A stretch of DNA of 33,384 bases from an uncultured Bacteroidales bacterium (GTDB taxonomy: Bacteria; Bacteroidota; Bacteroidia; Bacteroidales; F082). The notes beneath the pieces are model-generated. The model had not been told where the DNA came from. It did not search any database and saw only the letters and a list, made by a program, of their open reading frames with translations. The stretch covers positions 1-33,384 of the forward strand of contig CAMJHP010000032.1 of assembly GCA_946405575.1 (NCBI GenBank), written 5' to 3'. A program made the position numbers and the translations under genes. Shown piece by piece: positions 1 to 33,384 of the stretch (positions are counted from its first letter, which is position 1; each line of letters opens with the position of its first letter).

Positions 1-47
1 GCGGGTCTTTGCTTGACTGTATTTTTATCAAATTCATGACTATATTA

Positions 48-660
48 CGATTTATGTGTTTCTAAAGAGTAGCAATTACTATGAGTCTTCAACACCCACT
101 GCCGTCAATGCTACACGTAAGCATGACAAAGATAACCAGTAACTTCACCTTTGCCGATGCCAGCCAATGTGTTCGCCACTATGATGTCTTTTCTCTCGTT
201 CACGATGCAAAAGTAGTCAAATTCTTTTATTGAGGTGATGTTTTTGAGGGCTTTCAAGTCCGTTGAAGCTTAAAGATAGCAGTTGAGCCAGCCGCTGGCG
301 CGGTTTTTTTGCCCAGTAGATGCCTGAGCTGTGGGTAAGGCGCGACGGCCTTTCATGAGATTTTCTTAGAAGTAGAGGCTTCTCAAATACCATGTTGCCG
401 CCCCGGGCAAGTGTCGCAGCGGAGTAAGGGCTAAAAGAAAAATACATGAAGCCCGCGACCGCTGCGACTCTTGCCCAGGGCGATATAGAAGTAGAGGCAG
501 GCCGTCGCGCGGCGCTGGGCGGTGTTGCAGACAGGCAGAGTGTTCGCCCGCAGGAACGAGGACGAGCACCCTGCCTGTCTGCTTTACCGCACAGCTTTGG
601 GGAGGCAAAGTTAAAGCCCAAGCCTTGCAAAAACCGTGACAGCGGCGGCTTGGTCGGTAG
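48..660 (+). repeat. Dispersed structured repeat, copy A
   Basis: This copy matches copy B (1231-1253 joined to 2289-2877). The first 308 bp (48-355) are identical; the remainder is roughly 90 percent identical with one small indel. It contains, left to right: a leftward promoter-like box (208-215, reverse complement TACTTTTG) followed by a 30-codon GTG-start open frame on the minus strand (203 down to 111), then a long imperfect palindrome (340-510), a strong hairpin (519-590) and smaller hairpins to 652. The sequences flanking the two copies are unrelated, so this is a dispersed element rather than a simple tandem duplication. Open frames across the 3' half are not conserved (copy B acquires a stop), so I treat it as non-coding. 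Confidence 0.85.
340..652 (+). ncRNA. Candidate structured RNA in repeat copy A
   Basis: Outer stem gcgcgacggcct (340-351) pairs with 499-510. A 24-bp stem with few mismatches pairs 399-422 with 459-482, and a short inner helix closes an A-rich loop. A second hairpin pairs 519-523 with 586-590, 527-538 (gcagacaggcag) with 571-582, and 540-546 with 563-569, around a 16-nt loop (547-562) that is almost unchanged in copy B. Further short stems are 595-599/606-610 and 618-625/646-652. Compared with copy B, four base pairs in the second hairpin are changed on both sides so that pairing is kept, and the non-Watson-Crick pairs are G-U when read on the + strand (they would be A-C on the other), so the RNA is probably read rightward. 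No promoter for it is evident. I cannot assign it to a named RNA family. Confidence 0.55.
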
Positions 661-697
661 AATCTATTATCTATCTGTCTGTTCGATAAATTAGAAT

Positions 698-1087
698 TTA
701 CCTTTCATACAATTCTATCGGCAAGCCGTCAGGATCTTGAAAGAAGAGGAACCTTTTGCCTGTATACTCGTCTGTTCTCACCTCTTCATGCGAAATGCCC
801 AAGGCTTCTAACTCATGCACAGTCTCAGCTATGCTGTCGACCTCAAAAGCCAAGTGCCGCAGACCTGCAGCTTCAGGATGGGTCAACCGCGACGGTGGGG
901 AGGGGAACGAGAAAAGTTCAATGACATAGTCATCGCCCAAAGCGAGGTCAGTCTTGTACGACAGCCTTTCCTCACGATAGTGTTCAGCAAGGACACGCAT
1001 GCCGAGCACATGAGTATAGAAGTGGAGACTCCGCTGATAGTCGGAACTAATGATAGCGATGTGATGTACTTTGTTCAGGTGTAGCAT
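698..1087 (-). CDS. VOC family (glyoxalase-fold) protein, YaeR-like
   Basis: This 129-residue protein is full length for a small single-domain vicinal-oxygen-chelate protein and closely resembles the YaeR/GloA2-type group from memory of that family. The N-terminal VHHIAI motif, the mid-protein IELFSF and LRHLAFEV motifs and the C-terminal PDGLPIELYE motif supply the two His and two Glu positions expected to bind a divalent metal. The role in this group is a metal-dependent lyase or isomerase of unproven substrate, probably cytoplasmic. It lies alone between the two repeat copies and reads leftward. A leftward promoter-like box inside copy B would be the nearest upstream signal, now separated from the gene by the IS982 insertion. 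Confident on family, not on substrate. Confidence 0.9.
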   Translation of the reverse strand: MLHLNKVHHIAIISSDYQRSLHFYTHVLGMRVLAEHYREERLSYKTDLALGDDYVIELFSFPSPPSRLTHPEAAGLRHLAFEVDSIAETVHELEALGISHEEVRTDEYTGKRFLFFQDPDGLPIELYER

Positions 1088-1108
1088 GGCTTTATAAAGG
1101 GTCTTGTT

Positions 1109-1222
1109 CTATAAGTTCACTACGAGATGAGTGATGTTCTCACATAAGTTTTCGGCAATTCTCCAAGGTTCTTCTGCCTCCATTGGGAAGACCGTCGGTC
1201 GTGTTATGTATGATTCAATCAT
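1109..1222 (-). CDS. Possible 37-codon ORF or gene remnant upstream of the VOC gene
   Basis: An ATG at 1222 opens a 37-codon frame ending at 1109, 21 nt before the VOC start. The product begins MIESYITRPTVFPMEAEEPW and ends in HLVVNL. Composition is protein-like, but I recognise no family. Its start lies 8 bp from the left edge of repeat copy B, so it may be the tail of a gene cut by the repeat, or a leader peptide cotranscribed with the VOC gene. Low confidence. Confidence 0.25.
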   Translation of the reverse strand: MIESYITRPTVFPMEAEEPWRIAENLCENITHLVVNL

Positions 1223-1253
1223 ATAAATTCCGATTTATGTGTTTCTAAAGAGT

Positions 1254-2281
1254 ACCTGTTGGCGGAATTAATTTAGTGCATACTTAATTCTGCCAATGGG
1301 CTTGTCGTTAATGAAGTTTACGTATTGCAGAATGGTAAGTGCACTAATTTTGCCAATGATTCTGGCAAACAAACCATTCGTTATTTTTGCGTAGTTCCTG
1401 ATGACCAGGAACTGGTCTGTAAGTTGAGAGAATATTGTCTCAATCCTCTTTCTTGCCTTTGCAAACGGGATGAATGTCGGTTTCCAGTCCTTTTGGTTGA
1501 GCCGATACGGACACTCCAGTCTTATGTGTGCGGTTTCGAACAAGTCAAGCTGTACGTCAGCTCCAATATACCCTTTGTCACCATAGATGCTACAGTCGTG
1601 ATAAGTATGTTTTACATCCTTCATATAATGGAGGTCAGCCACACTTGCCTTTGACAGATCATAGGAATGGATAACTCCACTTAACCCACAGAGAGCGTGT
1701 AACTTATAACCAAAATAATACGTATTCTGCGAAGCACAGAAGCCGAAGTCGGGAGCTTGCGAGAAATTTCCGGTACGCCCCATCTTGCAACGTTTTCCTC
1801 TTGCAACCCTACAAACCTCTATCGGCTTGGAGTCAACAAAGAATTGTTCCTCTCCGCCATCCATTTCCATGGCAATCCTCTTGCGCAGTTCCTCACACAG
1901 GCCTGCCGTTTTCTTCCTGCGGTCATTGAACTGTCTCCTTGATATGAGATTGGGAATGTTGTCCTTGTATTCTTGCAATTTATAGTCGAACAACCACTTC
2001 TCACTATCAATGCTCTCGGTCTCTGCCGTCAAGGATAGCGCCACCACTTCCAAATCCGAAAACTTGGGAACAGGACCACGACGTGGAACATTACCCGATT
2101 CATTGACGAGATTTTCAGAGAATTGCTTGCATATCTCAAGTATTTTGACGAATTTTGTATAAAGGTTGTACATACGATGGTTTGAACTTAATGTTTTGAG
2201 CACCACTAAGTTACTAAAAATCAGCGATATGTACAACTTTTTACTCATATTTATCAACTTAAATTAATTCCGCCAACGGGT
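1254..2281 (-). mobile_element. Intact IS982-family insertion sequence
   Basis: The element is 1028 bp. Its ends are near-perfect inverted repeats: ACCTGTTGGCGGAATTAATT at the left and, reverse complemented, ACCCGTTGGCGGAATTAATT at the right. It is flanked by a 7-bp direct repeat AAAGAGT (1247-1253 and 2282-2288); because the ends share TA with the flank, the duplication could be read as 5 to 9 bp, all within the range reported for this family. One open transposase gene fills it. The insertion target is repeat copy B. Confidence 0.9.
1268..2173 (-). CDS. IS982-family DDE transposase
   Basis: The 301-residue product from the ATG at 2173 matches the usual length for IS982 transposases. An in-frame ATG at 2257 would add 28 residues, but the family-typical N-terminus begins MYNLYTKFVKILEI, so I prefer the inner start. 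Catalytic acidic residues are plausible in VDSKPIEVC (first Asp), YGDKGYIG (second Asp) and RIETIFSQL (Glu). The reading frame is uninterrupted and both terminal repeats are intact, so the element may still be active. It catalyses cut-and-paste transposition of the surrounding 1-kb element. Confidence 0.93.
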   Translation of the reverse strand: MYNLYTKFVKILEICKQFSENLVNESGNVPRRGPVPKFSDLEVVALSLTAETESIDSEKWLFDYKLQEYKDNIPNLISRRQFNDRRKKTAGLCEELRKRIAMEMDGGEEQFFVDSKPIEVCRVARGKRCKMGRTGNFSQAPDFGFCASQNTYYFGYKLHALCGLSGVIHSYDLSKASVADLHYMKDVKHTYHDCSIYGDKGYIGADVQLDLFETAHIRLECPYRLNQKDWKPTFIPFAKARKRIETIFSQLTDQFLVIRNYAKITNGLFARIIGKISALTILQYVNFINDKPIGRIKYALN

Positions 2282-2557
2282 AAAGAGTAGCAATTACTAT
2301 GAGTCTTCAACACCCACTGCCGTCAATGCTACACGTAAGCATGACAAAGATAACCAGTAACTTCACCTTTGCCGATGCCAGCCAATGTGTTCGCCACTAT
2401 GATGTCTTTTCTCTCGTTCACGATGCAAAAGTAGTCAAATTCTTTTATTGAGGTGATGTTTTTGAGGGCTTTCAAGTCCGTTGAAGCTTAAAGATAGCAG
2501 TTGAGCCAGCCGCTGGCGCGGTTTTTTTGCCCAGTAGATGCCTGAGCTGTGGGTAAG

Positions 2558-2873
2558 GCGCGACGGCCTTTCATTAGACTTTCTTAGAAGTAGAGGCTTA
2601 CCAAATACCATGTTGCCGCCCCGGGCATGTGTCGCAGCGGAGCAAGGGCTAAAAGAAAAATACATGATGCCCGCGACCGCTGCGACTCTTGCCCAGGGCG
2701 ATTTAGAAGTAGTGGCAGGCCGTCGCGCGGCGCTGGGCGGTGATGTCGACGAGCAGAGTGGTCTACCGCAGGAACGAGGACGGCCACCCTGCTCGGCGGC
2801 TTGACCGCACAGCTTTGGGGAGGCAAGGTAAGAGCTTTCCGCTGCAAAAACCGTGACAGCGGCGGCTTGGTCG
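2558..2873 (+). ncRNA. Candidate structured RNA in repeat copy B
   Basis: This is the counterpart of 340-652. Outer stem 2558-2569/2717-2728 is unchanged. In the second hairpin the outer stem 2737-2741/2804-2808 is kept, the middle stem is 2745-2756 (gtcgacgagcag) with 2789-2800 (one internal mismatch) and the inner stem is 2758-2763/2782-2787, with loop 2765-2780. Relative to copy A, A-U becomes C-G, A-U becomes G-C, G-C becomes A-U and U-G becomes G-C, all with both partners changed. A further hairpin ccgctg/cagcgg forms at 2839-2862. Confidence 0.5.
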
Positions 2874-2880
2874 GTAGAGG

Positions 2881-3525
2881 CTAATAATAAGAGCTATAGG
2901 ACGGATGGGACTTATAGTGATGGGTCGGTGCCCTCTTACGGGGTGCGGCTGCTGTTATTGGCCGCGGAGTGGAGTCCACAGGCGTTTTTGGGTGGGTGAC
3001 GGGCGACCGACTGCGGCAGGTGTGGCTTATTCTCATCATAAAGCTTTAAGGCGGTGGTAGAGCCAGCGACCTGACAACGGACTGAAAGCGGAGCGAGCAG
3101 ACGACGCTGGAGGTACGGAAGCGTCGTCTGCCCGACGGAGCGAAAGGTAGTCGTCAGGCCGCGGACCTTAGTAGAAGCTGAGGGAGTTCGTTAGCGTTGG
3201 CAACGCCCGTGAGCGACCGTAGCGGCGAATGGCAGCAGCAGGCCTTGTGCGGCTGACGGGACAAACACGATGTGGAGACCGCCGACGATGCCTGAAGGAC
3301 TGGGAAGGCAATGCTGGGCGCGTTAATGGAGCGGCGGAACACAGAGAGGCACGAACCGTGTTCCGACGCGGAATGATAGCGACCGTTGCACTGCCGCACA
3401 CAGTACAAGGGCTTCGACGGTGGGCGGAACACCTTGGCGGGGATGGGAAGGTGATGCTAAAAGATGCTTCTCTGTCGATGGAGCTTCAGAGATGGCGGGC
3501 AATGCGCCAAAAAACTACAATACTT
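2881..3525. other. GC-rich gene-free region with strong hairpins
   Basis: About 645 bp contain no convincing gene. The open frames here have Arg/Ala/Gly-rich compositions typical of shadow frames in GC-rich DNA, and overlap on both strands. Perfect or near-perfect stems are visible: a 12-bp stem gcagacgacgct (3097-3108) with 3120-3131, extended outward by cctgacaac/gtcgtcagg around 3069-3157; gcgtt-ggc-aacgc at 3194-3206; and an 8-bp stem cggaacac (3335-3342) with 3358-3365. Base composition is clearly richer in G+C than the genes on either side. It may be a large structured RNA continuing the copy B element, or decayed sequence; no promoter or terminator is obvious. Confidence 0.4.
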
Positions 3526-5130
3526 TTAAAGTTTATCTTTTAATCGTTGCACCATACGCTTTGAACGATTGGGAATCAATTCGTGGCAGAGGTTAATGCA
3601 TTGCTCTAATGCTTTGAAGTAGACTTTAGGTGGAGTATGGTCACATAACGAAAAATCTTCGGTGAAAGGTTCGGGATTGCCGTAGTAATCCATCAGCACC
3701 TCATCGAACAGCCAACGCTTCATCAACAAGTCCCAACCTTGTTGGCCGAAATAGGGTTCAAAGAATTTTTTTGAGCCTGATATGGTAGACATGATTGCCT
3801 TACTACCTTTGTTGGCAACCAATGCGTTTTGCAGATCGTTAAGCATGTGGTCAATAAGGAAACGGCCAAACACATTGCAGTTTCGGTAACCTGATAGATA
3901 CGATGGCTGTAGATATATGTTTCCAATGGTTTTGCAAAGGTCGGCGCAAGGTTTGATACGTTCAACCCATGGAGCTTTATCGCCATAAGGGATGCGTGAA
4001 AGCATGAAGAACCAATCACCGACCTGTGTACCCCACATTTTTTCTTGTATCACAGGCGATGGTCTAAGAATTAGATTACCATACTTTTTGTCAAACATCA
4101 CCTCTTTTGAGGCAATATCATTGAAGATTATGGTACAAATGGCACATACCAAATCGGTTTGGTAGATGCCATAAGAATAGCCGTGGGTATCGCCATAGCG
4201 TTTCATGCCTTCAAGTTGACGAAAGTCGTAATCAACGAGACGGTTGATGTCACCATCAAGTTTTTCTTCTATGAAATCTTTTACCAACTGGCGAGGTTCT
4301 TTGAATGGGTCTTCCAACTTTAGATAAAGTTTCCATCGTTCAATTGCTTTTCGCTCAGCTTGTGAAGGCTCGTTTAGTTTAGTCTTACGGTATTCACAAT
4401 GACCTTTCAGGCTGCGGTCGCGGAACGAGCGGGTAAACAGTCGGCCACAACCTTTGCCGCCTGGTTGAATACCACGAGTGTAGATACAGCCTTCGCATAC
4501 GGTGCCCTCCACTCCTTGCCACAGGTCAGGCAATTCTACGTCATACTCAATGCCGGCATGCTCACCGTAGAGCGCTTTCACATAGCCGAAATGACCTTCA
4601 CGAGCGATATAGAGATAATTATCATAATCTTCCATCCACTCAATCTTGTCATATTCCACTGGCAGCAACACTTCGCCACGGACATGAAGCAACCCTTTAA
4701 GATAGCGCGTTGGATTGGTTTTAGTCTTACGGATAGTGTTGCAGGCAATGATGTAGCCATTACGATAACCATATAGAGAACCGTAGGATTCTTTGAAGAC
4801 CATCTTTCCATCGCTCCACATCAGGTTCTCTTTACCGCCAGGAGTAACCTGTACCAAATAGAGTGATCCAGCCAAAAGCTTTATATACCAGTATTTGCAT
4901 TCACAAACCACATTACCCTGAATGTCTATCATTCCCCAACCACCTTCTTCAAGCTTATGGTCGTAGTAGAAGACAATGGCCACACCATTCATAAAGACAT
5001 CGATAGAGCGGTAATGCTTTTCTGTGCTTATGATAACATTATGCTCTTTGTCCATAATGCCCATGTAATAACCTTCTTCATAGGCGATATAGCCGTCTTC
5101 ACGTGGGCCTATTATGCGGTAGTCGGACAT
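3526..5130 (-). CDS. WG-repeat-like protein with Cys cluster and unknown C-terminal domain
   Basis: The product is 534 residues from the ATG at 5130. A TTG start at 5157 would add nine codons, but a -7 promoter box (TATCTTTG, 5155-5162 on the minus strand) overlaps it, so the inner ATG is preferred. Residues about 1-200 are beta-rich with WG-type repeat units (YYMGIMDKEHNVI, GWGMIDIQGNVV, GHFGYVKALYG). Residues C212, C215, C228 and C245 form a possible zinc-binding cluster. The C-terminal half (about 260-534) is helical and resembles a domain common in Bacteroidota hypothetical proteins (possibly DUF6994-like, unsure). No signal peptide is seen, so it should be cytoplasmic. It is the last gene of the leftward run that starts with the HIRAN gene. 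Function unknown. Confidence 0.75.
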   Translation of the reverse strand: MSDYRIIGPREDGYIAYEEGYYMGIMDKEHNVIISTEKHYRSIDVFMNGVAIVFYYDHKLEEGGWGMIDIQGNVVCECKYWYIKLLAGSLYLVQVTPGGKENLMWSDGKMVFKESYGSLYGYRNGYIIACNTIRKTKTNPTRYLKGLLHVRGEVLLPVEYDKIEWMEDYDNYLYIAREGHFGYVKALYGEHAGIEYDVELPDLWQGVEGTVCEGCIYTRGIQPGGKGCGRLFTRSFRDRSLKGHCEYRKTKLNEPSQAERKAIERWKLYLKLEDPFKEPRQLVKDFIEEKLDGDINRLVDYDFRQLEGMKRYGDTHGYSYGIYQTDLVCAICTIIFNDIASKEVMFDKKYGNLILRPSPVIQEKMWGTQVGDWFFMLSRIPYGDKAPWVERIKPCADLCKTIGNIYLQPSYLSGYRNCNVFGRFLIDHMLNDLQNALVANKGSKAIMSTISGSKKFFEPYFGQQGWDLLMKRWLFDEVLMDYYGNPEPFTEDFSLCDHTPPKVYFKALEQCINLCHELIPNRSKRMVQRLKDKL

Positions 5131-5154
5131 TTGTACGTGGTTTTTATTTGGCTC

Positions 5155-5162
5155 CAAAGATA
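5155..5162 (-). promoter_or_regulatory. Possible internal promoter for the WG-repeat gene
   Basis: The minus strand reads TATCTTTG, a full match to the Bacteroidota -7 consensus TAnnTTTG, 25 nt upstream of the ATG at 5130. The -33 region is weak. It suggests the last gene of the operon can be transcribed separately. Confidence 0.4.
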
Positions 5163-5175
5163 CAACTTTTTAAAA

Positions 5176-5463
5176 TCATTCTTTCTCCCTATTGATGACA
5201 TCTGTATCTTCATAAGTGTCATCCATTGTCCAGTATTTATAGCCGTCAATATGGAGGTATGGTAAATTGTAGTTGCCCCAACGTTGGCGAATGCCAAAGC
5301 GGCGTTGCATATCAACAAAGTACATGAACTCATCGTAAGACAATGGGCATTTGCCACGGACAATGTACTCGTGGGGACACCACGGCATGGTCTTGGCATA
5401 CGTCCACTGGCAGCGGGCTATCATTTCACGCAGCCGATTGATGTCAGGTTCAACTATGCTCAT
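5176..5463 (-). CDS. Conserved hypothetical protein, 95 residues
   Basis: The start is ATG at 5463, one base after the SIMPL gene stop. The protein has a helical N-terminus (DINRLREMIARCQWTYAKT), a conserved-looking core (CPHEYIVRGKCPLSYDEF) and an aromatic C-terminal part (YNLPYLHIDGYKYWTMDDTY). I have the impression that similar small proteins occur in Bacteroidota and other bacteria, but I know no assigned function. It is translationally linked to the SIMPL gene and is followed after 45 nt by the WG-repeat gene. No membrane segment or signal peptide. Confidence 0.75.
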   Translation of the reverse strand: MSIVEPDINRLREMIARCQWTYAKTMPWCPHEYIVRGKCPLSYDEFMYFVDMQRRFGIRQRWGNYNLPYLHIDGYKYWTMDDTYEDTDVINREKE

Positions 5464-5464
5464 A

Positions 5465-6118
5465 TTATTTCAGAAGCCAAACCACATTCACATTATCTGA
5501 TACTGCCAGGTCATCAGGTGTAATATCAAGGCCGTAAGGGGTGCTTGCCGAGGCTTCTTCATTGCTGTGAATCGAACGTGCCTCAGAATAGATGTGGACA
5601 TCCATTTCACCATATTCAATCTCTTTGACTTCTCCAAGCTCGCGGCCTACAGCTTTTGCCATAATTGAGGCTTTATCGCGTGCGTCTGTGACAGCACGTT
5701 CCAGTATCTTAAGCTGAGTGGGTCGAGGATCTTTTAGGGTATAACCTACACTGATTTGAGCACCAGGAATAAATTTACCTATACCTTTGATGATATTGTT
5801 CACCAAAACAGTATCCATACCCAGGTCTATTTTAATTCGTTGTTCGAGGTCGTAACCATCTTTCTTCGACCCAACATAACTGCCGTTTTTGTAGATGTTT
5901 TCGCTGTGTTCGGAAATGTCCATTCTGATGGTTTTGGCCAGTTTGCCAGATTGCTGATTATACTCCAGTATTTTCACCATCCACGTGCTGTTCTCCTTTG
6001 CACTGGCATAGGCATCTTCGTATGTCTTAAATACACGGTTGATGCTAATATCTAAGCGTGTAACATCGGGCACCACGTGAATGCTACCAGTGCCCACCAC
6101 TTTGATTGTTGATTCCAT
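5465..6118 (-). CDS. SIMPL domain (DUF541) protein
   Basis: The 217-residue product covers one SIMPL domain: an N-terminal IKVVGTGSIHVVPD beta hairpin, a central segment (GYDLEQRIKIDL), a VGYTLKDPRPTQLKILERAV stretch and the DARDKASIMAKAVGRELGEV helix typical of the family. Most SIMPL proteins are exported to the periplasm or outer membrane; this one has no signal peptide or lipobox, so it is predicted cytoplasmic, which is unusual. It lies 2 nt after the HIRAN gene and 1 nt before the 95-residue gene, so it belongs to the operon. The biochemical role of the family is poorly known. Confidence 0.88.
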   Translation of the reverse strand: MESTIKVVGTGSIHVVPDVTRLDISINRVFKTYEDAYASAKENSTWMVKILEYNQQSGKLAKTIRMDISEHSENIYKNGSYVGSKKDGYDLEQRIKIDLGMDTVLVNNIIKGIGKFIPGAQISVGYTLKDPRPTQLKILERAVTDARDKASIMAKAVGRELGEVKEIEYGEMDVHIYSEARSIHSNEEASASTPYGLDITPDDLAVSDNVNVVWLLK

Positions 6119-6120
6119 AA

Positions 6121-6498
6121 TTATTTGCGTTTTCTTGTTGTGTTGTTTGTGGTTTCTTCTTCGTCGCGGCGGCGGATTCTGATGGTAAGCTGTACCTGTT
6201 GCTCAGGGTGCGTTTCGGGATTCAGCTTGGAGATGCGGCACTCGAAGATGTCGCCCCAGCCCATTTCAAAGAAAGAAGCAAGCTGCTGGTTGTCGGAGCG
6301 AGGGATATAGCCTAACAGATAGTCTTCGCCGTCTTTGTTGTAGATGACTTGGATTGCGTAGGCATCGTGATAGTTCTGCTCATCACGTTCAAGGCGAACG
6401 GTCTGACCTACTTTAAGGTCGTCCCATACCAGATCTGCATCGTGATACTTGCGTCCTGCCAGGTGGCAGTCGGTGAAAAATTGGCTGTGTGCTTTCAT
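6121..6498 (-). CDS. HIRAN domain protein
   Basis: The 125-residue protein carries the HIRAN pattern: FFTDCHLAGRKYHDAD, then KVGQTVRLERDEQNYHDAYAIQV (the conserved hxRxxxNxxDxxAIxV core), a GYIPR motif and a C-terminal beta segment, ending in a basic tail. HIRAN domains bind DNA ends or damaged DNA and are fused to or sit beside helicases and nucleases; here the domain stands alone. It is the first gene of a tight four-gene leftward operon and has its own promoter at 6529-6536. A role in recognising DNA for this operon is inference. Confidence 0.9.
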   Translation of the reverse strand: MKAHSQFFTDCHLAGRKYHDADLVWDDLKVGQTVRLERDEQNYHDAYAIQVIYNKDGEDYLLGYIPRSDNQQLASFFEMGWGDIFECRISKLNPETHPEQQVQLTIRIRRRDEEETTNNTTRKRK

Positions 6499-6528
6499 AT
6501 CGTTACTGTTTTAATTGGTTGAACGATG

Positions 6529-6561
6529 CAAAAGTATATACCCACTGCGCCAAAAAACGGG
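6529..6561 (-). promoter_or_regulatory. Promoter of the HIRAN-SIMPL operon
   Basis: The minus strand has TACTTTTG at 6536-6529 (matches TAnnTTTG) and a TTGG -33-like element about 17 nt upstream. The ATG of the HIRAN gene is 30 nt downstream. It lies just after the stop of the WYL gene, so the operon may also be reached by read-through from that gene. Confidence 0.6.
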
Positions 6562-6572
6562 CCAGTCGAAAA

Positions 6573-7469
6573 TTATTTGTAATTTTCTTGTGCAGCTTGT
6601 AACATTTGCTCGATTTCCGATACTATATCTTGGGGAGATATTACCTGTAGCCATCCACCACGTGAAAGGATGTGAGCCAAAAAGTCGCGGGTCGGATGCA
6701 GGGTTACTTCAAAATCTGTGTAATCTTTTGTGACCGCGATTTCCTTTTGTGAAGGATGCAGCGGTAAGTCACGAAGGTAATACGGTTCGTTGCCGTAGGC
6801 ACGTAACACTATGGGCTGTACCGGCACACGGTCGTCGGTCATCACACCGAAGTAGTCGCTAAAGTAGGTTTGCGCATCAAAGTTGCGATCCAACTTGAAA
6901 GTCTCTTCGGTGACGTTGATTTCCAGCATACGGTCAAAGGAAAGGGTGATATATCCAGCATCGCTGAAACGGCCAAGCAAGTACCAGCGACGACGGAAGA
7001 GTTTGATGCAATACGGTTCAAGTTTCCAGACTGAGGGCTTGGCATCACCGTAACGGCGGTAAGTGACACTGATGCGGTGTGAGTTGCGCATGGCCTCAAT
7101 AACAATTTGCAGGTGTTCGCTTTCGCTGGGGATGCTTTCAAGAAGGATGCGGTCGTGCAAGCCACGAGCTTCGCTGACGATGTTGCTCACGGCAAGGGTA
7201 CTAAGCATCCAACGAGGCACACTGTCATTGCTCATCAACGAGGGGTCGTCGATATAGTATCGGTTCTCGTTGTCGCAATCGATGACAATGCCAAACATTT
7301 CCTCCACCTCTTCACGGTGGCGGCGGAATGTGGTGCGGCTGTATGGTATACCATCGCTCATCTCGGTACGGAGCCAGCGGTCGTTGATCTCGCGCAGCGT
7401 GATGCGACCCGCTCGGCGTATGGTATCAACGAGCCAGACATATTGTTTGAATAATATAGACGCTTTCAT
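6573..7469 (-). CDS. WYL domain transcriptional regulator
   Basis: The start is ATG at 7469 (MKASILFKQYVWLVDTIRRA); the upstream ATG at 7493 overlaps the -7 promoter box and is rejected. The N-terminal 60 residues form a winged HTH. The WYL region (about 120-210) contains the RISVTYRRYG strand, YCIKLFRRRWYLLGR, which corresponds to the WYL-motif strand, and FDRMLEINVTEETF. A C-terminal WCX-like part follows, with HILSRGGWLQVISP. Such proteins bind nucleic-acid-type ligands and often control phage-defence operons (BrxR, CapW). It is divergent from mcrB across a 178-bp region with a palindrome, and upstream in the same direction as the HIRAN operon, so it could regulate either or both. Confidence 0.88.
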   Translation of the reverse strand: MKASILFKQYVWLVDTIRRAGRITLREINDRWLRTEMSDGIPYSRTTFRRHREEVEEMFGIVIDCDNENRYYIDDPSLMSNDSVPRWMLSTLAVSNIVSEARGLHDRILLESIPSESEHLQIVIEAMRNSHRISVTYRRYGDAKPSVWKLEPYCIKLFRRRWYLLGRFSDAGYITLSFDRMLEINVTEETFKLDRNFDAQTYFSDYFGVMTDDRVPVQPIVLRAYGNEPYYLRDLPLHPSQKEIAVTKDYTDFEVTLHPTRDFLAHILSRGGWLQVISPQDIVSEIEQMLQAAQENYK

Positions 7470-7490
7470 AAAGCTAAGGGTAAGGATTTG

Positions 7491-7520
7491 CAAAGGTAAT
7501 GCTTTTTATATGTTTATCAA
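7491..7520 (-). promoter_or_regulatory. Promoter of the WYL regulator gene
   Basis: The minus strand reads TACCTTTG at 7498-7491 (TAnnTTTG) with a TTG element about 22 nt upstream (within 7518-7520). The ATG at 7469 is 21 nt downstream. Confidence 0.55.
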
Positions 7521-7530
7521 CATTTATCAT

Positions 7531-7543
7531 TAAGTCACACTTA
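7531..7543. promoter_or_regulatory. Palindrome in the WYL-mcrB divergent region
   Basis: TAAGTCACACTTA is a perfect 5-3-5 inverted repeat. It lies just upstream of the WYL promoter -33 region and about 75 bp upstream of the mcrB -7 box, a plausible operator position for the WYL protein. One short palindrome could occur by chance. Confidence 0.35.
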
Positions 7544-7596
7544 GTGGAAATGCTCCAATCACTTCGATTATATTCATTTATTAATTTGTCAATTCG

Positions 7597-7625
7597 GTTT
7601 CATAAGCAAACATTCACTATTTTTG
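7597..7625 (+). promoter_or_regulatory. Promoter of the mcrBC operon
   Basis: TATTTTTG at 7618-7625 matches TAnnTTTG; a T-rich -33 region (ggttt) lies about 20 nt upstream. The mcrB ATG at 7648 is 22 nt downstream. Confidence 0.5.
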
Positions 7626-7647
7626 CCACAATAAAACCCGGATGTAA

Positions 7648-10554
7648 ATGGAGAAACTATACACCAAAGAAGGCCCGCAGGGAACGTTTACTTGCGAAGT
7701 AGATATTAGCAAGGATGAATGGCTTGAAATACTGAAAGACGAAGCGGTTCCTGAAAAGTATAAGGAGGCTGTGATTTGCTACTATTATATGCCAGAGAAT
7801 AAGGGAACATGCGTAGCAGTTCGTAATCGTTTGGGTAAGAACGCCAGTTCTCTTAATGCGTTGATTAGGAGTTTTGGAAGATCTGTACAGAACAGGCTTG
7901 CTCGTTTTCAGGTGTTCAATGAAGATGGCAGCAACACGTATTGGCCAATTCCTATGAAAACTGGCAAGAATGTGTCAAGTAAGGATGAGGGGGTGTTTGA
8001 ATGGACTTTGCGCCCTGAGTTGGTCGCAGCCATTAGAGAGTATCTGTATTGGTTTTTGATTGAACGATACAAAGAGTTGCGTAAAGAAATTCCTATTCGC
8101 GAAGAGAATTATGACGAGCTTTATAAATGGGAACTCATCACTTCCAGTAAAGGAAAGAATCCATATAACATCGTTGCTGATGGCGTTACGCATTCCAATA
8201 ATGCCACTAAAGGCGGGTTTATAAATCTGATTGATGTTGTAAGAGACAATAAGACGCTCAAATACCTGGTAAAAAGCGAAAAAGAAGAATTTGAAAAGAT
8301 ATTGAATGAATTGGCTGATGAAAGTCAACCGCTACATGATAGAATAGCGAAATTCAAAGTAGCGGTGCCAGGTTTACTTCCCCCGGATGGATATAATAGC
8401 AAGGCCAATGATGAGCGGACTGCGGCAACAATTCTTACGTGTTGCAATCCTGACAAGTACACTTTCTACAAATACGAAGGAATGTATGACAACCTTTGTA
8501 GATATTTGAGCGAAGAAAGAAAGCCTACGGGGTCGTGTTATGAGCATTATCTTGACATGATTCGTCCTTTGTCTGATTTGGCTAAGCAGGATGCGGAGCT
8601 TCAGAGCCTTGTTTCGCCCATGCTAGAAGGACAGCGGAAAAGCGACTTGCTGTTAGCTCAGGATATGGTTTGGATGCTGGTGTGTAAAATCCATGATAGA
8701 CTGGGCTATATCGGAGCATTGGCATGGAGTGAAAAAAGGCGCGTATGGCTTTGGAGTGGTGACAAAGAAACAGCCAATCAGACAATGCTGTGTTGCGGCT
8801 CGTCAGCAAAAACCATCAAAGACTTCAGGCCTTATAAGTCCAAAAACGCACTTTTGAAGGCTTATCAAGAAGATGTCGGTAATAAAGACACCAATATTCC
8901 CACTGCATACTGGAATTTCGTGCATGAAGCTAAGCCGGATGATATCGTGGTCGTGTTCAAATCAAAAACGGAGAATGGCAAGCGGTCCCATCTATTATTT
9001 GGCTGGGGCAAGTTCGCTTCTGATTGTCTTTTTGACGAATCTAAAGCAGACCCGATGTGCCGAAATATAGAATGGCATCTGCCATTTCTTGAAGCTCCTG
9101 TTGAGGATTATGCGATTGGGAACAGTCTTTTCTTCCATGGCACAACAGACAAACAAGCACAGCATATCATTGAATTATTGAATATCGAAAACGAAAACGC
9201 TTCTGAAACTATGAATACAAAACTACAACCTTACATCGATCTATTGATGTCGAACCGCAACCTTATCCTGACAGGTGCGCCAGGAACGGGCAAAACCTAT
9301 TTGGCTAAAGAGATTGCCAAAGTAATGAAAGCGGAAACCAAATTTGTCCAGTTCCATCCTTCCTACGACTATACTGATTTTGTGGAGGGGTTGAGGCCTA
9401 TTAAGGATGGAAATGGAAATGTAGGTTTTGAACGAAAAGATGGTGTGTTCAAGGAGTTTTGCAAACGAGCTGTTATTTCACGGTCAACCGACAAGGAGGT
9501 TTTTGGTGAACTGAACGACAATCCTACTGTCTGGAAGGTGTCATTGGAAGGGACTGGAGACAATCCTACCAGAAAAGATTGCATGAACAATGGATATATT
9601 CGAATCGGATGGAGCGGGTATGGAAACGTGGAAGACTTCAATGACTTTACAGAGTTTGAAGATGGGGGTAAAAATGTGCTTCGCGCGTTCCAATCATCTA
9701 TGCAAATCGGAGATATAGTTTTGTCCTGCTATTCAGCCAAAGAAATAGATGCTGTTGGAATAGTTACAGGTGACTACGAGTACCGGGAAGAAGGCGGTGA
9801 TTATCCAAGGTACAGAGCGGTGAAATGGTTGGTCAAAGGGATTAAGGAAAATATCGTTGACCTAAACAAAGGAAAGACCTTTACCCTTTCTACAGTTTAT
9901 CGCGCGAATATTTCAGCTGAAGAGGCGCTGGGTATTGTTAGGAAATACGATTCTGAACAAGTAAAGGTTGACAAACCTTTCGTCTTCATCATTGACGAAA
10001 TCAACCGAGGTGAAATATCAAAAATTTTCGGTGAGCTGTTCTATTCCATTGACCCTGGCTATAGGGGTGAAAAAGGCATGGTGCAAAGCCAATATCAGAA
10101 TCTCATCGAAGAGGGCGACATCTTCAAAAAAGGTTTCTATGTGCCAGAAAATGTCTATATCATCGGAACGATGAACGATATTGACCGCTCGGTGGAAAGC
10201 ATGGACTTTGCCATGCGCCGTAGGTTTACTTGGAAAGAAATCACGCCTGAGGACACCCAAACCATGCTCGACTCGCTGCCTTGTGCAGATGAGGCTAAGG
10301 CGGCCATGAAACGATTGAACGAAGTCATTGCTGGCACTGGCGGTTTGGGTGCTGCCTATAGCATAGGCCCGTCCTATTTCCTAAAGCTCGGAGAGAACGG
10401 AGGTGACTTCAAGAAGCTTTGGGAAATGAACATTGAACCATTGCTGAAAGAATATCTGCGAGGTTTCCGCAAGTCGAATGATATTCTTGACAAGTTCGCC
10501 AAGGCTTATTTTGATGTAAAAGAAGCAGCTGAAGAGTTGACAGATGAGAATTAA
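7648..10554 (+). CDS. mcrB: McrB-like AAA+ GTPase with two PUA/EVE-like reader domains
   Basis: The 968-residue protein is the motor and DNA-recognition subunit of a modification-dependent restriction complex. Walker A is GAPGTGKT at 543-550, Walker B is FVFIIDEIN around 778-786, and the McrB signature MNDIDRS starts at 842, followed by the arginine-rich FAMRRRF sensor. Residues about 375-500 form a PUA/EVE-like domain (WSEKRRVWLWSG, IPTAYWNF at 417-424, KPDDIVVVF, GWGKFASD). A second such domain (about 626-735: VWKVSLEGTGDNP, YIRIGWSGYGN, IGDIVLSCY, AVGIVTGDY, AVKWL) is inserted between Walker A and Walker B. The N-terminal 370 residues are mixed helix and strand without a family I can name. 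EVE/PUA folds read 5mC, 5hmC or related bases. It overlaps mcrC by 11 nt. Confidence 0.9.
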   Translation: MEKLYTKEGPQGTFTCEVDISKDEWLEILKDEAVPEKYKEAVICYYYMPENKGTCVAVRNRLGKNASSLNALIRSFGRSVQNRLARFQVFNEDGSNTYWPIPMKTGKNVSSKDEGVFEWTLRPELVAAIREYLYWFLIERYKELRKEIPIREENYDELYKWELITSSKGKNPYNIVADGVTHSNNATKGGFINLIDVVRDNKTLKYLVKSEKEEFEKILNELADESQPLHDRIAKFKVAVPGLLPPDGYNSKANDERTAATILTCCNPDKYTFYKYEGMYDNLCRYLSEERKPTGSCYEHYLDMIRPLSDLAKQDAELQSLVSPMLEGQRKSDLLLAQDMVWMLVCKIHDRLGYIGALAWSEKRRVWLWSGDKETANQTMLCCGSSAKTIKDFRPYKSKNALLKAYQEDVGNKDTNIPTAYWNFVHEAKPDDIVVVFKSKTENGKRSHLLFGWGKFASDCLFDESKADPMCRNIEWHLPFLEAPVEDYAIGNSLFFHGTTDKQAQHIIELLNIENENASETMNTKLQPYIDLLMSNRNLILTGAPGTGKTYLAKEIAKVMKAETKFVQFHPSYDYTDFVEGLRPIKDGNGNVGFERKDGVFKEFCKRAVISRSTDKEVFGELNDNPTVWKVSLEGTGDNPTRKDCMNNGYIRIGWSGYGNVEDFNDFTEFEDGGKNVLRAFQSSMQIGDIVLSCYSAKEIDAVGIVTGDYEYREEGGDYPRYRAVKWLVKGIKENIVDLNKGKTFTLSTVYRANISAEEALGIVRKYDSEQVKVDKPFVFIIDEINRGEISKIFGELFYSIDPGYRGEKGMVQSQYQNLIEEGDIFKKGFYVPENVYIIGTMNDIDRSVESMDFAMRRRFTWKEITPEDTQTMLDSLPCADEAKAAMKRLNEVIAGTGGLGAAYSIGPSYFLKLGENGGDFKKLWEMNIEPLLKEYLRGFRKSNDILDKFAKAYFDVKEAAEELTDEN

Positions 10555-11863
10555 CCTGACAGATAACAACAATTCTAACGAGGGTGCATTCACCAGAAAA
10601 GATGTGGCCGCCTTGTTTCCTATAGCGAAAAAGACGGTTGCGGAGCTGTGTAGGGAGAATGAAAACCTGCTCATCTTCCCATACAGCATAGATGAGTCTG
10701 ATGATAGAATTGGGGATACAACTGTTATGGAAATTGAGAGCACCAGTGACCCTGACAAAGTACACGTAAAAACTGGCAATGTGATGGGATTCATTGGCGT
10801 GGGCAATCTACAAATCAAGATAAAATCGAGATTCGATGTGGGAAGAGATGACTTCCTGCTTCACTATATGCTTCAGCGTGTGTTGTCGTTCAACCTGTTT
10901 GATCTCAACCATAACAACGAGCAGGAAGACGTGTTTGATTTTATCATGTTCATGTTTCCGTACTTCCTGAAAACAGCGATGCGCCAAGGCATTTACAGGG
11001 AGTACCAGAACTATAGGTATAATGATGCCCACTTGAAAGGAACCGTGGATGTTGGCAGGCACATTGCGAGAAACACACCTTTCGTTGGTGACTTCGCTTA
11101 TTCAACGCGAGAGTACAGTTATGACAATAATATGACTGAGCTCATCCGGCATACTATTGAGTATATGAAAACGAAAAAGTATGGCCAAGCAGTGTTGAAT
11201 ATTGACGGCGAGACAAAAGAGAACGTGGCGGCCATCATTGAGCACACACCGTTATACGACAAGAATGAGCGAAGCAGTATCATCAGCAAAAACCTGCGTT
11301 TAAGGATGCACCCATATTATACAGAGTACCGACCGTTGCAAACCCTGTGCTTGCAGATCTTACGGATGGAAGAAGTAAAGTACGGGGAAAGTGATGATGT
11401 GATTTGCGGCATCCTGTTCGATGGTGCCTGGTTGTGGGAAGAGTACGTCCATACCGTTCTTGACGGGCTGGGCTTTGTGCATGGAGAAAATAAGCTTCGC
11501 AAGAATGGTATTTATATTTACGAGGGACGAAGAGGAGTCAGATACCCGGATTTCTATAAAGACGATTTTGTGCTTGATGCTAAGTATAAGAGGTTGGGGA
11601 GCTATAAATCGGTAACAAAAGTTGACCCTAACGACCAAAATCAGGTTATTGTTTATGGGTCGGCAATTAAGGCGAAAAGAGGTGGTTTTGTGGCACCACT
11701 GATGCAGAAACAAACGGAGATACCTAAAGAGTATTTTAAAGAAAACCATTTCGAGCTTGCCATCTATGGTATAGAAATCTGCAAGTCGGCGAAGACGTAT
11801 GCAGATTTCTGTGACAGCATGAAGGAAATGGAGCTGGCATTTATTGAATCATTGAAGTTGTAA
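10544..11863 (+). CDS. mcrC: McrC-family nuclease subunit
   Basis: The 439-residue product has the McrC layout: an N-terminal beta-rich region that binds the McrB ring, a helical middle (LLHYMLQRVLSFNLFDL, MFMFPYFLKTAMRQGIYREY, then HLKGTVDVGRHI) and a C-terminal PD-(D/E)xK nuclease. The catalytic set is visible as YPDFY (D336) and VLDAKYK (D345, K347). McrC is recruited by McrB and cleaves DNA after translocation. The ATG lies inside the last codons of mcrB, which ensures coupled translation and supports them as partners. Length and motifs are complete, so I expect an active enzyme. Confidence 0.95.
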   Translation: MRINLTDNNNSNEGAFTRKDVAALFPIAKKTVAELCRENENLLIFPYSIDESDDRIGDTTVMEIESTSDPDKVHVKTGNVMGFIGVGNLQIKIKSRFDVGRDDFLLHYMLQRVLSFNLFDLNHNNEQEDVFDFIMFMFPYFLKTAMRQGIYREYQNYRYNDAHLKGTVDVGRHIARNTPFVGDFAYSTREYSYDNNMTELIRHTIEYMKTKKYGQAVLNIDGETKENVAAIIEHTPLYDKNERSSIISKNLRLRMHPYYTEYRPLQTLCLQILRMEEVKYGESDDVICGILFDGAWLWEEYVHTVLDGLGFVHGENKLRKNGIYIYEGRRGVRYPDFYKDDFVLDAKYKRLGSYKSVTKVDPNDQNQVIVYGSAIKAKRGGFVAPLMQKQTEIPKEYFKENHFELAIYGIEICKSAKTYADFCDSMKEMELAFIESLKL

Positions 11864-11875
11864 ATCTATTGTACA

Positions 11876-12592
11876 ATGGAGAAAATAGGCATAGACATGG
11901 ATTCAAAGGAGGTTGGAGTTAAGTATTATGAGTATGGTATGAAGCTCTTGAAGCAATACAAGTATGATAGAGCGAATGCCTATTTTCGGGTTGCATACGA
12001 TTTGTTGCAAGAGCATAAATCAGTAGAATGCTATCCCGACCTGTGTTATCGCATCTATTGTGGGATGTCGCCGTATTCTTCACCATACGACAGGATTCCA
12101 TTCTTGGAAGAGGCTTTAGAAGGTTTCAAGCGACTTGCTTCGATGGGGATGGATGTTCCGACAAAGAAGATGAAGGAAATAGAAAAGAGTTTAGAGTTTG
12201 CACGTTACGAACAAGCGGAAAACAATTGCAAAGAAGTTGTTACGTCAACTGCTGCATCTAAGGTGAAAGGTCTTGAAAAGATAAACGAATTCTTAGGGTA
12301 TGACTACACAAACAGATGTCAGTTCCATGATGCAGAAATCTATGACTTAACATGGAAACGAAATGAAGTAGTATTGCGAATCAATATCAATTATGAGTGT
12401 ATCGCAACATTTCGATTCATTGATGCGGTGGAAATGAAGGGGGCATTTGAGCTGCCGTATCTATATGAAATGAAGTTCCGCATGTATAACTGTTTTGTTG
12501 AATGTTCTCTGGATGGTGTAGGAGTTACAATCACCAGCGAAGAAGTTGTTTGCGAGAAGGTGGAGAAGTATGAGGATAATAACGAAGATTAG
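11876..12592 (+). CDS. Hypothetical protein, helical N-terminus and Imm50-like C-terminus
   Basis: The 238-residue protein starts 12 nt after mcrC, so it is probably cotranscribed. Residues 1-100 look like TPR-type helical pairs (YYEYGMKLLKQYKYDRANAYF). Residues about 125-225 are beta-rich with FHDAEIYDLTWK and a repeated hydrophobic pattern resembling Imm50-type immunity domains; that similarity is from memory and unverified. Whether it is part of the McrBC system or passenger cargo is unknown. No signal peptide or membrane segment. Confidence 0.7.
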   Translation: MEKIGIDMDSKEVGVKYYEYGMKLLKQYKYDRANAYFRVAYDLLQEHKSVECYPDLCYRIYCGMSPYSSPYDRIPFLEEALEGFKRLASMGMDVPTKKMKEIEKSLEFARYEQAENNCKEVVTSTAASKVKGLEKINEFLGYDYTNRCQFHDAEIYDLTWKRNEVVLRININYECIATFRFIDAVEMKGAFELPYLYEMKFRMYNCFVECSLDGVGVTITSEEVVCEKVEKYEDNNED

Positions 12593-12613
12593 ATAATGAA
12601 AACTTCTAAAATG

Positions 12614-12621
12614 TATTTTTG
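12614..12621 (+). promoter_or_regulatory. Possible promoter for the 119-residue gene
   Basis: TATTTTTG matches the Bacteroidota -7 box, 18 nt before the ATG at 12639. No clear -33 element. Confidence 0.3.
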
Positions 12622-12638
12622 TCAAAAATTTCAGCGAT

Positions 12639-12998
12639 ATGAAAGTAAGTATGTATATTAAGAACAATGGCTGTTCTTTCCGTTACCATCTTGATGCAGA
12701 GTTTCCATGTGCGCCCAGAGTTGGGGAATTTGTGTCAGTTGATTGGGATCCCGTGAAGGAAGCCATCATAAACAATGACGACCTGTTTGATTATTGTGAG
12801 TTTCTGCCGCGCGACTTGGCCGAATGGTATATTAATCCAAGAAAGCAAGAGACGAAACCAAAACCAACGAAGGATCAATTATGGGAGGGATTATGCTTTG
12901 ATACTGTTGGTGAGGTTGAATCCGTGCATTGGGTTGTCAGGGATGGTGTAGCGCAGTGTGAGATTGTGTTAGAGGATTTGGAGCGACACAGTAGCTGA
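12639..12998 (+). CDS. Hypothetical protein, 119 residues
   Basis: It begins MKVSMYIKNNGCSFRYHLD and has a hydrophilic linker rich in Lys, Pro and Thr (residues 67-79) between two small alpha/beta parts. I recognise no family. The N-terminal half (FPCAPRVGEFVSVDW) has the look of a small beta-barrel, and the C-terminal part (GEVESVHWVVRDGVAQCEIVL) ends in two strands. It is the last gene before the terminator at 13057 and the last gene of the mcrBC transcription direction. Confidence 0.6.
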   Translation: MKVSMYIKNNGCSFRYHLDAEFPCAPRVGEFVSVDWDPVKEAIINNDDLFDYCEFLPRDLAEWYINPRKQETKPKPTKDQLWEGLCFDTVGEVESVHWVVRDGVAQCEIVLEDLERHSS

Positions 12999-13056
12999 TT
13001 TGTGGCTTATGCCGCATCACAGATTCTCCTATCATAAGGATAGGCAAAATATCAAG

Positions 13057-13094
13057 AAGCCCCGGACATCCCAGATGCTCGGGGCTTTGCTTTA
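13057..13094 (+). terminator. Rho-independent terminator after the mcrBC gene group
   Basis: Stem agccccg (13058-13064) pairs with cggggct (13080-13086), followed by tttgcttt. It closes the rightward group and separates it from the convergent DUF4143 gene. Confidence 0.75.
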
Positions 13095-13139
13095 CTTGTA
13101 TGCGATGGAAGGACTTATAGGACGGATGGAGCTTAGATT

Positions 13140-14393
13140 TTATAACTCCAAGGCATTGGGATTAAGTAGGAAGTCGTAGATGCTCATCGTGGTGATGCCT
13201 TGCTCGTTGCGATGGACGAGGCTTTCCTCGCCAGTGATGATGATCTTTTTGAATGAATCGTTTACCTTGGTCAACGAGGCTTGCTCTTGTTGCTCCTTGC
13301 TCTCGCTGTTCATGCGGAAGGCCGATTGGATATAATAGCGTTTGCTGCCTTGGTTGCATACAAAGTCAATCTCCAGTTGGGAACGCTTTTGCTTGCCGTT
13401 ATCGTCGCGGATGACCACGGGGACGACCCCCACATCAACGTTGAAGCCTCGAATCAACAGCTCATTGTAGATGACGTTTTCCATTATGTGGGTCTTTTCG
13501 TCCTGACGGAAATTGATGCGAGCGTTGCGCAATCCCATGTCGGAGAAATAATACTTTGACGGGGTGTCGATATACTTCTTGCCTTTGACATCATAGCGCA
13601 TGGCCTTTGACACAAGAAACGAGTCGCAAAGGTATTCGAGATAGTTCTTGATGGTTTCGGGGTCGATGGTCACTTGCTTCACGCTTTTGAAGGTCTTGGA
13701 CAGCTTGGTGGGGTTGGTGAGGCTTCCGATGGACGAAGAAATGATGTTGAGCAGTTCTTCAAACTCTTCTTCGTGCCTGATCTGATAACGCTCCTTGATG
13801 TCCTTGATATAGGTCTCTTCAAACAGGTTCTTCAGATATGCTGATTTCTGCTCTTCCGTCTTATAGGTGAGTATCAGGGGAAGGCCTCCGAATGTCATGT
13901 ATTCGTCCAAGCCCAATTGTGTGCTTCCGTTGTATGCGGTCATGAACTCAGCAAACGAGAGGGGATAAATCTTTACCTCGTCGCCTCGGCCACGGAACTC
14001 GGTGATTACATCCTTTGAGAGGAAGCGGGCATTTGAGCCGGTCACGTACACGTCCGCATTGGGAACATCGAGATAACTATTCAGCACATCCACGAACTCA
14101 TCCACCATCTGCACCTCATCGAGCAGGATGTAGTGCATCTGCTCGTCGACAAACTTTCCGTCAAGATATTCAAGGAGTGCATCAGGATTGCGGAGCTTCT
14201 TGTTTCTGCGGTCCTCCAGATTCACCTTGATTATATGATCGTCGTCCACGCCGATTGATTTCAAGTATTTGGTGAACAGGTTGAACACCAGGTATGATTT
14301 TCCGCATCGGCGGACACCAGTCACGACTTTAATCAATCCATTGTGCCGACGGTCAATCAGCTTCTGCAAATATAAGTCTCGTTTGATTTCCAT
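13140..14393 (-). CDS. AAA ATPase with DUF4143 domain
   Basis: The 417-residue protein has the standard AAA_14 plus DUF4143 architecture. Walker A is VTGVRRCGKSYLV near residues 24-36, Walker B is YILLDEVQ near 90-97, and YVTGSNARFLS follows. The C-terminal half ends with QLEIDFVCNQGSKRYYIQSA, which resembles a restriction-endonuclease-like fold with D and Q in place of the full catalytic set. The family is common and its function unproven; some members are linked to toxin-antitoxin-like or defence loci. It stands alone, reading leftward between McrBC and the MmeI-like gene, with its own promoter and a palindrome in its 5' leader. Confidence 0.9.
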   Translation of the reverse strand: MEIKRDLYLQKLIDRRHNGLIKVVTGVRRCGKSYLVFNLFTKYLKSIGVDDDHIIKVNLEDRRNKKLRNPDALLEYLDGKFVDEQMHYILLDEVQMVDEFVDVLNSYLDVPNADVYVTGSNARFLSKDVITEFRGRGDEVKIYPLSFAEFMTAYNGSTQLGLDEYMTFGGLPLILTYKTEEQKSAYLKNLFEETYIKDIKERYQIRHEEEFEELLNIISSSIGSLTNPTKLSKTFKSVKQVTIDPETIKNYLEYLCDSFLVSKAMRYDVKGKKYIDTPSKYYFSDMGLRNARINFRQDEKTHIMENVIYNELLIRGFNVDVGVVPVVIRDDNGKQKRSQLEIDFVCNQGSKRYYIQSAFRMNSESKEQQEQASLTKVNDSFKKIIITGEESLVHRNEQGITTMSIYDFLLNPNALEL

Positions 14394-14407
14394 TTATTCG
14401 GTTTTTG

Positions 14408-14421
14408 TGTCACATGTGACA
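14408..14421. promoter_or_regulatory. Perfect 14-bp palindrome in the leader of the DUF4143 gene
   Basis: TGTCACATGTGACA is a perfect palindrome between the -7 box (14435-14442) and the ATG (14393). It could be an operator or a short RNA hairpin in the 5' leader. Confidence 0.45.
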
Positions 14422-14434
14422 GTTTTATCGGATG

Positions 14435-14442
14435 CAAAAGTA
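14435..14442 (-). promoter_or_regulatory. Promoter of the DUF4143 gene
   Basis: The minus strand reads TACTTTTG (TAnnTTTG), followed by the common GCATC. The ATG is 41 nt downstream. It is back to back with the promoter of the MmeI-like gene. Confidence 0.5.
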
Positions 14443-14484
14443 GGGTTTTTATTCTAAACCGCAAGGAGTTTTGAGAATAAACCT

Positions 14485-14492
14485 TATATTTG
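14485..14492 (+). promoter_or_regulatory. Promoter box directly before the MmeI-like gene
   Basis: TATATTTG matches TAnnTTTG and ends only 4 nt before the ATG at 14497; a TTTTG element lies 15 nt upstream. With normal spacing the transcript would begin at or within a few bases of the ATG, that is, leaderless. Confidence 0.45.
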
Positions 14493-14496
14493 CGGC

Positions 14497-17301
14497 ATGA
14501 AAAACGAGAAACAACAAGCTGCTGCAGCGGCGGCGTTTGCCGAGCGGTGGAAGGGTCGCGGATATGAGCGCGGCGAGTCCCAGCTGTTTTGGGCCGACTT
14601 ATTAAGCAATGTGTATGGCGTGGAGGATTTGCCCTCCTTCATCCGCTATGAAGAGCAAGTGAGTAGCATGGTGGACTCCACCAACTTCATCGATGGCCAC
14701 ATTCCATCGACGAGGGTGCTGATTGAGCAGAAATCCATCAACAAGGATTTGAGGAAGGGCATCCCGCAAAGCGATGGCTCCGTGCTGAATCCTTTCCAGC
14801 AAGCGAAGAAATATGTGGCCAATATGCCGCTATCTCAACATCCGCGTTGGATTGTCACCTGCAATTTTTCCGAGTTCCTGGTCTATGACATGGAACAGCC
14901 TAATGGCGAGCCTGAGCAGATCCTGTTGGAGAACCTGGGCAAGGAGTATTACCGCTTACAGTTTCTCGTGGACTTGAAGAGTGAGCATATTTCCAAAGAG
15001 ATGCAGGTGTCGATGAAGGCCGGCGAGATTGTTGGCCGCATCTATGATGCGCTGCTGAAGCAGTATGACGACAATTCGCCTGAGGCCTTGCGTTGGCTGA
15101 ACATCCTGTGTGTGCGTATCGTGTTCTGCCTGTATGCCGAGGATGCCGGAGTGTTCAGGCATGACCAGTTCCACGACTTCCTTTCGCGTTACGATGCCGA
15201 TGATATACGGCGGGCATTGAGCGACCTCTTTGAGGTGCTCAACACGCCTTTGGAGAAACGCAGCAAGTACCTTAAGGAAGACCTGAAGGCTTTCCCCTAT
15301 ACCAACGGTGGACTGTTTGAAGAGGCGATTGAGATACCTCAATTCACCGAGGAACTGAAACAGACGCTTCTCCAGAACGCAAGCCTTGATTTCGACTGGA
15401 GCGAGATTTCGCCCACCATCTTCGGGGCTGTGTTTGAGAGCACATTGAACCCAGAAACAAGGCGCAGCGGGGGTATGCATTACACCTCGATAGAGAATAT
15501 CCATAAGGTGATTGACCCGCTCTTCCTGAACGACCTTCGTAGCGAGCTGGATGGGATATTGGAAGAGAAGGTGGAGAAGACGCGCCTGCGTCGTCTCGAT
15601 GAGTACCAGGACAAATTGGCTTCGCTGACCTTCCTCGACCCTGCCTGTGGCAGCGGCAACTTCCTGACCGAGACTTACCTGAGCTTGCGAAGGTTGGAGA
15701 ACGAGGCTATCCGTGAGCGGTATCATGGCCAGTACCAGATTGGGGCCTTCCTGGATCCTATTAAGGTGAGCATCCACCAGTTCTACGGCATCGAGATTAA
15801 TGACTTTGCTGTGACAGTGGCCACTACCGCGCTGTGGATTTCGGAAGCTCAGATGCTGACCAAGACGGAACAGATTGTGCAGCATGACATTGACTTTTTG
15901 CCGCTGAAGAGCTACGCGAATATCAAGGAGGGCAACGCGCTGCGGGTGGATTGGAACGATGTGGTACCAGCGGAAAAGCTGGATTATATCATGGGCAATC
16001 CGCCGTTTGTGGGATTTACATTTATGACTGCGGAACAGAAAGAAGATGTTGAAGTGCTTTATCCTGGCATTAAGAACATTGATTATGTGAGTTGTTGGTT
16101 CAAAAAGGCTTGTGAGTACACCAGAGGAACTGATGTTGAATGCGCTTTTGTTTCGACAAATAGTATTACCCAAGGTGAAACGGTTGGCCGAATGTGGGAA
16201 TCTTTAGATGTTCAAATCAATTTTGCCTGGCCAACATTCAGATGGGATAGCGAGGCAAGCGAGAAAGCCCACGTTCACTGTGTTATCATTGGTTTTTCAC
16301 ACAATGAGCGCAAACACAAGTATTTATACAATGATGGAGGACCTGTAGAATGTCACAATATAAATGCATATCTAGTCGATGCTCCAAGTATGATTGTCAG
16401 CAGCCGAAACAAGCCTTTGTGCAATGTTCCTGCGATGATTTATGGCAACAAGCCTGCTGATGGCGGTTGTCTGATTTTCACCAAAGAAGAAAAGGATGAA
16501 TTCCTCAAACGAGAGCCAAAAGCAAGGCGATGGATGCATACTCTTATCGGTGGAGCTGAGTTGATCAATAACAAACCATTGCTGAATGACAAACTGCGCT
16601 ATACATTATGGTTGGATGGGATTAGTCCAGATGAATTACGAAGAATGCCAGCCGTATTGGAACGCATTGCTGCATGTAAAGAAGCAAGGTTAAAGAGTCC
16701 AGCTGCAGCAATCAGGAAGTTTGCCGAAACGCCTCATTTATATGCTCAACGCACTCAGCCTAATATTCCTAAACTGGATGAGTATGGTGTGCCTCTTTAT
16801 GAAGATGGTGTGAAGCATTTTAATCTCTTAGTACCTGAAGTCTCGTCAGAAAGACGCAGATATGTGCCAATGGGTTATATTGCAAATGAAGTCGTAACAA
16901 ATAATCTTGTTAAGCTTATTCCAGATGCTTCCATATACCATTTTGGCATTTTGGTCTCTAATGTACACATGGCATGGATGCGTGCCGTGTGTGGAAGGCT
17001 GAAAAGTGACTATCGGTATTCCAAAGATGTTGTTTATAATAATTTCCCATGGCCATCGATAACAGATGCTCAAAAAGAAAGAATTGAAAAGACCGCTCAG
17101 GCCATTTTGGATGCCCGCTCATTATATCCTAAAGCTTCTTTGGCTGACCTTTATGATGAACTAACAATGCCAATGGAACTTCGCCGCGCTCATCAGGAGA
17201 ACGATAGGGCGGTGATGGCAGCGTATGGTTTCGACTTGAAGATGACGGAGAGCCAATGCGTGGCGGAGCTGTTTAAGCTGTATCAGGGGATGGTGAAGTG
17301 A
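14497..17301 (+). CDS. MmeI-like type IIL restriction-modification enzyme
   Basis: The 934-residue single chain has all parts of the MmeI family: an N-terminal nuclease with D66 and EQK at 77-79 (RVLIEQKS), a helical spacer, an adenine-N6 methyltransferase with motif I LDPACGSGNFL (380-390) and motif IV NPPF (501-504), a target-recognition region (about 600-800) and a helical C-terminus. It both methylates one strand of an asymmetric site and cuts some 20 bp away (family knowledge). No separate specificity gene is needed. The start is chosen for its N-terminal fit and nearby promoter. The stretch from about 16010 to 17165, covering the recognition domain, is visibly more AT-rich than the nuclease/methyltransferase part and the last 130 bp, suggesting a mosaic gene. 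Confidence 0.93.
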   Translation: MKNEKQQAAAAAAFAERWKGRGYERGESQLFWADLLSNVYGVEDLPSFIRYEEQVSSMVDSTNFIDGHIPSTRVLIEQKSINKDLRKGIPQSDGSVLNPFQQAKKYVANMPLSQHPRWIVTCNFSEFLVYDMEQPNGEPEQILLENLGKEYYRLQFLVDLKSEHISKEMQVSMKAGEIVGRIYDALLKQYDDNSPEALRWLNILCVRIVFCLYAEDAGVFRHDQFHDFLSRYDADDIRRALSDLFEVLNTPLEKRSKYLKEDLKAFPYTNGGLFEEAIEIPQFTEELKQTLLQNASLDFDWSEISPTIFGAVFESTLNPETRRSGGMHYTSIENIHKVIDPLFLNDLRSELDGILEEKVEKTRLRRLDEYQDKLASLTFLDPACGSGNFLTETYLSLRRLENEAIRERYHGQYQIGAFLDPIKVSIHQFYGIEINDFAVTVATTALWISEAQMLTKTEQIVQHDIDFLPLKSYANIKEGNALRVDWNDVVPAEKLDYIMGNPPFVGFTFMTAEQKEDVEVLYPGIKNIDYVSCWFKKACEYTRGTDVECAFVSTNSITQGETVGRMWESLDVQINFAWPTFRWDSEASEKAHVHCVIIGFSHNERKHKYLYNDGGPVECHNINAYLVDAPSMIVSSRNKPLCNVPAMIYGNKPADGGCLIFTKEEKDEFLKREPKARRWMHTLIGGAELINNKPLLNDKLRYTLWLDGISPDELRRMPAVLERIAACKEARLKSPAAAIRKFAETPHLYAQRTQPNIPKLDEYGVPLYEDGVKHFNLLVPEVSSERRRYVPMGYIANEVVTNNLVKLIPDASIYHFGILVSNVHMAWMRAVCGRLKSDYRYSKDVVYNNFPWPSITDAQKERIEKTAQAILDARSLYPKASLADLYDELTMPMELRRAHQENDRAVMAAYGFDLKMTESQCVAELFKLYQGMVK

Positions 17302-17312
17302 GACTGCTTGCC

Positions 17313-17329
17313 CCCCCTTGCAAAGGGGG
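17313..17329. other. Short C/G hairpin between genes
   Basis: CCCCCTT (17313-17319) pairs with AAGGGGG (17323-17329) around a 3-nt loop, 11 nt after the MmeI-like stop. No T tract follows on either strand, so it is not a typical terminator. It may protect or separate transcripts. Confidence 0.3.
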
Positions 17330-17347
17330 AGAAAAGAACGTAACAAT

Positions 17348-17689
17348 ATGAAAAAAGCTAAAAAAGAACATAGGAAATGCACTAACGATGCGTTGAAAGA
17401 GATGCTTAGTGCTTGCCCCGAGATAATAGATGAATTAAGGAAGCGCTCTGCCGTAACAACAGGAGATTGGATAGATCTATATGACCTCTTGCTTTTTGAG
17501 CATGGAATGTCATTCGGCATAGACCCTGTCAGCAAAAACGACACGGACACCGTCCTTTTCTATGGCTATCATTATAGTATTGATGGCGAGAAGATAGAGA
17601 GATTTGATTGCGAAGAAATCAAATCATTTGCTGAGGCACAACTTCAAGCCGTCCACGATACGATGTATAGACTAAGAGAAAGACTATGA
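17348..17689 (+). CDS. Hypothetical protein, 113 residues
   Basis: I chose ATG at 17348 (MKKAKKEHRKCTND) over the upstream frame opening at 17318, which runs through the hairpin. The protein has a basic N-terminus, a helical middle (LKEMLSACPEIIDELRKRSA) and a C-terminal helix (FAEAQLQAVHDTMYRLRERL). I recognise no family. It lies 46 nt after the MmeI-like gene and may be cotranscribed with it. Confidence 0.6.
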   Translation: MKKAKKEHRKCTNDALKEMLSACPEIIDELRKRSAVTTGDWIDLYDLLLFEHGMSFGIDPVSKNDTDTVLFYGYHYSIDGEKIERFDCEEIKSFAEAQLQAVHDTMYRLRERL

Positions 17690-17706
17690 TAGTTGGATAA
17701 AAGTTG

Positions 17707-17714
17707 TAAATTTG
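17707..17714 (+). promoter_or_regulatory. Promoter upstream of the structured leader RNA
   Basis: TAAATTTG matches TAnnTTTG, with TTGG 15 nt upstream. Transcription would start near 17720, just before the hairpin series at 17740-17878. Confidence 0.45.
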
Positions 17715-17739
17715 CAGCCGTAAAAAGACATAAATAATA

Positions 17740-17878
17740 GAGCTTTACGCTCTGCTTCCTGTCAACGAAATCTGGGAAATTTCAACAAACTACAACGGGA
17801 ACAGAACGATAAGGCTCGCGCCGATAGGCGTGAGCTTTTCGTTACTTTTGTTGTAGTGGTTCCCCAGAGCCCGTTGAC
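17740..17878 (+). ncRNA. Candidate structured RNA or 5' leader
   Basis: A small hairpin GAGC-tttac-GCTC (17740-17752) is followed by one long nested stem-loop: gtcaacg (17761-17767) with 17872-17878; tctggg (17771-17776) with 17863-17868; ctacaac (17790-17796) with 17850-17856; aacga (17805-17809) with 17839-17843; and GCTCGCGCC (17814-17822) with GGCGTGAGC (17827-17835) around gata. The single wobble in the last stem is G-U on the + strand. The apical stem is followed by a T-rich stretch, so it could act as a terminator or attenuator. It lies 71 nt upstream of a small gene. I have an impression of similar sequence in other Bacteroidota mobile elements but cannot name it. Confidence 0.55.
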
Positions 17879-17949
17879 GAAGGTGCGGATTGTCTCACGC
17901 TTCTTTCTTTTGTGCAAGACGATAAGTGAGAGGCTCAAAATACTCGAAA

Positions 17950-18138
17950 ATGACCAAAGAAGAGCAAAACAAGCTGTTTTCTGATATGAAAAGCAAGTTA
18001 CAGGCGGCACAAGAAATCTTGGAAAGGCTTGACCATGAAGATGACCTTGAAGCCAGTGAATACGCGGCTTCGCTGATGGAAGTGGTCAGGCTTCACCAAG
18101 CCTTTGCAGAGGAATATCAACAAATAGATAAAGGTTGA
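17950..18138 (+). CDS. Small hypothetical protein, 62 residues
   Basis: The start is ATG at 17950 (MTKEEQNKLFSDMKSKL); a GTG at 17926 would add eight residues. The product is acidic and almost wholly helical, probably a short coiled coil (SKLQAAQEILERLDHED, then SLMEVVRLHQAFAEEYQQ). No family is recognised. It follows the structured leader at 17740-17878 and is convergent with the next gene. Confidence 0.6.
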   Translation: MTKEEQNKLFSDMKSKLQAAQEILERLDHEDDLEASEYAASLMEVVRLHQAFAEEYQQIDKG

Positions 18139-18146
18139 GATAATTG

Positions 18147-18202
18147 TTTCCTCACAATAGTTCAAGTGAGGAAATGAGGAAATGAGGAAACGGCCTCATT
18201 CC
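18147..18202. repeat. Hairpin and ATGAGGAA-type short repeats between convergent genes
   Basis: TTTCCTCAC (18147-18155) pairs perfectly with GTGAGGAAA (18166-18174). It runs into three units of (t)gaggaaa and then GAGGAA/TTCCTC (up to about 18202). Similar atgaggaa units appear on the minus strand inside the linker of the DUF3987 gene near 20120-20160. It may serve as a bidirectional terminator, although no T tract is present. Confidence 0.35.
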
Positions 18203-18417
18203 TCGATAATGATTTTGTATTCGCTGTGTTTTATTCCAGCATCATCCCAGGCTTTTTGAAGTGCATCTACAGTTTCCTTCCCTTTCCGGGTCCGTATGGT
18301 GCAATAAAAGCACACAAATAGCAAGCGACGCTTGATGACGTTTGATTTTACCACTATGGGATGGATAGCGGCGTGAGCTGGGAGGGTGTAGGTTGCGATG
18401 CGAATGGTGGTAATCAT
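18196..18417 (-). CDS. Small hypothetical protein, 73 residues (paralogue of its neighbour)
   Basis: The ATG at 18417 lies one base after the stop of the upstream gene, so translation is probably coupled; a start at 18444 would overlap that gene and is less likely. The protein (begins MITTIRIATYTLPAHAAIHP) shares a pattern with the upstream 82-residue protein: an xxYTxxAxxAIxP start, central beta strands and an AGIxxxEYxI end. No known family. Confidence 0.65.
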   Translation of the reverse strand: MITTIRIATYTLPAHAAIHPIVVKSNVIKRRLLFVCFYCTIRTRKGKETVDALQKAWDDAGIKHSEYKIIIEE

Positions 18418-18418
18418 A

Positions 18419-18667
18419 TCATTCAGTTTTTGTGGGTTTGGCAATGTTCTGGAGGGCGACTATGTTGTACTCGTCGCGTGGGATGCCAGCGCTTTGCGCT
18501 GCAATGTTGATGACATCGACGAGGTAGGCATAGTCCTTTTGATAGATGGTGGCCGAGAATGTGAGGCCACAAACGCCGACGTAGCCGATATGGGCACCGA
18601 CGATAGCGGGACGGATGGCACGATAGGCGGACATGGTGTAGGCTTCGATGAGGATTACTGATTTCAT
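18419..18667 (-). CDS. Small hypothetical protein, 82 residues
   Basis: It begins MKSVILIEAYTMSAYRAIRP, has a hydrophobic middle (VGVCGLTFSATIYQKDYAYLVDVI) and ends with SAGIPRDEYNIVAL plus a short tail. It is paralogous to the downstream 73-residue protein and precedes it by one base. The pattern suggests a small alpha/beta fold; function unknown. It lies 46 nt downstream of the DUF3987 gene in the same direction, with a short hairpin between (caggggg/cccctg, 18696-18713). Confidence 0.65.
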   Translation of the reverse strand: MKSVILIEAYTMSAYRAIRPAIVGAHIGYVGVCGLTFSATIYQKDYAYLVDVINIAAQSAGIPRDEYNIVALQNIAKPTKTE

Positions 18668-18713
18668 AGTATGTGAGGTTAGGTGTGTGAATGTCAGGGG
18701 GTGAAACCCCTGG

Positions 18714-20555
18714 TTAGGGTTGTGTCACCCCTTCGGGGTTCTTGCGGTACTGGCCAGTTGAGGGGTGCAATAGCTGGCCAGATTTGATGAAGAATTGCAG
18801 GTAACGCTCAGCGGTTTTTTCGGTGATGTTGAGCGAAGCGGCGGTTTTGATGTAGGTTGGGCGGTCGAAAGTTTCAGGCAATGCTGCCAGGAACTTTTCG
18901 CGGGTTTCGGCTGCGATAACTTGACGGCCTTTCAAGACAGGTGCCTTGGCGTTGCGAGGCAGCGCCTGAAAGACAGCTGCCGAGTGCTGCAGCAGGACTT
19001 TGACCATGGCCAAGGCAGTGTCGAAGTCGGCATCGGAGCAGACCATGCGAAGTTTTTTATCTCCACTCTTGGCGGACTTCGGCGCATTGTCGATGCGGCG
19101 AAGGACGGTCAAGATCATCGCGAAGCGAAAGAGGATGAGACCGAGGCGGCGAACTGTGGCCACGATTTCGTCGCCGAGCAGCTGAGCGAAGCGAAGCTGC
19201 GTGGCCTCGAAGTAGGCATTGAACTGGTCCATCTGGGAACGGCTGAGGGTGAACTGGACTGGCCGCTTGGGGAACTTCTTCAGGAAGGTGAAGAAATCGC
19301 GGCCTATCTCCTTGAACTTCTCATCAGCCGTGGTGCCACCATGGGAGGCAAACATGTTGTGCCAGACCAATTCGGTTTCCATGACATAGAAGATGAAACG
19401 GCTGAAGAGGCCGTTTTCAGCATCAGGGATGAGATTGAAGATTTGCTGCGGTGTGCCGGACAGGACAGCGGAGAATTTGGGCTTCACAATCTCGACGTAT
19501 TCATGATCTTTCTTGCGGAGATAGGAAATCGTTTCATGGTGAAACGCTTTCCTGAATCCGTCGGAATAGTTGCCGAGGTCGGAATTGAAGGCATTGGCCA
19601 AGGTGTCGCCTTCTGTCTCGAACAGAAGGCCGACACCGTTGTTTTGGGCGAGGGTCTGATAGACGACAGTGGCCGTGCTGTTGGCAGGGACGAACAAAGT
19701 GAGGAACGGCGGTTCTTTGGGTGGCACTTCGAGGGTGTTTTTGCGGTTGACGGCATAGGCCACTTGGGCAGCTTCGTATTTCTTCATCTGCTTCTTGTAC
19801 TTCTCACGGAGCGCCTGGTGCAACGGCGCAGCGAGATGACGGCACAAGGAGAGCCGTCCTTTGCCAGCCGATGCGCTGGCGGTGACGAAGAGGAAGAGAT
19901 TGGCGAAGACCTCGCGACAGTCGTACATACCATATACATTCGGGATGCAGGCCGAAAAGACAGTGAGTGAGCCGAGGATGAGGATGTCGGCATCGACATC
20001 CGAGACCGAGTCGGCGATGATGCGCTGCATGATGGATGGGAGGCTGGAACGGATGGATTGGGAAAACGATGGCAAGGGTTCATGATATGCGGACGAGCCG
20101 TCCGCAAGCCTGGAGTTTTCCTCATTCCTCATTTCCTCATTCGGATTTCGTGAGGAAAATGGGTGAGATTGCGGGGCGCAGCCCGCAATGAGGTCGGGAC
20201 GGAGCAACGAGCCAAGACCATCGGAAGATGGTGCTGGTAAGTTGATTCCGTGGGACTTGGCGATGTGGAAGAGGGTGGCGATGGTGATGGGAGCTTTGCC
20301 GGACGGCATCCTATGACGGAGGCAAGCGGCATACTGTTTTTGGGCTGTTTGGGGGTCATAATTGGGGTAAAAAGCCGAAATTCTGTGGAAAAAAGGCTCA
20401 CCATCGGCACCAAATTCGTGTGCGAGGGCGAAGCCGATGCTGCACCAGTCGCCATAATCGGCGGTGATGTCGGTGGCCGACCGCTCTATCAGGACGGTCA
20501 GGGCCTCGACGGAATCAGCGACGGAAGTGGCGTAGGTGGTTTGTGGTTTGGTCAT
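18714..20555 (-). CDS. PriCT-2 / DUF3987 protein (primase-helicase component)
   Basis: The 613-residue product has an N-terminal PriCT-2-like domain (about 30-105: DYGDWCSIGFALAHEFG, then YAACLRHRMPSGKAPITIATLFHIA), a low-complexity linker (about 110-165) and a DUF3987 P-loop ATPase region with a Walker A-like ASASAGKGRLSLC near 230 and a downstream FETEGDTL motif. In Bacteroidota mobile elements this protein pairs with a BT4734-like protein, as here, where the genes overlap by 4 nt. The pair probably primes and unwinds element DNA for replication (inference). The C-terminal 60 residues look like a winged helix. Confidence 0.88.
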   Translation of the reverse strand: MTKPQTTYATSVADSVEALTVLIERSATDITADYGDWCSIGFALAHEFGADGEPFFHRISAFYPNYDPQTAQKQYAACLRHRMPSGKAPITIATLFHIAKSHGINLPAPSSDGLGSLLRPDLIAGCAPQSHPFSSRNPNEEMRNEENSRLADGSSAYHEPLPSFSQSIRSSLPSIMQRIIADSVSDVDADILILGSLTVFSACIPNVYGMYDCREVFANLFLFVTASASAGKGRLSLCRHLAAPLHQALREKYKKQMKKYEAAQVAYAVNRKNTLEVPPKEPPFLTLFVPANSTATVVYQTLAQNNGVGLLFETEGDTLANAFNSDLGNYSDGFRKAFHHETISYLRKKDHEYVEIVKPKFSAVLSGTPQQIFNLIPDAENGLFSRFIFYVMETELVWHNMFASHGGTTADEKFKEIGRDFFTFLKKFPKRPVQFTLSRSQMDQFNAYFEATQLRFAQLLGDEIVATVRRLGLILFRFAMILTVLRRIDNAPKSAKSGDKKLRMVCSDADFDTALAMVKVLLQHSAAVFQALPRNAKAPVLKGRQVIAAETREKFLAALPETFDRPTYIKTAASLNITEKTAERYLQFFIKSGQLLHPSTGQYRKNPEGVTQP

Positions 20556-21196
20556 GACAAAGCTGGGTTGATGTAGGCATTAGGGTCGAATGGAAGGAAA
20601 CAGGCACGAGAAACGTCCTTGCACTTTTCATCGACATCGAGGGAATAGGTGGTGTGGAGGTAATGTTGGACGGCATAGAAGAACAGGGGGTGATAGGAAG
20701 CGGGCGTTTCGACAGGGAAGAAACGCTCGCGGTAGGCGTAGTTCTGTTCCATTGAGACGACCCATTTGAGGCCGTCACCTGAAGGGCTGCGGAAGAGCAG
20801 CATGGTCTCAAAATAGGGGTCGTTCAGGAGTGTGAGCGCGACGGCTTCGACATCTGAGAGATGGTCGAAGTCGAAGCACACGAGATAGGAATGCCGGATG
20901 AGTTTGTCGGCTTTGCGCTGCTGGAAAAGGCCGGAGAAGGTGCAGAAGTCGAAGTTTGATCTCTTGAAGGCCGGGCGTTGCGTGGATGGCAGCGAGCGCA
21001 GGCGAGCTGTGGCCTGTGCCGACACGCCACTACGGATGTAGTTGTAGGCATCGGCCAGGGAGAACTCCATGGTGGGCTGCTTGCTCTCTATCGGCTTGGT
21101 GAAGAAGGAGAAACGGGAGAACGAAGCGACCGCCGTGACCGGAGGGCACACTGGATGCGAAGGGATGAACGGTTGAGGTCTAACGAGCGTTTCCAT
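20552..21196 (-). CDS. BT4734-like / VirE N-terminal-type primase protein
   Basis: The 214-residue product has the features of the BT4734 family, an archaeo-eukaryotic-primase-like fold: CFDFDHL near 128-134 (metal-binding acidic pair), RSPSGDGLKWVV near 156-167 and KCKDVSRACFLPFDPNAY near 189-206. It overlaps the upstream HTH gene by 17 nt and the downstream DUF3987 gene by 4 nt (ATGA-type junction), so the three are translated together. It is the likely nucleotidyltransferase half of a two-gene primase module. Confidence 0.85.
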   Translation of the reverse strand: METLVRPQPFIPSHPVCPPVTAVASFSRFSFFTKPIESKQPTMEFSLADAYNYIRSGVSAQATARLRSLPSTQRPAFKRSNFDFCTFSGLFQQRKADKLIRHSYLVCFDFDHLSDVEAVALTLLNDPYFETMLLFRSPSGDGLKWVVSMEQNYAYRERFFPVETPASYHPLFFYAVQHYLHTTYSLDVDEKCKDVSRACFLPFDPNAYINPALS

Positions 21197-21431
21197 GGTC
21201 TTTTATGATTTTATGGTTCTCGATGAATGCCTGGACTTCATCCAGCTTGTAGAGACAGTAATGGGTGTGCACCTTGTAATAAGGCAAGCCCATGGTGCGG
21301 AGCTTATCCAAGGTGCGACGGGAGCAATGGAGCAGCCGCATGACATCGCCAGAGTCGAGCCAGAGTTTGGAGAGGTTGGGATGGGTCAGGGTGACTTCCT
21401 CTTTGTTGACATAGCTTTGCAGATTGTTCAT
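21180..21431 (-). CDS. Helix-turn-helix (HTH_17 / excisionase-like) protein
   Basis: The 83-residue protein carries one MerR-type winged HTH: LWLDSGDVMRLLHCSRRTLDKLRTMG, then LPYYKVHTHYCLYKLDEVQAF. This is the usual form of Bacteroidota excisionase/regulator proteins next to integrases. It overlaps the preceding HTH gene by 4 nt and the primase gene by 17 nt. Probable role: directionality factor or regulator of element excision (inference). Confidence 0.88.
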   Translation of the reverse strand: MNNLQSYVNKEEVTLTHPNLSKLWLDSGDVMRLLHCSRRTLDKLRTMGLPYYKVHTHYCLYKLDEVQAFIENHKIIKDHGNAR

Positions 21432-21793
21432 GGACGGCCTCCTTTCGTGGCTTTGCGTGCTTTCAATGGTATGCGGACGGTTTCATCGTCGTCGACGGTG
21501 AAATCTTCGCCAAGGATCCAGGCGTCAATCTCTGACTTGAGGAATTGGAGCTTGGCTCCGGCTTTGTGGTAAGGGATGGCTTTTTTCCAGACCCATGAGT
21601 AGATGGTTTGGCGGGCTGGCTTGCCGGGGAGGTAGATGATGAGGTCGTCGACGCTCATCCATTGTTTTTGAGGCTGGCCATCGCGGTCGGCGATGGACTG
21701 CAGCATGGTCTTCATTTCGCCTACGTCTTTTATCAGCTGTGAGACGGCATTGGGTAGGCTGTCGAAAGACAGGGGTTCGTTGGATTGGTACAT
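21428..21793 (-). CDS. Helix-turn-helix excisionase-like protein, 121 residues
   Basis: An N-terminal helical segment (LPNAVSQLIKDVGEMKTMLQSIADR) precedes a MerR-type HTH (WMSVDDLIIYLPGKPARQTIY, then SWVWKKAIPYHKAGAKLQFLKSEIDAWI), with an acidic then basic tail. It is the first gene of the HTH-HTH-primase-helicase run. A 13-bp inverted repeat flanks the region just upstream of its start (21796-21848), suggesting autoregulation or leader control. Confidence 0.87.
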   Translation of the reverse strand: MYQSNEPLSFDSLPNAVSQLIKDVGEMKTMLQSIADRDGQPQKQWMSVDDLIIYLPGKPARQTIYSWVWKKAIPYHKAGAKLQFLKSEIDAWILGEDFTVDDDETVRIPLKARKATKGGRP

Positions 21794-21795
21794 GA

Positions 21796-21848
21796 CGTGA
21801 ATTTTTAGTGGTTGTTTTCGGCGGCTAAATACGAGCTAAAACTTCACG
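21796..21848. promoter_or_regulatory. Inverted repeat at the start of the HTH-primase operon
   Basis: cgtgaatttttag (21796-21808) and ctaaaacttcacg (21836-21848) are inverted copies with one mismatch, 27 bp apart, starting 3 bp from the ATG at 21793. It could be a regulator site or an RNA hairpin near the start codon. Confidence 0.45.
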
Positions 21849-21871
21849 CGGTTACATCAGTAAGGTGTTAC

Positions 21872-22900
21872 TTATGTACGTTTTTTCTTGTTTTTCCCAG
21901 CTGGCTTGTTTAGAAGGGCTTGCGCCAAAAGGATGAAGATGGCCTCTGTCGTTTCTTCGGTGCAACCTTGTTGGAGCGACCTGCTGTAGGTGGCAGTGGC
22001 ATCGGAGAGATCGATGTCGAACAAATCGCCAATGGTTTTGAAATACTCCTTTTGCGTCGGTTTCTTCCTTGTCTTACGGTCAATGATGCATCCGGATTCA
22101 TAAAGTGCCAGGAAGACGCGAATGAGGTCGATTTCGGAGATTTGTTTGCTGATGGCCAGGTGGGATGTGTAGGTTGAGGCGAGTTCATCGTTATGCAATC
22201 CTTCCTTGGTTTTCACCATCTCTTGGAAATCTCCGTTGATGTCGGCAAGGAGGTAGGTCAGCACTTTATAGAGGTTGGCCGTCTTGACCTTGTCGACGGC
22301 TTGAAGCAGGTCTTGGACATGGACATAGCCATGACGAGCCGCTTCGATTGTATCGAGAGGTAGAAGATATTGGTTTTTCTTGTCGGTTAATGGCGATGGA
22401 ATGGATGCACAGAGCGCATCATATTGTTTCTGAAGGGAGTGATACTTTTCTTTCCAATCTTCCTCAGGCTCATCAAGTTCGTTGGCCAGTTGTTCAAATG
22501 TCTTGAAATAGTCAGAATTAACATCTACTGCACGTTTGATGGATGAGATAAGGAAACGGCTCTTCCTGTCGTTGCGTAGCCGTAGCAGCACGAAATCGAC
22601 CGACAGGACGATTTCTGCCGCGTAGGTGTCGAGAAGACGTTTGCGGACTTTGAAGAAATGATTCTGGACAAAGTTTTCTTCGGGGTGCTGCTCTTTTGCG
22701 AAATCGTTCATCAAAGAATACGCTTCCCTGAAAATCACGTGCGCGGGATGCCAGATAGGATAATGCCTGTTGCTGGCGGTGTCGAACGTGTTGATTTCAA
22801 GCAGGGTTTCATAAATCATTTCGTTAAGTGGCCCCAAGACGGGGTCATTCAGATAGCCGTCCAGGTCGGCATGGATCTTAAATGATGATATTGCTGTCAT
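21872..22900 (-). CDS. RteC-like hypothetical protein
   Basis: The 342-residue product is helical throughout. Its C-terminal part (about 255-325: EIDLIRVFLALYESGCI, then KEYFKTIGDLFDIDLSDATATY) resembles the C-terminus of RteC, a regulator of excision in Bacteroides conjugative elements. The N-terminal half (HADLDGYLNDPVL, LMNDFAKEQHPEENF) also fits loosely. No DNA-binding motif is obvious. It lies between the integrase terminator and the HTH operon. A regulatory role is inferred from similarity and position. Confidence 0.65.
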   Translation of the reverse strand: MTAISSFKIHADLDGYLNDPVLGPLNEMIYETLLEINTFDTASNRHYPIWHPAHVIFREAYSLMNDFAKEQHPEENFVQNHFFKVRKRLLDTYAAEIVLSVDFVLLRLRNDRKSRFLISSIKRAVDVNSDYFKTFEQLANELDEPEEDWKEKYHSLQKQYDALCASIPSPLTDKKNQYLLPLDTIEAARHGYVHVQDLLQAVDKVKTANLYKVLTYLLADINGDFQEMVKTKEGLHNDELASTYTSHLAISKQISEIDLIRVFLALYESGCIIDRKTRKKPTQKEYFKTIGDLFDIDLSDATATYSRSLQQGCTEETTEAIFILLAQALLNKPAGKNKKKRT

Positions 22901-22937
22901 GGCTATAAAGATTTAAGAGTGCGCGAAATGGAGCGAT

Positions 22938-22967
22938 AAAAAAAGCCCAGCGGAGCGCCGGGCTTTT
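22938..22967 (-). terminator. Rho-independent terminator of the integrase gene
   Basis: The minus strand has AGCCCGGCG (22964-22956) pairing with CGCTGGGCT (22952-22944), one internal mismatch, followed by seven T residues. It begins a few bases after the integrase stop. Confidence 0.85.
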
Positions 22968-22970
22968 GAT

Positions 22971-24380
22971 TCATTCTTCGTCTTCGTCAATCTCTGGATC
23001 GATGAAGAGGAGGTTGTTTACCTTCAATCGCTTCTTTGGGCTGATGGTGCCTTGATAGCCTCGGAGGACGTTCTTGGAATCGACGTGGCCGACCATGGAG
23101 TCGATGAAGGCATCGGAGATGCCATGCCAGGTTAGCGTGGTGATGTAAGAATTACGAGCGGTGGAAGCGGTGACGGGACGGATGCCGAGCTTTTCACAAA
23201 CGCCTTTCATGCCTTTGCGGATTTGGCGGTTGAAGTCGTGGGTGCGGCTTTCCATTTCCGGCTCATACTTGGCATCACGGAGGATCTGCGGGAATACGAG
23301 CTTGCCTTTCACGGGCTTGCTGGCGTATTTGCCGAGCAGCTTCTCCAATGGTTCCGTGACGGGAATACGGACGGTTACCTTCACCTTGTCGGCTATCTTG
23401 CCACGGATGTAGGACAACTCCTTATTATAGAAGTAGTCGTCGTTCCATACGAGGGTGGACAGGTCTTTCAGATTGCTGCCGTTGCAGAGATAGAGGATGA
23501 GCCACCAGTCGGCGGCTTTTCTCCCGGGGCCTTTATAATCGCGAATCTTCACGATGTCGGTGACTGGGATGTAGTCCTCTTTGCGACGGGTGCCTTGCTT
23601 GATGGAGAACTTGGGCACCTCGCCGATGATCTTCTTTTCGCCCAGGCTGTTCATGACGGCACGGAGGGCGCGAAGATAGATGCTCTTGGTGGAGTCGGAC
23701 AGGCCGGCCTCATCCATCGAAGCCGTCCATTGCTTGATGACGTTCTCGTCAACGAAAGACGGGGGGACCTTGGATTTCTTGCCTTTGACGACAAGCGTTT
23801 TCTCCTTGGTGCGTTTCTTGGTGAGGCTTGTGATGGAACAGCCAAGGAAACGATAGAAGCTCTTGAGGGCTGTGCTGTACTGAAGGCGGGTCTTCTCGGT
23901 GTTCTTGCTCTCGCCAAACTGGATCCAGTATTCGAGGAGCGTGGGGGCTTCCGGTGTCTTGGTCTCAGGGTTGGCGATGGCCTTTTTGAGATTCTCAAAG
24001 GTGAATTTCTTCTCGACATTGAGAGCGACGACGGCATCATAGATTTTGGTGAAGGCCTTCGTGACTTGGCTTTTGGCCTTGTGGAGGGGTGAAGAGCCGT
24101 TTTTGAGGGTGAAGATTTTGGCGTAGTCGTCGTCGGAAACGCAGACTCCAGTTGCGTGGAGCCACTTTTCGCCTTGGTAGGTTACACGGATGTAAATGGG
24201 GTAAGTACCGTCCTTTTTTTGGCGCCTGATATCTAGGAAAGCGCGGAGGTAAACTTGCTCCGAAGCGTTTTTGAGCATCGGCTCATAGGCAGAGGGGTTA
24301 ATTTTCATTTTTCTAACAATTTGGTTATCTATGCGTTGCTTTGTATTTTTTGCCCATGGGATGGGTTGAAATTTGCCCAT
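22971..24380 (-). CDS. Tyrosine recombinase / site-specific integrase
   Basis: The 469-residue protein has an N-terminal arm-binding domain (VYLRAFLDIRRQKKDGTYPI), a SAM-like core-binding domain (about 150-290) and a C-terminal catalytic domain. The RxxR-box Arg is R409 in TARNSYITTL, the second histidine position is in MVGHVD, and the nucleophile is Y442 in LRGYQGTI. The first catalytic Arg position is replaced in LCNGSNLKDLSTL, as in many Bacteroidota integrases of this group. It should integrate and excise the island at tRNA-Pro, whose 3' half lies 127 bp upstream of the start. An inner ATG at 24308 is an alternative start. Confidence 0.92.
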   Translation of the reverse strand: MGKFQPIPWAKNTKQRIDNQIVRKMKINPSAYEPMLKNASEQVYLRAFLDIRRQKKDGTYPIYIRVTYQGEKWLHATGVCVSDDDYAKIFTLKNGSSPLHKAKSQVTKAFTKIYDAVVALNVEKKFTFENLKKAIANPETKTPEAPTLLEYWIQFGESKNTEKTRLQYSTALKSFYRFLGCSITSLTKKRTKEKTLVVKGKKSKVPPSFVDENVIKQWTASMDEAGLSDSTKSIYLRALRAVMNSLGEKKIIGEVPKFSIKQGTRRKEDYIPVTDIVKIRDYKGPGRKAADWWLILYLCNGSNLKDLSTLVWNDDYFYNKELSYIRGKIADKVKVTVRIPVTEPLEKLLGKYASKPVKGKLVFPQILRDAKYEPEMESRTHDFNRQIRKGMKGVCEKLGIRPVTASTARNSYITTLTWHGISDAFIDSMVGHVDSKNVLRGYQGTISPKKRLKVNNLLFIDPEIDEDEE

Positions 24381-24408
24381 GATTTGCCCATGTGATTAAA
24401 AATACATG

Positions 24409-24416
24409 CAAAAATA
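24409..24416 (-). promoter_or_regulatory. Possible promoter of the integrase gene
   Basis: The minus strand reads TATTTTTG (TAnnTTTG) 28 nt upstream of the ATG at 24380; a TTG lies about 23 nt further upstream, slightly long spacing. Confidence 0.4.
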
Positions 24417-24435
24417 CATATAAATGATGATATAT

Positions 24436-24485
24436 GCAAGTGTTTGATAAAGAAATAATTAAAGAAAAATGTAAGTGGTTGATAA
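24436..24485. repeat. Direct repeats near att: candidate integrase arm sites
   Basis: gcaagtgtttgataa (24436-24450) and gtaagtggttgataa (24471-24485) are direct copies with two mismatches, 35 bp apart, between the integrase start and the att core. This is the place expected for arm-type binding sites. Confidence 0.4.
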
Positions 24486-24506
24486 TGTGGGAAAAGTGTG
24501 TTTTTA

Positions 24507-24551
24507 TGCTTTGGGAGCAGGGGGTCGAAGGTTCGAATCCTTTTGCCCCGA
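24507..24551 (+). other. Right attachment site: 3' half of tRNA-Pro(UGG)
   Basis: The sequence gives the anticodon loop TTTGGGA with anticodon TGG (24512 region), the 3' anticodon stem GCAGG (24517-24521), a variable loop GGGTC, a T arm GAAGG-TTCGAAT-CCTTT (24527-24543) and the acceptor strand TGCCCCG plus discriminator A (24544-24551). A C1-G72 acceptor end fits tRNA-Pro. The 5' half (D arm and acceptor strand) is absent, so this is the copy made by integration into the tRNA, not a working tRNA. Homology begins around 24507; the exact crossover core cannot be set without the left att. Confidence 0.88.
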
Positions 24552-24563
24552 CTTGAAAATCAA

Positions 24564-24597
24564 GGAGTTACAAGGGTTTGTGACTCCATTTTTTTGG
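24564..24597 (+). terminator. Host terminator of tRNA-Pro, displaced by the island
   Basis: ggagttac (24564-24571) pairs with gtgactcc (24580-24587, one G-U), followed by att and a T run. It lies 12 nt after the tRNA 3' end, the normal place for its terminator. Confidence 0.7.
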
Positions 24598-24683
24598 CCT
24601 TTTCAGAAATCAGGACACAAAAAGGACACGCTTTTTCGATAGCATTTCTATCGCTTTGTGGTGCAACACCGAACATCTGCCAA

Positions 24684-26369
24684 CTAATATCCGTCAACTA
24701 TCCTCACCCTACGCAAATCTAACAGATTCGTAGGATTACTACCCATCTCCTTCACCCGTTTGTTCACAAAACGCAACACCTCGTCGTAGAACAAGACCAC
24801 CACAGGTGCATCCAACATCATCAGGCTGTCCATCTTGGTATAATAAAATGCACGCTGCTCCAAATTGTTACAAAGCAAAGCTTTTTCATACAATTTGTCG
24901 TACTTTGGGTTGGTATAATGCGTGTAATTAGGTCCTGAGGGAGCAAAGTTCGATGATGTGAACAAGGATAGATAATTCTCGGCATCGGGATAGTCGGCCA
25001 CCCATGAAGAACGGAAGAATGGCAAGCTGCCGTTGCTTCTCATACTGCGCATCGTAGCGGGCGGCATCACCTCCATCTTACACTGCAAGCCGATTTGCTC
25101 CACCTGACTCTGCACAAACTTTCCGATGTCAGCATAGTCGGCCACGGTAGAAAGTTGCAGCAGATAGCCTTCCAAATGGTTTTCTGCCACAAGTCGTTGG
25201 GCACGCTTCAAGTCATAACCATAACCAATCGTGCTACTATGTCCAGGCAAACCCACGGGAATCATCCCCCCCGTTCCAGGTTCGCCGATACCATTGCGCA
25301 GGTAACGCAACATCTTCTCGCGGTCAATACAAAGGTTGACTGCCTGCCGCAAAGCACGAGCTCGTTCAGGACCAAGCGGGTCGTTTGGATCGATGAAAAA
25401 AGAGAAATACTCTGTATTCAAGTACGGCTCAGTAATCAATTCGATTTTGTCCTCGTATTTCTTGCGCAGATTGCCGTCATAAGTCAGCAACTCGTCCTTG
25501 TAGCGTGCGTCGATGCCCGACATAAAATCAAACTTACCCTTGATGAACTCCAAAAAAGCCACTTGTTTGTCGATGAGGAAGCTAACAGAAACCGCGTCAA
25601 TGTATGGTAGCCTCTCCCCTGCCGCATCGCGCTCAAAATAATTGGGATTCTTGCGGAAAACGAGCTTCACACCTTCTTTCCAATACTGGAACTTAAACGG
25701 TCCCGTCCCCACGGGATGACTGCGGAAGTCGTCGCCGTAATACTCGACAGCTTCATGTGGCACCACCGAGGCGTATGTCATAGACAAAATGCCCAAAAAC
25801 GGAGGAAAAGGCTTCGACAATTCGATTTGGAAAGTAGTGTCATCCAAGGCCGTGAAAGCATAATGGTCACCATCGTGCTTGACAGACGAAAAAATCCATA
25901 GCCCTGGCGAATTCAATGTTTTGTCCACCACACGGTTGAAAGAATAGACGAAGTCTTCAGCGGTGACGAAACGAGACTTTGCGGTTGGCCCTTCGACGGG
26001 TTCAGGGACCTCAATTAGCGAAGGTCGTTGAACTTGTCGAAACGCCGATTGTACAAAGAAACATGTATCCTCATGAAACCTCACATCATCCCGCAGATGG
26101 AATGTGTAACGCAAACCATCCTCACTGATGTCCCACGACTTAGCGACCATCGGGACTAGGTTCATCTTGTCATCGAAAGCGACAAGGCTATTGAACACTT
26201 GGTTGCAAGCCCAAATATGCGGCAAATCCTTGGCATAGATTGGATCAAGGGTCAGGATGCCGGCGGATTCATTGTACTTGAAGATAGCCAATCCATCTTC
26301 AGAATCTTGACGTTTGCCACAAGATACCAACAGCAACACCGATAATATGCCAATTAACAACTTTCGCAT
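24684..26369 (-). CDS. ABC transporter substrate-binding lipoprotein, peptide/nickel family (SBP_bac_5)
   Basis: The 561-residue protein has a lipoprotein signal (MRKLLIGILSVLLLVSCGKR, lipid-bearing C17) and the family 5 fold: ILTLDPIYAKDLPHIWACNQ, VAKSWDISEDGLRYTFHLRD, TAEDFVYSFNRVVD, then GTGPFKFQYWKEG and the C-terminal RSSWVADYPDAENYLS motif. It should bind oligopeptides or similar ligands on the outer face of the cytoplasmic membrane. No permease or ATPase gene is adjacent. About 20-30 residues between FHED and VTAEDF are extra: they are encoded by a palindromic repeat (25987-26043) and read VQRPSLIEVPEPVEGPTA. The reading frame is intact. First complete host gene beyond the island. Confidence 0.9.
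   Translation of the reverse strand: MRKLLIGILSVLLLVSCGKRQDSEDGLAIFKYNESAGILTLDPIYAKDLPHIWACNQVFNSLVAFDDKMNLVPMVAKSWDISEDGLRYTFHLRDDVRFHEDTCFFVQSAFRQVQRPSLIEVPEPVEGPTAKSRFVTAEDFVYSFNRVVDKTLNSPGLWIFSSVKHDGDHYAFTALDDTTFQIELSKPFPPFLGILSMTYASVVPHEAVEYYGDDFRSHPVGTGPFKFQYWKEGVKLVFRKNPNYFERDAAGERLPYIDAVSVSFLIDKQVAFLEFIKGKFDFMSGIDARYKDELLTYDGNLRKKYEDKIELITEPYLNTEYFSFFIDPNDPLGPERARALRQAVNLCIDREKMLRYLRNGIGEPGTGGMIPVGLPGHSSTIGYGYDLKRAQRLVAENHLEGYLLQLSTVADYADIGKFVQSQVEQIGLQCKMEVMPPATMRSMRSNGSLPFFRSSWVADYPDAENYLSLFTSSNFAPSGPNYTHYTNPKYDKLYEKALLCNNLEQRAFYYTKMDSLMMLDAPVVVLFYDEVLRFVNKRVKEMGSNPTNLLDLRRVRIVDGY
25987..26043. repeat. Palindromic repeat inserted in frame in the SBP gene
   Basis: An imperfect inverted repeat: ttcgacgggttca on the left and tgaacttgtcgaa on the right, with inner acct/aggt. 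It encodes residues about 109-128, a segment foreign to this protein family in a surface loop. Repeats of this form (peptide ending PEPVEGPT) occur widely in genomes of this group to my knowledge. Confidence 0.7.
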
Positions 26370-26417
26370 CGCCTGTTCTATTAACTACAGATTATACAGA
26401 TTTAACTGATTGTTTAC

Positions 26418-26431
26418 CAATAATTGTTTGG
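26418..26431. other. Hairpins in the lon-SBP intergenic region
   Basis: The 182-bp gap between the lon stop (26552) and the SBP start (26369) holds GGCTGC-aa-GCAGCC near 26430-26443 and GGCGC-tt-GCGCC near 26488-26499 plus several cagat/atctg repeats. None has a clear T tract on the minus strand. No gene is seen. Confidence 0.3.
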
Positions 26432-26551
26432 CTGCAAGCAGCCGATTGGTACAGATGGGTTATCGCAATCTGGAATCTGTAAAATTGGGCGCTTGCGCCG
26501 CCAAATTTATTCTCGGAAATCCGTCTCATCTGTGCAATCTGTAGTTTCTAA

Positions 26552-29047
26552 TTATTTAACCTTAAAGCCGATTACCTCGGGATGCAAGTTGTTCAGATAC
26601 TTGTTGTAGTCCAAGTCGTTCTTGTCCTGTTCCTTCTCCAAAGCGAGGTCGAGCACCTCCATCATATTTTCCACATAGTGGAAGTTCAGTCCTTCAATAT
26701 AGTCTTCCTTGATGTCTTTGATATCGTGTTCATTGTCGATGGAAAGGATAAGGTCGGTGACACCATTGCGTTTGGCGGCCAGCATTTTCTCCTTCACACC
26801 ACCCACGGGCAACACTCTGCCACGCAGCGTAATCTCACCCGTCATAGCCAGTTGGCTCTTCACCTTGCGTTGCGTGAAAGCAGAAGTCAAAGCGGTGAGC
26901 ATGGTGATACCTGCCGAGGGACCGTCCTTGGGTGTGGCACCTTCGGGGATGTGAACATGCACATTCCAAGCCTCAAACACATCAGGATTGATGTTCAGCT
27001 GTGAGGCGTGTGCCTTGATGAACTCGAAGGCGATGGTAGCGGATTCCTTCATCACCTCACCAAGATTACCGGTCAATGAGAGATGTCCCCCACCGCGGCT
27101 CAAGCTGACCTCGATGGACAGGATCTCGCCGCCCACTTGCGTCCAAGCTAAGCCCGTGGCCACACCCGGCATGGTGTGTTTCACCTCGTCTTCGTCGTGG
27201 TGCATGGGCACACCGAGCACCTTGCGCAAATCCTCTATTGTAATCTTTTTGTCAAAGACTTCTTCGCTGACCACCTGCTTGGCACGGTGGCGCATCATAT
27301 CCCCAACGCGGCGCTCCAAGTTACGGACGCCTGCCTCGCGCGTATAGTCGTCGATGATGTGCATCACGATATCCTTCGGGAAAGAGATTTGTTTGCTGTC
27401 GAGGCCGTGTTCCTTCATCTGCTTAGGAATGAGGTGACGTTTGGCGATTTCATATTTCTCCTCACGCAGGTAGCCGCTCAAGTCAATGATTTCCATACGG
27501 TCGCGCAATGCGGGATGGATGGTCGCAAGGTTATTGGCCGTTGCGATGAAAAGAATCTTCGAGAGGTCGTAGTCCAACTCGATGAAGTTGTCGTAGAAAG
27601 CATTATTCTGTTCTGGGTCAAGGATTTCGAGCAAGGCAGCCTGAGGGTCGCCATTGATGTTGTTACCGCTCACCTTATCGATTTCATCCAAAACGAAAAC
27701 AGGGTTGCTCGACTTCACCTTGCGCAGATTCTGGATGATACGGCCTGGCATAGCCCCAATGTAGGTTTTACGGTGACCACGTAATTCAGATTCGTCGCGC
27801 ACACCACCGAGTGACATTCTGACATATTTACGGTTCAATGCCCTCGCGATAGACTTGCCCAACGAGGTCTTACCCACACCAGGAGGTCCGACGAGACACA
27901 AGATGGGTGATTTCATATCGTTGCGCAGCTTCAACACAGCGAGATGCTCCACGATACGGTCTTTCACTTTGTCCAAGCCATAGTGGTCAGCATCAAGAAC
28001 GCGTTGGGCACGTTTCAGGTCAAAGTTATCCTTAGTATACTCCTCCCATGGCAAATCGACGAGGTATTGCAAATAGTTCAGCTGGATGCCGTATTCTGCT
28101 GCCTGCGGATGCGTGCGCTCCAATTTTTTCAATTCCCTATCGAAGACCTCAGCCACATCCTTCGACCATTTTTTCTTCGCTGCCTTCTCCGTCAACTCCT
28201 TGACATCCTGCTCGTTGGGACTACCGCCCAATTCCTCTTGAATCGTACGAAGTTGCTGGTTGAGGTAATATTCGCGTTGTTGTTTATCCATATCGACACG
28301 CACCTTGCTCTGAATCTGTTGCTTCAGTTCCAGCATCTGTTGCTCGTCGGTCAGCACGGCCAACAAGTCGGAAGCCATCTGGTTGAGGTTGCGAGCCTCC
28401 AAGAGTCCTTGACGGACAGGCATATCGGCCTCTACATTGCTGGCCACGAAGTTCAGCAGAAACACAGGGTCGTCGATGTTCTTGATGGCAAAGCCCGCTT
28501 CTTGCGACAGGTTGCGCGAGCGCGCGATGACCTGAATGGCCAACTCCCTCACAGATTGTATCAAAGCATTGAATTTACGCGAGTTAGGAATATCCACAGA
28601 AGCCGCGTAAGGCATCACTGTAGCTTTAATGTAAGGCTCGACCTGTGTCGGTTCCACCACTTCAAAACGACGCTTGCCCTGAATGATGACCGTGACATTG
28701 CCATCAGGCATCTCGAAAGTCTTAAGGATTTGCGCCGAGGTGCCCACCTTATACAAGTCGTCGAGCATCGGCTCCTCCACATTCGACTCCTTCTGTGCAA
28801 TGACACCTATGGACTTTCGCTTGCGGTTGTATTCCTTCACCAGTTGGATGGACTTGTCGCGTCCCACTGTGATGGGGATGACCACGCCAGGATAAAGCAC
28901 CGAGTTGCGCAAAGGCAAAATGGGCAGTTCCTCAGGCACTTCCTCTTCCTGAGAGAGGCGTCCTTCCTCGATGGTCAACACGGGGATGAACTCGGGATTG
29001 GAGTCCATCATATCTGAAAACAATTCAGTATCTAACTTTATACTCAT
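26552..29047 (-). CDS. lon: ATP-dependent Lon protease
   Basis: I chose ATG at 29047 ([17 protein letters not shown]); the frame is open to 29116 but that extension lies in the inverted-repeat leader. The 831-residue product has the N-terminal LON substrate-binding domain ([19 protein letters not shown]), a AAA+ module with Walker A GPPGVGKT (387-394) and Walker [10 protein letters not shown], and the S16 protease domain with catalytic S711 (DGPSAGI) and K754 (KEKM). It degrades misfolded and regulatory proteins in the cytoplasm. It is transcribed alone from a promoter about 260 nt upstream. Confidence 0.97.
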
Positions 29048-29086
29048 ATAGCTTAAATTCAAGATCAAACTACTACAATTTGGTGC

Positions 29087-29207
29087 GAGACTTTGGACTT
29101 TTTTGACAATGACCAATGACTATGACATCTTCCACTAAGATTGATGATTTATAGCTTATGTAAAAGTTGTCATAGTCATTGTCACAAGTCATAGTCCAAA
29201 TTGTCTC
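29087..29207 (-). repeat. Long inverted repeat in the 5' leader of lon
   Basis: Arms of about 40 bp: gagac (29087-29091) with 29203-29207, tttggact (29092-29099) with 29193-29200, and a perfect 14-bp caatgactatgaca (29114-29127) with 29168-29181. The hairpin lies between the lon promoter and start codon. It may be a mobile palindromic repeat or a regulatory RNA structure. Confidence 0.6.
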
Positions 29208-29304
29208 GTGTCCATAATGTAATTAATCTCCTCATTAAAATCGATTCATATGGGCGACAAAATGTCAGTCCGCCGCCGTTTCACACCTTATTATATATGT
29301 GGCG

Positions 29305-29332
29305 CAAAGATACGACAATAATAATGCCAAGG
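29305..29332 (-). promoter_or_regulatory. Promoter of lon
   Basis: The minus strand has TATCTTTG at 29312-29305 and TTGGCA about 18 nt upstream. It sits just past the rpmE2 terminator, giving lon its own transcript with a leader of roughly 250 nt. Confidence 0.6.
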
Positions 29333-29364
29333 CAAAAAAAAAGCCCTCGCGACTGGCAAGAGCT
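29333..29364 (-). terminator. Rho-independent terminator of rpmE2
   Basis: On the minus strand AGCTCTTGC (29364-29356) pairs with GCGAGGGCT (29350-29342) with G-U pairs, followed by nine T residues. Confidence 0.9.
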
Positions 29365-29387
29365 TCATTCTTTTGATATGGTTCAAC

Positions 29388-29657
29388 TTACTTGGCTTCC
29401 TTCTTCTCGAAGAACTTCTTGTACTTGTTGTTGAACTTATCAACACGACCGGCGCTGTCGACGAGCTTCATCTTACCCGTGTAGAAGGGGTGTGATGCGC
29501 TGGAGATTTCGAGCTTCACCAGAGGATATTCGTTGCCGTCTTCCCACTTGATGGTTTCCTTAGTGTTGATGGTCGAGCGCGACAGGAAGGTCACGTCGTT
29601 CGACATATCTTTGAAAACAACCAGTCGATAATTCTTGGGGTGAATGTCTTTTTTCAT
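29388..29657 (-). CDS. rpmE2: Ribosomal protein bL31, type B
   Basis: The 89-residue protein begins [17 protein letters not shown] and contains [11 protein letters not shown] and the [11 protein letters not shown] motif typical of L31. It lacks the CxxC zinc-binding cysteines, which defines the type B (zinc-independent) form. It belongs to the large ribosomal subunit. It has its own promoter and terminator. Confidence 0.96.
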
Positions 29658-29686
29658 CGCTTTCTTTCCTTTTGATTTTGAGTGTG

Positions 29687-29694
29687 CAAAAGTA
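29687..29694 (-). promoter_or_regulatory. Promoter of rpmE2
   Basis: The minus strand reads TACTTTTG followed by CAC, 29 nt upstream of the ATG at 29657; a TTG lies about 22 nt upstream. Confidence 0.55.
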
Positions 29695-29792
29695 CAACAT
29701 TTTATTGGAATGGCAATCGGTTTGGAGAAAAAATTTTACACAATACTTTAATAAACTATAATTCAATAAATTAAACCATATACCGTTTCTCT

Positions 29793-31010
29793 TTACGATT
29801 TCTCTGGATGTAAGTAATTCGTAAGGATCTTCAATCTTGTGTCATAATCCATCTCTACGGCAAGCACCTTTTCTGGGTCGACACCAAAATCGGCAAGCGT
29901 GCGCGTCACCAAAGCCCTGAAGCTGCTGTCCAAACCCGCCATCAGTATGTAATCGTAGTCGGCATCGACAATGGACTCCACCGGGTCGACATTCATACCC
30001 ACTCGGCGGTACTCCCAATAATACGGATCAATCCACCCTGTGATTTCCACCTTGCCCGTGGCCTCAAGCCGGCGGTACATCTGTTGCCCGAAAGTGCCCG
30101 CACCACCAATAACCACCTTCTTCCCTTCGATATTCCTATTATAAATGCTGTTCAACACCATATCGTTGGCAATATTGGTAATGCCTCCACAACGCACGAT
30201 ATAAACTGCCAGCATCGCATCATCAGCTTGTTTTTTCAACTGATACTCAGCAGGATAGTCCTTGATGGCATTTTGCAAATAATAGTAAACGGATTTAAGC
30301 CGTTCCGCTTCGATGGATAAGCTCGTCATCGACTTCAGCATCGAATCGGAGCGTTGGCGATAATGGTAGGCATAATTGTCTGTCAATACAATCTTCTTGG
30401 CAGCAAGCATAGCAGGATAAACAGCCGCTCCGTCTTCCATCACCGAGAATCCGTCCTCAACAACCATCTGGAATGGGATGATAGCCTCACGACGGAAGAG
30501 TTTGTTCCAATGGTAGGTAGTCACGCCAAAGCGAAAAAAAGTACCATACGACATCATGTTTTTGCGAAGGAACTCCATTGACTCGCCTTCGTAAACTCCT
30601 GATGGCAATGCATTCTGCAAATATATCGACTTACGGTACAGGTCGCGTGTGCAACCGCCCACAGCAATATCGGCATCACAAGCCCTGATAGTGTTGAACA
30701 TCGACTGGAAATAGCCAGAGCCCACCCAGTCGTCGCCGTCCACAAAACCGATATACTCGCCTTGGGCTATCTTTACACCCGCTTTCCTTGCCGTTACGAT
30801 ACCTCCGTTTTCTTTGTGTATCACCTTGATTCTTTTATCTTTAGAGGCATAGAGGTCGCAAATCTGCGGGCAACGGTCTGGAGATCCATCATCAACCAAA
30901 ATAATTTCGAGGTTCTGATATGTCTGTTGAATAAGGCTCTCGATGCAGTGCCCCACATATCTTTCAATCCCGTAAATCGGGACAATGACGCTGATTAAAT
31001 GTTGTTTCAT
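29793..31010 (-). CDS. Glycosyltransferase family 2 fused to a C-terminal Rossmann domain
   Basis: The 405-residue protein has a GT2 (GT-A fold) N-terminal domain: ISVIVPIYGIERYVGHCIES, LEIILVDDGSPD and the metal/nucleotide-binding DGDDW at 91-95. Residues about 270-400 form a second domain with KKVVIGGAGTFGQQMYRRL, a GxGxFG-type nucleotide-binding loop, followed by WIDPYYWEYRRVG and YDYILMAGLDSSF, as in PglD-like or CoA-binding domains. No membrane segment. It likely transfers a sugar in surface polysaccharide or glycoprotein synthesis; donor and acceptor are unknown. It stands alone. Confidence 0.88.
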   Translation of the reverse strand: MKQHLISVIVPIYGIERYVGHCIESLIQQTYQNLEIILVDDGSPDRCPQICDLYASKDKRIKVIHKENGGIVTARKAGVKIAQGEYIGFVDGDDWVGSGYFQSMFNTIRACDADIAVGGCTRDLYRKSIYLQNALPSGVYEGESMEFLRKNMMSYGTFFRFGVTTYHWNKLFRREAIIPFQMVVEDGFSVMEDGAAVYPAMLAAKKIVLTDNYAYHYRQRSDSMLKSMTSLSIEAERLKSVYYYLQNAIKDYPAEYQLKKQADDAMLAVYIVRCGGITNIANDMVLNSIYNRNIEGKKVVIGGAGTFGQQMYRRLEATGKVEITGWIDPYYWEYRRVGMNVDPVESIVDADYDYILMAGLDSSFRALVTRTLADFGVDPEKVLAVEMDYDTRLKILTNYLHPEKS

Positions 31011-31036
31011 TGTTTTTCGGTTTAAAAATTCGAGTG

Positions 31037-31044
31037 CAAAAATA
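31037..31044 (-). promoter_or_regulatory. Promoter of the glycosyltransferase gene
   Basis: The minus strand reads TATTTTTG followed by CAC, 26 nt upstream of the ATG at 31010. Confidence 0.5.
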
Positions 31045-31076
31045 AGGAAAAACTAATTCGAGGTTACCCAAATTCA

Positions 31077-31328
31077 TTATTCCGTTTCATCTTCAAACGC
31101 TTCTTCGATGTAAACATCGTCCCATTGTTCGTTTATGATTTGCTCCAATTCTTCTGAGGTAAACTTCTCTTCTAGAAAAGGATCTTCAAGACCTATACGA
31201 CCAAAGCGTTCCTCCTTATCGCGGAGAAAATCATACCATTGCTGTTCGTCTTCTTCTTGTTGACGTTGTTCATCCCATTGGATAAGGTCATCCGTGGAAG
31301 GTTGGTTGAAAATATCCTCTTCATTCAT
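31077..31328 (-). CDS. Small acidic hypothetical protein, 83 residues
   Basis: The protein is very acidic (begins MNEEDIFNQPSTDDLIQWDE; many Glu, Gln, Asp) and predicted helical, without Cys or membrane segment. No family is recognised. It reads leftward with two further small genes upstream (31392-31736 and 31752-32147); gaps of 63 and 15 nt suggest a small operon. Confidence 0.6.
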   Translation of the reverse strand: MNEEDIFNQPSTDDLIQWDEQRQQEEDEQQWYDFLRDKEERFGRIGLEDPFLEEKFTSEELEQIINEQWDDVYIEEAFEDETE

Positions 31329-31391
31329 ATAACAGCATCTTAAACATTAAAACAAAGATTAGGAACTTGAATATCACTGCATAAAATGGCA

Positions 31392-31736
31392 TCAATCCTT
31401 ATCCTCCTCCGTTTTCTCTTTTCTCGAAACAATCCAATGATATTCAGAGGCAATGCGGTCCAAATCGCCGTCAACATCGACATAGGTATTCTCCAACTCC
31501 CAGCCGAATTTTGCCAACTGATTCATAGCGTCTACCATCGTTCCAAAATGCATCTTCCTGCCGTTCTCGTCTTTGAGCATATAAGCAAACCGCTGACTGT
31601 TTTTTCCAAATTCGACTTTGACGCTACCAGCACCAGAATACTCATTGCCGACAATCTCAGCATAAACCTTATTTTGCGCCAATGACGCTATCACTATACC
31701 AAATATTACAAACAATAACAATACTACTTTTTTCAT
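31392..31736 (-). CDS. Secreted hypothetical protein, 114 residues
   Basis: An N-terminal signal peptide (MKKVVLLLFVIFGIVIASLA, cleavage likely before QNKVYAE) is followed by a roughly 95-residue alpha/beta domain with VEFGKNSQRFAYMLKDENG and a helix (MVDAMNQLAKFGWELENTY), then a charged tail. Similar small periplasmic proteins are common in Bacteroidales, to my knowledge without function. It follows the membrane-anchored gene by 15 nt. Confidence 0.75.
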   Translation of the reverse strand: MKKVVLLLFVIFGIVIASLAQNKVYAEIVGNEYSGAGSVKVEFGKNSQRFAYMLKDENGRKMHFGTMVDAMNQLAKFGWELENTYVDVDGDLDRIASEYHWIVSRKEKTEEDKD

Positions 31737-31751
31737 TTTCAGGAATTTATA

Positions 31752-32147
31752 TTACAATGAAGTCAAAATCAATATCAAAATGGTGAATATAGTGCAGGCG
31801 ATGAAAAAGACAAAAGCGTTTTTTTCCGCCTTTGACGAAAAAAGGCTTTCGTCTCTTCTAGGCTCTGTTTGATATGGTTTATAATGTGGTCTTTGGTATT
31901 GCACTGGTTCTCGCCAATAATCCTCCCATTGGGGAGGGTCTTCAGTACGATCCATATATGGCGTGCCAACCCAGTTGGCCTCATAGTCGTCCCAAGCCTG
32001 CTGGTAATCGAGATAGGCTTGCTGTTTGGGTGTCAAACCTGTCCGAGGGTCCACATAGGAATAGTCATTGGGGTCAATGTATTCCTCATCAGGCTGCTGA
32101 TGAAAGTACTCATCCATTTCCGCTTCAATCCATTCTTCGTCGTCCAT
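31752..32147 (-). CDS. Acidic Tyr/Pro-rich protein with C-terminal membrane anchor
   Basis: The 131-residue protein has an acidic, Tyr/Trp/Pro-rich N-terminal 90 residues (MDDEEWIEAEMDEYFHQQ) and a single C-terminal hydrophobic helix (AFVFFIACTIFTILILILTSL region), so it should be tail-anchored with the N-terminus in the cytoplasm. No family is recognised. It is the first gene of a three-gene leftward group and is divergent from the decayed AlbA-type gene. Confidence 0.65.
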   Translation of the reverse strand: MDDEEWIEAEMDEYFHQQPDEEYIDPNDYSYVDPRTGLTPKQQAYLDYQQAWDDYEANWVGTPYMDRTEDPPQWEDYWREPVQYQRPHYKPYQTEPRRDESLFSSKAEKNAFVFFIACTIFTILILILTSL

Positions 32148-32169
32148 AATGGTTCTCGCTTTGATTGGG

Positions 32170-32177
32170 CAAAAATA
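32170..32177 (-). promoter_or_regulatory. Promoter of the three small-gene group
   Basis: The minus strand reads TATTTTTG followed by C, 22 nt upstream of the ATG at 32147. Confidence 0.45.
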
Positions 32178-32251
32178 ACAAATTTCCCGAAAACCTTAAT
32201 CCGTCACTTTCATTTGTGCCATCTTTGCACCGAAAACAATTGTCTGCAGCT

Positions 32252-32801
32252 ATGGCCTTACTCGCCGACATCAATGATTTGCTCAAGAAGAGCAAGGTTG
32301 AATCCGACCGCATCGAGTTCAAGAAAGGCTGGAACCCGACCGCCATCTACCGCTCTATCTGTGCGTTTGCCAACGACATTGAGGACATTGGTGGAGACTT
32401 TGGCCACCATCGAAACCGACGAGGAGCGTTCTTTCTTCCTCATCGATTTGCCTTGCCGTGCAGATATGGTGGAGAATATGGCCATCGACAAAATCATCCG
32501 CTATAATGATTCCTATGGAGCCGTTGATTTCACAAAAGATTTCACAAAAGATTTCATAAAAGATTTCATAAAAGAAAATGAAGCGGAACTAACTGAAAGA
32601 CAGAAAGAAATACTCATTCTTTTGGCGGATGATCGCACCCTGACTTCCCAAAAGATTTCCCAAAAGATTTCCCAAAAGAAACCCGTTTCCAGCCGAACAA
32701 TAAAAACGGATTTATTTGACCTCCAGAAAAAAGGCATCATTAGTCGTGAAGGTGGTCGTAAAAACGGTTACTGGCAACTGCTTTTCTTGCCAATGGAATA
32801 A
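32252..32801 (+). pseudogene. Decayed AlbA_2-type ATP-binding / transcriptional regulator gene with internal deletion
   Basis: From ATG 32252 about 46 codons encode the AlbA_2 N-terminus (LLKKSKVESDRIEFKKGW, then SICAFANDIEDIGG). At about 32390-32396 the homology jumps to a +1 frame encoding the family's C-terminal region (VETLATIETDEERSFFLIDL, then a winged helix ending near 32801). The central 300 or so codons of a normal protein are missing and the frame is broken, so the gene is dead. The C-terminal part holds two sets of 12-bp tandem repeats (32528-32575 and 32649-32684) encoding TKDF/IKDF and SQKI units, a feature seen in intact members of this family. Confidence 0.8.
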
Positions 32802-32942
32802 TTTGACCTCAAAATACCCCATAACCATCCATACAAACTCCATTAACAACTCGACATCGTCAAATACGACATCAAAACAGCCAAAATCCGACACCCAAAA
32901 TTCTACCTAATCCATAGAAAAACCTAAATATTTCAAAAAAGG

Positions 32943-32972
32943 TTGGGCACATGGTTTTATTTATTATCTTTG
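32943..32972 (+). promoter_or_regulatory. Promoter of serC
   Basis: TATCTTTG at 32965-32972 matches TAnnTTTG, with TTGGGC at 32943-32948 (19 nt spacing). The serC ATG is at 33039. The preceding gap 32802-32942 holds no other feature that I can see. Confidence 0.75.
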
Positions 32973-33038
32973 CAGCAAAATAAACGAGTTAAACCTAATC
33001 AACAAATTATAAATCAAACATTTAAAGCAATAATTGTA

Positions 33039-33384
33039 ATGAAACAGGCTTTTAATTTCAACGCAGGTCCCTGCGTACTGCCCAAGCAGGCTATCGAAAG
33101 CACCGTCAAGGCGCTCTATGATTTCGACAACACCGGTATCGGTATCGCCGAGATTTCTCACCGCACCCCGGGTTGGGAGCGCATCATGGCTGAGACCCGT
33201 CAACTGTGGCGCGACCTCCTCAACATCCCTGAGGAGTACGAAGTTCTCTTCCTCGGTGGTGGTGCCAGCACACAGTTCTTCACTGTGCCCGCCAACCTCA
33301 TGAAGACCAAGGCCGCCTACCTCCAGACTGGCGTCTGGGCCAAGAAGGCCGCCAAGGAAGCTAAGCTGTTCGGTAAGGTCGACA
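33039..33384 (+). CDS. serC: Phosphoserine aminotransferase, partial (runs off the window)
   Basis: The first 115 codons are present. The product begins MKQAFNFNAGPCVLPKQAIE and contains ISHRTPGWERIM, EVLFLGGGASTQFF and YLQTGVWAKKAAKEA, all strongly conserved in SerC. It is a PLP-dependent cytoplasmic enzyme that converts 3-phosphohydroxypyruvate and glutamate to phosphoserine in serine synthesis. The PLP lysine lies beyond the window end. A good promoter precedes it; in related genomes serA usually follows, which cannot be checked here. Confidence 0.97.
   Translation, partial: MKQAFNFNAGPCVLPKQAIESTVKALYDFDNTGIGIAEISHRTPGWERIMAETRQLWRDLLNIPEEYEVLFLGGGASTQFFTVPANLMKTKAAYLQTGVWAKKAAKEAKLFGKVD

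Follow-up and report, generated by a model that had tools for sequence, protein, structure and literature searches.

Phage-bacteria biology has yet to explain how defence genes come to be acquired and traded at fixed positions of the chromosome, and a family of long folded elements at the joints of such genes would give a handle on this exchange. The contig CAMJHP010000032.1 of an uncultured Bacteroidales bacterium (GenBank assembly GCA_946405575.1), analysed over 33,384 nucleotides and called here the window, carries two copies of a repeat in which a hairpin has different stems but the same fold, and a preliminary description, made from the letters alone, read this as selection on an RNA transcribed rightward. 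What are these elements, and what do they do between the genes that surround them? We suggest, with a probability of slightly less than one half, that they belong to a genus-limited family of folded non-coding modules, named X, U and C, which separate exchangeable genes, roughly half with a predicted anti-phage role, and share a single orientation, and which are likely the recombination points where those genes are swapped.

Hairpins A and B and their paired changes

The two hairpins lie at 519–590 (A) and 2737–2808 (B), inside a wider repeat (63–669 and 2281–2886) of 94% identity, which is 99% between 63–362 and 2281–2580; the contig starts near this repeat. Folded alone, A reaches −50.5 kcal/mol (z −8.5) and B −41.0 kcal/mol (z −4.6), and in neither case was any of 200 shuffles equally stable, which confirms the common fold that had been claimed. 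All four pairs described as changing on both sides were found again from A to B, namely A-U to C-G at columns 16/68, A-U to G-C at 20/64, G-C to A-U at 21/63 and U-G to G-C at 30/53; three further pairs of A (11/73, 18/66 and 33/50) are lost in B. The wobbles at 543/566 in A, and at 2746/2799 and 2762/2783 in B, are indeed G-U on the + strand, and the loop, reported as nearly unchanged, has at its tip the same sequence in 21 of 23 copies.

Homologous copies, whose collection was proposed as a check in the preliminary description, keep the fold through paired changes. In 23 distinct copies, left once two rows identical to others and five truncated or remnant ones had been set aside, 91.5% of 733 cells are paired, and double changes occur at 10 of the 32 pairs, in 39 cells (here, as in the counts given below for the second U hairpin, C and X, the kinship of the rows is ignored). 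No shuffle out of 500 reached the observed value on any measure, and the paired fraction fell to 26–47% when the partner was slid by 1–3 columns. The conserved secondary structure of the hairpin is supported. The features of the window are collected in Table 1.

Table 1. Coordinates of the elements and genes discussed for the window.
Feature	Position	Strand	Basis
Left flank of repeat copy A, common to copy B	48..289	+	Shared stretch starts near CGATTTATGTGTTTC
Module U copy A, closed by a stem of its head and tail	290..653	+	End complementarity, fold
Second hairpin, U copy A	405..476	+	Arm comparison across copies
Hairpin copy A with outer GCTG/CAGC pairs	514..595	+	Folding, paired changes
YaeR-type VOC (glyoxalase-like) gene between the U copies	698..1087	−	PF00903 E 9.5e-27; NF050075 192 bits, cut-off 140
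IS982-family insertion in left flank of copy B	1255..2280	−	NF033520 249 bits, cut-off 130
Module U copy B	2508..2870	+	Ends as in U copies
Second hairpin, U copy B	2623..2694	+	Arm comparison across copies
Hairpin copy B with outer GCTG/CAGC pairs	2732..2813	+	Folding, paired changes
Module C, ending ...GGTGATGCTAAAAGATGCTTC...CAATGCGCC	2938..3508	+	18-row alignment, abrupt right boundary
First gene right of C, 3' end facing C	3526..5157	−	Weak WG-repeat match under Pfam cut-off
McrB-like and McrC genes	7648..11863	+	AAA_5 E 1.4e-18; McrBC PF10117 E 1.7e-48
MmeI-type restriction-modification gene	14497..17301	+	PF20473 E 4.5e-84 and four more MmeI domains
Tyrosine recombinase (phage integrase family), right part of island	22971..24380	−	PF00589 E 1.6e-6

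Three folded modules in one genus

The A/B-type hairpin is contained in U (about 365 nt), which together with X (about 650 nt) and C (about 575 nt) forms the family, in the order X-U-C. In U copy A the head, AGCCGCTGGCGCGGTTTTTTTGC, is complementary to the tail, GCAAAAACCGTGACAGCGGCGGC, and the fold of 290–680 has a z of −9.5; both ends are present in 27/27 U copies picked as long enough, and X is closed by its own end stem, like U. In the second U hairpin, whose arms were compared in 22 of these 27 copies (14 distinct), there are 24 double-change cells, its fraction paired was matched by 0/1000 whole-arm shuffles, and the stem tips are swapped yet still pair (GCAGCGG/CCGCTGC versus GTTTTTC/GAAAAAC). 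For C, of which the first ~505 nt were aligned in 18 rows (alignment A3), double changes affect 9 of 103 pairs in 42 cells, a cell count that none of 500 shuffles reached, while in X the columns 566/611 and 567/610 show three pair types each. The conserved fold extends to the second U hairpin, to X and, more weakly, to C. A protein-coding repeat was ruled out by frame-breaking indels (divisible by three in 7/134 cases in U, 15/232 in C and 9/117 in X) and by the absence of codon periodicity.

A simpler view would be that these are ordinary GC-rich intergenic repeats in an assembly-prone hotspot, in which recombination between two old sequence types, and not selection on a fold, produced the double changes. 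Many double changes are in fact carried by two main sequence types, and since several follow these types the independent events must be fewer than the cells; moreover, beside the position of the repeat near the start of the window contig, several contigs end inside these elements. However, more than two pair types are seen at several pairs, five of them at columns 16/68 and three at each of the X pairs given above, the second-hairpin tips were replaced with pairing retained, and slid controls over the hairpin, C and X dropped to 26–54% paired. This explanation, already disfavoured, appears to us highly improbable.

The family is confined to one genus of ruminant-gut bacteria among the family and order samples searched. 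An order-wide search with the covariance model R1, under stricter filters, gave 2 of 393 genomes, both of the element-bearing genus, and compact C gave no match in 295 genomes, a sample with few members of the genus and without the source genome. As for a phage or plasmid origin, blastn returned no match, the phage set comprising 50,697 records; the single IMG/VR match of an 18-base pattern (L167) lay in a high-GC sequence with phage-tail-like ORFs, as judged by eye, and was treated as chance, as were many genome-contig matches of the same pattern in organisms outside Bacteroidales. No description of such elements was found in the accessible portion of the open-access literature.

Platform, cargo and orientation

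Where it is assembled, the platform left of X-U-C is common to the loci and carries DUF6266 genes, which occur in 10 of the 20 loci L033–L052 and also in the contig of L035. This platform, like module X and the related loci, was out of view for the preliminary description. To the right of C, loci sharing this left side carry differing genes, among them Zorya, AbiE, GmrSD, a defence reverse transcriptase and others, though only 7 of 15 adjoining cargos checked are of recognised defence or toxin-antitoxin types. L033, L034 and L044 share 90–94% identity as far as the right end of C, after which L033 continues into Zorya-type genes and L034/L044 into another operon. Moreover, the same DUF6577/AbiEii cargo is joined to C in G067 and to X in G064: over 6.6 kb the two cargos share 92.5% identity, rising to 99–100% in the 700 nt at the joint, and the sequences diverge at the element tail. 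The window and G004 have cargo of 98.7–99.3% identity, with 95% in C and 87–88% in U, and the first gene right of C has a near-same gene in L049 (G004). Two deletion-like joints were found beside GGAACACC, the second of them, with the same tail, in L035. Among the cargos checked, a reverse transcriptase (PADLOC UG39) lies right of C only in L048, and a retron or reverse-transcriptase partner was therefore rejected.

The elements lie on one strand in 25/25 loci with at least two elements, and none of 30 neighbour pairs is flipped, these loci coming from 23 contigs, many with one common left side, and thus not being independent. This orientation bears on the idea that X, U and C are non-autonomous repeats mobilised in trans, with stems acting as terminal or internal inverted repeats and paired changes arising by copying between the arms. 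Such repeats would account for the complementary ends of U and X, for solitary U and C tails elsewhere in the genomes and for U copies standing in tandem at several loci, but free insertion should give both orientations, one left side is common to many copies, and conservation reaches the tip loop and not the stem alone; we consider this quite unlikely. In L187, L190 and L191 the solitary C tails, regarded as possible 5'-truncated retro-copies, resemble decayed longer copies and were not used.

A possible large RNA or a proposed boundary of exchange

If the elements make RNA, they would form a new large structured RNA family with several modules in a ruminant-gut lineage. X-U-C would then be a large ornate non-coding RNA, read rightward out of the platform and acting as a folded RNA somewhat in the manner proposed for GOLLD and ROOL, with the cargo as the variable side of the island. 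The extensive fold that X, U and C each preserve through paired changes, the closing stems of X and U and the nearly constant tip loop all agree with this, as does the M15 gene found upstream of the elements, and co-directional with them, at several loci. At the Rfam gathering score the window gave no match and seven related loci gave only tRNA, in agreement with the earlier statement that no known RNA family could be assigned; permissive scans yielded four microRNA models in 1–3600, far under their cut-offs, and one match for compact C (E 4.1), and such low-scoring microRNA or lncRNA matches were rejected as chance.

The strand, instead, is where the RNA explanation loses ground. Strand-neutral pairs split between G-U and A-C as 5:2 in the hairpin region, and as 6:3, 3:3 and 4:3 in the other sets, and 7 of the 23 hairpin copies have C-A at pair 32/51 when read on the + strand; the firm deduction of strand previously drawn from the wobbles is not upheld. 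Consensus folding prefers the + strand in U and C, X being the exception, whereas in all three modules the − strand has marginally lower mean z-scores, and thermodynamics does not single out a strand. The promoter motif TAnnTTTG was missing ahead of 14/14 U copies tested; before X it was present in 3/13 cases, about 680–750 nt upstream, in related loci. With these signals, selection on a rightward RNA is not established. L033 has a tRNA 3.6 kb to the left of X, and GOLLD and ROOL are often near tRNAs according to one paper, which also gives cow rumen as the source of ROOL env-120 (PMC12286853); however, a tRNA was seen in just 2 of 7 loci scanned. GOLLD and ROOL resemble X/U/C in their hundreds of nucleotides and elaborate conserved fold, but the elements here are modular, repeated and bound variable cargo, with neither Rfam nor phage matches. 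The compact C elements repeated between unrelated genes (G032:C20, G038:C121 and G065:C138) would also be odd for a single RNA gene. A large RNA is less likely, though the strongest of the alternatives; the arrangement of like-stranded elements around swappable cargo fits a function in DNA no less well than one in RNA.

We prefer the boundary interpretation because the fold is kept, indels break the frame and the orientation is single, because cargo varies beside the same element and one cargo adjoins different modules, and because the deletion-like joints share their neighbouring sequence and several islands encode tyrosine recombinases. The elements are likely the boundaries of a cassette-like array in which recombination swaps genes. 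Recombination between like-oriented copies, either homologous or helped by the island tyrosine recombinase, would move the cargo; what is recognised may be the strand in its folded form, whether single-stranded DNA or RNA, and the outcome would be an exchange of defence genes. On the other hand, junctions after C and U, as judged by eye, are ragged over ~15 nt or more, whereas most site-specific recombinases cross over at one base, and a precise site-specific junction was rejected, none having been seen. Nor is the recombinase constant between loci: its motif occurred in 6 of 45 loci scanned, some too short to reach the recombinase, and was absent from the sequence taken to the left of the element in G037 and G054; no recombinase shared by every locus was found, L274:13710-15386 having no Pfam match. 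No excised circle and no empty site were encountered. Furthermore, loose homologous recombination needs no fold.

Integron arrays offer the closest likeness in orientation and placement, with folded non-coding elements in one direction between exchangeable cargo and a tyrosine recombinase in some islands; recombination at the elements would complete the parallel. By the integrase model, however, this is not an integron: the window recombinase scores 19.9 bits on TIGR02249 (IntI), with a cut-off of 265, and the two platform recombinases tested, L236:5594-7096 and L308:13753-15240, have no match to it at E 0.001. The attC sites of integrons are about 60–150 nt, and the elements here are longer, 365–650 nt; the junctions are ragged and do not share a single precise base, and cargo is read both ways. 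It seems unlikely that integron-like gene capture has been built here from other parts, namely kilobase-scale folded X/U/C sites in one orientation, a non-integron tyrosine recombinase and anti-phage cargo, in the rumen Candidatus Alcium and its relatives. Defence-island integration hotspots, such as the cargo of Tn7-like transposons (PMC8649781), share with these loci a common flank and variable defence cargo, but here the boundary consists of a long folded non-coding element that recurs inside the island.

In the window, the IS982-family insertion is flanked by a 9-bp duplication, TAAAGAGTA, at 1246–1254 and 2281–2289, and G072:C13 carries the junction without the insertion.

Module U and its two copies in the window

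The window contig (G000:C32, taken whole) begins close to the repeat, whose copies A and B are 94% identical overall and 99% identical over their first 300 nt. The hairpins drawn for the two copies in the preliminary description (519-590 in A, 2737-2808 in B) were obtained again on folding, and the four double changes between them, as well as the wobbles named there, are present; three pairs kept in A are broken in B (columns 11/73, 18/66 and 33/50). The insertion in the left flank of copy B, which does not belong to the element family described here, accounts for part of the A-B spacing; in the genome G072 the same junction is uninterrupted.

Both hairpins lie in module U (about 365 nt), which with X (about 650 nt) and C (about 575 nt) forms a family of folded modules in the order X-U-C. 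A probe covering 290-680 matched 20 of the 99 genomes of the genus. The hairpin-region alignment comprised 23 distinct copies, seven others having been excluded (five truncated or mere remnants, two exact duplicates); 91.5% of its 733 cells were paired, and double changes occurred at 10 of 32 pairs (39 cells), counts that exceed the true number of events because the copies are related sequences. None of 500 shuffles was as high as the observed values, and sliding the partners lowered pairing to 26-47%. At several pairs three or more pair types occur, for example five at columns 16/68. In a second U hairpin the tip of the stem reads GCAGCGG/CCGCTGC in some copies and GTTTTTC/GAAAAAC in others, with pairing retained. 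Both arms were obtained in 22 of 27 copies, 14 of them distinct (L040a, L040b, L047, L048a and L051a were dropped, an arm being missing or unrecognised); pairing stood at 84%, compared with 73% on average in the shuffles, and 0/1000 whole-arm shuffles were as high, the tip as cut pairing poorly in five copies (L042b, L043, L046a, L049, L184). All 27 copies picked as long enough start with AGCC[AG]CTGGCG and finish with CAGCGGCGGC, the head being complementary to the tail. Solitary U tails were also seen away from any full U in the loci L020, L021, L022 and L052; upstream of the tail, the last three share another sequence (GGTGATTTGTGGGTGAAGT or a near match), a hint that an additional type of module exists.

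Modules C and X, coding potential and strand

C typically comes after the last U. Its 18 copies have double changes at 9 of 103 pairs (42 cells); the cell count was reached by 0/500 shuffles, but C is weaker than U because 9/500 reached the number of double-change pairs and 499/500 the number of pair types. X, left of U and closed by the stem GGGGGAAA/TTTCCCCC, has double changes at 15 of 158 pairs in 14 copies (52 cells; 0/500 shuffles), with an ordinary pair-type count (160/500). The structures of both C and X were predicted from the alignments also used for the test, and are thus favoured over the slid controls. By eye, the ends of U (GGTAGAGGCTAA) and C (GGTGATGCTAAA) are alike. Left of X, TRF found a G-rich tandem array of about 75-nt units (GGGTGGTTGGTGGGG..., about 5-7 copies) in four loci and none in L042; by eye, the repeats resemble G-quadruplex sequences.

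The module fold is real and the elements are non-coding. Indels in multiples of three were 7/134 in U, 15/232 in C and 9/117 in X, and no codon periodicity was detected at the variable sites of the three modules; long stop-free frames are present in some copies. The rightward RNA previously proposed is possible but was not established. RNAalifold energies on the + and − strands were −69.5 vs −57.3 for U, −98.4 vs −81.1 for C and −193.4 vs −200.4 for X. Mean z-scores (+/−), taken over 8 sequences of each module with 20 shuffles per sequence, were slightly lower on the − strand, at −6.7/−8.1 (U), −3.3/−4.0 (C) and −2.4/−2.7 (X). A Bacteroidetes-type promoter motif was absent upstream of U in 14/14 copies; it preceded X in 3/13, all related loci, about 680-750 nt upstream. 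Among pairs predicted on both strands, G-U and A-C pairs stood at 5:2 (hairpin region), 6:3 (U), 3:3 (C) and 4:3 (X).

Platform, cargo and orientation

Among the 20 loci L033-L052, ten have DUF6266 genes on the left (L033, L034, L037-L039, L041-L044, L050), five of these with an M15 peptidase gene; DUF6266 genes also occur on the contig of L035 (L241). In the remaining loci the contig or stretch stops short of this platform, or the left side is different. The M15/DUF6266 platform is present in two copies in three genomes (G004:C82/C90, G084:C13/C1, G081:C43/C66), and in G004 and G084 both copies end at a contig end within X. Tyrosine recombinases sharing an N-terminal motif were found in L039, L231, L232, L236, L241 and L308 (Pfam match for four). 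In G037 and G054 the sequence retrieved on the left of the element contained none; G037 has a Phage_integrase protein (L273) on the right-hand side of its cargo, the side on which the window has one too.

Genes occur between X and U, after U (the window VOC gene; L047; L052) or after C, to the right of which sequences diverge abruptly. When the adjoining cargo was checked by Pfam or PADLOC in 15 loci (window, L033, L034, L035, L037, L040, L041, L043, L045-L049, L051, L052), seven contained recognised defence or toxin-antitoxin types, the other eight being unrecognised or unclear. McrBC and an MmeI enzyme lie farther right in the window's island. Compact C is repeated between genes, on a single strand, in G032:C20 (with McrBC, UvrD, HsdR and kinase genes in between), G038:C121 and G065:C138. 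A gene of about 150 aa (MVDIEKVKQWAVSRWTLG...) was seen in three compact-C arrays; one copy was scanned and had no Pfam match.

Features in the window and in fetched loci (L numbers)
Feature	Location	Remarks
Repeat copy A	window 63-669	
Repeat copy B	window 2281-2886	
U end	window 626-669	
C end	window 3430-3508	
IS982-family element	window 1255-2280	left flank of copy B; 9-bp duplication
Zorya	L033	cargo
YhcG/PDC-S02	L037	cargo
DUF6577/AbiEii	L040	cargo
AAA_23/PbeC-like with helicase	L043	cargo
GmrSD with Type ISP	L045	cargo
AbiE	L046	cargo
Defence RT	L048 8721-10535	cargo right of C; PADLOC RT_UG39, E 1.8e-178; SMC-like ATPase gene nearby
75-nt tandem array	L033 5550-5915; L228 4192-4692; L229 423-1026; L235 624-1090	left of X
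IS110-family transposase gene	L239 3335-4378	flanked on both sides by parts of the 75-nt array left of X
150-aa gene	L270 6760-7203; L308 9314-9781; L313 9407-9847	

Orientation was scanned in 44 sequences (blastn, E 1e-4; a hit was discarded when a stronger one covered more than half of it, and neighbouring hits on one strand were merged if within 250 nt). All 25 loci (23 contigs) with at least two separate elements had them on one strand, with 0/30 flips between neighbours, although these loci are not independent because many have one left side in common.

Proposed recombination at the elements, and range

Interchangeable genes are bounded by elements all pointing one way, and recombination at the elements would be the mechanism that best ties together these two features, the fold and the non-coding nature; the fold might be recognised as DNA or as RNA alike. 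One cargo is joined to C in G067 and to X in G064; its two versions have 92.5% identity across 6.6 kb, rising to 99-100% in the 700 nt beside the joint, and they part at the tail of the element, where GGAACACC is common to X and C. Up to the end of C, L033, L034 and L044 share 90-94% identity, beyond which L033 has Zorya-type genes and L034/L044 a different operon. Between the window and G004, identity is 98.7-99.3% in the cargo, 95% in C and 87-88% in U, and G004 has two additional genes adjoining C. L035 has a shortened C, from ACGGGGTGCGG to AACACC, and element junctions are ragged.

The C probe matched 24 of the 173 family genomes searched, every one within a single genus out of 16, and X 25 of 99 genomes of the genus (E 0.001), several as short pieces only; across the order, the covariance model matched 2 of the 393 genomes searched, in one of 206 genera. 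No phage or plasmid matches were found. Named Bacteroidales matches include LPNG01000031.1 of bacterium F082 (NCBI name now Candidatus Alcium sp. F082) and MAGs labelled yak abomasum and water buffalo caecum.
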